From positions 62,001 to 126,000 of the forward strand of contig NZ_AUFF01000006.1 in NCBI RefSeq assembly GCF_000426365.1: DNA of 64,000 bases. The letters run 5' to 3'. This DNA comes from Arenimonas composti TR7-09 = DSM 18010. GTDB taxonomy: Bacteria > Pseudomonadota > Gammaproteobacteria > Xanthomonadales > Xanthomonadaceae. The notes below the pieces were generated by a model. It was not told the DNA's origin. It searched no databases and was given only the letters and a program-made list of their open reading frames with translations. A program made the translations under genes and the position numbers. Numbering within the stretch: position 1 is the stretch's first letter; each line of letters starts with the position of its first letter. This document shows positions 1 through 64,000 of the stretch, piece by piece.

Positions 1-1809
1 CTCGCGGCGACCCGCGCCTGTGCCCCCGCCGATCCCCGCGCCGAGGCCGAGGTGCTCGCCGCCTGGGCCGAAGCGGCCCGCAGCACCGGCGACGCCGACA
101 CCGGCTACGTGCTCGAGGAGCGCCGGCTCGCCTTCGCCCGCGAGCACGGGCTGGCCGACCACCGCGGCGATGCCGCGCTGCGCCAGGGCGCGGCCCTCGT
201 CGCCCGCAGCGCGTTCGACCGCGCCCGCGAGCGCCTGCATGAAGCCCTCGCCGCCTTCGGGGAAACCGGCGACACCGCCCGCATCGCCGCCGCCCACTCG
301 GAACTCTCGCGGCTCGACCGCCGCCGCGGCGACTACCTGCCGGCGCTGCGCCAGGAGCTGGCGGCCCTCGCGCTGCGGCGCTCGCTCGACCCACCGCCGG
401 AGCTGTCGCGGTCGCTGCTCAACCTGGCGGTGCTGTACGAGCAGCTCGAACTGTTCGACGAGGCACGCCAGCACTACCACGAAGCCCTGCTCGCGGCCGA
501 GCTCGAGGGTGTGCCGCTGGGCGTCGCCGACGTGCTCAACGGCTACGCCGGCTTTCTCAACGACTTCGGTGCGGCCGACGCCAGCGAGGCGCTGCGCATG
601 GCCGAACGCGCGCTGGAGATCGTCCGCCGGCACGGCAATCGCGCGCGGATCGGCTCCTGCCTGCTGCAGGTCGGGCGCGCGCAGATGAACCTCGGCGACC
701 GCACCGCGGCGGCGCAGAGCCTGCTGGCGGCCCTCGCCGAAGCCGACGCCGCGGCATCCGCGGCATTGCGCGCGCACGTGCAGTTCCGCCGCGGCGAACT
801 GCTCGCCGCCGACGGCGACGTCGCCGGCGCCCTCGCCCTGGTCGAGGAAGCCAGGCGCGCCTACGAGCAGCAGGGCAACCGCCACCGCCTGATCAAGGTG
901 CACGCGGTGCTGGAGCGCCTGTATGCCGCGCGCGGCGACAAGCTGGCGGCGCTGCAGTCGGGCCGCGAACACTACCGGCTGCGCAACGAGCTGCTCGGAG
1001 CCAACGCGACCGGCAAGCTCGGCGAACTGCTCGGCAACTTCCAGCTCGACGAGGAGCGCCTGCGCAGCGAACGTCTGCGCCAGGAGAACGCGCTGGCCGA
1101 GGCGGCCCTGCGCAGCGAACGCGAGATGCGCTCGCGCACGATCCTGCAGTCGGCGGCGATCGCGCTGGCGATGCTGCTGCTCGCCTGGCGGCACCTGAGC
1201 ACGCGCCGGCTCAATGCGCTGCTGGAAGAAAAATCGTCCGAACTCGAAGCCCAGCGGCAGCTGCTGGCGGACGCCAACCGCGAGTTGACGAACTTCTCCG
1301 ACGAATTGCTGGCGCGCAGCCGCATCGACGCCCTGACCGGTCTGGCCAGCCGCAGCCACGGCATGCAGCGCCTCGCCGAACGCCTCGCCGGCGACGACCC
1401 GCACTGGGCGCTGATGATCCTCGACATCGATCACTTCAAGGCGATCAACGATCGCTACGGGCACCCGATGGGCGACCAGGTGTTGATCGCGGTGTCGTCG
1501 GCGTTGCGCGAGACGGTGCCGGAAGGCGCCGAACTGGCGCGCATCGGCGGCGAGGAATTCATGGCGATCGTGCCCGATTTCCCGCGCGGCCTCGCCCGCG
1601 AACTCGGCGAGGCGATCTGCGCGCGCGTGCGCCTGCTGCGGATCGATCTCGGCGGCACGGTCGTGCAGGTCAGCATCAGCATCGGCCTGCTCGAGGTCGC
1701 CGAGGCCTCGGTGACGTCGGTCCGCGATGCCCTCGTGCGCGCCGACCGCGCGCTCTACGTCGCCAAGCGCGACGGCCGCGACTGCGTGCGGGTCGCCGCC
1801 GACGCGTGA
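1..1809 (+). CDS. Membrane-anchored diguanylate cyclase with TPR-like sensor region (5' end outside window)
   Basis: The reading frame is open from base 1, so the true start lies upstream. About 602 codons are visible. The first ~330 residues are an Ala/Arg/Leu-rich helical array typical of TPR repeats. A charged coiled coil, one membrane segment (around 1138-1200) and a second coiled coil follow, then a GGDEF domain ending the protein. The active-site signature is RIGGEEF (near 1542-1560), a GGEEF variant normal in active enzymes, and DIDHFK upstream of it fits the metal-binding region. It should make cyclic di-GMP from two GTP. The RxxD inhibitory site expected just before the signature is not present (PEGA occupies that place), so product inhibition is probably weak. 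The layout, cytoplasmic or periplasmic TPR then membrane helix then GGDEF, is common in Xanthomonadales. Confidence 0.9.
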   Translation, partial: LAATRACAPADPRAEAEVLAAWAEAARSTGDADTGYVLEERRLAFAREHGLADHRGDAALRQGAALVARSAFDRARERLHEALAAFGETGDTARIAAAHSELSRLDRRRGDYLPALRQELAALALRRSLDPPPELSRSLLNLAVLYEQLELFDEARQHYHEALLAAELEGVPLGVADVLNGYAGFLNDFGAADASEALRMAERALEIVRRHGNRARIGSCLLQVGRAQMNLGDRTAAAQSLLAALAEADAAASAALRAHVQFRRGELLAADGDVAGALALVEEARRAYEQQGNRHRLIKVHAVLERLYAARGDKLAALQSGREHYRLRNELLGANATGKLGELLGNFQLDEERLRSERLRQENALAEAALRSEREMRSRTILQSAAIALAMLLLAWRHLSTRRLNALLEEKSSELEAQRQLLADANRELTNFSDELLARSRIDALTGLASRSHGMQRLAERLAGDDPHWALMILDIDHFKAINDRYGHPMGDQVLIAVSSALRETVPEGAELARIGGEEFMAIVPDFPRGLARELGEAICARVRLLRIDLGGTVVQVSISIGLLEVAEASVTSVRDALVRADRALYVAKRDGRDCVRVAADA

Positions 1810-1910
1810 AAACAGTTCATGGTGCATACGAGGGATCGGCCGCAAGCCGCTAGAGTGTCCTTCCGACCGCTGCGGTTGCTGCCTCGTACGGACCACGAAC
1901 CGGAGATCCG

Positions 1911-2573
1911 ATGAGCACGATCCCGTCTCCCCTGCGCCAGCTGCTCGCCCTGGCCCCGGTCATCCCCGTCTACACGCCGCAGTCGGTCGGCGAGGCGGTG
2001 CAGGTGGCGGCGGCGCTGCACCGCGGTGGCCTGCCGGTGATCGAGGTGACGCTGCGCACGCCGGTCGCGCTGGCGGCGCTGGAGGCGATGGTGAAGGCGC
2101 TACCGGACGCGGTGATCGGTGCCGGCACCGTGCTCGACGGCCTGCACTTCGATGCCGCCGCCCGCGCCGGTGCCCGCTTCGTGGTGTCGCCGGGGCTGAC
2201 GCCGCGCCTGCTGGCCGCCGCGTCCGCGCATGCGCTGCCGTTCCTGCCCGGGGTGCAGAGTGCGTCCGAGCTGATGGCCGGTCTCGAGGCCGGCCTCGAC
2301 ACCTTCAAGTTCTTCCCCGCCGCACCCGCCGGCGGCACCGCGATGCTGCGCGCCTTCGCCGGGCCGTTCCCGCAGGCCCGCTTCTGCCCTACCGGCGGCA
2401 TCACCGTGGAAACCGCCCCCGGCTACCTGCGGCTGGGCAACGTGCTGTGCATCGGCGGTTCCTGGCTCACGCCGCGGGCGATGCTGGCGGCGGGCGACTG
2501 GGTGGGGGTGGAGGGGCTGGCGCGGCAGGCGGCTGCGGTGGGAAACGAGAAACGGGGAACGGGAAACGAGTGA
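1911..2573 (+). CDS. eda: 2-keto-3-deoxy-6-phosphogluconate aldolase
   Basis: Entner-Doudoroff aldolase splitting KDPG into pyruvate and glyceraldehyde-3-phosphate in the cytoplasm. It has 220 residues, close to the usual 205-215. Visible family signatures are VIEVTLRT with the catalytic Glu, FKFFPA with the Schiff-base Lys, and CPTGGIT in the phosphate-binding loop. The start follows a CCGGAGATCCG ribosome site. The last ten residues (GNEKRGTGNE) are encoded by the left arm of an intergenic inverted repeat rather than by aldolase sequence, and the TGA lies at the arm's end, so the repeat has extended the protein. It converges with the 2OG oxygenase gene. No edd, zwf or other pathway gene is adjacent. 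Confidence 0.93.
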   Translation: MSTIPSPLRQLLALAPVIPVYTPQSVGEAVQVAAALHRGGLPVIEVTLRTPVALAALEAMVKALPDAVIGAGTVLDGLHFDAAARAGARFVVSPGLTPRLLAAASAHALPFLPGVQSASELMAGLEAGLDTFKFFPAAPAGGTAMLRAFAGPFPQARFCPTGGITVETAPGYLRLGNVLCIGGSWLTPRAMLAAGDWVGVEGLARQAAAVGNEKRGTGNE

Positions 2574-2660
2574 AAGTGCGGGATCGCGGCTAAAGCACGC
2601 CGGATCGCGGCTGAAGCCGCTCCTACACTCGTTCCTCGTTCCTGGTTTCTCCTCGTTTCT
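2541..2660. repeat. Imperfect long inverted repeat (GAAACGGG dialect) around REP copies
   Basis: The left arm (2541-2571) is made of words such as GGAAACGAGAAACGGG. The right arm (2627-2660) is the roughly complementary ACTCGTTCCTCG...CTCGTTTCT. Between them lie a degenerate REP (2583-2596) and a good REP (2604-2626, ATCGCGGCTGAAGCCGC followed by TCCTAC). The stop codons of the two convergent genes fall at the two arms (eda TGA 2571-2573; oxygenase TAG at 2659-2661). It probably acts as a bidirectional terminator. Confidence 0.75.
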
Positions 2661-3363
2661 AGCTCTGGAAGATCTGCTCCGCCCGCTGGAACAGGATCCA
2701 GCTCGTCGCGATGTACTTGTCGCCGCCCTCGGGCCGGTTGCCGCGGTGGGTGTGGGTGAAGGCGGCCGGAGCGATCAGCAGGCTGCCGGTTTTCGGCACG
2801 ATCCGGCGCTGCTGGTAGAGGAATTCGGTCTCGCCGGCGGCGAAGCCGTCGTTGAGGTAGAGCGTCCACAGCACGTGCCGGTGCAGGGTCTCGGCATCGG
2901 GCGAGCGCGGATACAGCTCGCAATGCCAGTACGGATAGCCGCCCTGGCCGGCGGTGTAGCGCTGCAGGTTGATCGCGCCGGGGCGCAGCACCGCGCGTAC
3001 CAGCTCACCGAGCGCGCGGTCGTCGAGGGTGTCGAAATCCCCGGCGGTGATCCGCCGCAGCGCGCCGTCGGCGCCCGGCGTCTGCAGCATCACCGGCGCG
3101 ATCAGCGCGTAGCGGTAGGTGCGCAGGTAGCGCAGCAGGCAGGCGTAGACGGCGGTGTTCAGCGCGACCTCGGCCTCGCGCCACTCCGGCTTGCCGGTGA
3201 TCTGGATGTCGCGGCTGTCCTTGAGTTCCGGCAGCACGCCGCCGCCGACCCGGCCGGGGACCGCGGCGCCGCTGGCCTCGAAGGCCTGCACCAGCGCCCG
3301 GCAGACGTCCGGCGACAGCGTGTTCTCGTAGACCTCGATGAAGTCGGCCGGCGTCGCGCTCAC
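2659..3363 (-). CDS. 2-oxoglutarate/Fe(II)-dependent oxygenase (prolyl-4-hydroxylase-like)
   Basis: 234 residues. The C-terminal half has the double-stranded beta-helix iron motif: WHCE (an H-x-E version of the usual H-x-D) near residue 155, a distal His in THTHRGNRP, and an Arg in the same stretch suited to bind 2-oxoglutarate. It therefore resembles the P4Hc family of 2OG oxygenases that hydroxylate protein or small-molecule substrates. The substrate cannot be inferred. The GTG start overlaps the stop codon of the upstream membrane-protein gene by four bases, which indicates translational coupling. It is the last gene of the fbp operon and converges with eda. Confidence 0.82.
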   Translation of the reverse strand: MSATPADFIEVYENTLSPDVCRALVQAFEASGAAVPGRVGGGVLPELKDSRDIQITGKPEWREAEVALNTAVYACLLRYLRTYRYALIAPVMLQTPGADGALRRITAGDFDTLDDRALGELVRAVLRPGAINLQRYTAGQGGYPYWHCELYPRSPDAETLHRHVLWTLYLNDGFAAGETEFLYQQRRIVPKTGSLLIAPAAFTHTHRGNRPEGGDKYIATSWILFQRAEQIFQS

Positions 3364-3644
3364 GGCTTGCGTCCCTGTTCGCTGCGCCAGCCGAGGAAGG
3401 CCGCCAGGAACGCGGCGCCGGCGAAGGCGATCGCCAGCGGCAGCAGCACCGCCGCGATGTCGCCCAGCCCGGCGGCGAGCGCGCAGTTCGCCTCCATGCC
3501 GACCATGCCGTCGTCGGCGCAGGGCCCGTTCGCCGCCTTGCGGGCGATGTGCCGGAACACCATCCCGGTGATCCCGACCATGCCGGCGAGCCCGCCGAGC
3601 CCGCCGGTGACGATCCGCCAGTTCGATTCGAACAGCGGCGGCAT
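3360..3644 (-). CDS. Small membrane protein, unknown function
   Basis: 94 residues starting MPPLFESNWRIV. There are two hydrophobic stretches, a Gly-rich GLGGLAGMVGITGMVF near residues 12-28 and a long one LGDIAAVLLPLAIAFAGAAF near 60-80, so it probably spans the membrane twice. Two Cys (NGPCADD and EANCALAAG) lie between the two segments. The start lies 2 bases after the fbp stop, and the stop overlaps the next start by 4 bases, so it is the middle gene of a tight operon. The family is not recognised. The longer upstream extension of this frame is only the shadow of fbp. Confidence 0.7.
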   Translation of the reverse strand: MPPLFESNWRIVTGGLGGLAGMVGITGMVFRHIARKAANGPCADDGMVGMEANCALAAGLGDIAAVLLPLAIAFAGAAFLAAFLGWRSEQGRKP

Positions 3645-3646
3645 CG

Positions 3647-4681
3647 TCAGCCGCCGGCGCCGTCGTGGCGGCGGTGGTAGTCGATCGCCGTCGCGACCTC
3701 GTTGCGCGAACCGAGGAACACCGGCACGCGCTGGTGCAGCGCCGTCGGCTGCACTTCGAGCATGCGCTGGCGGCCGGTGCTGGCGGCGCCGCCGGCCTGT
3801 TCGACGAGGAAGGCCATCGGATTGGCTTCGTACATCAGCCGCAGCTTGCCGCCCTTGTCGCGGCACTTGGCGTCGAGCGGATAGCTGAAGACACCGCCGC
3901 GGGTCAGGATGCGGTGCACGTCGGCGACCATCGACGCGACCCAGCGCATGTTGAAGTCCTTGCCGCGCGGGCCGTCCTTGCCGGCCAGCATGTCCGCGAC
4001 CCAGGCCTGCACCGGCGCTTCCCAGTGGCGCTGGTTGGAGGCGTTGATCGCGAACTCCTTCGTGTCCTCCGGAATGCGCATGCCGCGCGTGGTCATCACG
4101 AAGCTGCCGATCTCGCGGTCGAGGGTGAAGGCATGGGTGCCGTTGCCGACCGTCAGCACCAGCATCGTGCTCGGCCCGTACACCGTGTAGCCGGCGCAGA
4201 CCTGGGCGGTGCCCGGCTGCAGGTAGTGCTCGTCGCCGGGCGAGGTGACGCCGTCGGGGCAGCGCAGCACCGAGAAGATCGTGCCGACCGAGACGTTGAC
4301 GTCGATGTTCGAGCTGCCGTCGAGCGGATCGAACAGCAGCAGGTAGTTGCCGCGCCGCGCGGCGTCGGGGATCGGCTGGCTGTGGTCCATCTCCTCCGAG
4401 GCCAAGCCGGCGAGGTGGCCGCCCCAGGCATTGGCCTCCATCAGCACGTCGTTGGCGATCACGTCGAGCTTCTTCTGCGCCTCGCCCTGCACGTTGATGC
4501 TGGCGGCGCCGGGGGTGCCGGCGTCGCCGAGCACGCCGCCGAGCGCGCCCTTGCCGACCGCATGCGAGATCGTCTTGCAGGCCCGCGCCACCACCTCGAT
4601 CAGCAGGCGCAGGTCGGCATTGATGCGGCCGGCGTGCTGCTCCTCGATGAGGTATCGGGTGAGCGAGATCGGTTTCGTCAT
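3647..4681 (-). CDS. fbp: Fructose-1,6-bisphosphatase class I
   Basis: Gluconeogenic enzyme hydrolysing fructose-1,6-bisphosphate to fructose-6-phosphate. 344 residues, close to class I enzymes (about 330-340). It has the metal/substrate motif [18 protein letters not shown], and the C-terminal [19 protein letters not shown] that contains the active-site Glu. The ATG ([15 protein letters not shown]) was chosen because it matches the family N-terminus; the frame continues upstream only because of high GC. It is the first gene of an operon with the small membrane protein and the 2OG oxygenase. On the reverse strand a GACAAT box about 35 bases before the ATG could be its -10 element. It is divergent from the MgtC-family gene. 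Confidence 0.96.
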
Positions 4682-4774
4682 GGCGCGGCGCTCCGGGGCA
4701 GGCGGGGGACGAGCGGTATTGTCGCCCATTCGCGCGGGTTTCTCGTTTCTCAGGCTTTCAGCCAGAATCCCCCC

Positions 4775-6019
4775 ATGCCCCCGACCCTGCCCGGCTTCGA
4801 CCCCGATTCGCTGCTCTCGGTCGCGTCCGCGCTCGGGCTGGGGCTGCTGATCGGCGTCGTCCGCGAGCGCAGGCTTCCGGAGGTGGCGGTGGTCGCCGGA
4901 TTGCGCACGCATGCGCTGGCGGCGCTGGGCGGCGTCGTCGCGCTGTGGATCGCGCCGGCCGCGTTCGTCGCGCTGCTGGTCGCGGTGGCGGTGATGGTGG
5001 CGCTGAGCTACCAGCGCAGCCGCGAGGACGATCCGGGACTGACCGGCGAGGTCGGCCTGGTCGTCACCGTCCTGCTCGGCGGGCTGGCGCTGCCGGCGCC
5101 GTCGCTCGCCAGCGCGCTGGGTGTCGTCGTCGCCGGGCTGCTGTACGCGAAGGTGCCGCTGCACCGGCTCAGCCGCGAGCTGATCAGCGAGAAGGAACTG
5201 CGCGACGGCCTGCTGCTGCTGGCCTCGGCGATGGTGATCCTGCCGCTGATCCCCGACCGCACGATCGGCCCGTTCGATGCGTTCAACCCGCGCACGCTGT
5301 GGAAGCTGGTCGTGCTGGTGATGGCGATCAGCGCGCTCGGCCATGTCGCGCTGCGCGCGACCGGCAACCGCTGGGGGCTGGCCATCGCCGGCTTCTTCGC
5401 CGGCTACGTGTCGTCGACCGCGGCCACCGCCGGCTTCGGCCAGCGGGTGAGGGAGACGCCGGGCCTGCTGTCTTCGGCGGTCGGGGCGACGATGCTCGCG
5501 AACCTGGCCTCGGTCTCGCTGATCGTGCCGATCCTGCTCGCGGTCGCGCCGCATGTGCTGTCGGCGCTCTGGCTCGAGATCGGCGCGGCGTGCGTGGTCC
5601 TCGCCGCCGGCGGCGCGTTCGGCATCCACCGCGGCGAGGACGACGACGTCCCGGCACCGACCGCGCAGTCGCGCATGTTCAGTTTCCGCGCCGCGCTGCT
5701 GTTCGCGGCGGTGATCACCGGCGTCGTGTTCATCGCCGCCGCGCTCGGCGAATGGCTGGGCCCGCGCGGCGCGATCACCGCCGCGATCCTCGCCGCCGCC
5801 GCCGAACTGCACGCGGCGGTCGCCACGCTCGGCAACCTGGCCGCCCGCGAGGCAATCGACCTCGACCAGGCCCGCTGGGCCCTGCTCGGCCTGCTCGCCG
5901 CCAGCAGCCTCGCCAAGACCGTCGTCGCCTTCAGCACCGGCGGCGCGCGGTTCGGGTCGCGGGTCGGGCTGGGGCTGGGGCTGGCGGTCGCGGCGGCGGC
6001 CGGGGTTTGGGCCCTTTGA
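4775..6019 (+). CDS. MgtC/SapB N-terminal plus DUF4010 integral membrane protein
   Basis: 414 residues, almost entirely hydrophobic with roughly 12 predicted membrane segments. The N-terminal [14 protein letters not shown] and [13 protein letters not shown] signatures are those of the MgtC/SapB domain. The remaining two thirds match the DUF4010 type, with a central [13 protein letters not shown] segment. The biochemical function of this family is not established; magnesium homeostasis is often assumed from MgtC but is not shown by the sequence. The ATG at 4775 begins directly at the conserved region. The neighbour fbp is divergent with a 93-base gap that contains a short GTTTCTCGTTTCTC tract resembling repeat arms elsewhere in the window. 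Confidence 0.87.
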
Positions 6020-6034
6020 CGGCTCGTTCCTGCT

Positions 6035-6694
6035 TCAGATGATTCTGAGCGTGATGGCCTTGAGCACCGCCCGCGTGCGGTCGCGGGTGCCGAGCTTGTC
6101 GAGGATTTCGCTGACGTAGTTCTTCACCGTGCCCTCGGACAGGAAGACGGCGCGGGCGATCTCCTTGTTCGAGTAGCCGCCTGCCAGCAGGCGCAGGATC
6201 GACACCTCGCGCTCGTTGAAGGTGTCGGTCGGCGCGGCCTGGTCGCGGTAGGCGTAGCGTGCGCGCACCGGATCGGTCGGCACCGGCGCCAGCAGGGTGG
6301 CGCCGGCGGCGACGCGCAGGATCGCCTCGTGCAGGTCCTCCGGCGAGGCGTCCTTGAGCAGGAACCCCTGGGCGCCGGCCTCGGCCGCCTGCAGAGGCAG
6401 CGCGTCGTCGTCGAAGGTCGTGAGCAGCACGACGGGCGTCGCGATGCCGCGCGCGCGCAGCGCACGGACGAGCCCGAAGCCGTCCATGCCGGGCATGCGG
6501 ATGTCGGACAGGATCACGTCGACCGGGGCGTCGGCGGCCAGGGCATCGAGCGCCTGCAACAGGCTGCCGCCGTCGCCGGCTTCGACCACGACCTGCAGCC
6601 GCGGGAAGCCACCCAGCAGCGCGCGCAGGCCGCTGCGGACGAGCGCCTGGTCGTCGGCGAGGGCGAGGCGCAGCGGGGCGTCGATCGGGTCCAT
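6035..6694 (-). CDS. NarL/FixJ-family response regulator (DesR-like)
   Basis: 219 residues. The receiver domain has ALADDQ acidic residues, the phosphorylation Asp in ILSDIRMPGMDG, Thr in LLTTFDDD and Lys in FLLKDAS. The C-terminal LuxR helix-turn-helix runs from NEREVSILRLLAGG through GTVKNYVSEILDKL. It is expected to bind DNA as a phosphorylated dimer. It lies 12 bases downstream of the histidine kinase gene on the same strand and is evidently its partner. The C-terminal LKAITLRII resembles DesR-type regulators, but lipid desaturase genes are not adjacent, so the regulon is unknown. Confidence 0.94.
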   Translation of the reverse strand: MDPIDAPLRLALADDQALVRSGLRALLGGFPRLQVVVEAGDGGSLLQALDALAADAPVDVILSDIRMPGMDGFGLVRALRARGIATPVVLLTTFDDDALPLQAAEAGAQGFLLKDASPEDLHEAILRVAAGATLLAPVPTDPVRARYAYRDQAAPTDTFNEREVSILRLLAGGYSNKEIARAVFLSEGTVKNYVSEILDKLGTRDRTRAVLKAITLRII

Positions 6695-6706
6695 GTCCTT
6701 CCGTGG

Positions 6707-7855
6707 TCAGGCGGCGACGGGCAGCCAGGCGCGCAGGTGCACGCCGCCGGTGTCGGTGCGGTCGACGGCGAGGCCGCCGCCGACGGCTTCCAGCCGCTCG
6801 CGCATCCCGGTCAGGCCATTGCCCGCCTGCAGCTCGCCGCCGCCGCGGCCGTCGTCACGGATGTCCAGCCGCAGCGCATCGCGGTCCCGGCGCAGCACCA
6901 CCCACAGGTTCTGCGCCTGCGAGTGCCGCACCGCGTTGGTCAGGCCTTCCTGCACGGCGCGCAGCAGCGCCTCGGCCTGGGCGATCGATCGCACGCGGGC
7001 GCCGTCGGCGATGTCCAAGTGCATGCGTGGGCGCGGGAACGGCGTCGCCAGCACCGCCAGCGCGTCGCCGAGGTCGAGCCCGTCGTTGCTGCGCATCTGC
7101 GCGACGACGCCGCGGATGTCGGCCAGCAGCTCGTCGGCCAGGCGCGCGCACAGCAGCACCTGCCCGTCGTCGCGGGATCGCCGGTCGCGGGCGAGCGCCG
7201 ACAGGTTGAGCTTCAGCGCGGTGAGCTTGTGGCCGGCGACGTCGTGCAGTTCGCGTGCCAGCCGCAGCCGCTCGCCGTCGCGGGCGGTCTCCGCGAGCAG
7301 GCTGCGGGTGGCGAGCAGGTCGGCATTGGCGGCGGCGAGCTGGTCGCGGGTGCGCTGGGCGGTGATCGCGAACCACGACGTCAACGCCGCGAAGGCCTGG
7401 AAACTCAGGTTCATCAGCGTCCCGACCAGCGGCGCTCCGGTTTGCCAGACGTCGCGGTACACGAGATACATGCCGATGTTCGCGGCCGTCATGATCGCCA
7501 GCGCGCCGCCAGGCCGCCACACGTGCACCACCTGGATCATGCACAGGATCAGCAGTACCGGCAGCGAACCGGCGCGGGCGTTGAGCATCAGCGCGAAGGC
7601 GACCACCAGCTGCAGCAGCACCAGCGCCCGCTCCCACCACAGCGGCGCCGCGCGGTCCGGGCAGGTGGTGATCGTGACGAACGCGGCGAGGAAGACGAGG
7701 TCCAGCAGCACCAGCAGCGGCACCGGCGCGGCGCCGGTCGCGAGCAGGCCGGGCACCGGCGAGCGGTGGAAGATCAGCTCGTAGCTGATCGCCGCCCACG
7801 CCAGGTAACCGGCGAAGTTCAGCGGCGAACACAGGCGTTGCAGGCGCGGCGACAT
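6707..7855 (-). CDS. HisKA_3-family sensor histidine kinase (DesK-like)
   Basis: 382 residues from the ATG at 7855. The first ~170 residues form about six membrane segments. A coiled-coil and phosphoacceptor region follows, LARELHDVAGHKLTALKLNL, where the His of HDVAGHKL is the autophosphorylation site of the HisKA_3 type. The ATPase has the N box GLTNAVRHSQ, the DDGRGG box and GNGLTGMRERLEAVGGG. It should phosphorylate the NarL-type regulator encoded 12 bases downstream. The frame extends 12 codons further to a TTG at 7891; neither start has a clear ribosome site. The ATG fits the position of the first membrane helix. Confidence 0.92.
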   Translation of the reverse strand: MSPRLQRLCSPLNFAGYLAWAAISYELIFHRSPVPGLLATGAAPVPLLVLLDLVFLAAFVTITTCPDRAAPLWWERALVLLQLVVAFALMLNARAGSLPVLLILCMIQVVHVWRPGGALAIMTAANIGMYLVYRDVWQTGAPLVGTLMNLSFQAFAALTSWFAITAQRTRDQLAAANADLLATRSLLAETARDGERLRLARELHDVAGHKLTALKLNLSALARDRRSRDDGQVLLCARLADELLADIRGVVAQMRSNDGLDLGDALAVLATPFPRPRMHLDIADGARVRSIAQAEALLRAVQEGLTNAVRHSQAQNLWVVLRRDRDALRLDIRDDGRGGGELQAGNGLTGMRERLEAVGGGLAVDRTDTGGVHLRAWLPVAA

Positions 7856-7998
7856 GGCGCGCAGCTTGGCCGCGGCGGCGCGCGCGCTCAAGACGGGCGG
7901 CGCGGAAAGTTACTTCCGGCAGGTCGAGCGGGTGACCCGCGGCACCTGATCGGCGCCGGGCGGGGCCGGAAAGTGGCGACGTCCGAGAGGAGGCCGCC

Positions 7999-8679
7999 AT
8001 GACCCCGATGTCCGTGATCGTCACCCTGCACGTCGCCACCGGCGCCGTCGCCCTCGCCGCCTACTGGTCGGCGGCGCTGCTGGCGAAAGGCTCGCCGCGG
8101 CACCGGCTGGCCGGGCGGGTCTTCCTGCTGGCGATGCTGGCGATCGTCGTGACCGGCGTGCCGATGGTCGCGCGGGCGCTGTCGCTCGGGCACCCGGTCA
8201 CCGCCGCCTTCCTCGCCTACCTGCTGCTGCTGGTCGCCCAGGGCAGCTGGAGCGGCTGGCGGGCGATCCGCGACCGGCGGTCGCCGCCGCGCTACTTCGG
8301 GCCGGTGTTCCGGGCGCTGACCGGCGCGATCGTGCTGGCCGGCGCGGCGATGGTGGTGCTCGGCCTGCGCGTCGGGCAGCCGGTCCTCGCGGTCTTCGGC
8401 GGCGTCGGCGGGCTGGTCGGCTGGGGCGCGATGCAGGCGCGCCGCCGGGCCGACCGCGACCCGGTCTGGTGGCTGCGCGAACACTACGGCGCGATGATCG
8501 GCAACGGCGTCGCCGTGCACATCGCCTTCTTCGGCATCGGTCTGCGCCGGCTACTGCCCGGCGTGGATCCGCAGGTGCTGACGCTGTTCGCCTGGTTCGC
8601 GCCGCTGGCGGTGGCCGCGGTCGCCGGCCTGTGGATCGGTCGCCGCTATGGTCGGGCCGCGGCGGCGCGCGGCCGCTGA
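7999..8679 (+). CDS. DUF2306-like integral membrane protein
   Basis: 226 residues with about six to seven hydrophobic segments. LHVATGAVALAAYW, the PRHRLAGRVFLLAM stretch and the C-terminal HYGAMIGNGVAVHIAFFGIG resemble the DUF2306 family of bacterial membrane proteins, in which spaced His residues are conserved. The molecular role is unknown. A strong GAGAGGAGG ribosome site precedes the ATG. It is divergent from the histidine kinase and converges with phhA, leaving only 9 bases between the two stop codons. Confidence 0.7.
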   Translation: MTPMSVIVTLHVATGAVALAAYWSAALLAKGSPRHRLAGRVFLLAMLAIVVTGVPMVARALSLGHPVTAAFLAYLLLLVAQGSWSGWRAIRDRRSPPRYFGPVFRALTGAIVLAGAAMVVLGLRVGQPVLAVFGGVGGLVGWGAMQARRRADRDPVWWLREHYGAMIGNGVAVHIAFFGIGLRRLLPGVDPQVLTLFAWFAPLAVAAVAGLWIGRRYGRAAAARGR

Positions 8680-8688
8680 GGCGGGCGC

Positions 8689-9576
8689 TCAGACGTCGCC
8701 GCCGTCGAGCCAGCCTTCGCCGGTGCCGCGGTGGTAGACGCTGTCGCCGGGTTGCACGGACCCGGCCGGGAACGATTCGAGCTCGGCCAGCCGCGCGTAG
8801 ATCGGGGTGAAGTCCGGGCGCGTCGCATCGATCAGCTGCTCGTAGCTGTCGATCACGAAATACGTCTTCTGGTAGGTGTCGATGCGGTAGCGCGTGCGCA
8901 TGATCCGCTCGAGGTCGAAGCCGATGCGGTTCGGCGCCGGCGATTCCAGGCAGTGGATCGACTCGCCCTTCGAGCTGACGATGCCGCTGCCGTAGATGCG
9001 CAGGCCGTCGGCCTGGCGGATCAGGCCGAACTCGACCGTGTACCAGTACAGCCGCGTCAGGTTCACCAGCGCGTCCTGGCCGATCGAATGCGCCTTGACG
9101 CCGCCGCGGCCGTAGGCCTGCATGTAGTCGGCGAACACGGGGTTCATCAGCAGCGGCACGTGCCCGAACAGGTCGTGGAACAGGTCGGGTTCGGCCAGGT
9201 AGTCGAGCTGCTCCGGCGTGCGGATCCACCAGGTGACCGGGAAGCGGCGGTTCGCGAGGTGGTCGAAGAAGGTCAGCTCCGGCAGCAGGCCCTCGACGCC
9301 GACCAGCTCCCAGCCGGTGCGCGCACGCAGCAGGCGGTTGATGTCGTCGAACTTCGGGATGCGGTCGGGCGACATGCCCATCGCTTCCTGCGAGGCGAGG
9401 AATTCGTCGCTGGCGCGGCCCACCAGCACGTCGCGCTGGCGGCGGAACAGCGTCGCCCAGACCTCGTGATCGGTTGCCGAATAGCGCGACCAGGGCTGTT
9501 CGACGACGGCCGTCGTGTAGACGGGCACATAGCCCTTGTCGGTCATCTGGTGTTCGACGCGTCTGGGCTCGTTCAT
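8689..9576 (-). CDS. phhA: Phenylalanine 4-monooxygenase
   Basis: Converts L-phenylalanine to tyrosine with a reduced pterin cofactor and O2. 295 residues, matching bacterial monodomain enzymes (about 260-300). The two iron-binding His are in DLFHDLFGHVP and the iron-binding Glu in YWYTVEFGL; SIHCLESPAPNR and the pterin-site region are also typical. The ATG has GGAGGACCGCG upstream, and a TAGAAT box lies on the same strand at 9601-9606. No pterin-4a-carbinolamine dehydratase gene is adjacent. The GTP cyclohydrolase gene folE, 7 kb away, could feed pterin synthesis, but that link is inference. Confidence 0.96.
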   Translation of the reverse strand: MNEPRRVEHQMTDKGYVPVYTTAVVEQPWSRYSATDHEVWATLFRRQRDVLVGRASDEFLASQEAMGMSPDRIPKFDDINRLLRARTGWELVGVEGLLPELTFFDHLANRRFPVTWWIRTPEQLDYLAEPDLFHDLFGHVPLLMNPVFADYMQAYGRGGVKAHSIGQDALVNLTRLYWYTVEFGLIRQADGLRIYGSGIVSSKGESIHCLESPAPNRIGFDLERIMRTRYRIDTYQKTYFVIDSYEQLIDATRPDFTPIYARLAELESFPAGSVQPGDSVYHRGTGEGWLDGGDV

Positions 9577-9600
9577 CGCGGTCCTCCGGCAACGCGACCC

Positions 9601-9606
9601 ATTCTA
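9601..9606 (-). promoter_or_regulatory. Likely -10 box (TAGAAT) of phhA
   Basis: On the minus strand the hexamer TAGAAT stands 24 bases before the phhA ATG, followed by a good ribosome site. No convincing -35 hexamer was found at 16-18 bases further up. The call rests on position and consensus only. Confidence 0.4.
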
Positions 9607-9680
9607 CGCCGCCCGCGTGAGCGCCTTGCCGATCCCGCGCACGACCGACGACACTGGCGCCGGCGAACACGGAGGGGGCG

Positions 9681-10310
9681 ATGGCAGGCACCGGCGAAAT
9701 CATGGGCCCCGGCCGCGGCGAGCGCGCGCTGCTGGTGGCGATCGTGCTGGCGGCCCTGGTCTGGTCCGGCATCGCGCCGAACGACCGCCTGACCTGGCTG
9801 CTGGAAATCTGCTGGGTCGCGGTCGGCCTGCCGCTGGTCTGGCTGTGCTGGCAGCGGTTCCCGCTGACCCGGCTGCTCTGCTGGCTGCTGGTGCTGCACG
9901 CGGTGGTGCTGGTCTACGGCGGCAAGTACACCTATGCCGAAACCCCGCTCGGCGACTGGTTCCGGCAGGCCTTCGAACTCCAGCGGAACCACTACGACCG
10001 CCTCGGCCATTTCCTGCAGGGCTTCGTTCCGGCGATCCTCGCCCGCGAGCTGCTGCTGCGGCACACCCCGCTGCAGCGCGGCGGCTGGCTGTTCTACCTG
10101 GTGGTCGCCGCCTGCCTGAGTTTCAGCGCCTTCTTCGAAATGCTCGAGTGGTGGACGGCGCTGATCGGTGGCGGCGCCGCCGACGCCTACCTGGCGACCC
10201 AGGGCGACGTCTGGGACACGCAATGGGACATGTTCTGGGCGATGACCGGCGCGATCCTCGCGCAGCTCCTGCTGTCGCGCCTGCACGACCGCCAGCTCGG
10301 CCTCCTGTAG
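9681..10310 (+). CDS. YjdF-like DUF2238 membrane protein
   Basis: 209 residues, six predicted membrane helices. Signatures of the DUF2238 family are all present: GGKYTYAETPLGDW, HYDRLGHFLQGFVP, FFEMLEWW and GDVWDTQWDMFWAM. The function is unknown in any species to my knowledge. The GGAGGGGG ribosome site is strong. The stop codon TAG is the TAG of a REP element (GTAGGAGCG...), so the end of the protein is set by the repeat. It converges with the diguanylate cyclase gene across a cluster of three REPs. Confidence 0.88.
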   Translation: MAGTGEIMGPGRGERALLVAIVLAALVWSGIAPNDRLTWLLEICWVAVGLPLVWLCWQRFPLTRLLCWLLVLHAVVLVYGGKYTYAETPLGDWFRQAFELQRNHYDRLGHFLQGFVPAILARELLLRHTPLQRGGWLFYLVVAACLSFSAFFEMLEWWTALIGGGAADAYLATQGDVWDTQWDMFWAMTGAILAQLLLSRLHDRQLGLL

Positions 10311-10415
10311 GAGCGCCTTCAGGCGCGATGCTTTCCGCTTCCGTAGGAGCGCCTTCAGGCGCGATGCTTTTGGTTTCGCGGAAGCCGAAAGCATCGCGCC
10401 TGAAGGCGCTCCTAC
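10307..10415. repeat. Cluster of three REP elements, two direct and one inverted
   Basis: The 23-base unit begins GTAGGAGCGCC, contains TTCAGG and ends CGCGAT. Copies are at 10307-10329 (+), 10343-10365 (+) and 10393-10415 (-). Each unit has an internal GCGCC/GGCGC stem, and the opposed copies can form a longer hairpin. The cluster fills the space between two convergent genes and includes the stop codon of the upstream one. Confidence 0.92.
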
Positions 10416-10424
10416 GGGTGCGGG

Positions 10425-11609
10425 TCAGGCATCCCAGCCGGACATGGGGTCCGAGATCACGAGGTCGCGGCCGGCATTCTTGGCCGCATACATCGCCCGG
10501 TCGGCGCGCAGCAGCAGCTGCGAGAACTGGCGGTCGGCGGGTGCGAGCACGGCGGCGCCGACCGAGATCGTCACGCGGCGCAGCACGCCGTCGAGGTCGA
10601 GCGGCGTCCCGGAGAACGACTGCCGGATGCGTTCGCCGGCGACGACCGCGGCGGCGCTGTCGGTATTGGGCATCAGCACGATGAACTCCTCGCCGCCCAT
10701 GCGCCCGAGCATGTCCTCGGCGCGCAGCTCGGTGCGGATGCGCGCGACCGCGGCGGTCAGCGCGTCGTCGCCGGCAGCGTGGCCGAGTTCGTCGTTGATC
10801 TTCTTGAAGTGATCGATGTCGATCACCAGCACCGCCAGCGGCGTGCCGTGCCGGCGTGCGGCGGCGATCGCGCGCGCGCCCAGTTCCTCGATCGCGCGGC
10901 GGTTGAAGCAGTCGGTCAGGAAGTCGACGCGGGCGGCGCGCTCGAGATCACGCTGGCTGCGCTCGGTGCACATCAGCAGGAAGCCGAAGCTCGCGACCAC
11001 CGGCAGCACGCTGCCGACCGCGTAGCTGGCCAGCTGCACCTGGCTGAGCGCGAACACGCCCTCGACCTGCTCTGGCGCGACGAACATCGCCACCGCCCGC
11101 GAGACCAGGATCGCGATCGCGATCACCACGACGGTGCCGAGGATGTGCCGGGTGCGACCGCGCGAACGCGGCGAGCGGTAGAGGTTCGCGAACACGCAGC
11201 TGCACAGCATCGCCATCAGCAGCACGACCACCGACAGCCGCACGGCGACGTTCTCGATCACCTGCGCCAGCCACACCGAGCTGAGCACCGAGGCCGCGGC
11301 CAGCAGCCACAGGCGCAGGCGCCGGCGCGGCAGGCCGTGGAAGATCTCCAGCGCGATCGCATACGCGGCGATGCCGCCGGCGATCAGCAGGTTCGACACG
11401 ACCACGCTGGTCCATACCGGCACGAAGTCGCGCAGCGCCATCGTCACGAAGCTGGCGGGCAGCATCAGCGTGCCGGCCACCCACCAGTACATGCTCCGGC
11501 GGTAGGAAGGCGGCAAGCCGCGCGTGACCAGGAGCAGCAGCACGCCGACCACGGTGGTCAGCAGTGCGCCGACCAGCAGCGCGGAGCGGATGTCGAACGA
11601 CCAGGCCAT
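10425..11609 (-). CDS. Multispanning membrane diguanylate cyclase
   Basis: 394 residues. Residues ~8-210 form six or seven membrane helices. The GGDEF domain follows from about 225, with VIDIDHFKKINDELGHAAGDD and the active signature RMGGEEF. The RxxD inhibitory site is present (RAED, five residues before the signature), so feedback by cyclic di-GMP is expected, unlike the cyclase at the window start. It lies 83 bases downstream of the rhomboid gene on the same strand and may share its transcript. Its ligand is unknown. Confidence 0.94.
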   Translation of the reverse strand: MAWSFDIRSALLVGALLTTVVGVLLLLVTRGLPPSYRRSMYWWVAGTLMLPASFVTMALRDFVPVWTSVVVSNLLIAGGIAAYAIALEIFHGLPRRRLRLWLLAAASVLSSVWLAQVIENVAVRLSVVVLLMAMLCSCVFANLYRSPRSRGRTRHILGTVVVIAIAILVSRAVAMFVAPEQVEGVFALSQVQLASYAVGSVLPVVASFGFLLMCTERSQRDLERAARVDFLTDCFNRRAIEELGARAIAAARRHGTPLAVLVIDIDHFKKINDELGHAAGDDALTAAVARIRTELRAEDMLGRMGGEEFIVLMPNTDSAAAVVAGERIRQSFSGTPLDLDGVLRRVTISVGAAVLAPADRQFSQLLLRADRAMYAAKNAGRDLVISDPMSGWDA

Positions 11610-11692
11610 CGGTTTGCGCCGTCCCCCACGGTCGCCGAACCAAGCCCGCTAGCCTTCCATGCGCCGCCGTCCGGCGCAAGCCGACGGAGGCT

Positions 11693-12520
11693 TCAGTCCG
11701 CCGGACGGTCGTCCCGGGGCGCCGGACGCGAAGGAAAGGGGAGCACGACCCCACCGCTCGGGGTCTCGGCGCGTTGCCAGAGCACCGGCACCGCCTCCGG
11801 GCGGGGAGGTTCGAACTCGGCTTCGGCCTCGAGCGCGGCCTCGCTGCGGATCCCGGCCTCTTCTTCCCAGGACCAGGGCCGGCGCGGCGGTGGCGGGTCC
11901 AGCCGGCGCCAGAGCACGGCTGCGACCAGGCCGGCGACGGCGCCGCCAAGATGCGACTCCCAGGACACCCCGGCCTCGCGCGGCAGCACCGTCAGCAGCA
12001 TGCCGCCGTAGAAGAAGAAGGCGATCAGCGCCGCGGCGATCGCCGCGCGGTCGCGGCGCAGCACGCCGAGGGCGAACACCAGGAACATCAGGCCATGGGT
12101 CAGGCCGCTGGCGCCGAGATGGTGGCTGCCGGGCTCGCCCAGCGCCCAGGCGATCAGGCCCGAGCCCAGCCAGATCACCGGCAGCGCCCGCCAGGTCGCG
12201 CGCGGGAACACGGTCGCCGCCAGCGGCCCGAGGATCAGCAGCGCGACGCCGTTGGCCAGCCAGTGCCCGGCCGAGCCGTGCAGCAGCGGCGAGGTCAGCA
12301 CGCCGACCAGGCCGCCGAGCTCACCAGGGGTCAGGGTCCAGGGCCGCAGGTCGCCGAGCAGCGGCGAGGCGAAGAACAGCGCCCCGAGCGCGGCGACGAA
12401 GGCCATCGCCGCCAGCAGCGAGCGGCCGAAGCGCGTGCGGACCGCCTCCGCATGCCGCGCGATGGCGGTCTCGATGTCGTCGGCGCCGGTCGCGGGCGAT
12501 TCGCGGTTGATGTCGTCCAT
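11693..12520 (-). CDS. Rhomboid-family intramembrane serine protease
   Basis: 275 residues with six membrane helices after a ~35-residue cytoplasmic N-terminus. The catalytic Ser is in HLGASGLTHG (GxSG motif) and the catalytic His in SWESHLGGAVAG. HGSAGHWLANGVALLILG is the conserved helix-2 region with oxyanion His/Asn. The last ~65 residues are a polar, Pro/Glu-rich cytoplasmic tail of no recognised fold. It cleaves membrane helices of unknown substrates. Same orientation as the downstream cyclase gene and 79 bases after alx. Confidence 0.93.
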   Translation of the reverse strand: MDDINRESPATGADDIETAIARHAEAVRTRFGRSLLAAMAFVAALGALFFASPLLGDLRPWTLTPGELGGLVGVLTSPLLHGSAGHWLANGVALLILGPLAATVFPRATWRALPVIWLGSGLIAWALGEPGSHHLGASGLTHGLMFLVFALGVLRRDRAAIAAALIAFFFYGGMLLTVLPREAGVSWESHLGGAVAGLVAAVLWRRLDPPPPRRPWSWEEEAGIRSEAALEAEAEFEPPRPEAVPVLWQRAETPSGGVVLPFPSRPAPRDDRPAD

Positions 12521-12599
12521 CGCCCCGAGTTTGGGCCGCCGCCGGCGGACCGCAAGCCGCGCCGGCGCGGGAAAGACCGTCCCGCGCCGCTGCGGCGGC

Positions 12600-13583
12600 T
12601 CAGCGCGGCGGCTCGATGCCCGCGACGGGCCCGGACTGCGGCCGCGGCCGGATCCACAGGCTGGCCAGCATCGCGCTCAGCAGCGCCAGCGCTACGAAGC
12701 CCAGGGAGATGCCGATCGGAATCTTCACCACGTCGATCAGCAGCATCTTGGCGCCGATGAAGACCAGCACCGCCGCCAGCCCGTAGGCCAGCAGGTGGAA
12801 ACGGTCGGCGAGGTCGGCGAGCAGGAAGTACAGCGCGCGCAGGCCGAGCACCGCGAACACGTTCGAGGTCAGCACCACGAAGGGATCGAGGGTGATCGCG
12901 AAGATCGCCGGGATCGAGTCGACCGCGAAGATCACATCGGTGATCGCGATCATCACCAGCACCACGAACAGCGGCGTGAACTTGCGCCGCGACCCCTGGC
13001 CGATCCACAGCGCCTCGCCGCGATAGCGGCGGATCAGCGGCACATGCGCGGTGAGCCAGCGCAGCAGCGGGTTGCTGTCCATGTCGGGTTCCTTGCCGGC
13101 CACCACGACCATCTTGATGCCGGTGAACAGCAGAAAGGCGCCGAACACGTACAGGATCCAGTGGAAACGGGCGATCAGCGCCGCGCCGATGAAGATCATG
13201 ACCGCGCGCAGAACGATCGCGCCGAGCACGCCGAGGATCAGCACCCGCTGCTGGCTCTGCGCCGGCACCCCGAAATAGGTGAACAGCATCAGGAAGACGA
13301 AGATGTTGTCGACCGCCAACGCCTTCTCGACCACGTAGCCGGTCAGGAACTCCATCGCGATCCGGTCCGCCTCGCCGTCCGGCAGGCGGCCCTGCAGGTA
13401 CCACCACAGGCCGGCGTTGAAGACCAGGGCGAGGGCGATCCACGCGGCGGACCAGGTCAGCGCTTCGCGGGTCGAGACCTTGTGCGGGCCGTTCTGGCGC
13501 AGCACCAGCAGGTCGACGGCGAGGGCGGCGAGCACGAAGGCCGCGAAAACGGCCCACATCATGGGGGTGGCGATGGTTTCCAA
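12600..13583 (-). CDS. alx: TerC-family membrane protein Alx, manganese exporter
   Basis: 327 residues, nine or so membrane helices. It follows E. coli Alx closely, with acidic helices EKALAVDNIFVFLMLF and DVIFAVDSIPAIFAIT that carry the conserved Asp/Glu of the TerC family, and ASN-like TSNVFAVLGLRALYFLLADL. TerC/Alx proteins are linked to Mn2+ efflux. The start is a TTG with CCGGAGACGACA before it; this places ETIATPMMW at the family N-terminus, and the next ATGs (codons 8-9) would cut into the first helix. A manganese riboswitch immediately upstream controls it. Confidence 0.93.
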   Translation of the reverse strand: METIATPMMWAVFAAFVLAALAVDLLVLRQNGPHKVSTREALTWSAAWIALALVFNAGLWWYLQGRLPDGEADRIAMEFLTGYVVEKALAVDNIFVFLMLFTYFGVPAQSQQRVLILGVLGAIVLRAVMIFIGAALIARFHWILYVFGAFLLFTGIKMVVVAGKEPDMDSNPLLRWLTAHVPLIRRYRGEALWIGQGSRRKFTPLFVVLVMIAITDVIFAVDSIPAIFAITLDPFVVLTSNVFAVLGLRALYFLLADLADRFHLLAYGLAAVLVFIGAKMLLIDVVKIPIGISLGFVALALLSAMLASLWIRPRPQSGPVAGIEPPR

Positions 13584-13626
13584 TGTCGTCTCCGGTAACG
13601 AGGCCTCGCGACCGCGAACCGGCGCG

Positions 13627-13768
13627 ACGTTCCGGGACGGAACGACCTTCGCCTGCGCGCGGGCGAAGGTCTCGCTCGCAGGCCCGGTGATCTGGACCTG
13701 CCTGCCGGACCGGGGTCATTGCGGACCCGTGATGACGATCTCGGCAGCGGGAGCTACTCCCCTTCTGT
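13627..13768 (-). promoter_or_regulatory. yybP-ykoY manganese riboswitch upstream of alx
   Basis: Read on the minus strand, the leader has the family landmarks in order: GGGGAGTAGC (near 13753-13762), GCCGAGATCGTCATCACG, then GCGAGCGAGACC followed by a CTTCGCC/GGCGAAGG stem (13644-13670). These correspond to the conserved loops L1 and L3 and the stems of the Mn2+-binding aptamer. A second hairpin, CGTTCCG/CGGAACG (about 13627-13643), follows directly and could be part of the expression platform. High Mn2+ is expected to turn on translation or transcription of alx. Genes of the TerC/MntP type are known targets of this class. Confidence 0.88.
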
Positions 13769-13835
13769 GCCGCGGAGTTTGCCACAGGCTTGCGTGAAGA
13801 AGGCAAGACGGCCGGTCCCCGGACCGGCCGGCGGG

Positions 13836-13841
13836 TACAAT
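13836..13841 (+). promoter_or_regulatory. -10 box (TACAAT) for leaderless rlmI
   Basis: TACAAT ends six bases before the rlmI ATG and no ribosome site fits in between, so the message probably starts at or next to the ATG. A GC-rich hairpin GCCGGTCC/GGACCGGC (13811-13828) occupies the usual -35 area. No clear -35 hexamer was seen. Confidence 0.55.
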
Positions 13842-13847
13842 TCACCG

Positions 13848-15020
13848 ATGAACGCGACTGCCCTGCCGGTGATCCGGCTCAAGATCGAGCGCCGCTCCAA
13901 CCACCCCTGGATCTTCCAGAAGATGGTCGAGAAGCCGGCCGCCAAGCCCAGGCCCGGTGCCATCGTCGACATCGTCGACAACACCGGGGTCTGGGTCGGC
14001 CGCGGCTTCTACAACGGCCATTCGCGCATCGCCCTGCGGGTGCTGACCGAGGATCCGGAGGAGCAGGTCGACGAGGCTTTCTTCGCCCGCCGGATCGCGG
14101 CCGCCGCCGGCCTGCGCCGCGACCTGCTGAAGCTCGACGCGACCACCGATGCCTGGCGCGTCGTGCACGCCGAAGGCGACGGCCTGTCCGGCCTGGTCGT
14201 CGACCGCTATGGCGACCTCGTCGTGGTCGAGTTCTTCTCCGCGGGCGCGTTCCGCCATCGCGAATGGATCTTCGCGGCACTGCGCGAACAGTTCCCCGGC
14301 TGCCGCTTCTACAGCTTCGCCGAGGAACATGTGCAGAAGCAGGAGAGCTTCGACTTCCGCGCGCCGCCGGCGCCGGAGCCGAGCATCGTCAGCGAGCATG
14401 GCCTGAAGTTCCGCGCGACCCCGGGCAGCGGCCACAAGACCGGCTTCTTCGCCGACCAGCGCGACAACCGCGAGTACCTGGCGCGCTTCACGAAGGACGC
14501 CCGCGTGCTCGACATCTGCTGCAACTCCGGCGGTTTCGCGATCTACGCGAAGGCGCGCGGCGGTGCGGCGGAAGTCACCGGCATCGACCTCGACGAGGAG
14601 ATCCTCGAGGTCGCGCAGAAGAACGCCCGCCTGAACGACGCGAAGGTGAAGTTCGTGCAGGCCGACCTGTTCCCCTACCTGCGCGACGCGCACGCGCGCG
14701 GCGAGCAGTGGGACGTCGTCGTGCTCGACCCGGCCAAGCTCACGCGCGACCGCGACCAGGTCATCCCGGCGCTGAAGAAGTACAACGACATGAACAAGCT
14801 GGCGATGCAGGTCGTGAAGCCGGGCGGCATCCTGCTGACCTGCTCCTGCACCGGCCTGGTCAGCGAGGACGAGTTCCTCGACATGATCCGCCGCGCCGCC
14901 TTCTACAGCGGCCGCACCGTGCAGATCCTGAAGGTCGCCGGCGCCGGCGCGGACCATCCGGTGATGGCGCATGTGAAGGAGTCGCGGTATTTGAAGGCGG
15001 TGTTTTGCCGGGTTCTTTGA
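13848..15020 (+). CDS. rlmI: 23S rRNA cytosine methyltransferase RlmI
   Basis: 390 residues, as RlmI (396 in E. coli). An N-terminal PUA domain (residues ~5-85: IRLKIERRSNHPWIFQKMV...GFYNGHSRIALR) precedes a class I methyltransferase: SAM motif VLDICCNSGGFAIYA, acidic GIDLDEEILE, catalytic-site region VVLDPAKLTRDRDQ, and LLTCSCTG. RlmI makes m5C1962 in 23S rRNA in E. coli. The ATG lies six bases after a TACAAT box with no ribosome site, suggesting leaderless translation. A long inverted repeat follows the stop. Confidence 0.9.
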   Translation: MNATALPVIRLKIERRSNHPWIFQKMVEKPAAKPRPGAIVDIVDNTGVWVGRGFYNGHSRIALRVLTEDPEEQVDEAFFARRIAAAAGLRRDLLKLDATTDAWRVVHAEGDGLSGLVVDRYGDLVVVEFFSAGAFRHREWIFAALREQFPGCRFYSFAEEHVQKQESFDFRAPPAPEPSIVSEHGLKFRATPGSGHKTGFFADQRDNREYLARFTKDARVLDICCNSGGFAIYAKARGGAAEVTGIDLDEEILEVAQKNARLNDAKVKFVQADLFPYLRDAHARGEQWDVVVLDPAKLTRDRDQVIPALKKYNDMNKLAMQVVKPGGILLTCSCTGLVSEDEFLDMIRRAAFYSGRTVQILKVAGAGADHPVMAHVKESRYLKAVFCRVL

Positions 15021-15066
15021 ACGACGGTTCTCTCAGCCACTTACTTCCTTTCTCGGTGAAGCGAAC

Positions 15067-15152
15067 AAGGCAAGTAGTGGATAACAAATAAGAAGTAGCA
15101 AGCCGCAGCGTGCCGGCTCGCTACTTCCTATTTGTTATCCACTACTTGCCTT
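15067..15152. repeat. Near-perfect 33-bp inverted repeat (AAGTAGCAAG dialect)
   Basis: Arms at 15067-15099 and 15120-15152 are complementary over 33 bases with one mismatch. The left arm begins AAGGCAAGTAGTGG, and the right arm ends CCACTACTTGCCTT. The 20-base loop carries its own AGCCG/CGGCT stem, extending the hairpin. AT content is much higher than in the flanking genes. It lies between rlmI and the MFS gene, and 16 bases before the latter's GTG. Confidence 0.93.
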
Positions 15153-15168
15153 TCGAAGAAGAAGAGCA

Positions 15169-16410
15169 GTGACCAGCGCCCCCACCCCCGCTCCCCGCCG
15201 CGCCGCGATGATCTTCATCTTCATCACGGTCCTCATCGACATCCTCGCGTTCGGGCTGATCATTCCGGTGCTGCCGCACCTCGTGGAAGGCTTCGTCGGC
15301 GGTGACACCGCGACCGCCGCCTGGTGGGTCGGGGTGTTCGGCACGACCTTCGCGGCGATCCAGTTCGTCTGCACGCCGATCCAGGGCGCGCTGTCCGACC
15401 GCTTCGGCCGGCGCCCGGTGATCCTGCTGTCCTGCCTCGGCCTGGGCCTGGATTTCGTGCTGATGGCGCTGGCGCCGAACCTGGCCTGGCTGTTCGTCGG
15501 CCGCGTGCTGTCGGCGATGACCGCGGCCAGCTTCTCGATCGCCAATGCCTACATCGCCGACACCACCGCGCCGGAGCAGCGCGCGAAGTCCTACGGCATG
15601 CTCGGCGCCGCGTTCGGCCTCGGCTTCATCATCGGGCCGGTCGTCGGTGGCGTGCTCGGCGACATCGACGTGCGCGCGCCGTTCTGGGCCGCGGCGGCGC
15701 TGGCGCTGGCGAACTTCCTCTACGGTCTGTTCGTGCTGCCGGAATCGCTGCCCGTGGAGAAGCGCACGCCGCGCTTCGACTGGGCGCATGCGAATCCGGT
15801 CGGCGCGCTGGTGCTGCTGCGCCGCTATCCGCAGGTATTCGGGCTGGCCGCGGTGATCTTCCTCGACAGCCTCGCGCATTACGTGTTCCCGAGCGTCTTC
15901 GTGCTGTTCGCCGACGTGCGCTTCGACTGGGGCATCAAGCAGGTCGGCTACGTGCTCGCCGGCGTCGGCCTGTGCACGGCGATCGTGCAGGCGGGCCTGA
16001 TCGGCCGGATCGTCAAGGCGGTCGGCGAGCGTCGCGCGCTGCTGATCGGCCAGAGCGCCGGCCTCGCCGGTTTCCTGCTGTACGCCTTCGCCGGCGAGGG
16101 CTGGCTGTTCCTGCTCGGCATTCCGGTGATGGCCTTCTGGGGCCTCGCGAATCCGTCGGTGCAGGCGCTGGCCACGCGCGCGGTCGGCGCCGACGAGCAG
16201 GGTCGACTGCAGGGCGCCTTCATGAGCCTGGCCAGCCTCTGCGGCGTGTTCGCGCCGCTGATGTACGCGTCGGTGTTCGCGCACGCGATCGTGCCGAACG
16301 CGCCGCTGTACTACCCGGGTGCGCCGTTCCTGCTCGCCGCGGTGATCGTCGCGCTGGCGTTCTGGGTCTCGCACCGCGCGACACGGCCGGCGGTGGTGCC
16401 GGCGGTCTAG
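15169..16410 (+). CDS. MFS drug/H+ antiporter, TetA-like
   Basis: 413 residues with twelve membrane helices. The loop 2-3 motif [14 protein letters not shown] is the MFS motif A, and helix 5 has the antiporter motif C region [14 protein letters not shown]. The start [22 protein letters not shown] is typical of the tetracycline-type 12-helix drug exporters. The real substrate is unknown. The GTG start is preceded by a GAAGAAGAAGAG purine run; an ATG 13 codons on (15208) is an alternative start. No TetR-type regulator is adjacent. Confidence 0.9.
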
Positions 16411-16445
16411 ACTGTCGCAACCCACGAAACGTCACGGAGACCGCG

Positions 16446-17030
16446 ATGAACGAGCCCGTCACCCGCGAACAGGCCGAGGACGCCGTGCGCGTGCTGCTGC
16501 GCTGGGCCGGCGAGGATCCCGCGCGCGAGGGTCTGGTCGACACCCCGAAGCGTGTCGCCAAGGCCTATCGCGACTGGTTCAGCGGCTACGGCATCGACCC
16601 GACCGAATACCTCGCACGCACCTTCGAGGAAGTCGCCGGCTACGACGAGATGATCGTGCTGCGCGACATCGAGTACGAATCGCATTGCGAGCACCACATG
16701 GCGCCGATCATCGGCAAGGTGCACATCGGCTACCTGCCCGACGGCAAGGTCGTCGGCATCAGCAAGCTCGCGCGCGTCGTCGAGGCCTACGCGCGTCGCT
16801 TCCAGGTGCAGGAGAAGATGACCGCGCAGATCGCCCGCTGCATCCAGGACGTGCTGCAGCCGCGCGGCGTCGGCGTGGTCGTCGAAGGCGCGCACGAATG
16901 CATGACCACCCGCGGCATCCACAAGCGCGGCGTCAGCATGATCACGTCGAAGATGCTCGGCACCTTCCGCGACGACGCCCGCACGCGGTCCGAGTTCCTG
17001 CAGTTCATCGATGTGGGGCCGGGGCGGTGA
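16446..17030 (+). CDS. folE: GTP cyclohydrolase I
   Basis: Makes 7,8-dihydroneopterin triphosphate, first step of folate/tetrahydropterin synthesis. 194 residues, slightly shorter than E. coli FolE (222). Zinc ligands are visible in [10 protein letters not shown] and in [30 protein letters not shown] is the family's substrate-loop region. The start follows CACGGAGACCGCG. It is 35 bases after the MFS gene and could be co-transcribed or use its own TAGACT box near 16408. An inverted repeat enclosing a REP follows. Confidence 0.97.
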
Positions 17031-17033
17031 AGC

Positions 17034-17157
17034 GAGTAACGAGTGGAGAGTAACGAGTAACGCGTAAGAGCGGCTTCAGCCGCGATCTGGCCGTTCACCT
17101 TCTCCTCGCACGAAGCGCGGGCTCTACTCGTTACTCGTTACTCTCCACTCGTTACTC
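17034..17157. repeat. Perfect 29-bp inverted repeat (GTAACGAGT dialect) enclosing a REP
   Basis: Left arm 17034-17062 (GAGTAACGAGTGGAGAG, then TAACGAGTAACG) is exactly complementary to 17129-17157. Between them is a REP of the second type (AGAGCGGCTTCAGCCGCGAT at 17067-17086). It starts three bases after the folE stop and ends 54 bases before the OmpA-lipoprotein gene. The arms consist of repeated GTAACGAGT words. Confidence 0.95.
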
Positions 17158-17211
17158 CACCTTGACGCGTCCCGTGGATGCTCGTGCACATCCAGCCCCC
17201 GGAGCCCCGCC

Positions 17212-17940
17212 ATGTCCTTCCCCCGTTCCCTGCTCGCCGCCGCCCTCGCCTCGAGCTTCCTCGCCGGCTGCGCCAGCGCCCCCTACCAGGCCAGTGGCCC
17301 CTACGACTCCGGTGACCGCTACGGCGATCGCCACGACGACCGTTACCAGGAGCCCGAGGACGTCAACCGCACCCGCCGCGGCGCGATCACCGGCGCCGTC
17401 GCCGGCGCGGTGATCGGCCTGCTCAGCGGCAGCGATGCCACCGAGCGCCGGCAGCGCGCGCTGATCGGTGCCGGCGTGGGCGGCCTCGCCGGTGGCGCCA
17501 TCGGCCGTTACCAGGACAACCAGGAGCGCGAGCTGCGCGAGCGCATGCGCGACACCGGCGTCGACGTCGTCCGCCAGGGCGACCACATCACGCTGGACAT
17601 CCCCAGCGGCATCACCTTCGGCTTCGACAGCAGCGAAGTGCTGCCGGCCTTCCGCGGCGTGCTCGACCGCCTCGCGCAGACGCTGGGCCAGTACGACCAG
17701 ACGATCATCGAGGTCGCCGGCCACACCGACAACGTCGGCACCGAGGCCTACAACCAGGCGCTCTCGGTCCGCCGCGCCCAGGCCGTCGGCGACTACCTGG
17801 TGGCGCGCGGCGTCAATCGCGAGCGCCTGATCATCACCGGCGCCGGCGAACTGCGGCCGGTCGCGAGCAACGAGACCGAAGCCGGCCGCGCCGAGAACCG
17901 CCGCGTCGAGATCACCCTGGTGCCGCTGCGCGCCGACTGA
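17212..17940 (+). CDS. OmpA-family outer-membrane lipoprotein (YiaD/Pal-like)
   Basis: 242 residues. The signal peptide ends in lipobox LAGC (Cys20), so the protein is lipid-anchored. A Tyr/Asp-rich linker follows, then a glycine-zipper segment (ITGAVAGAVIGLLSG and ALIGAGVGGLAGGAIG, residues ~58-100), which can insert in or lie on membranes. The C-terminal OmpA domain (~125-238) has VAGHTDNVGTEAYNQALSVRRA and ENRRVEI, the peptidoglycan-binding residues. It probably ties the outer membrane to the cell wall. The CCGGAGCCCCGCC ribosome site is good. Confidence 0.92.
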   Translation: MSFPRSLLAAALASSFLAGCASAPYQASGPYDSGDRYGDRHDDRYQEPEDVNRTRRGAITGAVAGAVIGLLSGSDATERRQRALIGAGVGGLAGGAIGRYQDNQERELRERMRDTGVDVVRQGDHITLDIPSGITFGFDSSEVLPAFRGVLDRLAQTLGQYDQTIIEVAGHTDNVGTEAYNQALSVRRAQAVGDYLVARGVNRERLIITGAGELRPVASNETEAGRAENRRVEITLVPLRAD

Positions 17941-17988
17941 TCGCGTCCAGCCCCGCTCCCCGGCGTGGCCCCGCCGGGGGCGGGCTCC

Positions 17989-17994
17989 TATACT
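17989..17994 (+). promoter_or_regulatory. -10 box (TATACT) for a leaderless start at 18002
   Basis: TATACT ends 7 bases before the GTG start codon of the next gene, a distance that would place the transcription start at the start codon. No Shine-Dalgarno sequence separates them. No clear -35 element is present. Confidence 0.5.
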
Positions 17995-18001
17995 CGCGGG
18001 G

Positions 18002-18598
18002 GTGAGCGACCCCCGCGCCCAGCTGACAGCCCTGCGATTCCTGATCGCCGCCGCTCCGGCCCTGCCGGACAAGGCGGACTGGCTGGCGCGTATCGACGCC
18101 ATCAGCGAATCGCTGACGGCGGCCGAGGCGGCCCGGATCGCGGACGGTGCCCTCAATCCCGCCGAAGTCACCCGCCTGCGCCAGGACGTCGAGGACGCCG
18201 AACACGCGCGCGACGCCGCCAATCTGCAGCGGATGAAGGTCGCCGGCCAGCTCGGCACGCTGCACAAGGCCCTGGCCGCCGCGGCGCCGGCGGTGGCGGC
18301 GAGCAAGGACGCGCAGGCCGACGCGCTCAAGCGCATCCAGTGGTTGTCCAGCCACGGCGGCAACGACCCCGATGCCGCGATGGCCGCCGTCGACGCCGAA
18401 CTCGATGCGCCGATGCCGAGCCGGATGGTGCTCGAGCTGGTCGCCGCCGGCGAACGCCGGTTCACCAAACCGCAGCTCGAATTCTCGGTCGCCGAGGCCA
18501 TGGTGCTGACCGGCTGGGCGCAGACCCCTGTCGAACTGATGGCCCAGGGCGAGCCCTGGCTGGCCAGCCTGCTGCTGAAGAATCACGCCGACGACTGA
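18002..18598 (+). CDS. Hypothetical protein, helical
   Basis: 198 residues, GTG start directly behind a TATACT box. The protein is rich in Ala, Glu, Arg and Asp with no signal peptide or membrane segment. It contains helical stretches such as RLRQDVEDAEHARDAANLQR that could form a coiled coil. The C-terminal third has mixed composition ending LLKNHADD. The family is not recognised. Codon usage and base composition are like the neighbours, which supports a real gene. It stands alone between the OmpA lipoprotein and the BlaI operator. Confidence 0.68.
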   Translation: MSDPRAQLTALRFLIAAAPALPDKADWLARIDAISESLTAAEAARIADGALNPAEVTRLRQDVEDAEHARDAANLQRMKVAGQLGTLHKALAAAAPAVAASKDAQADALKRIQWLSSHGGNDPDAAMAAVDAELDAPMPSRMVLELVAAGERRFTKPQLEFSVAEAMVLTGWAQTPVELMAQGEPWLASLLLKNHADD

Positions 18599-18638
18599 TC
18601 CCGTGACTTTCGGGGCATATTTTCCGGCTCCCGGTGTT

Positions 18639-18667
18639 CTACAACTGTCGTACGACGACTGTAGTAG
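18639..18667. promoter_or_regulatory. Operator dyad for the BlaI-type repressor
   Basis: CTACAACTGTCGT and ACGACTGTAGTAG flank a centre at about 18653, with 11 of 13 half-site positions complementary. TACA...TGTA cores are the recognised features of BlaI/MecI/CopY operators. The dyad ends 9 bases before the repressor ATG, where it could block both transcription and its own leader, as expected for autorepression. Confidence 0.75.
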
Positions 18668-18676
18668 AGCTCACCG

Positions 18677-19078
18677 ATGTCCGAACCCGACCGCAGCACC
18701 GACGAAGGCGTCGCCCTCAGCGAACTGCAGCTGGCGTTGATGCGCCTGCTCTGGCGCGACGGCGAGGCCAGCGTCGCCGACATGGCCACCGAGATGGCGC
18801 GCAGCCGCGGGCTGGCCCACACCACCGTCGCCACCGTGCTCACCCGGCTGGCCAAGCGCGGCATCGTCGAGGCCCGCCGCGACGGCCGCCAGCTGGTCTA
18901 CCGGCCCTGCATCGACGAGGCCCAGGTCCGCCGCAGCATGGTCGGTGACCTCGTGCAGACCCTGTTCCGGGGCGATGCCCGCGCGCTGCTGGCGCATCTG
19001 GTCGACGAATCCGCGGTCGGTCCCGGCGACCTCGAACGCGTGCGCGCCCTGCTCGCCGGTACGGGGCGCAAGCTGTGA
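18677..19078 (+). CDS. BlaI/MecI/CopY-family transcriptional repressor
   Basis: 133 residues. An N-terminal winged helix-turn-helix (LSELQLALMRLLWRDGEASVADMA...HTTVATVLTRLAKRGIVEARRDGRQLVYRP) is followed by a short helical dimerisation tail. In the BlaI/BlaR system the repressor is cleaved when the M56 sensor is activated. The stop codon overlaps the GTG start of the M56 gene by four bases (GTGA), so the pair is translationally coupled. A dyad operator lies just upstream. There is no beta-lactamase gene nearby, so the signal and target may differ from classic resistance. Confidence 0.94.
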   Translation: MSEPDRSTDEGVALSELQLALMRLLWRDGEASVADMATEMARSRGLAHTTVATVLTRLAKRGIVEARRDGRQLVYRPCIDEAQVRRSMVGDLVQTLFRGDARALLAHLVDESAVGPGDLERVRALLAGTGRKL

Positions 19079-21444
19079 GTGCCCTGGCGCTGGCCAGCAG
19101 CCTGCTGCTGACCCTGGTTCTCCAGGCCAGCCTGCTGCTCGGCCTGGTCTGGATCGCCGAACGGCTGCGCCTGCTGCGCGACCCCGGCCACGCTGAGCTG
19201 GCCTGGCGGGCGGCGCTGTTCGCCGGCCTGCTGGCGACCGGGCTGCATGGCTGCGGCCTGCTCAGCGGTGGCGGCGACGGATCCACCGGCACGCCCGCGG
19301 TCCTGGCGCGTTCCGGGGCGCCGGCCCCGGCGCCGGTCGGCCTCGGGGATCCCGTGCCCACGCCGGGCGCCGCCGCCGCTGTGCCGGCGGTGCCGCCGGC
19401 GGCCTTCCATGTGCCCGGTCGGTTGCGGGCGAACCGGAACGACGCGACGTCTGCGGCCCCGGCGGCGTCGCCAGCTACGACGGCCGCCCCGCCCGGTCTG
19501 GTCCTGCCGGTTCCCGAGCTCCTCGCCTTGGCCCTGGTGCTGCTCTGGGCGGCGGCGAGCCTGCGCGCGGGCCGCGGTCTCGCCCGCCAGCTGGGCGATG
19601 TCCGGCGCCTGCAACGCGGTCTCGAGTCCGTGACTGAGTTCGCGATTCCCGCCGCATTGCGCGCCGATGCCGACACGTTGGCGGCGGAATTCGGTATTCG
19701 CCGGCCCCGCCTGCATCTGCTCGAAGGCCTCGCCAGCCCGATGCTGCTGCCGACGCTGCGCGGCCCGACCCTCCTGCTGCTGCCGGCCTGGACCGGCGAT
19801 CTGGCCCCGCGCCAGCGCCGCGCCCTGCTGGCGCACGAGTTCGCCCACCTCGCCCGCCGCGATCCGGCCTGGCGGCTGGCGACCCGTATCGCCCTGCTGC
19901 CGCTGGCCTGGCACCCGCTGGCCCGGCATGCGCTGGCGCGCCTCGAAGCTCTGGCCGAACACGCCTGCGATGCCTGCGCCGCCCGGTTGCAGGGCGATGG
20001 GCGCCCGCTCGCCGAATGCCTGGCGGTCTGCCTGGAGCATGCCGCCGGCCACCGGTCCACGTGCTCGCCACGGCTCGCCGTCGCGATGGCCGATGACGCC
20101 GGCGCGGTCGTCCGCCGCGTCGCCAACCTGCTGGAGAAAACCCCGATGAATACCCGCACCCCGAGCCCGGCCCTGCGCCGCGGCGCCCTGGTCGCCGCCG
20201 TCGCCGTCGCCCTGGCCCTGCCGGGCCTGGCGATCACCCTCGTCGGCACCGACGCCGTCGCGTCCGCGCTGGAAAGCGGCCTGCTGATCGGCGAACAGGT
20301 CACCACGAGCCGCGACGGCATCAGCACCTGGCGGCGCGCCGACGCCGACGGCCGCATGCTGCTGCGCGTGCGCGGCGAGGTCCGCGTCAGCGCCGATGAC
20401 CGCAGGATCGAAGGCCTGGGTGACGGCGCCTTCTTCGAATACAGCCGCCGCCGTGACGGCGTCGAACACGCCGTGGTGCTGCGCCGCAGTGGCGACGCCC
20501 TGGTGCAGGAATTCGAGGTGGACGGCGAATCCCGTCCCTTCGACAGCGAAGGCCGCGCCTGGCTGGCCGCCGAGCTGCCGGCGCTGCTGCGCGAGACGGG
20601 TCTCAATGCCCTCCAGCGTGGCGTCCGCCTGCTCGCCGAGGGCGGCACCCCGGCCCTGCTCGCCGAAATCGCCGGCCTGCGGGTGGACCACGTGCGCCGC
20701 GCCTACCTCGAGGTCCTGTTCGCGAACGCGCCGCTCGACGCCGCGCAGTGGGCGCAGGCGATGGACCGGGTGACCGGCATCGGTTCGGACTTCGAACGCC
20801 GGCTGTGCCTGCACGCGGCGCTGGCGCAGGCGACGACGCCGGCGCGCCGGGCCGGTGTGTTCGACGCCGCCGCCGGGATCGCCTCCGATTTCGAACTCGC
20901 CGAACTGCTGATCGAAGCCGCGAAGCAGCCGCCGGTCGCCGCTGAGCTCGGGGCCTGGCAGCGCGCCGTCGCCGCGCTGGACAGCGATTTCGAACTGCGC
21001 CGGGTGCTGGATGCGAGTCTGGAACATGCGCGCGGCGATCGGCGCGTCGTGCTCGCCGCGCTCGAGGCCGCCGAACGCTTCAGCAGCGACTTCGAACTGC
21101 GTCAGCTGCTCGAGACCGCCGCTCCGGCGGCGCGCACCGACGCCGCGCTCCGCGCGCGGTGGCTGCAGCGTGCCGGCGGACTCGGTTCCGATTTCGAACG
21201 CCGCAGCGCGTTGACCGCGCTGATCGATGTCGACCATGTCGATATCGACGTCGCCGACGGCGTGCTCGTGGCGCTCGCCGGCGTGCGCTCGGACTTCGAA
21301 GCGGCCGTGGTCCTGACCGAACTGGCCGGGCGCATGCCCTACGACGCCGGCCTGGTCGAGCGCTACCGGGCAGCCGCGCGCCGGCTCGACGACTTCGAGC
21401 GCGGCCGCGCCGAACGCGCGCTCGACCGCTTCGCCGCGCTCTGA
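19075..21444 (+). CDS. M56 (BlaR1-like) membrane metallopeptidase with seven SDFE repeats
   Basis: 789 residues. The N-terminal part has membrane helices at ~5-25, ~40-60 and ~145-165. The zinc motif HEFAH is at residues 254-258, followed by ALAEHACDACAARL with the third ligand region. One further helix (ALVAAVAVALALPGLAITLV, ~370-390) leads outward. A predicted extracytoplasmic region of ~180 residues follows, and then seven repeats each beginning S/D-DFE at residues 571, 604, 637, 671, 705, 739 and 772. This is a 33-34-residue period, as in TPR or other helical solenoids. BlaR1 normally ends in a penicillin-binding domain, which is absent here. It is probably a sensor cleaving the BlaI-type repressor, with a different ligand. 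Confidence 0.88.
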   Translation: MSALALASSLLLTLVLQASLLLGLVWIAERLRLLRDPGHAELAWRAALFAGLLATGLHGCGLLSGGGDGSTGTPAVLARSGAPAPAPVGLGDPVPTPGAAAAVPAVPPAAFHVPGRLRANRNDATSAAPAASPATTAAPPGLVLPVPELLALALVLLWAAASLRAGRGLARQLGDVRRLQRGLESVTEFAIPAALRADADTLAAEFGIRRPRLHLLEGLASPMLLPTLRGPTLLLLPAWTGDLAPRQRRALLAHEFAHLARRDPAWRLATRIALLPLAWHPLARHALARLEALAEHACDACAARLQGDGRPLAECLAVCLEHAAGHRSTCSPRLAVAMADDAGAVVRRVANLLEKTPMNTRTPSPALRRGALVAAVAVALALPGLAITLVGTDAVASALESGLLIGEQVTTSRDGISTWRRADADGRMLLRVRGEVRVSADDRRIEGLGDGAFFEYSRRRDGVEHAVVLRRSGDALVQEFEVDGESRPFDSEGRAWLAAELPALLRETGLNALQRGVRLLAEGGTPALLAEIAGLRVDHVRRAYLEVLFANAPLDAAQWAQAMDRVTGIGSDFERRLCLHAALAQATTPARRAGVFDAAAGIASDFELAELLIEAAKQPPVAAELGAWQRAVAALDSDFELRRVLDASLEHARGDRRVVLAALEAAERFSSDFELRQLLETAAPAARTDAALRARWLQRAGGLGSDFERRSALTALIDVDHVDIDVADGVLVALAGVRSDFEAAVVLTELAGRMPYDAGLVERYRAAARRLDDFERGRAERALDRFAAL

Positions 21445-21512
21445 GCAGGAAGGCGCCGGGGAGCATGCGTTCCCTGGACTCGCCCTGAGCTGGCGCTCCC
21501 GCGCCCGCGAAC

Positions 21513-24500
21513 CTAGGGCTGGCGGATGCGCACCTGCGCCCCCGCCGTGCTCGCCTGGCTGGCCTCGCCGTACATCAGCTCGGCGACGGCCGGCGCCGCG
21601 AAGTAGCGGCCGGCATGCGTGGCCTGCACGAAGTAGTGCACCTCGTGCCGACCCGGCGGCAGCCACTGCGCATACAGCCGCACTTCGTCGGCGCCGGTCT
21701 GGCGGCTGTCGAACCACCAGCTGCCGCCGCCGGCGAGCCGGCGCAGGTCGTCGCCGGCGGTGCCGGCGAGCGCCAGGTCGCGGCTGATCCAGCCGCCCGG
21801 CACCACATCGGTGATCGCCACGAAGTGGCGCACCGCCGGCACCTGCAGCTGCAGGCTCACCCGCACCCAGTCGCCGACGCGCACTTCCGGCGCCGCGGCC
21901 GACAGCGGCGTCCAGCGGCCGTCGCGCAGCACCGCGTAACGGCGCTCGAGCTGCATGCCCACGGCCTCGGGCTGCGCGCTGCGCAGGTCCTGCTGCCAGT
22001 CGAGGCGGGCGACGTAGGACAGGGTCGCGTCGGCATCCTCGGCGCTGCGCATCTGCAGCGGACCGGCGACTGCCGGTGCCCGCCATTCCGCCCGCGGCGC
22101 CGTCGGCGTCACCGCCAGCTGGGCGGCGCCATCGCCGGCGCGCACCTCGACCACGGGCGCGGTGTCCGCCGGCATCGCCGCATCCGCCGCCTGCAGGGCC
22201 AGCAGGCAATGCAGCGCCGCCTGGGTATCGACGCTGCGCCGCGCTTCGCCGGCATAGAGATCGGCGGTGCCGCGCAGGAAGGCCTGGCGGCGGCGCAGAT
22301 GCGCCGGGTCGCGGTCGAGTTCGAACAGGGTCGCGGTCACCGCGCACTGGTCACGCAGCGGCGAGCCCATGGCCCAGCCGAAGCTGCGCGGATCGGCGAG
22401 CACGCGGCGCAGGCCGTGATCGACACCGGCCTCGCGCAGGCGGCCGAGGCCCTCGGTGGCACGGCTGTCGCCGGTCGCGGCGAGCGCGCGCACCAGTTCG
22501 CTGCGCGCATGCCAGCCGAGCTCGTCCCAGTCGCGCCACAGGCGGTCGAGCACCGGCTGCGGCACGCCGCCGCCGGTGGCGGTCAACGCCGCCACCGCCA
22601 CCGCCAGGGTTTCGCCGGCATAGCCGCGATAGGGTGCGAGGACGTTGTCCTGGCGCGCGACCAGGCCGCGCGACACCAGATCACGCAGCGGCGTCACCAG
22701 CGTGTCCGGCACCTCGGCGCCGAGCGCGCGCAGGCGGCCGTAGCCGCGCAGCGTGTGCACGCTCAGCAGCAGCGAACCCGGGCCGCTGCCCTGGCCGACG
22801 TTCTCGGCGAAGTAGTGGTACCAGCCGTTGTCGTCGCGGAAGCGCGGCGCCTGGGTCAGCACCGCTTCGAGCTCGGCGGCGGCGTCCGGCCAGGCGCGCA
22901 GGCCGGCCTCGTCCTGCAGTGCCAGCGCGGCACCGATGGCGCGGCTGAGCTGCTGCTCCCAGCAGCGGTGCGGATAGGCGCGCAGCCCGTCGAGCCAGAG
23001 CGCGCGCCAGCTGGCGCCGCCGAGCGACACCGCCACCGACAGCTCGCCCTCACGCGCGCCCTCCGGCAGCGCCGGCACCGGCAGCGACAGCGTCGGCTGC
23101 ATCCAGCCGGCCTGCACCCGCGAACGCGGGCCCCAGGGCGACTGCACGCGCACCCGGCCGGCGATCGCATCGCTGCCGCGGTCGGCATCGGCGCGCGCGT
23201 ACAGGGCGATCTCACCGGCGCGGTCCGGCTGCAGGCCGAGCACGCGCGCGACCACCGCATCCGCCGCCGCCCGCACCTGTTCGTCGAGGCGCGCATCGGC
23301 ACCGGCGCCACTGGCTTCGGCGTGCAGCCTGAGCAGGGCCGGCGCACCGACCGCACGTACATTCACCGTCGCCTCGCCCGCGTCGTCGGCGAACAGCCGC
23401 GAGGGCAGGCCGAGGCGCAGTTCGACCGGCAGCGAGGCGGTGAAGGTGGTTTCGGCGAACGCGATCTCGTCGCCGACATCGGCGGCCCAGACCAGCACCC
23501 GCCAGCGGGTCAGGTTGTCCGGCAGCGGCAGGGCGATCTCGCGCGACTCGCCCGGGCCGAGCAGCAGGCCGTCGTTCCAGTACGCGGCATCGGCGAAGCG
23601 GTGGCGTACGCGCGGGTCGGCGGCGCCGTCGCGGCTGCCGCCGCTGAGCGGTTCGCCACCGGCCTGGTCGGGTTCGATCTCACTGCGCTTGAGCCGGCTG
23701 CCGCTGACTTCGATGGTGTCCAGCCCGGCCGATGGCGGCGGCGGCGGTGCCGGTGCTGCCACCGCGGGCGCGGGCGGGAAGCCGTCGCGTGCGCGTTCGC
23801 TCTCGCCGCGGCTGCGCTGCTCGGCGTCCGGGTCGAAGAACAGGTTGCGCGGGCTCCAGCCACGCAGCTCGTGCAGCTCGCCGATCTGCCAGCGGCGCAG
23901 GCTGCCGAGGAAGCCCTCGTGGCCGGGATCGAGGCGCGGATGCAGGGCGGCGGCCTGCTGGTGCAGGGAATCGTCGACCACCGCGATCACGAACTGGCGC
24001 GCGACCGCCGCGTCATTGCGCACCGTTACGCGCTGGGTCGCGCCCGGGGCCAGCGTCGGTTCGGCCAGCCGCAGCTGCGGCGGCCGCGCCGGCGGCGCCG
24101 GGATGTCGAGATCGATGCTCGCCTGCAGGGTCGGCTGCGCCAGCGCGGCATCGACATCGGCGGTATGCGGACGCAGCACCACGCGCAGGGTCGCCGCCGG
24201 CGCCCACTCACGCGGCAGCGCGATCGCGACCAGGCCGTCGCCGTCGACCTGCTCGATCCAGGCGCGGCGCAGGCCGCCGTATTCGAGCGTCATCAGCGCG
24301 GTGGCGCGGCCGTGCGGCTGGCTCAGGCGCAGCTGCGCCGGACTGCCGTCGAGGCCGGCCGGACGCTCGACGCGCAGCTGCAGCGCCGGCGTGTCCTGGT
24401 CCGGCGGCGGGCTGCGGCCGATCCAGCGCATCAGCGTCGTCGGCGCGGCATCGCCGGCTTCGGCGATGAAGCGATACAGACCGGCGTCCGGAGCGCGGAA

Positions 24501-27101
24501 GGCGCAGGGCGCGGCGGTGCCGGCGACCAGGGTGCAGCGGCCGACGATTTCCGGCGCGGCATCCTCGTCGTCGGCGTTCGCGACATCGCGCTCGATGCGC
24601 ACCTGCACCGGCACGACGCCACGCGATGTGCCATCGGCCGCGACCACCACCGCTTCCAGCACCGGATCCGCATCCTGCGACAGCCACCAGCCTTCGCTGC
24701 GCAGGCCGACATAGGCCGGGAACGCGGCGTAATCGACGACCGCGGTCGGCGCCGCGATCTCCGCCTCGCCCGCCATCGCGAGATAGGCGTTGAAGCGCAG
24801 GCGGGCGAAGGGCAGCGCCTGCGCCGGCGCCTCCTCGTCGCTGCCGCGCACCTCGATCCGCGCCGGGGCGCGCACCGCGAGCACGGCCCGGCCTTCGCCA
24901 TCCAGCCGCGCGGGCAGCGCCAGTCCGGCGAACAGCTCCGTTTCCGGCTCACCGGCGCCGCCGGCGAAGGTGAATTCGCGGTACTCCGGATGGCTCTGCG
25001 CGAAGGATTCCGCGCTCGCGAAGCCGGTCAGGCGCAGGCCGGCATGGGCGGCGCTGCCGCCGGAATAGAATCCGCCCTCGACGCCGAGCACGATTTCCTC
25101 GCCCGGCCGCACCCGCTGCGGTTCCGCGCTCAGCGCCGCCCACATCGACTGCGCCTGGAAGCGGGTCACGAGGAAGCAGGCGCCCTCGTTCATCGAATGC
25201 TCGGGACCGATGCACCACTGGCCGTCCGGCGTCGAGGCCGGCAGTTCGAGCTCGCCGGCGACGCCGCCGAAATCGTCGGTGCCGCTGTTCCAGCGCTGCA
25301 GCGGCGGGTTCCAGCCGGCGCGCAGGCTCAGCGTCAGCGGCGTCCCCGCCGCCGGCGCCCGCAGGTGATTGTCGACCCGGTTGCGCAGCCACAGCCGGAA
25401 CTTCACGGTTTCGCCGGGGCGATACAGCAGCCGGTCCGAGCTGCCGAAGGCGACCTGGTTCGCCGCCTGCGGCCGCCATCCGCTGCCCGGCAGCGGCACC
25501 CGGTTCTCGATCGCCGGTACGACCACCGTGCGGCGGCCGGCGCGTGCACGCACCAGCAGCATCGCGTCCGCCTCCCAGCCGCGCAGCTTCTCCGCCGGCG
25601 CGCGCAGGCGGGTGAGGCCGTCGGCGCCGCTGCGCCCCTGCGCCAGCACCTCATGGCCGCCCTGGTCGTCGACGCGCAGCAGCTCGATGCCGGCACCGGC
25701 GACCGCCTTCGCATCGGTCCATTCGCTGGTCCAGACCAGCAGTTCCTCGCCGCTGCGCCAGGTCAGCAGCTGGAAGGGCGCCACCGCGGTCGCGCGGGCG
25801 ACGTCGGAGCGTTCGCGCGGCCCACCGAAAGACAGACCGCCGCGCGACAGCCAGGCCAGCGGCGCCGGCACCCCGAGTTCGGCCCAGACATTGCGCTGCG
25901 CCGGCGGCGTCAGCCGGGCCCGGCGCAGTTCGATGCGCTCGCCGATCGCGAGTTCGATCCATTCATCGGCGTGCACCAGGTTGCGGCCCTCGACCCGCGA
26001 AGGTTTCACCACCGTTGCGTCGACGCTCAGCGGCGGCTCGACCCGATACGCCGGCTCCGGGTCGAGGATGCCGATCTCGACCGTCACCGCCGTCGCCAGC
26101 GCGGCCCCATCGACCGCGGTGAGCCCGGCGGGCAGCACGAACCGCAACGGCTCCTCGCGCGGATCCGACACGATCGCCAGCGTGCGCAGCGGCGCCAGGC
26201 CCTCGCGGTAGCAGACGTAACAGGGCGGCGTCGGCTCGTCGGCGATGCGCGCACCGGCCGGCAGCGCCTCGGCGATCGCCGCCACCGCGGCGTCGGAGAG
26301 GGCGCGGTTGAAGCGCAGCACGATCGGCCGTTCGGCGGCGCAGGCGGTCGGCGTGTCGTCCCACCAGGCGCCCTGGCAGCGCCAGTCGATGAAGGCGAAG
26401 GGCTCGTTGATCCGGCGGACCAGCAAGGCCGGCTGGCCAGTGCCGCGCAGCGGACCGGCGCTGGAACGCAGGCCGGGGCGCACCGACAGCCGCAATTCGC
26501 CCGGCGCGGTCGGCCAGGCGTCCGGGATCACCCGCAGGCGATGCGGTGACCAGCGCTGCTTCGCCGGCTCGAGGCGGAAGCGCAGCGGCCGGCCGTCGAA
26601 GTCGAGCTCGAGCACCGCCGCCACCGCCGCGGCATCGACGCCCTCGCCACCGTCGACCCAGAGCTGCGGCCGGCCGCCGTCCTCGGGCCATTCCAGGCCG
26701 GCCGACAGCCGCGGCAGCGCGTGGTCCGCCTCGGCATGACTGGGTGCGAAAGCCTCGCCGCTCTGCAGCCACAGGCCGGCGCCGATCTCGATCCGATACC
26801 GCGTCGCCGCCTTCAGCGGACTGCCGCCGGGGCTGTCGGGGGTGCAGCGCAGGCGGACGTCATCGGCCCACCACCAGCGGCAGTCCAGCGCCGGCGTGAT
26901 CCGGATCGGCACCTCGGCATCGCGGCCCGCCCAGGTGACCATCGGCGCGGCAAAGCGCAGTTCGATCGCCTCGTGTTCGAGTTCGATGGCGGCGAGGCCG
27001 GGGCCGGTGACCGCCTTGCCCTCTTCCTGCGCGGCCGCCGGTGCGGCGAGCAGGGCGAGGGCGAACAGCAGCGGCGACAGCGATCGGGTCGGAAGGCGCA
27101 T
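21513..27101 (-). CDS. Bacterial alpha-2-macroglobulin with thioester motif
   Basis: 1862 residues from the ATG at 27101, which begins a clean signal peptide (SLSPLLFALALLAAPAAAQ); a further upstream ATG (27134) would only add Arg-rich residues. Many Ig-like MG domains are followed by the A2M core (RWRVLVWAADVGDEIAFAETTF, LPVELRLGLPSRLFADD), the thioester CWEQ at residues 1380-1383, and a thioester-type helical domain. Such proteins trap proteases in the periplasm after cleavage of a bait region. There is no lipobox Cys after the signal, so it seems soluble, and no pbpC partner gene is adjacent. Residues ~1095-1165 are Pro/Ala/Ser-rich and contain a TonB-receptor-like DTIEVSGSRLKRSEIE. It converges with the M56 gene. 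Confidence 0.9.
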   Translation of the reverse strand: MRLPTRSLSPLLFALALLAAPAAAQEEGKAVTGPGLAAIELEHEAIELRFAAPMVTWAGRDAEVPIRITPALDCRWWWADDVRLRCTPDSPGGSPLKAATRYRIEIGAGLWLQSGEAFAPSHAEADHALPRLSAGLEWPEDGGRPQLWVDGGEGVDAAAVAAVLELDFDGRPLRFRLEPAKQRWSPHRLRVIPDAWPTAPGELRLSVRPGLRSSAGPLRGTGQPALLVRRINEPFAFIDWRCQGAWWDDTPTACAAERPIVLRFNRALSDAAVAAIAEALPAGARIADEPTPPCYVCYREGLAPLRTLAIVSDPREEPLRFVLPAGLTAVDGAALATAVTVEIGILDPEPAYRVEPPLSVDATVVKPSRVEGRNLVHADEWIELAIGERIELRRARLTPPAQRNVWAELGVPAPLAWLSRGGLSFGGPRERSDVARATAVAPFQLLTWRSGEELLVWTSEWTDAKAVAGAGIELLRVDDQGGHEVLAQGRSGADGLTRLRAPAEKLRGWEADAMLLVRARAGRRTVVVPAIENRVPLPGSGWRPQAANQVAFGSSDRLLYRPGETVKFRLWLRNRVDNHLRAPAAGTPLTLSLRAGWNPPLQRWNSGTDDFGGVAGELELPASTPDGQWCIGPEHSMNEGACFLVTRFQAQSMWAALSAEPQRVRPGEEIVLGVEGGFYSGGSAAHAGLRLTGFASAESFAQSHPEYREFTFAGGAGEPETELFAGLALPARLDGEGRAVLAVRAPARIEVRGSDEEAPAQALPFARLRFNAYLAMAGEAEIAAPTAVVDYAAFPAYVGLRSEGWWLSQDADPVLEAVVVAADGTSRGVVPVQVRIERDVANADDEDAAPEIVGRCTLVAGTAAPCAFRAPDAGLYRFIAEAGDAAPTTLMRWIGRSPPPDQDTPALQLRVERPAGLDGSPAQLRLSQPHGRATALMTLEYGGLRRAWIEQVDGDGLVAIALPREWAPAATLRVVLRPHTADVDAALAQPTLQASIDLDIPAPPARPPQLRLAEPTLAPGATQRVTVRNDAAVARQFVIAVVDDSLHQQAAALHPRLDPGHEGFLGSLRRWQIGELHELRGWSPRNLFFDPDAEQRSRGESERARDGFPPAPAVAAPAPPPPPSAGLDTIEVSGSRLKRSEIEPDQAGGEPLSGGSRDGAADPRVRHRFADAAYWNDGLLLGPGESREIALPLPDNLTRWRVLVWAADVGDEIAFAETTFTASLPVELRLGLPSRLFADDAGEATVNVRAVGAPALLRLHAEASGAGADARLDEQVRAAADAVVARVLGLQPDRAGEIALYARADADRGSDAIAGRVRVQSPWGPRSRVQAGWMQPTLSLPVPALPEGAREGELSVAVSLGGASWRALWLDGLRAYPHRCWEQQLSRAIGAALALQDEAGLRAWPDAAAELEAVLTQAPRFRDDNGWYHYFAENVGQGSGPGSLLLSVHTLRGYGRLRALGAEVPDTLVTPLRDLVSRGLVARQDNVLAPYRGYAGETLAVAVAALTATGGGVPQPVLDRLWRDWDELGWHARSELVRALAATGDSRATEGLGRLREAGVDHGLRRVLADPRSFGWAMGSPLRDQCAVTATLFELDRDPAHLRRRQAFLRGTADLYAGEARRSVDTQAALHCLLALQAADAAMPADTAPVVEVRAGDGAAQLAVTPTAPRAEWRAPAVAGPLQMRSAEDADATLSYVARLDWQQDLRSAQPEAVGMQLERRYAVLRDGRWTPLSAAAPEVRVGDWVRVSLQLQVPAVRHFVAITDVVPGGWISRDLALAGTAGDDLRRLAGGGSWWFDSRQTGADEVRLYAQWLPPGRHEVHYFVQATHAGRYFAAPAVAELMYGEASQASTAGAQVRIRQP

Positions 27102-27196
27102 TCGGCAGGTCCGTCGGCGGCAGGGTTGCCGCAACAGACTCCGGGCGCCGCCCGGGTGTCAAGCGCGGCGGCGTCGATGCCGCCGCGCCGCCGGGC

Positions 27197-30100
27197 TCAG
27201 GCCCCGTTCCAGCGCGCCAGCAACTCGGCCTCGTGCGCCTTCGCCTTCGCCAGGTGCGCTTCCTTGACGTGGCCATAGCCGCGGATGCCCTCGGGCACGC
27301 CGGCGATCTCGACCGCGAGCGCGACATTGCCGGCGTCGAGCTTCGGCAGCAGCACGTGCTCGACGGTCCGCGCGTAGTCGGCGATCAGCTGGCGCTCGGT
27401 GCGCCGTTCGCCGCTGCGGCCGAACGGATCGAGGGCGCCGCCGCGCAGGAACTTCAGCTTCGCCAGCAGCCGGAACGCGGTGAACATCCACGGCCCGTAT
27501 TCCTTCTTCAGCAGCCGGCCCTCGGCGTCCTTCTTCGCCAGCAGCGGCGGCGCGAGGTTGAAGTGCAGCGTGTAGTCGCCGTCGAACTGCTTCGCGAGGC
27601 GCTCGCGGAAGTCGCTCGAGGTGTACAGGCGGGCGACCTCGTACTCGTCCTTGTAGGCCATCAGCTTGAAGTAGTACCTGGCGACGGCTTCGGTCAGCGC
27701 GGTCGAGCCGGGGACCTTGCGCGCTTCCTCGGCGCGGACCTTGTCGACGAGGGCGAGGTAGCGGCCGGCGTAGGCGCGGTTCTGGTAGTCGGTGAGGAAG
27801 GCGGCGCGGCGGTCGATCTGCTGGTCGAGGGTTTCGGAGAGGGCGAGGTCGGAGAGGGGATTGATCGCGGCTGAAGCCGCTCCTACAGACGCTCCTGCAG
27901 AAGCCGAAGCTTCGGCGACGGCCTGCGGGTCGATCGCGGCGAGGCGGCCCCAGGCGAAGGCGGTCCGGTTCATCTCGACCGCGGCGCCGTTGAGCTCGAC
28001 CGCGCGCATCAGCGCGTCCAGCGACACCGGCACCAGGCCGCGCTGCCAGGCGACGCCGAGCATGAACAGGTTCGTCGCGATCGCGTCGCCCATCAGCGCG
28101 GTGGCGATCTCGGTCGCGGCGACCTGCAGCGGCTCGCGGCCGCCGAGCGCGGTGCGGATCGCATCGACGATGCCCTGCGCCGGGAACCGCATGTCCGGCA
28201 GGCGGGTGAACGGGCCCGGCATCGCCTGGTAGTCGTTGAGCACGACCTCGGTGCGGTCGGCGCGGATCTTCGACAGCGCCCAGTAATCGTTGACCACGAC
28301 CATGTCGCAGCCGAGCACCAGGTCGGCCTCGCCGGCGGCGATGCGCACGGCGTGGATGTCGGCCGGCGACTTCGCGATGCGCACATGCGTGGTCACCGCG
28401 CCGCCCTTCTGCGCCAGACCGGTCTGGTCGAGCACCGAGGCGCCCTTGTGCTCCAGATGCGCGGCCATGCCGAGCAGGGCACCGATGGTCACCACGCCGG
28501 TGCCGCCGACGCCGGTGATCAGGATGTTCCAGGGCTGGTCGAGGTCGCTGCGGACTTCCGGCTCCGGCAGGTTCGCCAGCCGCTCGGCGGCGCTGGCCTT
28601 CTTCTTCTTCCGCAGGCCGCCACCCTTGACGGTGACGAAGCTCGGGCAGAAGCCCTGCACGCAGCTGAAGTCCTTGTTGCAGTTGCTCTGGTCGATCTCG
28701 CGCTTGCGGCCGTATTCGGTTTCCAGCGGCAGCACGGAGACGCAGTTCGACTTCACGCCGCAGTCGCCGCAGCCTTCGCAGACCAGCGAGTTGATGACCA
28801 CGCGCTTGGCCGGGTCCGGCAGCTTGCCGCGCTTGCGGCGGCGGCGCTTCTCGGCGGCGCAGGTCTGGTCGTAGATGATGACGGTGGTACCGGGCACCTC
28901 GCGCAGGCGCTTCTGCTGCGCGTCCAGCTCGCTGCGGTCGAAGAACTCTACGCCGGCCGGGAAGATCGAGCGGTCGGACCACTTCGCGATGTCGTCCGAC
29001 AGCACGACGATCGTCTGCACGCCTTCGCTACGCACCTGCCAGGCGATGTCGGGCACGCTCAGGGTGCCGTCGACCGGCTGGCCGCCGGTCATCGCGACGG
29101 CGTCGTTGTAGAGGATCTTGTAGGTGATGTTGACCTTCGCGGCGATCGACTGCCGGATCGCCAGCGAACCGGAGTGGAAATAGGTGCCGTCGCCGAGGTT
29201 CTGGAAGACGTGCTTCTCCTCGGTGAACGGCGCCTGCCCGGCCCAGGTCACGCCTTCGCCGCCCATGTGGGTGAAGGTATCGGTGCTGCGGTCCATCCAC
29301 GTGACCATGTAGTGGCAGCCGATGCCACCGAGCGCGCGCGAGCCTTCCGGCACCACCGTCGAGGTGTTGTGCGGGCAGCCGCTGCAGTAGTGCGGCACGC
29401 GCGGGAAGTTCGCGCGCGGCAGCGCCAGCTCGCTTTCCTTGGCCTGCATCCAGGCCAGCACGTCGCGAATGCGGTCGGCGGCGCTGCCCTCGACCAGGCC
29501 CAGCTTCAGGATGCGGGCGCCGATCACCTGCGCGATCGTCGCCGGGGTCAGCTCGTTGGTGCTCGGCAGCACCCAGTTACCGGCCTCGTCGTACTTGCCG
29601 ATGATGCTGGGGCGCGCGCCGCCGCTCCCGGAAGACGCGGGCCAGTTGTACATGTACTCCTTCATCTGCCGCTCGATGAAGGAGCGCTTCTCCTCGACCA
29701 CGACGATGTCCTGCAGCCCGCGCGCGAACTCGCGGATGCCGACCGGCTCCAGCGGCCAGGTCATGCCGATCTTGAACACGCGGATGCCGACGTCCTCGGC
29801 GAAGCGGCGGTCGATGCCCAGGTATTCCAGCGCCTGCAGCACGTCGAGGTAGCTCTTGCCGGTGGTGACGATGCCGAAGCGCGCGCGCGGCGAATCGATC
29901 ACCACCTTGTCGATGTGGTTGACCCGCGCGAAGGCCTGCGCCGCCGCGACCGCGTAACGGTGCAGGCGCATTTCCTGGTTCAGCGGCGGATCCGGCCAGC
30001 GGATGCCGAGGCCGCCCTCGGGCAGCTCGAAATCGGTCGGCAGCAGGATGTCGAGCTGGTGCGGGTCGACGTTCACCGAGGCCGAGGACTCCACCGTCTC

Positions 30101-30745
30101 GGCGATCGTCTTGAAGCCGATCCAGCGCCCGGTCCAGCGGCTCATCGCCCAGCCGAGCAGGCCCATGTCGAGGATGTCCTGCACGCCGGCCGGATTCAGC
30201 ACCGGCATCATCGCGCTCTCGAACTCGCCCTCGCTGCCGTGCGGCAGGGTCGAGCTGCGGCAGGCGTGGTCGTCGGCGGCCAGCGCCAGCACGCCGCCCC
30301 AGGGCGAGGTGCCGGCGGCATTGCCGTGCTTGAACACGTCGCCGCAGCGGTCGACGCCGGGGCCCTTGCCGTACCACATCGCGAACACGCCGTCGTACTT
30401 CGCGCCGGGGAACAGGTTGGTCTGCTGGGTGCCCCAGACCATGGTCGCGCCGAGGTCCTCGTTCAGGCCCGGAGTGAACTCGATCGCGCTGGCCTTCAGG
30501 TGCTTGCGCGCGCGCCACAGCTCGAGGTCGAAGCCGCCCAGCGGTGAGCCGCGGTATCCCGAGATGAAGCCGGCGGTGTTCACCCCGGCGCGGCGGTCGC
30601 GCATCTGCTGCATCAGCGGCAGCCGCACCAGCGCCTGCACACCGGACAGGTAGATGCGCCCCTGCTCGCGGGTGTACTTCGATTCGAGGTCGTAGTCGCG
30701 ATCGAGCGGGCGCTCGGCGAGGCTGGCGGGCGAGGGCGGCGTCAT
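27197..30745 (-). CDS. Indolepyruvate:ferredoxin oxidoreductase, fused large form
   Basis: 1182 residues. It decarboxylates aryl- or branched-chain 2-oxoacids, moving electrons to a ferredoxin-like acceptor. The N-terminal half resembles the TPP-dependent subunit, with FISGYRGSPLGGFDLEL, HYCSGCPHNTST, and a TPP-site region MGGEGVTWAGQAPF. A central Cys-rich segment (LVCEGCGDCGVKSNC, CNKDFSCVQGFCPSF) suits iron-sulfur clusters. The gamma-subunit domain has NILITGVGGTGVVTIGALLG and DQTGLAQKGGAVTTHVRI, and a C-terminal DUF6537-like region follows. This single-chain form is typical of aerobic proteobacteria. A REP at 27864-27886 is translated in frame between the gamma and C-terminal domains. It is divergent from the EAL regulator. 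Confidence 0.95.
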   Translation of the reverse strand: MTPPSPASLAERPLDRDYDLESKYTREQGRIYLSGVQALVRLPLMQQMRDRRAGVNTAGFISGYRGSPLGGFDLELWRARKHLKASAIEFTPGLNEDLGATMVWGTQQTNLFPGAKYDGVFAMWYGKGPGVDRCGDVFKHGNAAGTSPWGGVLALAADDHACRSSTLPHGSEGEFESAMMPVLNPAGVQDILDMGLLGWAMSRWTGRWIGFKTIAETVESSASVNVDPHQLDILLPTDFELPEGGLGIRWPDPPLNQEMRLHRYAVAAAQAFARVNHIDKVVIDSPRARFGIVTTGKSYLDVLQALEYLGIDRRFAEDVGIRVFKIGMTWPLEPVGIREFARGLQDIVVVEEKRSFIERQMKEYMYNWPASSGSGGARPSIIGKYDEAGNWVLPSTNELTPATIAQVIGARILKLGLVEGSAADRIRDVLAWMQAKESELALPRANFPRVPHYCSGCPHNTSTVVPEGSRALGGIGCHYMVTWMDRSTDTFTHMGGEGVTWAGQAPFTEEKHVFQNLGDGTYFHSGSLAIRQSIAAKVNITYKILYNDAVAMTGGQPVDGTLSVPDIAWQVRSEGVQTIVVLSDDIAKWSDRSIFPAGVEFFDRSELDAQQKRLREVPGTTVIIYDQTCAAEKRRRRKRGKLPDPAKRVVINSLVCEGCGDCGVKSNCVSVLPLETEYGRKREIDQSNCNKDFSCVQGFCPSFVTVKGGGLRKKKKASAAERLANLPEPEVRSDLDQPWNILITGVGGTGVVTIGALLGMAAHLEHKGASVLDQTGLAQKGGAVTTHVRIAKSPADIHAVRIAAGEADLVLGCDMVVVNDYWALSKIRADRTEVVLNDYQAMPGPFTRLPDMRFPAQGIVDAIRTALGGREPLQVAATEIATALMGDAIATNLFMLGVAWQRGLVPVSLDALMRAVELNGAAVEMNRTAFAWGRLAAIDPQAVAEASASAGASVGAASAAINPLSDLALSETLDQQIDRRAAFLTDYQNRAYAGRYLALVDKVRAEEARKVPGSTALTEAVARYYFKLMAYKDEYEVARLYTSSDFRERLAKQFDGDYTLHFNLAPPLLAKKDAEGRLLKKEYGPWMFTAFRLLAKLKFLRGGALDPFGRSGERRTERQLIADYARTVEHVLLPKLDAGNVALAVEIAGVPEGIRGYGHVKEAHLAKAKAHEAELLARWNGA
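27864..27886. repeat. REP element inside a coding region
   Basis: Sequence ATCGCGGCTGAAGCCGCT followed by CCTAC, the second REP type of this window, complete and in the middle of the oxidoreductase gene. On the coding strand it is read as a VGAASAAI-like peptide, flanked by an Ala/Ser-rich run (EASASAGAS), and keeps the frame open. The insertion lies in a probable interdomain linker. Confidence 0.9.
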
Positions 30746-30798
30746 TGATGGCGGTCCGGCGGGCGAAGGGCGCGGATTATAGGCCCCCCGAAGATGGG

Positions 30799-30850
30799 GC
30801 AGGAGACAGGAGGGAGGACTGCCTCTTACCTCCTACCTCCTCCCTGCTGC
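30799..30850. repeat. Short imperfect inverted repeat (GGAGGTAGG dialect)
   Basis: Purine arm GCAGGAGACAGGAGGGAGGA (30799-30818) faces pyrimidine arm TCCTACCTCCTCCCTGCTGC (30831-30850), 16 of 20 positions complementary. It occupies the divergent gap between the oxidoreductase gene and the EAL regulator, where a terminator is not expected. Confidence 0.6.
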
Positions 30851-30889
30851 ATGCGGGTAAAGTCGTGACGTCTCCCGGAGAGAGCGTCC

Positions 30890-32086
30890 ATGAGCCTGGC
30901 GAAGCTGCGCGTTCTGCTGGTCGAGGATCACGGTTTCCAGCGCCGGCTGGGACTGCGCCTGCTCGCGGATCTCGGCATCGGCGACCTGCACGAGGCGGCC
31001 GACGGCTTCCAGGCGCTCGACCTGTTGCGCAATCTCGCGGAGCCGCCGGACGTCGTGCTCGTCGACCTCGACATGCCCGGCATGGACGGTGTCGAGTTCA
31101 TCGGCATCGTCGCGCAGGAGAAGCTCGCGCGCTCGATCGCGGTGGTGAGCGCGATGGAGCCGGCGCTGCTGCACACCGTGCAGGTGATGGCCAAGGCGTC
31201 CGGCCTGCGCGTGCTCGGCTGCGTCGAGAAGCCGCTGACGCCGGGCAAGCTCAGCGCCACCCTCGCGCTCTACGAATCCGAGTCGGCGCGCGCCGGCCCG
31301 ACGGTGGCGGTCGAGGTCAGCGCCGAACAGGCACGCGACGCCCTCGCCCGCGGCGAGATCGGCCCCTGGTTCCAGCCGCAGGCCGAGTTCGGCAACGGCA
31401 AGGTGATCGGCGTCGAGGCGCTCGCGCGCTGGCGCCTGGCCGACGGCCGCATGGTGCCGCCGGCGGTGTTCGTTCCACTGATCGAGGAGGCCGGCCTCGT
31501 CGACGAGCTGACCAGCCTGATGCTCGTGCAGTCCTGTGCCTGGCTCACCCGCTGGCAGGCGGCGGGAACGCCGCTGAAGCTGTCGGTGAACGTGTCGGCG
31601 AACAACCTCACCGGCCCGCAGGTCGCCGACCGCTACGAACTGGTGCTGCGCGAGCACGGGCTGGCGCCGGAACAGGTGATCCTGGAGATCACCGAGAGTT
31701 CGGTGATGAGCGACACCGCCCGCGGCCTGGGCATGCTGGCGCGGCTGCGCCTGAAGGGTTTCGGCCTGAGCATCGACGACTTCGGCACCGGCTATTCGTC
31801 GCTGGCGCAGCTGTCGCAGATCCCGTTCACCGAACTGAAGATCGACCGCGGCTTCGTCTCCGGGGCGCCGACGCAGCCGCGCAAGCGGGCGATGATCGAG
31901 ACCAGCCTCGACCTGGCGCGCAAGCTGGAGCTGAAGGTCGTCGCGGAGGGCGTCGAGACCGTCGACGAATGGCAGCTGCTCGCCTCGCTCGGCTGCGACT
32001 TCGCCCAGGGCTACCTGATCTCGCCGCCGGTGCCGGGCGAACAGCTGCCCGACGCGATCCAGCGCTGGCGGCAGACCCACCACTAG
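30890..32086 (+). CDS. REC-EAL response regulator, cyclic-di-GMP phosphodiesterase
   Basis: 398 residues. The receiver domain (~5-125) has VEDH acidic residues, phospho-Asp59 in VLVDLDMPGMDG and the Lys region CVEKPLTP. The EAL domain (~140-390) contains the catalytic GVEALARW, NVSANNL, EITES, IDDFGTGYSS (loop 6) and VVAEGVET, the residues expected in an active enzyme that opens cyclic di-GMP to pGpG. A CCCGGAGAGAG ribosome site precedes the ATG. The hybrid kinase gene follows after 10 bases, so the two form an operon like RocR/RocS1 or PvrR/PvrS of Pseudomonas. Confidence 0.95.
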   Translation: MSLAKLRVLLVEDHGFQRRLGLRLLADLGIGDLHEAADGFQALDLLRNLAEPPDVVLVDLDMPGMDGVEFIGIVAQEKLARSIAVVSAMEPALLHTVQVMAKASGLRVLGCVEKPLTPGKLSATLALYESESARAGPTVAVEVSAEQARDALARGEIGPWFQPQAEFGNGKVIGVEALARWRLADGRMVPPAVFVPLIEEAGLVDELTSLMLVQSCAWLTRWQAAGTPLKLSVNVSANNLTGPQVADRYELVLREHGLAPEQVILEITESSVMSDTARGLGMLARLRLKGFGLSIDDFGTGYSSLAQLSQIPFTELKIDRGFVSGAPTQPRKRAMIETSLDLARKLELKVVAEGVETVDEWQLLASLGCDFAQGYLISPPVPGEQLPDAIQRWRQTHH

Positions 32087-32096
32087 GCCGCGCCCC

Positions 32097-34949
32097 ATGC
32101 AGGAGGCGCGTGGTCGCAGGTTCCGCATCCGCGTCCAGCTGCTGGGCCTGTTCGGCCTGTTGCTGCTGACCGGCGCCGCGGTCCTGACGATCGACGAGCT
32201 GGAGCGCCGGGCCACCCGCGAATCGCTGCTGCGCCTGAAGGACGAGTCGCTGGCCAACCTGCGCCGGATCAAGGCGGTGTCGGACGCCTATGGCCTGGAC
32301 ATCGTCGACACCACCTTCCGCGTGCGCAACGACCTGATCGGCTGGGAAGAGGGCGTCATCGCCGTCGACCACGCCCGCCTGCGCATCGACCGCCACTGGC
32401 AGGAACTCGAGAAGGCGCAGCGCACGCCGGAGCAGCAGGCGCTGTTCTCGCAGATCGAACGCGCCCGCGTCCGCGCCGACACCGCGGCGCACACCCTGCG
32501 CGGCCTCCTGGAGGCGCGCGACATCGTCGCCCTCGGGCGCTTCGCCGACACCGCGCTGTACCCGTCGATCGACCCGGTCACCAGCCGCATGAAGCACCTG
32601 GGCGACATGGAGATGATCGAGGCCGAGCGGCTGGTGCGCGCCCAGGAAACCGGCAGCCAGCGCGCCGCCTGGCTGCGCACGCTCCTCAGCCTGCTGACGC
32701 TGGCCACCGTCGCGCTGGTCGGCCAGAAGCTCCTGCGCAACATCTACAAGGGCGTCGAGAGCCTGACCGCGGTCGCCCGCCAGATCAGCCGCCACGACTA
32801 CCAGGCGGTGCCGCGCTACCGCCCGAGCGGCGAGCTGGCGGAAGTGATGGATGCCCTGCTCGGCATGCGCGACGACGTGCGCAGCTTCGAGGAGCAGCTC
32901 AACAGCCAGCTCCTGCGCACCGAGCAGGTGCGCGCCGCGCTGCAGGAGCGCGAGGTGTTCCAGCGCTCGCTGTTCGCGGCGGCGCGGGTGGCGATCATGT
33001 CGATCGACCTCGACGGCCGCATCACCAGCTTCAACCCCTACGCCGAGCGCCTGACCGGCTGGCGCGCCGAGCAGATGGTCGGCGCCGCCGGCCTCGACCG
33101 CCTGCTGGCACCGGACGACGCCACCCGCGTCGCCGCCGACCTCACCCGCGCGCTCGACCGCGAGGTCGCCGCCGACGCCGGCCTGATCCCGCTGCTGATC
33201 GAACAGGGCTCGCCGCCGCTGGAATGGCAGTTCGTGCGCCGCGACGGCAGCCGGGTGCCGGTGCTGATGGCGACCTCGCTGATGCGCGACGGCAGCGGCA
33301 AGACCGTCGGCTACCTCGCGGTCGCCACCGACCTCACCCGCATCAAGGAGCTCGAGCAGCAGCTGCGCGCCAGCGAGGCGCAGGCGCGCGAGGCCAGCGA
33401 GGCCAAGTCGAGCTTCGTCGCGGCGATGAGCCACGAGATCCGCACGCCGATGATCGGCGTCACCGGCATGCTCGAGGTGCTGCAGCACAGCCGGCTCGAC
33501 GAGGACCAGCGGCGTACCGTCGAGGTGATCCGCGAGTCGGCACGGTCGCTGCTGCAGATCATCGGCGACATCCTCGACTTCTCCAAGGTCGAGGCCGGGC
33601 GCATGGACCTGGCGCCGACCACGGTGTCGCTGCCGCGGCTGGTGCAGTCGACGGTCGCCAACTTCACCGGTTCGGCCTCGAGCAAGGGCCTGGTGCTGAC
33701 CTGTGCGATCGACGACCGCGTCGGCCCGGCGCACGTCGCCGACGGCCTGCGCCTGCGGCAGATCCTCGCGAACTTCCTGTCGAACGCGATCAAGTTCACC
33801 GAGAAGGGCATGGTCGAGATCGCACTGGAATGGCGCGGCCGCGAAGGCGACGGCGACCGCCTGTGTTTCCGCGTTACCGACACCGGCATCGGCGTCACCC
33901 CGGAGCAGCAGGCGCGGCTGTTCCAGCCCTTCCAGCAGGCCGAGGGCAGCACGACACGGCGCTTCGGCGGCACCGGCCTCGGCCTGGTGATCGCCCGCCG
34001 CCTCGCCGAGCTGATGGGCGGGCGCGTGACGATGGAGAGCACGCCCGGTGCCGGCACCACGCTGCGGCTGGAAGTGGCCTTGCCGCGCGGAGCCGAGGCC
34101 GATCTCGAGAAGGACGCCCCCGCCGACCCGTCGCGCGGCTTCCTCGCGCGGCCATTGCCGACCGTCGAGGAGGCGCTGGGCGAACGCAGCCTGGTGCTGA
34201 TCGTCGACGACCACCCGACCAACCGCCTGGTGATCGCCCGCCAGCTCGCACTCGCCGGCTATGCCAGCGAGGCCGCCGCCGACGGCCGCCAGGGCCTCGC
34301 CGCCTGGCGCAGCGGCCGCTACGCGCTGATCCTCTCCGACGTGCACATGCCGGAAATGGACGGCTACGAGATGGCGCGCGCGATCCGCGCCGAGGAAGCC
34401 GCCAGCGGCCGCAGCCGCACGCCTGTGATCGCGCTGACCGCGGCGGCACTGAAGGGCGAGGCCGAGCGCTGCCTCGCCGCCGGCATGGACCAGTACCTGC
34501 CGAAGCCGGTCAGCATCCCGGAACTGGTCGCGGCGCTGCAGCGCTGGCTGCCGCATACCCGCCCGGCGATCGCCGAGGCGCGCCCGGCGGCGCCGCTGCC
34601 GCAGGTCAGCAGCGCGCCCGCACCGATCGACAGCGCCGCGCTGGAGGCGATCACCGGCGGCGATCCTGGCCTGACCCGCGAACTGCTCGACGACTACCTG
34701 AAGACCACCGAGGCCGACCTGCGCGAACTGCAGGCGGCGATGACGCGCGGCGACCTCGCCGCGGTCGCCCGCCAGGCGCACAAGCTCAAGGGCGCCGCCC
34801 GCCTGGTCGGCGCGGCGCCACTGGCGGAAGCCTCGCAGGCGGTCGAACACGCCGCCAAGGCCGAGGACCGCGCCGAGCTGCTGCCGCGCGCGTCGGACGT
34901 GGCGACGGCGTTCGAGCGCCTGTCGCGCTTCATCAACAGCAGTTCGTAG
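32097..34949 (+). CDS. Hybrid sensor histidine kinase with PAS, receiver and HPt domains
   Basis: 950 residues. The order is: membrane helix ~12-32; a periplasmic helical domain to ~193; second helix ~195-212; HAMP to ~265; PAS ~295-415; HisKA with His446 in AMSHEIRTPM; ATPase with LSNAIKFTEKG, DTGIGV and FGGTGLGL; receiver with Asp748 in ILSDVHMPEMDG; C-terminal HPt with His895 in QAHKLKGAARL. All phosphorelay residues are intact. It presumably sends phosphate through its HPt to the REC-EAL protein encoded 10 bases upstream, giving a BvgS-type relay that ends in cyclic-di-GMP breakdown. Confidence 0.95.
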   Translation: MQEARGRRFRIRVQLLGLFGLLLLTGAAVLTIDELERRATRESLLRLKDESLANLRRIKAVSDAYGLDIVDTTFRVRNDLIGWEEGVIAVDHARLRIDRHWQELEKAQRTPEQQALFSQIERARVRADTAAHTLRGLLEARDIVALGRFADTALYPSIDPVTSRMKHLGDMEMIEAERLVRAQETGSQRAAWLRTLLSLLTLATVALVGQKLLRNIYKGVESLTAVARQISRHDYQAVPRYRPSGELAEVMDALLGMRDDVRSFEEQLNSQLLRTEQVRAALQEREVFQRSLFAAARVAIMSIDLDGRITSFNPYAERLTGWRAEQMVGAAGLDRLLAPDDATRVAADLTRALDREVAADAGLIPLLIEQGSPPLEWQFVRRDGSRVPVLMATSLMRDGSGKTVGYLAVATDLTRIKELEQQLRASEAQAREASEAKSSFVAAMSHEIRTPMIGVTGMLEVLQHSRLDEDQRRTVEVIRESARSLLQIIGDILDFSKVEAGRMDLAPTTVSLPRLVQSTVANFTGSASSKGLVLTCAIDDRVGPAHVADGLRLRQILANFLSNAIKFTEKGMVEIALEWRGREGDGDRLCFRVTDTGIGVTPEQQARLFQPFQQAEGSTTRRFGGTGLGLVIARRLAELMGGRVTMESTPGAGTTLRLEVALPRGAEADLEKDAPADPSRGFLARPLPTVEEALGERSLVLIVDDHPTNRLVIARQLALAGYASEAAADGRQGLAAWRSGRYALILSDVHMPEMDGYEMARAIRAEEAASGRSRTPVIALTAAALKGEAERCLAAGMDQYLPKPVSIPELVAALQRWLPHTRPAIAEARPAAPLPQVSSAPAPIDSAALEAITGGDPGLTRELLDDYLKTTEADLRELQAAMTRGDLAAVARQAHKLKGAARLVGAAPLAEASQAVEHAAKAEDRAELLPRASDVATAFERLSRFINSSS

Positions 34950-35056
34950 TTCCTACGAGGTAGGAGGCAGGCAGGGCCGGGCCCCGCACTCCCTTCGAAC
35001 TGCGCGGGACCACCGGTGTGGGACAATGCGCGTGCTCCTCCTCCTGGACTCAACGC

Positions 35057-36250
35057 ATGCACTTTCCCCGCCTCGCCCTTCTCGCGGCGCTGCTCGTCGC
35101 GTCGCCGCTGTTCGCCGCTGCGCCGATGCGCACGGTGAAGCCGCTGGAAACCACGAAGTCCAGCGCGTCGGCGCGGCCGGCGCCGGAGGTCCTGGCACCC
35201 GAGGATGCGGCCGTGCCGGGTCCGGAGGTGGAGGCGATGATCCGCCAGCTCGGCGTCGCCTACTTCTTCGCGCAGGGCATCCGCAACGAGACGGCCACAG
35301 CGGACACGGCGGAGGAGCGCGAGGTGATCGAGGCGGTGATCGCCGACCCCGGGTTCATCGAAGGCCTCACCGTCGATTTCGCCACCGTGCTGGCGCCCTG
35401 GCTGCGCCGCGAGGACGTCGCGGCGTTCAGCGAATTCGCCGCCCGCGGCGCCGGTGACCGCCTCGCCGCCGCGATAGCGGCCGATCCGAGCCGCCCCATC
35501 GGCGAACACGGCGCCAGCCTGCGCCGCCGCGACCGCCGTGCCTTCGAGGCGCTGGTCGAACGTGGCCTGCTCGACCGCCTCGCCAACGCGCTGCAGCGCC
35601 CGGAAGCGATCGGCGCCTTCGTCGGCCAGCTGGCGAACGTCGGCTGCCGCATCGCCCGCAGCCGCGACCCCGCCCGCTACGACGACGTCGCCGACCAGTA
35701 CTGCGCGCTCGCGACCTCACTGAGCGACGACTCCGGCCTCAGCGATGCGCCGTCGAGCGACGCCGCGATCGCGGTGCTGCGCCTGTTCGATCTTCCCGCG
35801 GTCACCCGCCACGAGTTCAGCCGCGGCATCGCCGCCGCGGCGGATCCCTCGCAGCGGCGCGTGCTCGAGGTGATGCTGGCGCTGATGGACGACGAGGAGC
35901 TGTTGCAGCTGGCCGGCGCCGAACTCGACCGCCTGGCCGCGCCCGAGGACCTGCAGCGGCTCGCCGATTACGCGCAGACCGCCGGGGGGCGCCGGCTCGG
36001 CGAGGCGCTGCGCGGTCTGAATGCGAGCAACCTGGCCGCGCTGGTCGCCGACCTGCCGCCGGAACTGCTGACGGAGATGGAAAGCGCGGTCGGCGAAGCC
36101 GCGCTCACCCGCATCGGCACCGCCCTGGGCAGCGACAGCTTCGAAGCCGTCGGCGTCGAACTCGGCCGCCGTCTGGTGTGCCGCGCCGATCCGGCGTCGC
36201 TTCCGCCAGAGGTGCGGTTGGTGCTGACGTCGGGCATGTGCCGGAGATAG
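35057..36250 (+). CDS. Secreted helical protein, unknown function
   Basis: 397 residues. The signal peptide LALLAALLVASPLFAAAP suggests export. The mature part is mostly helical, with no membrane segment after the signal. One region (FFAQGIRNETATADTAEEREVIEAVIADPGF onward) and another (MLALMDDEELLQLAGAELDRLAAP) loosely recall the DUF2059 style of helical pairs, but the family is not certain. Three Cys residues (NVGC, QYC, MC near the end) could form a disulfide. A GACAAT box lies 30 bases upstream. The ATG at 35057 was preferred over upstream codons because it begins the signal peptide. Convergent with ggt, 32-base gap. Confidence 0.72.
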   Translation: MHFPRLALLAALLVASPLFAAAPMRTVKPLETTKSSASARPAPEVLAPEDAAVPGPEVEAMIRQLGVAYFFAQGIRNETATADTAEEREVIEAVIADPGFIEGLTVDFATVLAPWLRREDVAAFSEFAARGAGDRLAAAIAADPSRPIGEHGASLRRRDRRAFEALVERGLLDRLANALQRPEAIGAFVGQLANVGCRIARSRDPARYDDVADQYCALATSLSDDSGLSDAPSSDAAIAVLRLFDLPAVTRHEFSRGIAAAADPSQRRVLEVMLALMDDEELLQLAGAELDRLAAPEDLQRLADYAQTAGGRRLGEALRGLNASNLAALVADLPPELLTEMESAVGEAALTRIGTALGSDSFEAVGVELGRRLVCRADPASLPPEVRLVLTSGMCRR

Positions 36251-36282
36251 CGGTAGCCCGTTCGCACGAACTGCGCTCCCCG

Positions 36283-38028
36283 CTAGTAGCCGGCCGCCTG
36301 CCCATCCTTCCGCGATTCCGAAGCCCCCGTGTAGACGCCGGTTTCGGGATCGCGGGCGATCGCCTGGTAACCGCCGTAGGGGCCGTCGGCGAACTGCACG
36401 ACGTGGCCGCGGCGCATCAGCGCGCGCACGGTCTCGTAGGCGAAGCCGGTCTCGAGGTTGAGCACGCCGCCGTCCTGCATCTCGCTGAGCTGGCCCTCGG
36501 GTTCGGTGCTGCCGTCGTGATGGATGCGCGGGGCGTCGCCGGCTTCCTGCAGGTTCATGCCGAAGTCGACCAGGTTCATCACGATCTGCACGTGGCCCTG
36601 CGGCTGCATGCCGCCGCCCATCACCCCGAAGCTCACCCAGGGCTGGCCGTCGCGGCTCAGGAAGGCCGGGATGATCGTGTGGAACGGCCGTTTGCCGGGC
36701 GCGAACGAGTTCGGGTGGCCCTCGCGCAGCACGAACTGCTCGCCGCGGTTCTGGAAGATGAAGCCGGTGCCCGGCGCGGTCATGCCGCTGCCCATGCCGC
36801 GGTAGTTCGACTGGATCAGCGACACCATCATCCCGTCGGCATCGGCGACGGTCAGGTAGATCGTGTCGCCCTGCTGCAGGCCGGGGCCGGCATCGACCGC
36901 GCGTGCGGCGCGCTCCGGATCGATCAGCGCGCGCCGCTCGGCGGCGTATTCCGGCGAGATCAGCCGCGCGACCAGGGCCGCGTGGTCGCCGTCCCGGGCG
37001 GTGTCGTGGAAGGCCGGATCGGCATACCAGCGGGCGCGGTCGGCGAAGGCCAGCTTCTTGGCCTCGGTGAACAGGTGCACGTGCTCGGCCGAACCGAAGG
37101 CGATGTGCGAGAAGTCGTAACCCTCGAGGATCTCCAGCATCTGCAGCGCGGCGATGCCCTGGCCGTTCGGCGGCAGCTCCCAGACATCGACGCCGCGGTA
37201 GTTCGTGCTCACCGGCTCGACCCATTCGCCGTGGTGCGCGGCCAGGTCCTCGTAGCGCAGGAAGCCGCCGTTGGCGCGGAAATAGGCGTCGATGCGGCGC
37301 GCGAGTTCGCCTTCGTAGAACGCGGCGCGGCCGTCGCGGGCGATGGTCTCGAGGGTGTCGGCGAGGTTCGGGTTGCGCCACAGCTCGCCCTTGCGCGGGG
37401 CGCGGCCGTCGATCGTGAACTGCTCGCGGAAGCCCGGCCATTCCGACAGCCGCGGCACGCTCAGCGCCCAGTAGTAGGCGATGGTCTCGTGCACCGGGTG
37501 GCCGTCGCGGGCATAGGCGATCGCCGGCGCGAGGTTCTCCGCCATCGTGCGGCGGCCGAAGCGTTCGTGCAGCGCGAACCAGGCGTCGACCGTGCCCGGC
37601 ACCGTGACCGGCAGCGGGCCGCGCTGCGGCACCCGGTCGAGGCCGCGGCGGCGGAATTCGCGCAGCGTCAGCGCGCGCGGCGAGCGGCCGCTGCCGTTGT
37701 AGCCGTGGAGCTGCTTCGTCTTCGGGTCCCAGACGATCGCGAACAGGTCGCCGCCGATGCCGTTGCCGGTGGGCTCCATCAGCCCGAGTGCGGCATTCGC
37801 GGCGATGGCCGCGTCGACCGCGCTGCCACCGGCTTTCATCGTGTCGAGCGCGACCTGGGTCGCCAGCGGGTGCGAGGTCGCCGCCATCGCATGCGGCGCC
37901 AGCACTTCCGAGCGGGTGGCGAATCCGCGGCCGGTGATGCGGTCGGCGGCCGCGGCGGAGCCGACCGGCGCGACGACGCCGGCGGTCACGGCCAGGGCCA
38001 GGGCGAGCAGGGTGGCGACGGGACGCAT
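36283..38028 (-). CDS. ggt: Gamma-glutamyltransferase
   Basis: 581 residues with a signal peptide (MRPVATLLALALAVTAGVVAPVGSAAA split by convention before ADR), so periplasmic. The precursor cleaves itself before a Thr that becomes the nucleophile; the best candidate is in QQGDTIYLTVADADG. Other family motifs are AGGSAVDAAIAANAALGLMEP, NGIGGDLFAIV and the C-terminal FGVMGGGMQPQGHVQI. It hydrolyses or transfers the gamma-glutamyl group of glutathione and related peptides. The ATG at 38028 has a GGAGAACCTGCC ribosome site. Divergent from the DUF885 gene. Confidence 0.93.
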   Translation of the reverse strand: MRPVATLLALALAVTAGVVAPVGSAAAADRITGRGFATRSEVLAPHAMAATSHPLATQVALDTMKAGGSAVDAAIAANAALGLMEPTGNGIGGDLFAIVWDPKTKQLHGYNGSGRSPRALTLREFRRRGLDRVPQRGPLPVTVPGTVDAWFALHERFGRRTMAENLAPAIAYARDGHPVHETIAYYWALSVPRLSEWPGFREQFTIDGRAPRKGELWRNPNLADTLETIARDGRAAFYEGELARRIDAYFRANGGFLRYEDLAAHHGEWVEPVSTNYRGVDVWELPPNGQGIAALQMLEILEGYDFSHIAFGSAEHVHLFTEAKKLAFADRARWYADPAFHDTARDGDHAALVARLISPEYAAERRALIDPERAARAVDAGPGLQQGDTIYLTVADADGMMVSLIQSNYRGMGSGMTAPGTGFIFQNRGEQFVLREGHPNSFAPGKRPFHTIIPAFLSRDGQPWVSFGVMGGGMQPQGHVQIVMNLVDFGMNLQEAGDAPRIHHDGSTEPEGQLSEMQDGGVLNLETGFAYETVRALMRRGHVVQFADGPYGGYQAIARDPETGVYTGASESRKDGQAAGY

Positions 38029-38089
38029 GGCAGGTTCTCCGCAGGACGATCTCGGCGAAGATAGCGCGTCCCCCGAGTCCGGAGTTCCG

Positions 38090-39928
38090 ATGCGCACCCC
38101 CGTCCTGCTGATCCTGTCCGCCGCGATCCTCGCCGCCTGTGGGGGTGACCCGGGTGCCGGTGCCCCGACCGCAGCGTCCTCGCCGGCCGCCGCCGACGCC
38201 GCCGCGGTCGCACCGACCGGGGGCCCGGTCGAACTGAAAGCGATGCTCGACGACTGGTGGGAACTGCAGCTGCAGCGCAATCCGATCCTCGCCACCGCCG
38301 TCGGCGACCTGCGCTACAACGACCAGCTGCCCGACATGTTCTCCGCCGAGGTGCGCGAGCAGGCCATGGCCGACACGCGCGAATACCTCGCCCGTGCCCG
38401 CAGCATCGACCCGGCGAAGCTCGACGGCCAGGACCTGCTGAGCTGGGAGATCTTCGTGCGCGACCGCGAGGAGAGCATCGCCGGCGAGGCCTTCCCGGCC
38501 TGGATGATGCCGCTGCACCAGATGGGCAACTACGGCAGCTTCTTCGCCCAGCTCGGCAGCGGCCAGAGCCTGCAGCCGTTCCGCGAGACGAAGCACTACG
38601 ACGACTTCCTCGCTCGCATCGCCCGCTTCCCGGTGCTCAACGACAGCGCGATCGCCAGCCTGCGCGCCGGCATCGAAGCCGGCGTGGTGCTGCCGAAGCC
38701 GGTGGTCGAGAAGCTGATTCCGCAGTTCGCGGCGCACGTGGTCGAGCGCGCCGAGGACAGCGTGTTCTGGGGTCCGGTCGCGGCGTTCCCGGACGCGGTG
38801 CCGGCGGCCGAGCGCGAGCGCCTGACCGCCGCTTACCGCGAGGCGATCGCCGCGCAGCTGGTGCCGGCCTACGCGAAGATGCGCGACTTCCTGCGCGACG
38901 AATACCTGCCGGCCGCGCGCGCCAGCGTCGGTCTGTCGGCGCTGCCCGACGGCCGGGCCTGGTACGCGTACATGGTGCGCCAGCAGACCACCACCGGGCT
39001 GACGCCGGAAGAGATCCACCGGTTCGGCCTCGACGAGGTCGCGCGCATCCTCGGCGAGATGAACGCGGTGCGCGAGCAGGTCGGTTTCGCCGGCGACCTG
39101 CCGGCCTTCTTCCAGCACCTGCAGGAGGATCCGCAGTTCTACTTCGGCAGCGAGGAAGAGGCGCTGCAGGCGTATCGCGACATCCAGCAGAAGATCAATG
39201 CGCGCATCCCGCAGCTGTTCGATGTCTTCCCGAAGGCCGATTACGAAGTGCGCGCGGTCGAGGCCTTCCGTGCCGAATCGGAGGCGGGCGCGTCCTACAT
39301 GGCGCCGGCGCCGGACGGTTCGCGGCCGGGCATCTTCTACCTCAACACCTTCAACCTGAAGGCGCAGCCGAAGTTCCTGGTCGAGACGCTGTCGATCCAC
39401 GAGGCCTCGCCGGGGCACCACTTCCAGATCGCGATCCAGCAGGAGATCGAGGACCTGCCGGCCTTCCGCCGCTTCGGCGGCTATACCGCCTTCGCCGAGG
39501 GCTGGGCGCTGTACGCCGAATCGCTGGGCAAGGAGATGGGCCTGTTCGAGGATCCCTACCAGTGGTACGGGCGGCTCAGCGACGAGCAGCTGCGGGCGAT
39601 GCGCCTGGTCGTCGACACCGGCCTCCACTACTACGGCTGGACGCGCGAACAGGCGATCGACTACATGAAGGCGAACTCGTCGATGGCCGAGAGCGACATC
39701 GTCGCCGAGGTCGAGCGCTACATCGCGATGCCCGGCCAGGCCCTCGCCTACAAGGTCGGCCAGCGCGAGATCCGTTCGCTGCGCGAGGAAGCCGAGCGCG
39801 AACTCGGCGACCGCTTCGACGTCAAGGCCTTCCACCGCCAGGTGCTGATCGACGGCGCCCTGCCGATGGACGTGCTCGCCAGCAAGATCCGCGCCTGGAT
39901 CGCCACCGAAAAATCCCGCCCGGATTGA
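38090..39928 (+). CDS. DUF885-family lipoprotein, predicted zinc peptidase
   Basis: 612 residues. Lipobox LAAC (Cys17) follows a signal peptide, and then a 30-residue Ala/Pro linker. The large helical domain carries HEASPGHHFQI (an HExxxxHH zinc site) and FAEGWALYAESLG, the two hallmarks of DUF885 and of its M32-like fold; peptidase activity is inferred. Family members are usually ~560-610 residues, as here. Upstream TCCGGAGTTCCG ribosome site. The divergent neighbour is ggt, suggesting peptide handling in the envelope. Confidence 0.9.
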   Translation: MRTPVLLILSAAILAACGGDPGAGAPTAASSPAAADAAAVAPTGGPVELKAMLDDWWELQLQRNPILATAVGDLRYNDQLPDMFSAEVREQAMADTREYLARARSIDPAKLDGQDLLSWEIFVRDREESIAGEAFPAWMMPLHQMGNYGSFFAQLGSGQSLQPFRETKHYDDFLARIARFPVLNDSAIASLRAGIEAGVVLPKPVVEKLIPQFAAHVVERAEDSVFWGPVAAFPDAVPAAERERLTAAYREAIAAQLVPAYAKMRDFLRDEYLPAARASVGLSALPDGRAWYAYMVRQQTTTGLTPEEIHRFGLDEVARILGEMNAVREQVGFAGDLPAFFQHLQEDPQFYFGSEEEALQAYRDIQQKINARIPQLFDVFPKADYEVRAVEAFRAESEAGASYMAPAPDGSRPGIFYLNTFNLKAQPKFLVETLSIHEASPGHHFQIAIQQEIEDLPAFRRFGGYTAFAEGWALYAESLGKEMGLFEDPYQWYGRLSDEQLRAMRLVVDTGLHYYGWTREQAIDYMKANSSMAESDIVAEVERYIAMPGQALAYKVGQREIRSLREEAERELGDRFDVKAFHRQVLIDGALPMDVLASKIRAWIATEKSRPD

Positions 39929-39932
39929 CCCC

Positions 39933-39955
39933 GTAGGAGCGCCTTCAGGCGCGAT
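39933..39955. repeat. REP element between DUF885 and AEC genes
   Basis: A complete GTAGGAGCGCC...CGCGAT unit begins 4 bases after the DUF885 stop and ends 7 bases before the AEC ATG. The REP therefore occupies the place where a ribosome site would be expected. Confidence 0.93.
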
Positions 39956-39962
39956 CCTCCCC

Positions 39963-40874
39963 ATGGCCTCCTACGCCCTCATCCTCGCCATGCTCGCCCT
40001 CGGCCTGCTCTTCCGCAGGCTGCGGCTGTTCCCGGAATCCGCGCCGGAAACCCTGAACCTGGTCGTGCTCTACGTCTGCCTGCCGGCCTCGGTGCTGCTC
40101 TACGCGCCGCGGCTGCAGTTCGGCATGCATGTGCTGGCGGTCGCGGCGGTGCCCTGGCTGCTGCTGCTCGCGACGATCGCTGCAGTCAGCGCGGTTTCGA
40201 AGTGGCTGCGCCTGCGCCGAGACGAACACGCGGTGCTGCTGCTCTGCGTCGCGCTCGGCAACACCAGCTTCCTCGGCTATCCGCTGTGCCGCGCCCTGCT
40301 CGGCGAGGCGGCGCTGCCCTACGCGGTGATCTACGACCAGTTCGGCGCCTTCCTGATCCTCTCGACCTTCGGTCTCTACGTGCTCGCGCGCTACGGCGGC
40401 GACACCCCGCCGACCGCGCGCGCGATGGCGAAGCGCGTCGTCACCTTCCCGCCCTTCCTCGCGCTGCTGTTCGGGCTGACGCTGATGCCGGCGACCCCGC
40501 CGGCGTGGATCGCCGACGGCCTGCAGCGCCTCGCCGACGCCCTGTTGCCGCTGGTCGTGCTGGCGATCGGCCTGAGCCTGCAGCTGAAGCTGCCGCGGGA
40601 CGAACTGAAACCGCTCGCCGCCGGCCTCGGACTGAAGCTGATCGTGATGCCGGCGCTGGCGCTGGCCGTCGTGCCGCTGCTCGGCCTCGCCGGCACCGCC
40701 GCCGACGCCACTGTGCTCGAATCGGCGATGCCGCCGATGGTCACCGCCGCGGCGCTGGCGATCTCGCACCGCCTCGCCCCCGGCCTCGCCGCCGCGATGG
40801 TCGGCTACGGCATCCTGCTCTCGCTGGCGACGCTGCCCGCCTGGACCTGGCTCCTCCAGCACCTCCCCCTGTAG
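39963..40874 (+). CDS. AEC-family (auxin efflux carrier type) permease
   Basis: 303 residues, about ten hydrophobic helices. NTSFLGYPLCRALLG and AVIYDQFGAFLILSTFGLYV correspond to the conserved Asn/Gly-rich helix break of the AEC/BASS-like fold. Bacterial members move organic acids such as malate or amino acids; the substrate here is not known. The start lies 7 bases after a REP, with only CCTCCCC between, so there is no Shine-Dalgarno site. The UAG stop is part of the next REP (GTAGGAGCG...). Convergent with the Ycf46-like ATPase. Confidence 0.88.
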   Translation: MASYALILAMLALGLLFRRLRLFPESAPETLNLVVLYVCLPASVLLYAPRLQFGMHVLAVAAVPWLLLLATIAAVSAVSKWLRLRRDEHAVLLLCVALGNTSFLGYPLCRALLGEAALPYAVIYDQFGAFLILSTFGLYVLARYGGDTPPTARAMAKRVVTFPPFLALLFGLTLMPATPPAWIADGLQRLADALLPLVVLAIGLSLQLKLPRDELKPLAAGLGLKLIVMPALALAVVPLLGLAGTAADATVLESAMPPMVTAAALAISHRLAPGLAAAMVGYGILLSLATLPAWTWLLQHLPL

Positions 40875-40969
40875 GAGCGCCTTCAGGCGCGATGCCCCTT
40901 CTGTAGGAGCGCCTTCAGGCGCGATGCTTTTCTTTACAGCAACAGCATCGCGCCTGAAGGCGCTCCTAC
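40871..40969. repeat. Three REP elements, two direct and one inverted
   Basis: Copies at 40871-40893 (+), 40903-40925 (+) and 40947-40969 (-), laid out almost as at 10307-10415. The last direct copy and the inverted copy form a stem of about 25 bases. The cluster sits between two convergent genes, and the TAG of the first copy ends the AEC reading frame. Confidence 0.93.
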
Positions 40970-40984
40970 AGAAGAGGGGGAGGG

Positions 40985-42475
40985 TCAGTCGGCGGGGACG
41001 GTGCGTTCGCGGGCCCAGGCGCGGATCGCTTCCACCTGCTCGGCCATGAGCACGCTCAGCGGCCGGGTCGCGCGGATTTCGGCGATCAGGCGGTCCTCGT
41101 CGACCGGCACACCGTCGGCATGCGCCGAATACAGCGCGCTGACCACGGCCTGCTCGATCTCGGCGCCGGAGAAACCGGCGGCGGCGTCGGCGAGGGCGTT
41201 CAGCGAGAAGCCCTCCCAGTCGACCTCGCGCTTGTGCAGGTGGATGCGGAAGATCTCGGCGCGCGCCGACGCATCCGGCAGGTCGACGAAGAAGATCTCG
41301 TCGAAGCGGCCCTTGCGCAGCAGTTCCGGCGGCAGTTCCTTCACCGCGTTCGCGGTCGCGACCAGGAACACCTTCGACTTGCGCTCGGCCATCCAGGTCA
41401 GGAAGTAGCCGAGCACGCGCCGCGACACCCCGCCGTCGTCGCTGCCGCCGCTGCTGGCCAGGCCCTTCTCGAGCTCGTCGATCCACAGCACGCAGGGCGC
41501 CACCTGTTCGGCCGAAGCGAGCGCATCGCGCAGGTTCTTCTCGGTCTCGCCGTGGTACTTGTTGTAGAGCGTGCCGAAATCCAGCCGCACCAGCGGCACC
41601 CGGAAGCCGCCGGCCACCGCCTTCGCCGCCAGCGACTTGCCGCAGCCCTGCACGCCGAGCAGCAGGATGCCCTTCGGCGGGTCCAGGCCCGGCGGCAGCG
41701 CCGCGTCGTCGACGAAGGCGCTGCGGCGGGTGTTCACCCACTGCTTGAGCCGGGTGAGCCCGGCGACGTCGGTGAAGCGCGCGGTGTCGTATTCGAAATG
41801 CAGGTGGCCGCTCTTGTTGAGCAGCTCGAACTTCAGCTTGGTCAGCTCCGGCAGGTCGTGGTCGCCGATCGCGCCGTCGCGGAAGATCAGGTGCCGGGCG
41901 ATCCGCCGCGCATCGATCATCGACAGGCCGCGCAGGTTGCGCACCATCGCCTTCAGCGCTTCCGGGTCGATGTCGACGCGGCGGCCGTCGTGTTCGCGCT
42001 GGTAGAGCTTCGCCTCGTCCTGGACCATCTTCAGCAGATGGCGCTCGTCCGGCAGCTTCAGCGGGAAGCGCACCGCCAGCGCCTCGAGGTCGGGCGGCAG
42101 CTCGATCTTCGCGCCGACCAGCACCAGGGTGTGTTCCTTGCAGCCGCGGCGGTCGATCAGCTCGCGCACCATGCGCTGGGTGGTCGCGTAGCCGAGGTAG
42201 GGGTGGAAATCGAGCAGCAGGTGCAGGCCGCGCTGGTCCATGTCGCGGATCACCCGCAGCGTGGTGGGTGCATCCGGCGGCGCCAGCGGCGGGTCCTCGC
42301 CGTCCAGGTCGACGCGGCGCAGCCCTTCGGTGATCGACCAGCGGAACAGCGGCCGCCAGACGTTCATCAGCAGGTGCCGGAACAGGTCGACGACCCGGCC
42401 CTCGTCCGGCGTCTCGATGACGATCAGCGCCGTGTTGGCGCGGACGAGGCTGGTGAGGTCCTGCAGTTCGCTCAT
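40985..42475 (-). CDS. AAA+ ATPase, Ycf46-like
   Basis: 496 residues. The N-terminal ~220 residues form a degenerate ATPase-like domain (TSLVRANTALIVIETPDEGRV, LDFHPYLG). The C-terminal AAA domain is complete: Walker A GVQGCGKSLAAKA, Walker B CVLWIDELEKG, arginine-finger region LLRKGRFDEIFFVDLP. This two-part plan is that of Ycf46, a soluble AAA protein known from cyanobacteria and plastids, whose role in heterotrophs is not established. Two ATGs lie 6 bases apart; the second (42475) is chosen because CCGGGG sits 6 bases before it. Convergent with the AEC gene, 54 bases downstream of the gltD end. Confidence 0.85.
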   Translation of the reverse strand: MSELQDLTSLVRANTALIVIETPDEGRVVDLFRHLLMNVWRPLFRWSITEGLRRVDLDGEDPPLAPPDAPTTLRVIRDMDQRGLHLLLDFHPYLGYATTQRMVRELIDRRGCKEHTLVLVGAKIELPPDLEALAVRFPLKLPDERHLLKMVQDEAKLYQREHDGRRVDIDPEALKAMVRNLRGLSMIDARRIARHLIFRDGAIGDHDLPELTKLKFELLNKSGHLHFEYDTARFTDVAGLTRLKQWVNTRRSAFVDDAALPPGLDPPKGILLLGVQGCGKSLAAKAVAGGFRVPLVRLDFGTLYNKYHGETEKNLRDALASAEQVAPCVLWIDELEKGLASSGGSDDGGVSRRVLGYFLTWMAERKSKVFLVATANAVKELPPELLRKGRFDEIFFVDLPDASARAEIFRIHLHKREVDWEGFSLNALADAAAGFSGAEIEQAVVSALYSAHADGVPVDEDRLIAEIRATRPLSVLMAEQVEAIRAWARERTVPAD

Positions 42476-42529
42476 GCGCATCCCCGGAAGCAGGGGCGGA
42501 TGATAGCGCTGGGGTGGTGCGGGAAGGGC

Positions 42530-42552
42530 ATCGCGCCTGAAGGCGCTCCTAC
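42530..42552. repeat. REP element at the gltD end
   Basis: Inverted complete REP (ATCGCGCCTGAAGGCGCTCC then TAC). Read on the minus strand, its GTAG supplies the TAG stop codon of gltD (42549-42551). Confidence 0.93.
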
Positions 42553-43976
42553 GGGGGGTGGGGGGTGCCGAGGAGGTGGCGGGTGATGGCGTGGGCGGCC
42601 TGGCGGCCGTCGTGCACGGCGGTGACGACGAGATCGGCGCCGCGCACGTTGTCGCCGCCGGCGAAGACCTTCGGGTGCCCGGTGGCGCCGTCGGCACCAA
42701 GGACGCGTACGCGGCCGTCGGCGTGCAGGCCGATGCCGTGTTCGCGCCACCATGGCGCCGGGCTCGGCCGGAAACCGAAGGCGAGGATGACGAGGTCGGC
42801 CGGCAGCACGCGCTCGCTGCCGGCGACGGTGGCGATGCCGCCGCTGCGGCCGGCACCGGCGACGGTGTCGACGACACGCACGCCGGCGACATGCGCGCCG
42901 TCGGCGCCCGCTTCCAGCGCCAGCGGCTGGCAGTGGAAGACGAAGGACACGCCCTCCTCGCGCGCATGGGCGACTTCGCGCCGCGAGCCGGGCATGTCGG
43001 CCTCGCCGCGACGGTAGACGCAGCTCACCTCGCCGGCGCCGAGGCGCCGCGCCGAGCGCACGCAGTCCATCGCGGTATCGCCGCCGCCGAGCACCAGCAC
43101 GCGACGGCCGCGGAAGTCCGGCAGGTCCGCATCCGCCGCGATCGCGTCGCCGGCCTCGGCAGCGAACTGCCGCCGCGCATTGGCCACCAGGAAGGGCAGG
43201 GCCTGCAGCACGCCCGGCAGCTCGCGCCCGGCCAGGCCGCCGTCGACCGGCGTGGTCGCGCCGGTGCCGAGGAAAACGGCGTCGAAACCGCGCAGCAGTT
43301 CGCCGCCGAGCGCGGCATCGACCTCGGTGTGCAGGTGGAAGCGCACACCCATCGCCTCCAGCACCGCGCGCCGCGTCCGCACCACCGCCTTCTCCAGCTT
43401 GAAGGCCGGGATGCCGAAGCTGAGCAAACCGCCGATCTCGCCGTGGCGGTCGAAGACATGCGCCTCGATGCCGGCCCGCGCGAGGCGGTCGGCGCAGGCC
43501 AGACCGGCCGGACCGGCACCGATCACCGCGACCCGCCTGCCACTCGCCCGCACCGCCGACAGGTCCGGCCGCCAGCCCTGCCGGAAGGCCTCGTCGACGA
43601 TGTATTTCTCCACCGCGCCGATCGTCACCGCATCGAAGCCGGTCTCGAGCGTGCAGTCGCCTTCGCAGAGCCGGTCCTGTGGACAGACGCGGCCGCAGAT
43701 TTCCGGCAGCGGGTTGCTCTCGTGCGCCAGCTCCGCGGCCTCGAACAGCCGGCCCTCGCGCACCAGCGCCAGCCAGTCGGGGATCGGGTTGTGCAGCGGG
43801 CATTTCCAGGAACAGTAGGGATTGCCGCAGTCGAGACAGCGGGCCGATTGTTCGGCGGCGTCCGCCGGCGCGAAGCCGGGATGGCTCTCGCCCCAGCCGA
43901 GCAGGCGCACCGGCACCGGCAGTGGCCGCGGCAGCCGCCGTGGAACTTCGAGGAACTGGAAGGGCTGTCGTTTCAT
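42549..43976 (-). CDS. gltD: Glutamate synthase, small (beta) subunit
   Basis: 475 residues, the usual length. The N-terminal Cys-rich iron-sulfur region (EQSARCLDCGNPYCSWKCPLHNPIPDW, with CGRVCPQDRLCEGDC) is followed by an FAD motif (AVIGAGPAGLACADRLA) and an NADPH motif (LVLGGGDTAMDCVRSARRLG), ending AGGDNVRGADLVVTAVHDGR. It feeds electrons from NADPH to GltB. It lies 19 bases downstream of gltB. The last codons LLGTPHPP lead straight into a REP whose TAG is the stop. Confidence 0.97.
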   Translation of the reverse strand: MKRQPFQFLEVPRRLPRPLPVPVRLLGWGESHPGFAPADAAEQSARCLDCGNPYCSWKCPLHNPIPDWLALVREGRLFEAAELAHESNPLPEICGRVCPQDRLCEGDCTLETGFDAVTIGAVEKYIVDEAFRQGWRPDLSAVRASGRRVAVIGAGPAGLACADRLARAGIEAHVFDRHGEIGGLLSFGIPAFKLEKAVVRTRRAVLEAMGVRFHLHTEVDAALGGELLRGFDAVFLGTGATTPVDGGLAGRELPGVLQALPFLVANARRQFAAEAGDAIAADADLPDFRGRRVLVLGGGDTAMDCVRSARRLGAGEVSCVYRRGEADMPGSRREVAHAREEGVSFVFHCQPLALEAGADGAHVAGVRVVDTVAGAGRSGGIATVAGSERVLPADLVILAFGFRPSPAPWWREHGIGLHADGRVRVLGADGATGHPKVFAGGDNVRGADLVVTAVHDGRQAAHAITRHLLGTPHPP

Positions 43977-43995
43977 CGCGATTGCCGCCTGCCCC

Positions 43996-48456
<4,461 letters not shown>

Positions 48457-48606
48457 GCCACCTCCGTGGCAACCGGGGACCACCCGACCGTCCCACGGCC
48501 GCATAGAGCATCTGCTCGGCCGGTGGCGGCGGCCCGCAGCCAGCGCGCTTCCGGCCCCGCGACATGCGGGTTAGAGTGCCCCAACCCGCTCGCGGAGGAT
48601 CCCGGC

Positions 48607-49239
48607 ATGCACACGATCCTGGTGGCCAGCTCGAAGGGTGGCGCCGGCAAGACCACGCTGACGACCAACCTGGCCGCGCACCACGCGGTACAGGGCAAGG
48701 CCACCGCGATCCTCGACGCCGACCGCCAGCAGTCGGCCACCCGCTGGTGCGAGAAGCGCGCCGAACTGCCGACCGCGGTGCTGCCGCTCGACGGCACCCG
48801 CCGCGGCTGGCGCGACAAGCTGCCCGCCGGCATCGACGTGCTGGTGATCGACGCCGCGGCCGGGGCGATGGGCGACGACCTGGAGGCCTACGTCGCCCTG
48901 GCCGACGCCGTGGTCGTGCCGGTGCTGCCGTCGATGATCGACCTCGAGGCGACGGTGCCGTTCCTGAACTCGCTCGCGGCCAATCCGCGGGTGAAGAAGG
49001 GCAAGCTGCCGGTCGGCCTGGTCGGCAACCGCCTCAAGCCGTGGACCAGCAACAGCCAGCAGACCCTCGCCCAGCTGAAGGCGTGGCCCTATCCGCTGGT
49101 CGCCGAACTGCGCGACACCCAGGCCTACGTGCTGATGTGCGCCCTCGGCAAGTCGGTCTTCGACTACCACTCCGAACAACTGCGCAGCCACCAGCAGGAC
49201 TGGGCGCCGCTGCTGCGCTGGCTGAAGAAGGCCGGCTGA
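48607..49239 (+). CDS. ParA/MinD-family ATPase, orphan
   Basis: 210 residues. The deviant Walker A KGGAGKTT with the signature Lys, switch DADRQQSATRW and the Walker B-like VLVIDAAAG identify the family. It has no parB gene or centromere-like repeat nearby, so it is an orphan; such proteins position cargo other than the chromosome (for example chemotaxis or carbon-related complexes). The GCGGAGGATCCCGGC ribosome site fixes the ATG. It is divergent from gltB with a 150-base gap and is followed 39 bases later by sixA. Confidence 0.92.
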   Translation: MHTILVASSKGGAGKTTLTTNLAAHHAVQGKATAILDADRQQSATRWCEKRAELPTAVLPLDGTRRGWRDKLPAGIDVLVIDAAAGAMGDDLEAYVALADAVVVPVLPSMIDLEATVPFLNSLAANPRVKKGKLPVGLVGNRLKPWTSNSQQTLAQLKAWPYPLVAELRDTQAYVLMCALGKSVFDYHSEQLRSHQQDWAPLLRWLKKAG

Positions 49240-49278
49240 GGCCGGCACCCGTCCGCAACCGCCACGCAAGGGACTGCC

Positions 49279-49755
49279 ATGCGCGAACTGATCCTGCTCC
49301 GCCACGCCCACGCCGAGAACGCATTGCCCGGCCAGGACGACCACGACCGCCCGCTGTCGCTGCAGGGCCAGGCCGAAGCCGAGGCCGCCGGCCGCTGGCT
49401 GCGCGAACACGGCCACCTGCCGGCGCGGGTCGTCGTTTCCAGTGCGCGGCGCGCCCGCGAGACCGTCGAGCAGGCGCTGGCCGCGCTCGGCTACGTCGAG
49501 GTGCGCGAGGACGCGCGCATCTACGACGCCACGCCGGGCCGCCTGCTGCAGGTGCTCGACGACCACCGCGAGATCTCGCCGCTGCTGCTGGTCGGCCACA
49601 ACCCCGGCTTCGAACAGCTCGTGGCCCTGCTCAGTGCAGGCCGCTCCGGCGAGTTCCGCGGCATGCCGGCCGGCGGCGTCGCGGTGCTGCAGTTCGACGA
49701 AGGCGTGGGGCTGGAGCCGGGGGCGGCCAAGCTGGCCAACTTCTGGTGGCCGTGA
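49279..49755 (+). CDS. sixA: Phosphohistidine phosphatase SixA
   Basis: 158 residues, as E. coli SixA (161). Histidine-phosphatase fold with LLRHAHAE (the nucleophilic His in the RHG-type motif), SSARRARETVEQAL and VGHNPGFEQL (second catalytic His). It removes phosphate from His of HPt-type or PTS proteins. Possible targets in this window include the HPt of the hybrid kinase, but that is inference. Same strand as parA with an AAGGGAC ribosome site. Confidence 0.92.
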   Translation: MRELILLRHAHAENALPGQDDHDRPLSLQGQAEAEAAGRWLREHGHLPARVVVSSARRARETVEQALAALGYVEVREDARIYDATPGRLLQVLDDHREISPLLLVGHNPGFEQLVALLSAGRSGEFRGMPAGGVAVLQFDEGVGLEPGAAKLANFWWP

Positions 49756-49803
49756 TGACTTCCTAGTTCGCAGGGCGTACGGGGGACGGGGAATTCGACG
49801 ACG

Positions 49804-50409
49804 GTGCGACCTCGAGCCTCCGCGACCTCGTCCCTCGTACGGACCACGACCTGCCTCGCCCTGCTCGCGACGTCGGCCACACCGCCGCCCGAGGCCTTCG
49901 ACCCGGCCGGCGCGCGCGCCGAATTCAGTGTCGAGCTGCGCATGGCCGGCACCGTGCCGGGCAGTTTCGGCGCGATCGACGGCGAACTGGTGGCCACCCG
50001 CGAGGGCCTGTGGCGGGTGGAGGTGACGGTCGACGCCCGCGCGCTGCGGCTCGACGGCCCGCAATGGATGGAGCGCACGACCCGCTCGCCGCGCTTCCTC
50101 GCCGTCGACGCCTACCCGCGCATCGCGTTCAGCTCGCGGCCGTTCGCACGCGAACTGCTGCACGTGGGCGGCGCGCTGGCCGGCGAACTCGTCCTGCGCG
50201 GCGTCCGCCGTGAGGTGAGCTTCATGCTCGCCCCGGCAACCTGCGCGACGCCCGGCTACGGCTGCGAGATCCGGGTACGCGGCGACGTCGACCGCCGGGC
50301 CTTCGGGATGACGGCGCAACGACTGCTGCTGCGCGATACAGTCGGCTTCGAATTCCACGTGCGACTGCGACCCCCCGACGCCCCCGCCGGAACTCCCCCT
50401 ACGCCATGA
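49804..50409 (+). CDS. YceI-like secreted lipocalin-fold protein
   Basis: 201 residues. The YceI-like beta-barrel fold is supported by FSVELRMAGTVPGSFGAIDGEL, YPRIAFSSRPF, and the C-terminal DVDRRAFGMTAQ. The N-terminus (TSSLVRTTTCLALLATSAT) could be a signal peptide, with a possible lipobox-like LATSA but no Cys. The GTG start at 49804 is the only suitable codon and has no ribosome site, so it is uncertain. Its TGA overlaps the ATG of the PLD lipoprotein by 4 bases (ATGA), which couples the two. Confidence 0.82.
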   Translation: MRPRASATSSLVRTTTCLALLATSATPPPEAFDPAGARAEFSVELRMAGTVPGSFGAIDGELVATREGLWRVEVTVDARALRLDGPQWMERTTRSPRFLAVDAYPRIAFSSRPFARELLHVGGALAGELVLRGVRREVSFMLAPATCATPGYGCEIRVRGDVDRRAFGMTAQRLLLRDTVGFEFHVRLRPPDAPAGTPPTP

Positions 50410-52433
50410 GCCCGTTCCGCCTAGGTATCGCCCTGCTGGTGCTGCTGCTCGCCGGCTGCGCCACGCTGTCGCCGGAGCAGCGCGCCCGGGCCGAAGAGAT
50501 CGCCATCGCAGGCCGCAGCCAGGTGGTCGAATGCCCGTCGGGCTGCCACATCGACTCGCCGCTGCTGGCACTCGGCCATGCCGCGGTCGCCGCGTCCGCG
50601 CCCGGGGCGCCGCGCCACCACGTCGTCCTGCTCGACGGCGGCCAGGATTCGCTGCTGGCGCGCGTGCACCTGATCCGCGCCGCGCGCGAGTCGATCGACG
50701 TGCAGATGTTCATCTTCGACGCCGACGACAGCGGCCAGCTGGTGCTCGACGAACTGCTGGCGGCGGCGCGGCGCGGGGTGAAGGTGCGCGTGCTGCTCGA
50801 CCAGCTCTACGGCCTGGCCGACCCGAACCTGCAGGCGACCCTGGCCGGCGCCCACGTGAACTTCGAGCTGCGCCTGTACAACCCGACCTTCGACGAGGCG
50901 AAGACCCAGCAGCTCGAATACGCCGCCGGCGTGCTCTTCAGCTTCCGCCGCTTCAACCAGCGCATGCACAGCAAGCTGATGCTGTTCGACGATGTCGTCG
51001 GCATCACCGGCGGGCGCAACATCCAGGACCGCTATTTCGACTGGGCGAAGGAATACAACTACCGCGACCGCGACCTGCTGGTCGCCGGGCCGGTCGCGGC
51101 GGCGATGGGCGTGAACTTCGACGCTTTCTGGGATTACGAGCGCTCGGTGCCGTCGGAGCGGCTGGGCGACGTCGGCGAGCGCCTGCTCGGCGCCGGCGCG
51201 GTGCCGGTGCATCCGCTGCTCGCCGACGACGCGGTGCGGGCCGCGCGGGTGCGGGCGATGGCGGCGCTGGCGGCCGACGGCGCCGCGGTGTGGGAACGTC
51301 TGGAACCGTTCGCGTTGCCGGTCGGCCGGGTCGAGTTCCACGCCGACCTGCCCGAGAAGCACGACGACGCGGCCCCGGCGCACGAGGACGCGTCGCGCGA
51401 GATGCGCGACCTGATCGCCGGCGCCGAATCCGACATCGTGCTGCAGACGCCCTATCTGGTGCTGTCGCGGCAGGCGCGCGACCTGTTCACCGAGCTGCAG
51501 GCGCGCGGCACGCCGCCGCAGGTGTGGATCTCGACGAATTCGCTCGCCGCCACCGACGCCTTCCCGGTCTATGCGATGAGCCACAAGTACAAGCGCCTGT
51601 ACCTGCGCGAACTCGGCTTCCGCATCCACGAGTACAAGCCCTATCCGGCCGATTCGCCGATCGACCTCGCCGCGACCGGCGCGCTCGAGGTGGTGCCGGA
51701 CGTGCGCATCCCGCGCGCCGATCTGGTGCCGCGCGCGCCGAAGACCGCCGGCGAGGCGGCCGCCGCCGCGCGCGCCGAGCGGCTGGCGCTGTCGGGTGGC
51801 GTGGATCCGCGCATCAAGGCGCGCGAGGAAGCGATCGCCGCGCGCGAACGTGCGCTGGCGGCGGCCGCGGCGGCGGAAGCCGAACGCGCCGCCCGCGCCG
51901 ACACCCGGCAGCCGCTGTTCGGCTCGGGCTCGCGCGGCTCGGCGGGACCGGTGCCGCTGCGCGGTGCCGGCGTGCGCGTCGGCCTGCACGCGAAGTCGAT
52001 GGTGGTCGACGACCGCATCGGCGTCGTCGGCACCCACAACTTCGACCCGCGCTCGGACAACCTCAACACCGAAAGCATGGTCGTCGTGCACGACGCCGAT
52101 TTCGCGACCGCGCTGCGCGCCAGCATCGTCCGCGACATGTCGCCGGAGAACGCCTGGCTGATCGCCCGCGACGAGAAGCCGCCGGTGCTGTCGGGCCTGG
52201 TCTACAGCCTCGGCAAGGTGTCGGAGGCGTTGCCGGTGTTCGACATCTGGCCCTTCCCCTACGCGACCAGCTGGGAGCTGCGCCCGGGCTGCGAGCCGCT
52301 GCCGCCCGACGACCCGCGCTTCGCCGAGTGCTACGAGAACGTCGGCGCCTTCCCCGAGGTCGACCTGCCGCTGAAGACCGTCTACACCCGCATCCTCACT
52401 GCCTTCGGCGCCGGCCTGATTCCGATCCTCTGA
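50406..52433 (+). CDS. Phospholipase D-family lipoprotein, cardiolipin synthase (ClsC-like)
   Basis: 675 residues with lipobox LAGC (Cys18). Two HKD motifs are intact: MHSKLMLFDDVVGITGGRNI (residues ~190-210) and LHAKSMVVDDRIGVVGTHNFD (~525-545). Paired HKD sites in a single chain are the basis for making cardiolipin from two phospholipids or splitting phosphodiesters. An Ala/Glu/Arg-rich helical insert (~440-500, EEAIAARERALAAAAAAEAE) lies between the two halves and is not usual in ClsC. The start is coupled to the YceI gene by a 4-base overlap. Confidence 0.9.
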   Translation: MSPFRLGIALLVLLLAGCATLSPEQRARAEEIAIAGRSQVVECPSGCHIDSPLLALGHAAVAASAPGAPRHHVVLLDGGQDSLLARVHLIRAARESIDVQMFIFDADDSGQLVLDELLAAARRGVKVRVLLDQLYGLADPNLQATLAGAHVNFELRLYNPTFDEAKTQQLEYAAGVLFSFRRFNQRMHSKLMLFDDVVGITGGRNIQDRYFDWAKEYNYRDRDLLVAGPVAAAMGVNFDAFWDYERSVPSERLGDVGERLLGAGAVPVHPLLADDAVRAARVRAMAALAADGAAVWERLEPFALPVGRVEFHADLPEKHDDAAPAHEDASREMRDLIAGAESDIVLQTPYLVLSRQARDLFTELQARGTPPQVWISTNSLAATDAFPVYAMSHKYKRLYLRELGFRIHEYKPYPADSPIDLAATGALEVVPDVRIPRADLVPRAPKTAGEAAAAARAERLALSGGVDPRIKAREEAIAARERALAAAAAAEAERAARADTRQPLFGSGSRGSAGPVPLRGAGVRVGLHAKSMVVDDRIGVVGTHNFDPRSDNLNTESMVVVHDADFATALRASIVRDMSPENAWLIARDEKPPVLSGLVYSLGKVSEALPVFDIWPFPYATSWELRPGCEPLPPDDPRFAECYENVGAFPEVDLPLKTVYTRILTAFGAGLIPIL

Positions 52434-52509
52434 GCCACGTGTCGCATTGACGGGGTTGGCGGCCCCGCCTAGTCTGCCGTTCTCCCTGAACCCGCCACCG
52501 GATTCCGCC

Positions 52510-53118
52510 ATGTCCCTGACGCTGACCTTCGAACTCTCCGACCGCGACCTGGAGCACTTCCAGAAGGCCATCGAGTCGGCACGCCAGGCGGCCGGGCAGA
52601 AGTCGGCCGAGGACATCATCGCCGCGGCCGCGCGCCTGCTCGGCGGCGCCGACAAGGTCGAGGTGCCGGACTTCATCGCCCAGCGCCTCGAGCGCCTGGA
52701 CGCACTGATCGCGATGGTGCGCGACGACGGCTGGCACCTGCCGGAAGAGGACCGCAGCCGGGTGCTGTCGGCGCTGGCCTACTTCGCCGACCCGAGCGAC
52801 GTGATCCCGGACCACATCCCGGTGCTGGGCTACCTGGACGATGCGATCGCGATCGAGATGTGCGTCAAGGACCTCAAGCACGAGCTCGACGCCTACGACG
52901 AGTTCTGCGAGTTCCGCCAGAACGAGGCCGACCGCCGCGGCATGGATCCGGCCGGCGTCGGCCGCGCCGACTGGCTGGAGGCCCGCCGCGACGAGCTGAT
53001 CGACCGCATGCACCGCCGCCGCAACCGCGAGACCGGTTCCGGCTACGGCGACAGCAGCGGCTACCAGCGCCGCAGCTACACCTCCGGCTTCCGCCCCGGC
53101 ATGATGCGCGTCCGCTGA
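52510..53118 (+). CDS. DUF1232 (YkvA-type) protein
   Basis: 202 residues. The stretch AYFADPSDVIPDHIPVLGYLDDAIAIEM (given here in parts: PSDVIPDHIPVLGYLDD at ~97-113) is the YkvA signature, normally in a short hydrophobic hairpin. An N-terminal helical extension with FELSDRDLEHFQKAIESARQ and a C-terminal Arg/Gly/Ser-rich tail are additions. The function of YkvA proteins is unknown. The region between the PLD gene and this one is 76 bases and contains a TAGTCT box. Confidence 0.83.
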   Translation: MSLTLTFELSDRDLEHFQKAIESARQAAGQKSAEDIIAAAARLLGGADKVEVPDFIAQRLERLDALIAMVRDDGWHLPEEDRSRVLSALAYFADPSDVIPDHIPVLGYLDDAIAIEMCVKDLKHELDAYDEFCEFRQNEADRRGMDPAGVGRADWLEARRDELIDRMHRRRNRETGSGYGDSSGYQRRSYTSGFRPGMMRVR

Positions 53119-53165
53119 GCCGCGCCAGCGCCGCCGCGTCCCGCGGCGGCCGTACGGACCCGACG

Positions 53166-53594
53166 ATGAGCGATCCCTTCCGCCAGCGCCCCGGCATCGA
53201 GGTGCTGAACCGTTTCATGCCCGGCACCGCCGGCGCCAGCCTCGGCATCACGATCACCGAGCACGGCGCCGATTTCCTGCGCGCGACGATGCCGGTCGAC
53301 GAGCGCACGAAGCAGCCCTTCGGCCTGCTGCACGGCGGCGCTTCGGTGCTGCTGGCCGAGACCCTGGCCAGCCTCGGCGGCCAGCTCTGCCTGGACCCGG
53401 CCTCGGGCCAGCGCGTCGTCGGGCTCGAGATCAACGCCAACCACCTGCGGGCGGTCACCGCCGGCACGGTCACCGGCACCGCCCGGCCGATCCATGTCGG
53501 CCGCGCGACCCAGGTGTGGGAGATCCGCATCGAGGACGAGCAGGGCCGGGCCTGCTGCATTTCGCGGATGACCGCGGCGGTCGTCGGGAACTGA
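53166..53594 (+). CDS. Hotdog-fold acyl-CoA thioesterase (YdiI/EntH-like)
   Basis: 142 residues, as YdiI (136) and EntH (137). The hotdog helix carries PFGLLHGGASVLLAETLASLGG with the catalytic Glu, preceded by the acyl-CoA-binding HGG motif; VVGLEINANHLR is the conserved loop. It hydrolyses acyl-CoA thioesters, perhaps DHNA-CoA in quinone synthesis or misprimed acyl groups, but no neighbour fixes the substrate. Codon 1 follows GACCCGACG. It lies 47 bases after the DUF1232 gene and 37 before plsC. Confidence 0.9.
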   Translation: MSDPFRQRPGIEVLNRFMPGTAGASLGITITEHGADFLRATMPVDERTKQPFGLLHGGASVLLAETLASLGGQLCLDPASGQRVVGLEINANHLRAVTAGTVTGTARPIHVGRATQVWEIRIEDEQGRACCISRMTAAVVGN

Positions 53595-53618
53595 CCCCGG
53601 ACTCCAGCGGGAGGCCCG

Positions 53619-53624
53619 TACAAT
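53619..53624 (+). promoter_or_regulatory. -10 box (TACAAT) for leaderless plsC
   Basis: TACAAT ends 7 bases before the plsC ATG without any Shine-Dalgarno site between. CTGACC occurs 22 bases further up, too far for a normal -35, so the -35 element is unclear. Confidence 0.5.
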
Positions 53625-53631
53625 CCCGCCC

Positions 53632-54390
53632 ATGCCTCTCGCCCGCCCGCTGCGCTACCTCTGGCGCCTGCCCTTCCTGCTCGTGCACGTGCTGGTCGGC
53701 CTGCCGATCACGCTGGCGCTGATCAATCCGCTGACCGCGCGCATCGTGATCCGCGGCGAGCGGCTGGACCACCGGGTGATCCGCACCTGGTCGACGCTGA
53801 TGATCCGCATCTTCGGCCTGCGCGTGCGCCGGGTCGGCACGCCGCTGCCGGGGGCGGTGCTGTTCGTCGCCAACCACGTCAGCTGGATCGACATCACCCT
53901 GATCCACAGCCAGCGCATGATGGGCTTCGTCGCCAAGGCGGAGATCGCCCGCTGGCCGGTGATCGGCTGGGTCGCCAGCCGCGGCGAGACGATCTACCAC
54001 CACCGCGGCAGCAACGACTCCCTGCACGGGGTGATGCACCGGATGGTGCGCCGGCTCGAGCAGGGCCTGGCGGTCGGGGTGTTCCCGGAAGGGCGCACGA
54101 CCCGCGGCGATGCGGTCGGCGTCTTCCATGCCCGCATCTTCCAGCCGGCGATCGTCGCCAACGTGCCGGCGCAGCCGGTGGCGCTGAAGTACGGCGAGGG
54201 CGGCGACGCCCAGACCGTCGTGGCCTTCCACGCTAGCGAGAACTTCCTGCAGAACTTCTTCCGCCTGCTGGGTGAACCGGTGCGGGTGGTCGAAGTACAT
54301 TTCCTCGAGCCGGTCGCTCCCAGCGAGGACGGCCGCCGGCGCATGGCCGAGACCTGCCGCGAGCGCATCGTCGCCGCGATGGCGGCCTGA
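53632..54390 (+). CDS. plsC: 1-acylglycerol-3-phosphate acyltransferase (PlsC family)
   Basis: 252 residues. NHVSWID is the NHX4D catalytic motif and FPEGRTTRGD is the acceptor-binding motif; a membrane helix at residues ~15-35 anchors it to the inner membrane. It makes phosphatidic acid from lysophosphatidic acid and acyl-ACP or acyl-CoA. Several PlsC paralogues usually coexist in one genome, so the exact acceptor (for example an ornithine lipid) is open. YheT-like hydrolase follows 47 bases later. Confidence 0.9.
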   Translation: MPLARPLRYLWRLPFLLVHVLVGLPITLALINPLTARIVIRGERLDHRVIRTWSTLMIRIFGLRVRRVGTPLPGAVLFVANHVSWIDITLIHSQRMMGFVAKAEIARWPVIGWVASRGETIYHHRGSNDSLHGVMHRMVRRLEQGLAVGVFPEGRTTRGDAVGVFHARIFQPAIVANVPAQPVALKYGEGGDAQTVVAFHASENFLQNFFRLLGEPVRVVEVHFLEPVAPSEDGRRRMAETCRERIVAAMAA

Positions 54391-54437
54391 GCCGGCCCGG
54401 CCGGGCGCGACCTGCGACGACACGGAGCCCCCGCCCG

Positions 54438-55460
54438 ATGACCACCGCCGACTATCGCCCGCCGCGCTGGCTGCGCAATCCGCACCTGCAGTCGCTGCTG
54501 AGCTCGGCCTCGCTGCGCCGGCGCAGCGGCGGCCGGCTGCTGCAGCGCCTCGGCGCGGTGACCCGCGAGGAACTGATCGAGGTCGAGGAAGGCCGCCTGC
54601 AGGGTTTCCATACCACCCTGCCCGGCCGCGAACCGCGCGGCCTGGCGGTGTTGCTGCACGGCTGGGAAGGCAGCGCCGAATCCGGCTACATGCGCCATAC
54701 CGCGGCGCAGCTGCTCGGCCGCGGCTTCGACGTGTTCCGGCTGAACTTCCGCGACCACGGCGACACCCATCACCTGAACCGCGAGATGTTCAATTCCGGC
54801 CGCCTGACCGAAGTCGTGCAGGCGGTCGCGGAGATCGCGCGGCGCTTCCCGCCGCGGCCGCTGCTGCTGGCCGGGTATTCGCTCGGCGGCAACTTCGCGC
54901 TGCGGGTCGCGCTGCAGGCACCGAAGGCCGGCATTCCGCTGCAGCACGCCGCCGCGGTCTGCCCGGCGATCGATCCGGCCGGCGTGCTGCACGCGCTGGA
55001 AACCGGCTTCCCGCTCTACAACTGGTACTTCATGCGCAAGTGGCGGCGATCGCTGCTGCGCAAGCGCGCGCTGTTCCCCGACCTGCACGACTTCGGCGAC
55101 GAGGTGCTGGCGATGGACATGCGCAGCCTCACCCACTGGCTGGTGCAGCGGCACACGAGCCTGGCGGGCATCGAGGAATACTTCGACGCCTACAGCATCG
55201 CCGGCGGCCGGCTCGCCGCCCTGCAGGTGCCGGTCAGCGTGCTGGCGGCGGCCGACGACCCGGTGATCCCGGTCGACGCCTTCCAGCAGCTGCAGCTGCC
55301 GCCGCATTCGAGCCTGCAGATCGCCGCCTTCGGTGGCCACTGCGGCTTCATCGAGAGCGTCGACCTGCGCGGCTGGTCCGAGCGCTGGGTCGCCGAGCGC
55401 CTGGACGCGGCGGCCGGGGAGGCCGGGCGGGCTACAATCGGCGATTCCGCTCCAGCCTGA
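54438..55460 (+). CDS. Alpha/beta hydrolase of the YheT family
   Basis: 340 residues, like E. coli YheT (340). WLRNPHLQSLL at the start, the oxyanion region LLHGWEGSAES, nucleophile elbow GYSLGGNFALR, acidic residue near AAADDPVIP, and the final His in FGGHCGF form the family's signature. The substrate is unknown; YheT is a predicted carboxylesterase. Stop is 11 bases before the TPR gene start. The plsC gene lies upstream on the same strand. Confidence 0.9.
   Translation: MTTADYRPPRWLRNPHLQSLLSSASLRRRSGGRLLQRLGAVTREELIEVEEGRLQGFHTTLPGREPRGLAVLLHGWEGSAESGYMRHTAAQLLGRGFDVFRLNFRDHGDTHHLNREMFNSGRLTEVVQAVAEIARRFPPRPLLLAGYSLGGNFALRVALQAPKAGIPLQHAAAVCPAIDPAGVLHALETGFPLYNWYFMRKWRRSLLRKRALFPDLHDFGDEVLAMDMRSLTHWLVQRHTSLAGIEEYFDAYSIAGGRLAALQVPVSVLAAADDPVIPVDAFQQLQLPPHSSLQIAAFGGHCGFIESVDLRGWSERWVAERLDAAAGEAGRATIGDSAPA
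55433..55438 (+). promoter_or_regulatory. Possible -10 box (TACAAT) for the TPR gene
   Basis: TACAAT lies inside the last codons of the YheT-like gene, 33 bases before the next ATG. The same hexamer precedes rlmI and plsC. Without a clear -35 element the call is weak. Confidence 0.35.
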
Positions 55461-55471
55461 AGACCCCTCCC

Positions 55472-57490
55472 ATGCTCGCCGAGATCACCGACGCCCTGCG
55501 TCGGGGCGACATCGCCGCCGCGCTGTCGACCGCCCGTTCCTTCGCCGCTGCCGAACCCGGCAACGGCGCCGCCCACCACCTGCTCGGCGTGACCCTGCAG
55601 CAGGCCGGCGACCGCGCCGGCGCCAGGCGCGCCTACGAACAGGCGCTGGAACTCGCGCCGGACCGCGCCGAAACCTATTTCGGCCTCGCCAACGTGCTGC
55701 TCGCCGAAGGCGACCGCAGCGGCGCCACCCGCCGGCTGCACGAGGCGCTGGCGCTGGATCCGAACCAGCTCGGCGCCTACGTGATGCTGGTGCACCTGGC
55801 GCTGGCCCGCGGCGACCGCGACGAGGCCGCGCGCAACCTGCGCCTGGCCCAGCGCGTCGACCCGGAACATCCGCAGGTGCTGGTCGCCGAAGGCTATGTG
55901 CAGCAGGCCGGCGGCGACCTCGAGGGCGCCCTGAAGACCTTCACCGCCGCGCTGAACGTGGCGCCGAACCTCGCCGCCGCCCAGCTGGCGATCGGCAACG
56001 CCTACCTCGCCCGCGGCATGTGGCCGTTCGCCGAGCAGGCACTGGTGAACGCGCTGAACCTCGACACCTCGCGGGCGCCGGCCACCCTGCGCGCGCTGGC
56101 CGAGGCGCGGCGCCGCCAGGGCAAGGCGAAGGAGACCCTGGAGGCGCTGGACGAGCTGCTGACACTGACCCCCGACGACCTCGCCGCGCGCCAGCTGCGC
56201 GCGGAGATCCACCTCGACGCCGGCGACGCCGAACTGGCGCTCGCCGACCAGCTGCATCTGCTGGCGCTGCGTCCCGACCATCCGCGCAGCGTGCTGCTGG
56301 CCAGCAGCCACCTGGCGCGCAGCGGCCGCCGCGAGCAGGCGGTCGCGATCGTCGAAGCCGCGCTGGCGGCTGCGCCGCAGGTCGACGAGCTGTGGCGCGC
56401 GCGCCTGAACATCAGCGGCATGCTCGGCGAGGATCCCAAGCCGATCCTCGACCGCTGGCAGGACGCCAGCCCGGACAGCCCGAACGTGCTCGACATGCTC
56501 GCCGGCTTCCACCAGGCCCTCGGCGAGTCGGTGCTGGCCGTCGCCTATGCCGAACGCGCGCTGGCGCAGAACCCCCGCCTGCAGGCCAGCCTCGGCGTGA
56601 TCCTCGGCCACGAGCTGCGCGAGGATCCGGCGGCGGCGGTGAAGCGGGTCGACGCCCTGCTGCCGGACGTGACCGTGCCGGAAGAGCGCCGCAGCTTCCT
56701 CGGCTGGGCCGGCGCCGCCCTCGATTCGCTCGGCCGCTACGACGAGGCCGCCGCGCGCTGGCGCGAAATGATCACCGTGCCGATGCCCGACCAGCTGCTG
56801 CCGCCGCCGCCGCTGCCGGCCGAGGCCGCGCCGGCCGGCGAGGGCGCCGGCACCCTGCTGTTCTCGCCGCCGGGCCTGCGCGCCGAATTCGTGCTGCGCG
56901 CGATGAAGCGGATGCTGCAGAAGCGCCTGCGCCTGGAACGCATCGACGACCCGAGCCTCGGCGACGGCTTCGGCCGCGAACGCCCGCCGGTCGGCCACCC
57001 GCAGGCCGGCAGCGCCGAGCGCTGGCGCGCCGGCCTCGAAACCATCGGCCAGGACCCGGCGACCGTCATCGACTGGCTGCCGTTCGTCGACGGCTACACC
57101 CTGCAGGCACTGCAGGGTGCCCGCGTCGTCGCCCTGCTCGGCGACCCGCGCGACCTGCTGCTGAACTGGATGGTCCACGGCAGCATCCAGGGCTACCTGT
57201 TCTCGAACCAGCTCGTGCGCTCGGCCGAATGGCTGGCCGCGAGCCTCGAGGCCCTCGCCGACTTCCGCGACCTGCACCCGGGCGCCGTGCACCTGATCCG
57301 CATGGACCGCGACGCCGGCAAGGCCGAGCAGGCGCTGGAGAAGCTGCTCGAACTGCCGGAACCGCTCGGCGCCCTGTTCGGCCCCGGCGCCCGCTTCCTG
57401 CCCGGCCACTGGAAGCACTACCGCGAGGCCTACGCCGACGCCTTCGGCGTGCTCGCGCCGGTGGCGGCGCGGCTCGGCTACCCGGACTGA
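55472..57490 (+). CDS. TPR protein with C-terminal sulfotransferase-like domain
   Basis: 672 residues. About eight to nine TPR repeats occupy residues ~1-430 (GNGAAHHLLGVTLQQAGDRAGARRAYEQAL is the first clear pair). After a Pro/Ala linker at ~450-470, the C-terminal ~200 residues resemble the domain of TPR-containing sulfotransferases, with LLFSPPGLRAEFVLRA and VVALLGDPRDLLLNWMV in the order of the 5' and 3' PAPS loops. The usual P-loop-like SGxPRSGTT is replaced by SPPGLRAE, so sulfotransferase activity is doubtful. The ATG begins at LAEITDALRRGD with CCCTCCC upstream. An intrinsic terminator immediately follows the stop. Confidence 0.85.
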   Translation: MLAEITDALRRGDIAAALSTARSFAAAEPGNGAAHHLLGVTLQQAGDRAGARRAYEQALELAPDRAETYFGLANVLLAEGDRSGATRRLHEALALDPNQLGAYVMLVHLALARGDRDEAARNLRLAQRVDPEHPQVLVAEGYVQQAGGDLEGALKTFTAALNVAPNLAAAQLAIGNAYLARGMWPFAEQALVNALNLDTSRAPATLRALAEARRRQGKAKETLEALDELLTLTPDDLAARQLRAEIHLDAGDAELALADQLHLLALRPDHPRSVLLASSHLARSGRREQAVAIVEAALAAAPQVDELWRARLNISGMLGEDPKPILDRWQDASPDSPNVLDMLAGFHQALGESVLAVAYAERALAQNPRLQASLGVILGHELREDPAAAVKRVDALLPDVTVPEERRSFLGWAGAALDSLGRYDEAAARWREMITVPMPDQLLPPPPLPAEAAPAGEGAGTLLFSPPGLRAEFVLRAMKRMLQKRLRLERIDDPSLGDGFGRERPPVGHPQAGSAERWRAGLETIGQDPATVIDWLPFVDGYTLQALQGARVVALLGDPRDLLLNWMVHGSIQGYLFSNQLVRSAEWLAASLEALADFRDLHPGAVHLIRMDRDAGKAEQALEKLLELPEPLGALFGPGARFLPGHWKHYREAYADAFGVLAPVAARLGYPD

Positions 57491-57517
57491 AAAACCGGGG
57501 CTTTCGCCCCGGTTTTT
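57490..57517 (+). terminator. Rho-independent terminator of the TPR gene
   Basis: AAAAACCGGGGC, loop TTTC, GCCCCGGTTTTT: a 12-bp stem including the A/T tail, ending in five T. It overlaps the last base of the stop codon and is the clearest classical terminator in the window. Confidence 0.93.
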
Positions 57518-57520
57518 CCA

Positions 57521-57704
57521 GTAACGAGTGGAGAGTAACGAGTGAATGCCCGCGCTGCGCGCGAAGGGCGTGGCGCTCGACACTACTCCCAACTCGCGCG
57601 GCAGCGCGGCAGTCCGGTCTGAAACGAGTGGAGTTCCGAGTGCCGCGTTCCGCTCTTCGCGGAACGCGAGCCGTCACTCGTTACTCGTTACTCTCCCCTC
57701 GTTC
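57521..57704. repeat. Inverted repeat of the GTAACGAGT dialect with a long insert
   Basis: Left arm GTAACGAGTGGAGAGTAACG (57521-57540) matches the arm at 17034. The right arm from ~57675 (CACTCGTTACTCGTTACTC, then TCCCCTCGTTCC) complements it with two mismatches over 20 bases. The ~130-base insert contains two more arm-like words (GAAACGAGTGGAG and CGCGTTCCG/CGGAACGCG). The block lies between a terminator and the uppP stop. Confidence 0.8.
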
Positions 57705-57710
57705 CTCGCC

Positions 57711-58508
57711 TCACGCTCCCGCCGGCAACCCGAACAACAACGCCGCCCCGAGCCCGATCCGGTACCAGGCGAACGGCGCGAACGAATGGGTCGAGATCCA
57801 CTTCAGCAGCCAGCGCACGGTGATCACGCCGGTGATCGCGGCGGCGACGAAGGCGAGCAGCAGGCCGGCCCAGTCCTCGCCGGCCGCATTGCCGTCGAGC
57901 ACCGCTTCCAGCACCGCGTAGCCGGTCGCCGCGAACATCGTCGGGATGCCGACCAGGAACACGAATTCCGCCGCCGCCGGTTTGCGGTTCAGGCCGAAGG
58001 CCAGGGCCGCGAAGATCGCCGCCGCCGAGCGCGAGGTGCCGGGGAACACGCCGGCGACGACCTGCGCCAGGCCGACCGCGATCGCGATCTTCCAAGTGAT
58101 GTCCTCCGACGGCGTGCTGCGGTCGGCGAAGCGCTCTGCGACCAGCATCGCCACGCCGCCGATCACCAGCGCCCAGGCGATCGGCGTCACCGTTTCCGGC
58201 AACTCCCAGCCGAGCAGGCGCACCGGCAGGCCGACGAACGCGGTGACCAGGAAGGCACCGGCGATCTTGAACGCGTAGTCGCGTGCGACCGGATCGGAGA
58301 ACAGGCCCGTGCTCAGCCCCCAGATGCGCCGCCGGTAGACGGTGGTGACCGCGAGGATCGCGCCGGCCTGGATCGCGATGTTGAACAGGTCCGAGCGGGC
58401 ACCGAGCCAGTGCTGGGCGATCAGCAGATGCCCGGTGCTCGAGATCGGCAGGAATTCGGTGAGGCCTTCGAGGATGCCCAGCAGGAGGGCGGAGAGCAGG
58501 TCGTTCAA
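57711..58508 (-). CDS. uppP: Undecaprenyl-diphosphate phosphatase
   Basis: 265 residues, matching BacA/UppP. It recycles the undecaprenyl carrier of cell-wall synthesis at the inner membrane. EFLPISSTGHLLIA is the conserved acidic motif and VVAGVFPGTSRSAA the second (PGxSRSxxT type), both needed for catalysis. Start: the family begins at NDLLSALLLGILEGLTEF, so a TTG at 58508 is chosen; the ATG at 58574 would add 22 residues of unrelated Gly/Arg-rich sequence. The TTG has no ribosome site, so this is uncertain. Divergent from glnA. Confidence 0.93.
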   Translation of the reverse strand: MNDLLSALLLGILEGLTEFLPISSTGHLLIAQHWLGARSDLFNIAIQAGAILAVTTVYRRRIWGLSTGLFSDPVARDYAFKIAGAFLVTAFVGLPVRLLGWELPETVTPIAWALVIGGVAMLVAERFADRSTPSEDITWKIAIAVGLAQVVAGVFPGTSRSAAAIFAALAFGLNRKPAAAEFVFLVGIPTMFAATGYAVLEAVLDGNAAGEDWAGLLLAFVAAAITGVITVRWLLKWISTHSFAPFAWYRIGLGAALLFGLPAGA

Positions 58509-58574
58509 GGGGAATCCGTGGTCGCCCGGGAGCCGTGAAGGATAGCCGCTGCGCGACACCCAAGCCCCCGCCAT

Positions 58575-58620
58575 CCCCTTGCTTGCTACTTGCTACTTCC
58601 TATCCCCTACTTGCCTTCTG
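58575..58620. repeat. Single repeat arm (AAGTAGCAAG dialect)
   Basis: CTTGCTTGCTACTTGC, then TACTTCCTATCCCC and CTACTTGCCTTCTG. The words GCTACTTCCTAT and CTACTTGCCTT are identical to the right arm of the inverted repeat at 15120-15152. No complementary arm is nearby, so it looks like a relic or an unpaired copy. It lies in the divergent gap upstream of glnA. Confidence 0.7.
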
Positions 58621-58712
58621 AGAATCCCCAAAAAAGGGATAAGACCTCCCAAGAAAGGGGATTCCCCGAACCGACCGAACGAATAATCAAGGACTTACGG
58701 CATCGTTCCCGC

Positions 58713-58728
58713 TGGCACGCCCCTTGCA
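58713..58728 (+). promoter_or_regulatory. Sigma54 promoter of glnA
   Basis: TGGCACGCCCCTTGCA matches the sigma54 consensus TGGCACG-N4-TTGCA at every fixed position, with GG and GC ten bases apart. It ends 40 bases before the glnA ATG, which agrees with nitrogen-regulated transcription. No clear NtrC enhancer pair was found in the 190 bases upstream. Confidence 0.92.
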
Positions 58729-58768
58729 GAAACCCGACGTCCCCCAACCTCCGCCGGAGTTTCCTGCC

Positions 58769-60178
58769 ATGTCGTACGAGCACATCGAGAAGCTGATCAA
58801 GGACAACAACATCGAGTTCGTGGACCTGCGCTTCGCCGACATCCGCGGCGTGCAGCACCACGTGACCTTCCCGGTGTCGATCATCGAGCCCGCCCTGTTC
58901 GAGGACGGCAAGATGTTCGACGGCTCGTCGATCTCCGGCTGGAAGGGCATCAACGAGTCCGACATGGTCCTGCTGCCGGATCCGGACACCGCGGTCGTCG
59001 ATCCGTTCACCGCCGATCCGACCCTGATCCTGACCTGTGACATCCTCGACCCGGCGACGATGCAGGGCTACGCCCGCGACCCGCGCGGCATCGCCAAGCG
59101 CGCCGAGGCCTTCCTGAAGGCGTCGGGCATCGCCGACCAGGCCTTCTTCGGTCCGGAGCCCGAGTTCTTCATCTTCGATTCCGTGCGCTGGAACAACGAG
59201 CAGGGCAGCACCTTCTTCGAGGTCGATTCCGAGGAAGCGCACTGGAACAGCAAGAAGGAATACAACGGCGGCAACACCGGCTACCGCCCGGGCCTGAAGG
59301 GCGGCTATTTCCCGGTCGCGCCGGTCGACTCGCTGCACGACATCCGCGCCGAGATGTGCAAGCTGCTCGCGGCCGCCGGCATCGAGGTCGAGGTGCACCA
59401 CCACGAGGTCGCCAATGCCGGCCAGTGCGAGATCGGCGTCAAGTTCAATTCGCTGGTCAAGAAGGCCGACGAGCTGCTGACGCTGAAGTACATCGTCAAG
59501 AACGTCGCCCACCGCAACGGCAAGACCGCGACCTTCATGCCGAAGCCGCTCGTCGGCGACAACGGCAGCGGCATGCACGTGCACCAGTCGCTGGCCAAGG
59601 GCGGCGTGAACCTGTTCTCCGGTGACGGCTACGGCGGCCTGAGCCAGACGGCGCTGTGGTACATCGGCGGCATCTTCAGGCACGCCCGCGCGATCAACGC
59701 ATTCGCCAACTCGACGACGAATTCGTACAAGCGCCTGGTGCCGGGCTTCGAGGCGCCGGTGATGCTGGCCTACTCGGCGCGCAATCGCTCGGCGAGCTGC
59801 CGCATCCCCTACGTGTCGAACCCGAAGGCGCGCCGCATCGAGATCCGCTTCCCCGACCCGATGCAGTCCGGCTACCTGACCTTCACCGCGCTGCTGATGG
59901 CCGGCCTCGACGGCATCAAGAACAAGATCGATCCGGGTGCCCCGAGCGACAAGGACCTGTACGACCTGCCGCCGGAAGAGGAGAAGAACATCCCGACCGT
60001 CTGCCACAGCCTCGACCAGTCCCTGGAAGCCCTCGACAAGGACCGCGAGTTCCTGAAGGCCGGCGGCGTCATGAGCGACGACTTCATCGACGGCTACATC
60101 GCGCTGAAGATGCAGGAGGTGACGAAGTTCCGCGCCGCCACCCACCCGCTCGAATACGCCATGTACTACGCCATCTGA
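58769..60178 (+). CDS. glnA: Glutamine synthetase, type I
   Basis: 469 residues. [64 protein letters not shown] and the C-terminal AMYYAI are the GSI-beta signatures. The adenylylation Tyr lies in [11 protein letters not shown], so the enzyme can be regulated by GlnE. It makes glutamine from glutamate and ammonia and forms the GS-GOGAT cycle with GltBD (42549-48456). A perfect sigma54 promoter precedes it. It is followed by a REP and further on by the ntrB gene. Confidence 0.99.
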
Positions 60179-60202
60179 CCCGCCCCCCCCCACCCCCCGA
60201 CC

Positions 60203-60225
60203 GTAGGAGCGCCTTCAGGCGCGAT
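60203..60225. repeat. REP element after glnA, with partial duplicate
   Basis: A complete unit 24 bases after the glnA stop, with a partial second copy (CTCAGGCGCGATCCCC, 60226-60240) directly appended. Confidence 0.92.
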
Positions 60226-60371
60226 CTCAGGCGCGATCCCCGCCCCACCGACGGCCCGGCACCCCCGGGCCGTCCCCGTTTTTCTCGTGCCGCCGCGGCG
60301 CACGACGCCCCGCACGCCGTTGCCCGATACGCCCGCCACCCCTAGGCTCTGGCCGATACCAGGGGGGAAAC

Positions 60372-61742
60372 ATGAAAACTCTCGGCCGCATCCTGCTGCG
60401 CGTGCTGGTCATCATCCTCGTACTGCTGGCGCTGGCCTGGATGGGTGTCGCCGCGCTGCGCTGGCAGGTGCTCGACGAACACGCCTACGCGGCACTGACG
60501 CGGATGTCGGAAGACACGCCGGTGCCGCCCGGGGAGAACGGCTATGCGGCGCTGATGCTGGCCGATTACGAGACCGGCGATCTCGATGCCGCCGGCGCCG
60601 AAGCCGCGCTGGCCGCCGACGTGGCGCGGTTCGCCGACTGGTATTCCGGATCCGTCGGCGCCCTGCAGGCGCATGTCGAGGACGGCGGTCCCGAGCCCGG
60701 CGGATTCGAGCCGTTCGCCGACCGCGGCTGGCCGCGTCGACCGGTGCTGGCGCCGAACGATGCACGCTTCTGTGGCCTCGGTGGCCAGGGCTGCCTGGCG
60801 CAGGTCGCCGCCGACCCGGACGCCGCGCGCGCCGGCCTGCAGGAAGAGGCGAAGCGGCTGGACGCGATGCGGCGCGTACTCGCCGCGGCGCACATGAGCA
60901 ATCCCTACCTGCCGACCTGGTCGACGCCGGTGCCGTCCTGGTCGCTGCTGCGCCTGCCGGTGACCGACGCGGCGCTGGCGGCCGCCGACGGACGGATCGA
61001 CGAGGCTTATGCGCAGACCTGCGACCTGCTGGCGGCCGCCCGCCGCTTCGACCGCAGTGCCCGCGGCATCATCGACAAGCGGGTCGCGCAGTCGGCCGCG
61101 GAAGGCGCCGCGGCCCTGCTGCTCGACCTGCGCCGTGCGCATCCGCGGCCGGCGCTGCCCGAAAGCTGCGCGGAAGCGATCGCCGAGGTCGACGCCGCCG
61201 AGGCCGGCATCTGCCTGGCGATGAAGGGCGAGTTCCGGATGGGGCAGAACCTCACGAACGCCTGGGGCCGGCACGGCAGCTGGCGACCGGACCGGGTCCT
61301 CGCCCGCCAGTTGTTGACCGACAGCGCGGTGCGTAATGCCTGGAACGCCCGCGCGATGGCGCCGTTCTGCGCCGACGACGCCGACACCCGCGCGCTGGCC
61401 GGCGAAGTCGCGCGGATGGTGCCGACGCCGGCGGTCGGCAGCACCGAATGCCTGGCCGCCTACATCGACTGCAGCCTGCTGGCAATCGCGATGCCGGCGA
61501 TCGACGTGATGGCCGCCGTCGGCGTCGACCACGCCGCGAAGCTGCGCCTGCTGCTGGCGGCGCAGGCCGTCGCCGACGGTCGCCTCGCGCCGGCCGCCGC
61601 TGCCGCCGCGGCGGGCGTGCCCGGGCATCCGGTCGCCTTCGATCCCGCGACCGGCACCGCCAGCCTCGTGCCGAAGTGGCGGTCCGGGAACGACACGCCG
61701 TTCGTCGTCGAGCTCGCCGGCCTGGTGCCGCCGGGAGAGTAA
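60372..61742 (+). CDS. Membrane-anchored hypothetical protein
   Basis: 456 residues. A single N-terminal membrane helix ([22 protein letters not shown], residues ~9-30) is followed by a large, mostly helical periplasmic part. There are several Cys ([30 protein letters not shown] and IDC), an even distribution that suggests disulfides. The end ([17 protein letters not shown]) recalls proteins with a terminal type II secretion-like pseudopilin domain, but I could not assign a family. A strong AGGGGGG ribosome site and a TAGGCT box upstream support the start. Function unknown. Confidence 0.72.
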
Positions 61743-61804
61743 GCCGCGTTGACGGGCTGCGCGGGGCGGCCGATCCTGTCGCCCCACGCGCCAACGGAGC
61801 CGCC

Positions 61805-62710
61805 GTGTCCGTCCCCCGACCCGTCGCCGGCCGGATCCTGGCCATCGACGATGACCGGGACCTGCTCGACAACCTCCGCCGCGCCCTCGAGGCCGCCGGC
61901 CACCGCGTCACCGTCGCCGACAGCCTGGGCGAAGGCCTGGCGAAGGCGGCCAGCCTGCCGTTCGACGTCTGCCTGCTCGATCGCGGCCTCGGCCTCGATT
62001 CCGGCCTGAGCGCCCTGCCGCGCCTGCGCGAACTGGCGCCACGGTTGCGGGTGGTGATGCTGACCGCGCATGCGGTGGTCGAGGACGCGGTCGCCGCGCT
62101 CGCCGCCGGTGTCGACGACTACCTGATCAAGCCCTGTCCGCCGGCGCAGCTGCAGCTGGCGGTCGCGCGCCAGCTGGAGGCGCGGCGCCTGCTCGACCGC
62201 ATCGCCACGCTCGAGGCCGAACGCGACGACGAACAACCGGCGATCGACAGCGTCGAGCCGGCGATGGCCGCGCTGCTCGACGCCGCGCGCCGGGTCGCCG
62301 CCACCGATGCCAATGTGCTGCTGCTCGGTGAAAGCGGCACCGGCAAGGGCCTGCTCGCGCGTTCGATCCATGCCTGGAGCCGGCGCGCGGCGGCGCCGCT
62401 GGCGACGGTGAACTGCCCGGCGCTGCCGCCGGACCTGCTCGAGAGCGAGCTGTTCGGCCACGCCCGCGGCGCCTTCACCGGCGCCGCCGCGAGTACGCCC
62501 GGCCGGGTCGGCGCCGCCGACGGCGGCAGCCTGTTCCTCGACGAGATCGGCGAACTGCCGCTGTCGCTGCAGGCCAAGCTGCTGCGCTTCATCGAGGACC
62601 GCGAATACGAGCGCGTCGGCGACCCGACCACCCGCCGCGCCGACGTCCGCCCGACCTCGCGGCGATGGTCGCCGAGGGCAGCTTCCGCGCCGACCTCTAC
62701 TACCGCCTGA
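61805..62710 (+). pseudogene. Broken NtrC-type sigma54 response regulator
   Basis: GTG start with ACGGAG upstream. The receiver is intact (AIDDDRD, phospho-Asp in [21 protein letters not shown]). The AAA domain has Walker [14 protein letters not shown], the sigma54-contact loop [13 protein letters not shown] and Walker [14 protein letters not shown]. Right after RRADVR (62650) the family's sensor I residues (normally about seven more, then NRDLAAM) are missing and the frame shifts, ending in a TGA at 62710. About 19 bases are lost relative to the family. The rest of the domain continues for a few codons in another frame before the sequence turns into a histidine kinase. The effector helix-turn-helix is absent, so the gene cannot give a normal activator. 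Confidence 0.82.
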
Positions 62711-63153
62711 AGGTCGTCGCGCACGCGGCGCACGCGGCCAGCAAGCGGATGCGCCTCGTGCCGCGGCTCGACCGCAGCCTGCGCCTGCGCGTGCAGCCCG
62801 AGGCCTTCGCGCACGTGCTCGGCAACCTGCTGTCGAACGCGCTGAAGTACGCGCCGCCCGGCAGCGAGGTCGAGGTCGAACTCGAACGTGGCGGCGACGC
62901 CGGCGATCGCGCGCTGCTGCGCGTGCTCGACCGCGGCCCCGGCGTCGCCGAAGCGGACCGGCCGCGCCTGTTCCGTCGCTTCCAGCCGCTGTCGGCGGCC
63001 CCGACCGGCGGCGAGACCGCCACCGGCCTCGGCCTGGCCCTGGCCCGCCAGCGCGCCCGCACGATGGGCGGTGAGCTGCGCTATGCGCCGCGGGAGGGGG
63101 GTGGGGCGGTGTTCTTGCTCGAGCTTCCGGGTGTGGGAGGGGGGTGGGGGTAG
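62665..63153 (+). pseudogene. 3' fragment of a histidine kinase fused to the AAA remnant
   Basis: The first ~16 codons ([18 protein letters not shown]) still belong to the sigma54 AAA domain. From about 62712 the frame encodes the end of a sensor kinase: [22 protein letters not shown] (N box), [16 protein letters not shown], and [19 protein letters not shown] (G box), with a normal end at 63153. The dimerisation and sensor domains are gone. It is probably the product of one deletion between a regulator gene and a following kinase gene. A true fused protein is unlikely because of the frame difference with the upstream part. Confidence 0.8.
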
Positions 63154-63213
63154 GAAGCAGGAAACAAGAAACGAAAAACAAGAAATAAGAAATAGAAATA
63201 AGAAATAGGAAGT
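63153..63213. repeat. AT-rich purine repeat arm
   Basis: A run of AGGAAACAAGAAACG, AAAAACAAGAAATAAG and AAATAGGAAGTGGGGG words, all variants of the GAAACGAG/GTAACGAG unit, with no complementary arm close by. The composition (about 60 % A) is far from the GC-rich surroundings. It follows the kinase fragment directly. Confidence 0.65.
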
Positions 63214-63316
63214 GGGGGTGGGCTGGGACTGGCAGAACGCGAGTCGGATTCGCAGATCGCGAGCCGTTACGTCTTCACGTCGTGCGCAAGTCATTGATGC
63301 GCAAGGGTGCGGTCGG

Positions 63317-63332
63317 TGGCACCGATCCTGCA
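63317..63332 (+). promoter_or_regulatory. Sigma54-like promoter before the small ORF and ntrB
   Basis: TGGCACCGATCCTGCA fits the consensus TGGCACG-N4-TTGCA except for C instead of G at one position and CTGCA for TTGCA; the invariant GG and GC are correctly spaced. Just upstream, TGCGCA occurs twice (63283-63288 and 63298-63303) with 9 bases between. It lies 29 bases before a GTG that could start a small protein and 322 before ntrB. Confidence 0.6.
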
Positions 63333-63361
63333 CCCCGTCTCCGCCCTTCCGGAGACCGCCC

Positions 63362-63577
63362 GTGACCTTCGACGACCCCTGCGCCCACGACGACCCCGTC
63401 CCGCCCTTGGCGGCGTCCGTCGGCAGCGGCCGGGTGCAGGCCGGGTTGTCGCGCATGGATGCGCCGCTGCTGGCGCCGTGGACCTTCTGCCTCCCGACGC
63501 CTTCCCCTGTCTGGCGCGAAGACCCGGCCTGGTTCGAGTTCCTGCGCGCCGGTCTCCGCGAGCGGCGGGGGGATTGA
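63362..63577 (+). CDS. Small hypothetical protein
   Basis: 71 residues from a GTG with CCGGAGACCGCCC upstream. The protein is acidic at the start (TFDDPCAHDDP), Trp/Pro-rich in the middle (LLAPWTFCLPTPSPVWRED) and basic at the end. No family is recognised. The longer upstream extension of this frame crosses the A-rich repeat and was discarded. A sigma54-like promoter lies 29 bases upstream, and ntrB follows 77 bases later, so if real it would belong to the nitrogen regulon. Confidence 0.45.
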   Translation: MTFDDPCAHDDPVPPLAASVGSGRVQAGLSRMDAPLLAPWTFCLPTPSPVWREDPAWFEFLRAGLRERRGD

Positions 63578-63642
63578 GTCCGACCCGGCGGGCTCCGCGT
63601 GCCCCCGCGGAGTCCGCCGAAGCTTTCGCCGTCGCGGTCGCC

Positions 63643-63648
63643 TAGGAT
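63643..63648 (+). promoter_or_regulatory. Possible -10 box (TAGGAT) for leaderless ntrB
   Basis: TAGGAT ends 6 bases before the ntrB ATG, the same spacing seen at rlmI and plsC, with no Shine-Dalgarno site. The -35 region is not clear. Confidence 0.4.
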
Positions 63649-63654
63649 CGCGGC

Positions 63655-64000
63655 ATGTCCGCGCCCGACCCCCTCGACCTGCTCAGCACGCCGATCGCCC
63701 GGCTCGACGCCGATGCCCGCCTGCTCACCTGCAATCCCGCCTTCGCCAGCTGGCTGGGGGTCAGCGCCCGTCGCCTCGGTGGCATGGCGCTCGGCGAACT
63801 CGACGCCGAAGGCGACCGCCTCGCCGACGTGCTGGCCCGGCTGCCGGCCGGCGGGGAATCGTTGCGGGTGCGCCGCGGCCGCCTGCAGTTCCCCGGCGGC
63901 GACGAGCGGTTCGCCGACCTCTGGCTGGCGCGCGAGGAGGACGGCGGCCTGCGCCTGGAAGCGCATCCGGCCGAGGAATTCCCCGGCGAGGATCCGGCGA
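63655..64000 (+). CDS. glnL: Nitrogen regulation histidine kinase NtrB (GlnL), 3' end outside window
   Basis: The 115 visible codons are the N-terminal PAS domain of NtrB: LLSTPIARLDADARLLTCN, FASWLGVSARRLGGMALGEL, and the closing EFPGEDPA, which in NtrB is followed by the kinase core. It would sense glutamine status through PII and phosphorylate NtrC, the activator of the sigma54 promoter of glnA. The window ends before the His box, so kinase residues cannot be checked. The ntrC gene should follow outside the window. Confidence 0.87.
   Translation, partial: MSAPDPLDLLSTPIARLDADARLLTCNPAFASWLGVSARRLGGMALGELDAEGDRLADVLARLPAGGESLRVRRGRLQFPGGDERFADLWLAREEDGGLRLEAHPAEEFPGEDPA

Follow-up and report, generated by a model that had tools for sequence, protein, structure and literature searches.

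Heptad-ended intervening-sequence protein elements behind stop codons look like overlooked mobile DNA in several bacterial phyla

The hairpin immediately downstream of folE in Arenimonas composti TR7-09 is probably (at a rough probability of 0.7) a short, noncoding member of a mobile family that lodges behind stop codons and whose full-length form encodes a 23S rRNA-intervening sequence protein (IVP, also annotated as S23 or four helix bundle protein). This reading draws on the anatomy of the hairpin, an IVP-coding copy with the same arms, the placement of copies at stop codons, empty sites in relatives, and a noncoding insert at a plasmid site where the coding form is found in other strains. 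The window is the whole 64,000-nucleotide stretch of DNA that was analyzed, and its first letter is position 1.

The two arms of the hairpin (Table 1) are complementary without mismatch over 29 nucleotides (positions 17034 to 17062 versus 17129 to 17157), as the initial annotation had stated, and 97% complementary when extended to 33 nucleotides. That annotation also described the arms as built of repeated words, which is correct, but the word it gave, GTAACGAGT, fits less well than a heptad, GAGTNNN: the arms are tandem series of GAGTAAC GAGTGGA GAGTAAC GAGTAAC GAGT, with GCGTA as the fifth unit of the left arm. The loop holds the REP AGCGGCTTCAGCCGCGAT, as noted previously, and no IVP frame. 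The predicted RNA fold has an energy of -75.3 kcal/mol (z, -9.25; 0 of 200 shuffles as stable). The view that this is no simple terminator agrees with the lack of terminator-like sites in 16900 to 17300. A search of RNA families gave no rRNA match at 16000 to 18000, and its four matches at the locus (three microRNA models and one CRISPR repeat model) were all below the gathering score.

Table 1. Coordinates of the elements and neighboring genes in the window
Feature	Position	Strand	Comment
Whole element	17031..17160	.	Starts just past folE stop; end is outer end of right arm
Left arm	17034..17066	+	Heptads GAGTAAC GAGTGGA GAGTAAC GAGTAAC GCGTA
Right arm	17125..17157	-	Heptads in inverted copy
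REP, incidental	17069..17086	+	Inside loop of window hairpin
folE stop codon TGA	17028..17030	+	3 nt upstream of arm's first GAG
folE, GTP cyclohydrolase I	16446..17030	+	Upstream host gene; PF01227, E 8.7e-74
OmpA-family lipoprotein gene	17212..17940	+	Downstream host gene; PF00691, E 1.7e-22
Second paired element	57520..57709	.	Arms ~57520-57545 (+) and 57674-57709 (-); locus L294
Third element, more diverged	2541..2662	.	GAAAC and GGAAC heptads, read by eye

The hairpin belongs to a large family within its own genome (3.16 Mb in 29 contigs), where the 136-bp element used as a query gave 111 matches. Two arm patterns yielded 131 and 84 genome matches versus 1 and 0 for reversed controls; the first of these, GAGTAACGAGTAACGAGT with up to two mismatches, shows a dispersed element and bears out the earlier claim that this is no chance repeat. 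After collapsing, at least 80 distinct arm clusters remained, a lower bound from the matches listed, comprising 52 inverted pairs and 28 single arms. Paired copies span 76 to 200 bp (median, 119) and are noncoding; their interiors vary, and small GC hairpins occur in many copies that lack a REP core. Two further copies lie in the window, one directly preceded by a terminator-like hairpin with a T-tract and the other holding a REP at 2604 to 2621 on the minus strand.

The coding form is represented by a long copy (G000, contig C12, 51577 to 52158; locus L037), in which the same arms stand about 515 bp apart around a 116-amino-acid frame identified as an IVP (PF05635; E, 2.8e-33). A Pfam search of this protein detected no nuclease or transposase domain, returning PF05635 and the bAvd model at 2.3e-4, which is below that model's cut-off. 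Three further IVP matches occur in the genome, two with arms of other words (L390 and L429) and one without significant arms (L426). In an alignment of 15 IVPs, the polar residues E29, Q36, R39, N47, E50, and E73 (numbered as in the first sequence) do not vary, which hints that this protein without known activity has a conserved site. The only solved relative found was 2gsc, XCC0516.

The initial annotation had instead taken the hairpin for a composite of a REP core and a variable flanking stem; in such an element, a RAYT-like Y1 transposase would move the core. A REP is indeed present in the window copy and in 13 of the 52 paired copies, another lies within 100 nt outside the arm at 10 of 28 single-arm clusters, and the genome has five Y1_Tnp matches. 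The pattern used detected no REP core in the other 39 paired copies, the palindrome ends are heptads rather than REPs, and among the 100 REPs listed of the 269 in the genome, with distances taken by reading coordinates, 91 lie more than 100 nt from any arm and 9 lie closer. REP density, at roughly 2 per kb of element, is by rough arithmetic similar to that of the window's intergenic DNA, which contains 12 REPs (up to two mismatches) in 5.8 kb. Because the arms are conserved and the core is variable, the REP in the loop looks incidental and its enclosure close to accidental; the composite reading was rejected on these counts and retains a negligible probability. The five Y1_Tnp (PF01797) matches, on contigs C2 and C3 (L355 to L359), may be RAYTs that serve the 269 REPs. 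REPs of a second type, AGCGCCTTCAGGCGCGAT, are found singly or in clusters of three at window positions 10312 to 10410, 39938 to 40964, 42530 to 42547, and 60208 to 60225.

Gene ends were assigned with a codon-score gene caller of our own, trained on the window. At 90 of 132 outer arm ends, a gene 3' end lies within 60 nt and the gene runs into the arm, and at 25 a stop codon stands 3 or 4 nt ahead of the first GAG. Uniform intergenic placement, a null model that leaves the purging of gene insertions out of account, would produce this spacing in 1.6% of cases (92 of 5,798 window positions; binomial P, 1e-19). TGA, TAA, and TAG are all seen at the -3 spacing, which ties the element to the end of translation rather than to one DNA word. 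A further 36 ends have their stop codon completed within the arm, 32 of them at +6, +13, +20, +27, or +34, offsets that step from one heptad to the next. Since the A. composti arms contain stop codons in all three inward frames, a copy can also take the place of the native stop, which extends the protein by a short tail. Element-encoded tails were read at L013, L031, L004, and L038 (ASNEWRVTSNE, ASNERRVTSGE, RVKSGE, and RVTRGE), and C termini of this kind in annotated proteins of this genome should be recognized as coming from the element.

The same placement is found in other genera, for which the caller was retrained on the named loci; for control genes and armed IVP loci from other genomes, the window-trained version was used unchanged. 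Half of the arm ends there (65 of 130) have the 3' end of a gene pointing at them from 60 nt or less, the commonest offset being -4 (10 cases). In-arm stops are not a conserved trait, because GAGGAAC, the usual word in the named carriers below, contains no stop codon.

Placement between genes could also mean that the hairpins were selected where they stand, as bidirectional terminators or to form mRNA 3' ends. The stem is very stable, and 39 of the 80 clusters in A. composti separate convergent genes versus 4 that separate divergent ones (36 are between tandem genes and 1 is inside a frame). Against selection in place, the window copy has no terminator-like site, 52 of 74 clusters in other genera are between tandem genes, and none of 26 congeners carries the arm pattern. 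Furthermore, arms do not covary within the GAGTAAC subfamily, in which arms within one copy resemble each other no more closely than arms taken from different copies do (1,427 of 2,000 permutations). An origin as a terminator is thus very improbable, although an inserted copy may later have been used as a terminator or 3'-end hairpin.

Insertion is favored by comparison of occupied and empty sites. Of the 24 congeners in which pntB was matched, 13 lack an element at the convergent pair of pntB and its neighbor, with a spacer of 7 to 41 nt between the two stops (the other 11 gave no neighbor match at the threshold, and the neighbor end is poorly placed at L349); the spacer in A. composti is 150 nt, with the element 3 nt from either native stop. 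RsmB ends in ...ALLRKAG*, ALLLKAA*, and similar sequences in the congener rows readable in frame, about half of the total, and in ...ALLVKRVTRGE* in A. composti, in which the last residues are encoded by the element. Gene order at folE is not conserved in the congeners examined, and that site gave no occupied/empty comparison.

Similar comparisons are available for coding forms at two sites on plasmids of cyanobacteria (Nostocales). Plasmids of Nostoc sp. C052 and N. edaphicum have a TraM-recognition gene whose stop codon is followed by an IVP element; in Nostoc sp. C057, the element is absent and the spacer is 52 nt. Behind the same stop, Nostoc sp. ATCC 53789 has a 260-nt spacer that lacks the IVP gene and bears related inverted heptads at both ends, an insert that may have arisen either by gene loss or by separate insertion. 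The ancestral spacer in C052 and N. edaphicum seems to have been replaced and not merely interrupted. Near-identical IVPs on two Nostoc plasmids were considered as a sign of recent movement and rejected, since they share the same gene context. In Calothrix brevissima, an IVP element fills a gap that reads TAG GAG ATG or TAG CAT ATG in Tolypothrix PCC 7601 and Aulosira laxa; the element ends right at the conserved ATG of the next gene, and the integrase ends in GEEEE* in this organism, versus GEEEVE* otherwise.

Heptads could in principle arise without movement, as simple-sequence repeats generated by slippage and inversion in place and kept for DNA or RNA structure, in line with the G-quadruplex proposal in the available part of Rehm et al. 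2015 (PMC4692102). Heptad number does differ between arms and between copies, and four units near stops recall the GGGAATC repeats of that study. Such an origin is quite improbable given that GAGTAAC has no G-tract, that the same order of heptad units recurs at dozens of unrelated sites in the genome, and that relatives have empty sites.

Related arms are found in 42 of 395 Xanthomonadaceae genomes, representing 15 of 54 genera (reversed control, 0 among the matches listed). In a set of named genomes, the exact A. composti arm gave no match, and a degenerate arm pattern matched 89 stretches, 80 of them listed; named carriers are, among others, Pseudoxanthomonas composti, P. wuyuanensis, P. yeongjuensis, Stenotrophomonas daejeonensis, Lysobacter antibioticus, and Luteimonas suaedae. 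The arm pattern was not found in viral contigs. PF05635 is present in 163 of the 395 genomes and is associated with the arms: 30 of 42 arm carriers, a count made by comparing two match lists by eye, have an IVP, versus 133 of 353 other genomes (P, 4e-5), and the proportion is 16 of 17 among carriers with at least five arm matches. The 12 carriers that show no IVP count against the IVP-linked reading. GAG-type heptad seeds flank the IVP gene on both sides in six genomes (G029, G072, G087, G112, G164, and G366).

The association extends to IVP genes generally. Flanking inverted arms were scored against 100 dinucleotide shuffles, and a locus passed if it beat all 100. This was the case for 61 of 69 family loci, 13 of 20 plasmid loci, and 21 of 24 distinct loci in IMG/VR contigs, the remaining 8, 7, and 3 having no significant arms; 4 of 123 control genes, partly from loci fetched for their arms, also passed. 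Strong repeats on both sides characterize 31 of 69 family and 9 of 20 plasmid loci; no control gene passed with such repeats. The family sample includes the 30 best-scoring PF05635 matches (L360 to L389) and a set mostly from arm carriers (L390 to L409). The plasmid sample covers 20 of 31 matching records, with guessed frame ends for L437 and L449, and consists of 18 cyanobacterial loci, one gemmatimonad locus, and one alphaproteobacterial locus, the latter two both passing. IVP loci are not independent, and the 89 family and plasmid loci reduce to 33 clusters by shared flanking genes, three of which hold 55 loci; 22 of the 33 have arms, and 15 have a lag of 7 on both sides.

A period of 7 dominates the IVP arms, and the word varies between lineages (GGGACTC, GGGACCG, GGGAATC, GAGGAGT, TGAAATC, AAACCTG, and GAAATGG). 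Among strong repeats, a lag of 7 scores best in all 37 upstream cases and in 36 of 37 downstream cases in the family, as it does in 18 of 19 upstream cases in IMG/VR contigs; a lag of 7 is also the commonest among strong upstream repeats of control genes (6 cases). Arms with a period of 8 were observed in Gemmatirosa (L437), Picosynechococcus (L439), Leptolyngbya (L447), and a viral contig (L537). Dispersal of the resident IVP word differs between genomes: in 400 kb, GGGACTC occurs at 11 sites in G255 versus 0 in three other genomes, GGGAATC is weakly dispersed in G320 (4 sites versus 3, 0, and 1 in other genomes), and two of three words in G084 are at 0 to 1 sites, with no clear excess. In G273, GAGGAGT is not above its reversed control, and the related word GAGGAAC is present at 5 sites. 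Among the 61 IVP elements with arms, 24 have an upstream gene end near the arm, which falls at -4 to +13 nt in 16; many of these share one site. No rRNA or other RNA-family match at the gathering score was detected in the 15 IVP loci scanned, and the phage collection gave no IVP match.

STRR repeats are known from cyanobacteria. On cyanobacterial plasmids, IVP genes are also located between CRISPR-associated genes (cas6 and cas4 at L431 and L444; cas10 and cmr3 at L439). A Fischerella plasmid (L565) has a partial IVP match covering 57% of the query, 88% identical to a Nostoc IVP, directly ahead of another frame.

The short copies resemble MITEs in being noncoding, dispersed in many copies, bounded by terminal inverted repeats, related to a coding element, and absent from congeners. 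A usual MITE, with the arms serving an unlinked transposase and the IVP a passenger gene, is nevertheless unlikely. The coding form encodes PF05635 and no known transposase, and the 52 paired copies gave no target-site duplication (best z, 2.48 in 729 tests), which leaves ordinary cut-and-paste transposition without support. In addition, heptad arms enclose the IVP gene in the family, in other phyla, and in contigs of the viral collection despite changes of word, which a passenger would not explain.

Among known systems, the closest likeness is to the 23S rRNA intervening sequence (IVS) of Coxiella burnetii, described in the available part of PMC4990558 as a 28-bp stem with tandem GACAGAT heptads before an S23p frame and as excised by RNase III. 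According to the same source, an older idea held that the IVS frame served mobility, S23p of Xanthomonas is a pentamer of four-helix bundles, and the protein is probably not made in Coxiella. The A. composti family shares the inverted-repeat stem, the heptads, and, in the long copy, a PF05635-type protein. It differs in that the window copy and the 15 scanned IVP loci are outside rRNA, behind the stops of protein genes, and in that the S23p/IVP frame is missing from the window copy.

Two reports describe other heptads. In the accessible part of Rehm et al. (PMC4692102), GGGAATC heptads, described as of unknown function, with four units preferred, overlap stop codons, and two Xanthomonas genomes contain 70 and 75 pairs in inverted orientation; the heptads were read as G-quadruplex repeats with no association with mobile elements. 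The string 23S is absent from the text of that paper. The window family shares the tandem 7-nt units, inverted pairs, and closeness to stop codons, and the word of these repeats recurs in the arms of IVP genes in Xanthomonadaceae; GAGTAAC, unlike GGGNATC, lacks GGG and cannot form G-tracts. For Nostoc PCC 7120, the same source gives few inverted pairs and no repeats on the plasmids, and an IVP-heptad link is not favored there. The TAACTGA heptads of MacGregor 2015 (PMC4679880), for which mobility was left open, are similarly intergenic with stops in all three frames; they differ in being mostly direct repeats just upstream of start codons, and no mention of IVP was found in the part of that paper available. 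REP, REPIN, and BIME elements are likewise intergenic palindromes, and the window copy has a REP, but REPs do not form the arms and are missing from most paired copies. By location, the window element is not an IVS; nor is it a REPIN, and it shows none of the target-site duplication that marks a classical MITE. No link of IVP genes outside rRNA to heptad repeats was found in the literature searched, mostly nonsubscription papers.

For the IVP-encoding family, the following cycle may be envisaged. Both forms are bounded by inverted arms of about four tandem heptads, with the 7-nt period kept and the word differing by lineage, and lodge shortly after a stop codon, in the gap that follows it. In RNA, the arms would form a stem of about 30 bp; by analogy with the Coxiella IVS, the window element may behave like an IVS outside rRNA whose stem is cut by RNase III. 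Mobility of the family is deduced from the site comparisons, and we infer that the IVP is its mobility protein, helping the element to spread, perhaps by binding the arms. Short forms would then depend on IVP from other copies. Weighing against the IVP-linked reading are the missing target-site duplication, an IVP with no known nuclease or transposase domain, the lack of arm covariation in the GAGTAAC subfamily, IVP loci that have no significant arms or share flanking genes, arm carriers without an IVP, resident words with no clear dispersal in G084 and G273, and the Nostoc PCC 7120 data of Rehm et al. That movement proceeds via RNA or single-stranded DNA is a guess.

A broader proposal is offered tentatively, at somewhat short of even odds: IVP genes could define a mobile class spanning several phyla, free of any known transposase, heptad-ended and inserted behind stops, of which 23S IVSs, the Xanthomonas and Nostoc heptads, and the window hairpin would be members or remnants. 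The IVP, with its weak similarity to the bAvd model, would be the mobility protein and would recognize the stem of heptads in the form of RNA or single-stranded DNA. In the portions of the literature examined, IVP genes, 23S rRNA intervening sequences, and bacterial heptameric repeats appear as separate puzzles. If they are one element, the IVP gains a testable role, the origin of a class of intergenic hairpins is explained, and experiments become possible on mobile DNA that owes its tolerance to lodging behind stop codons.
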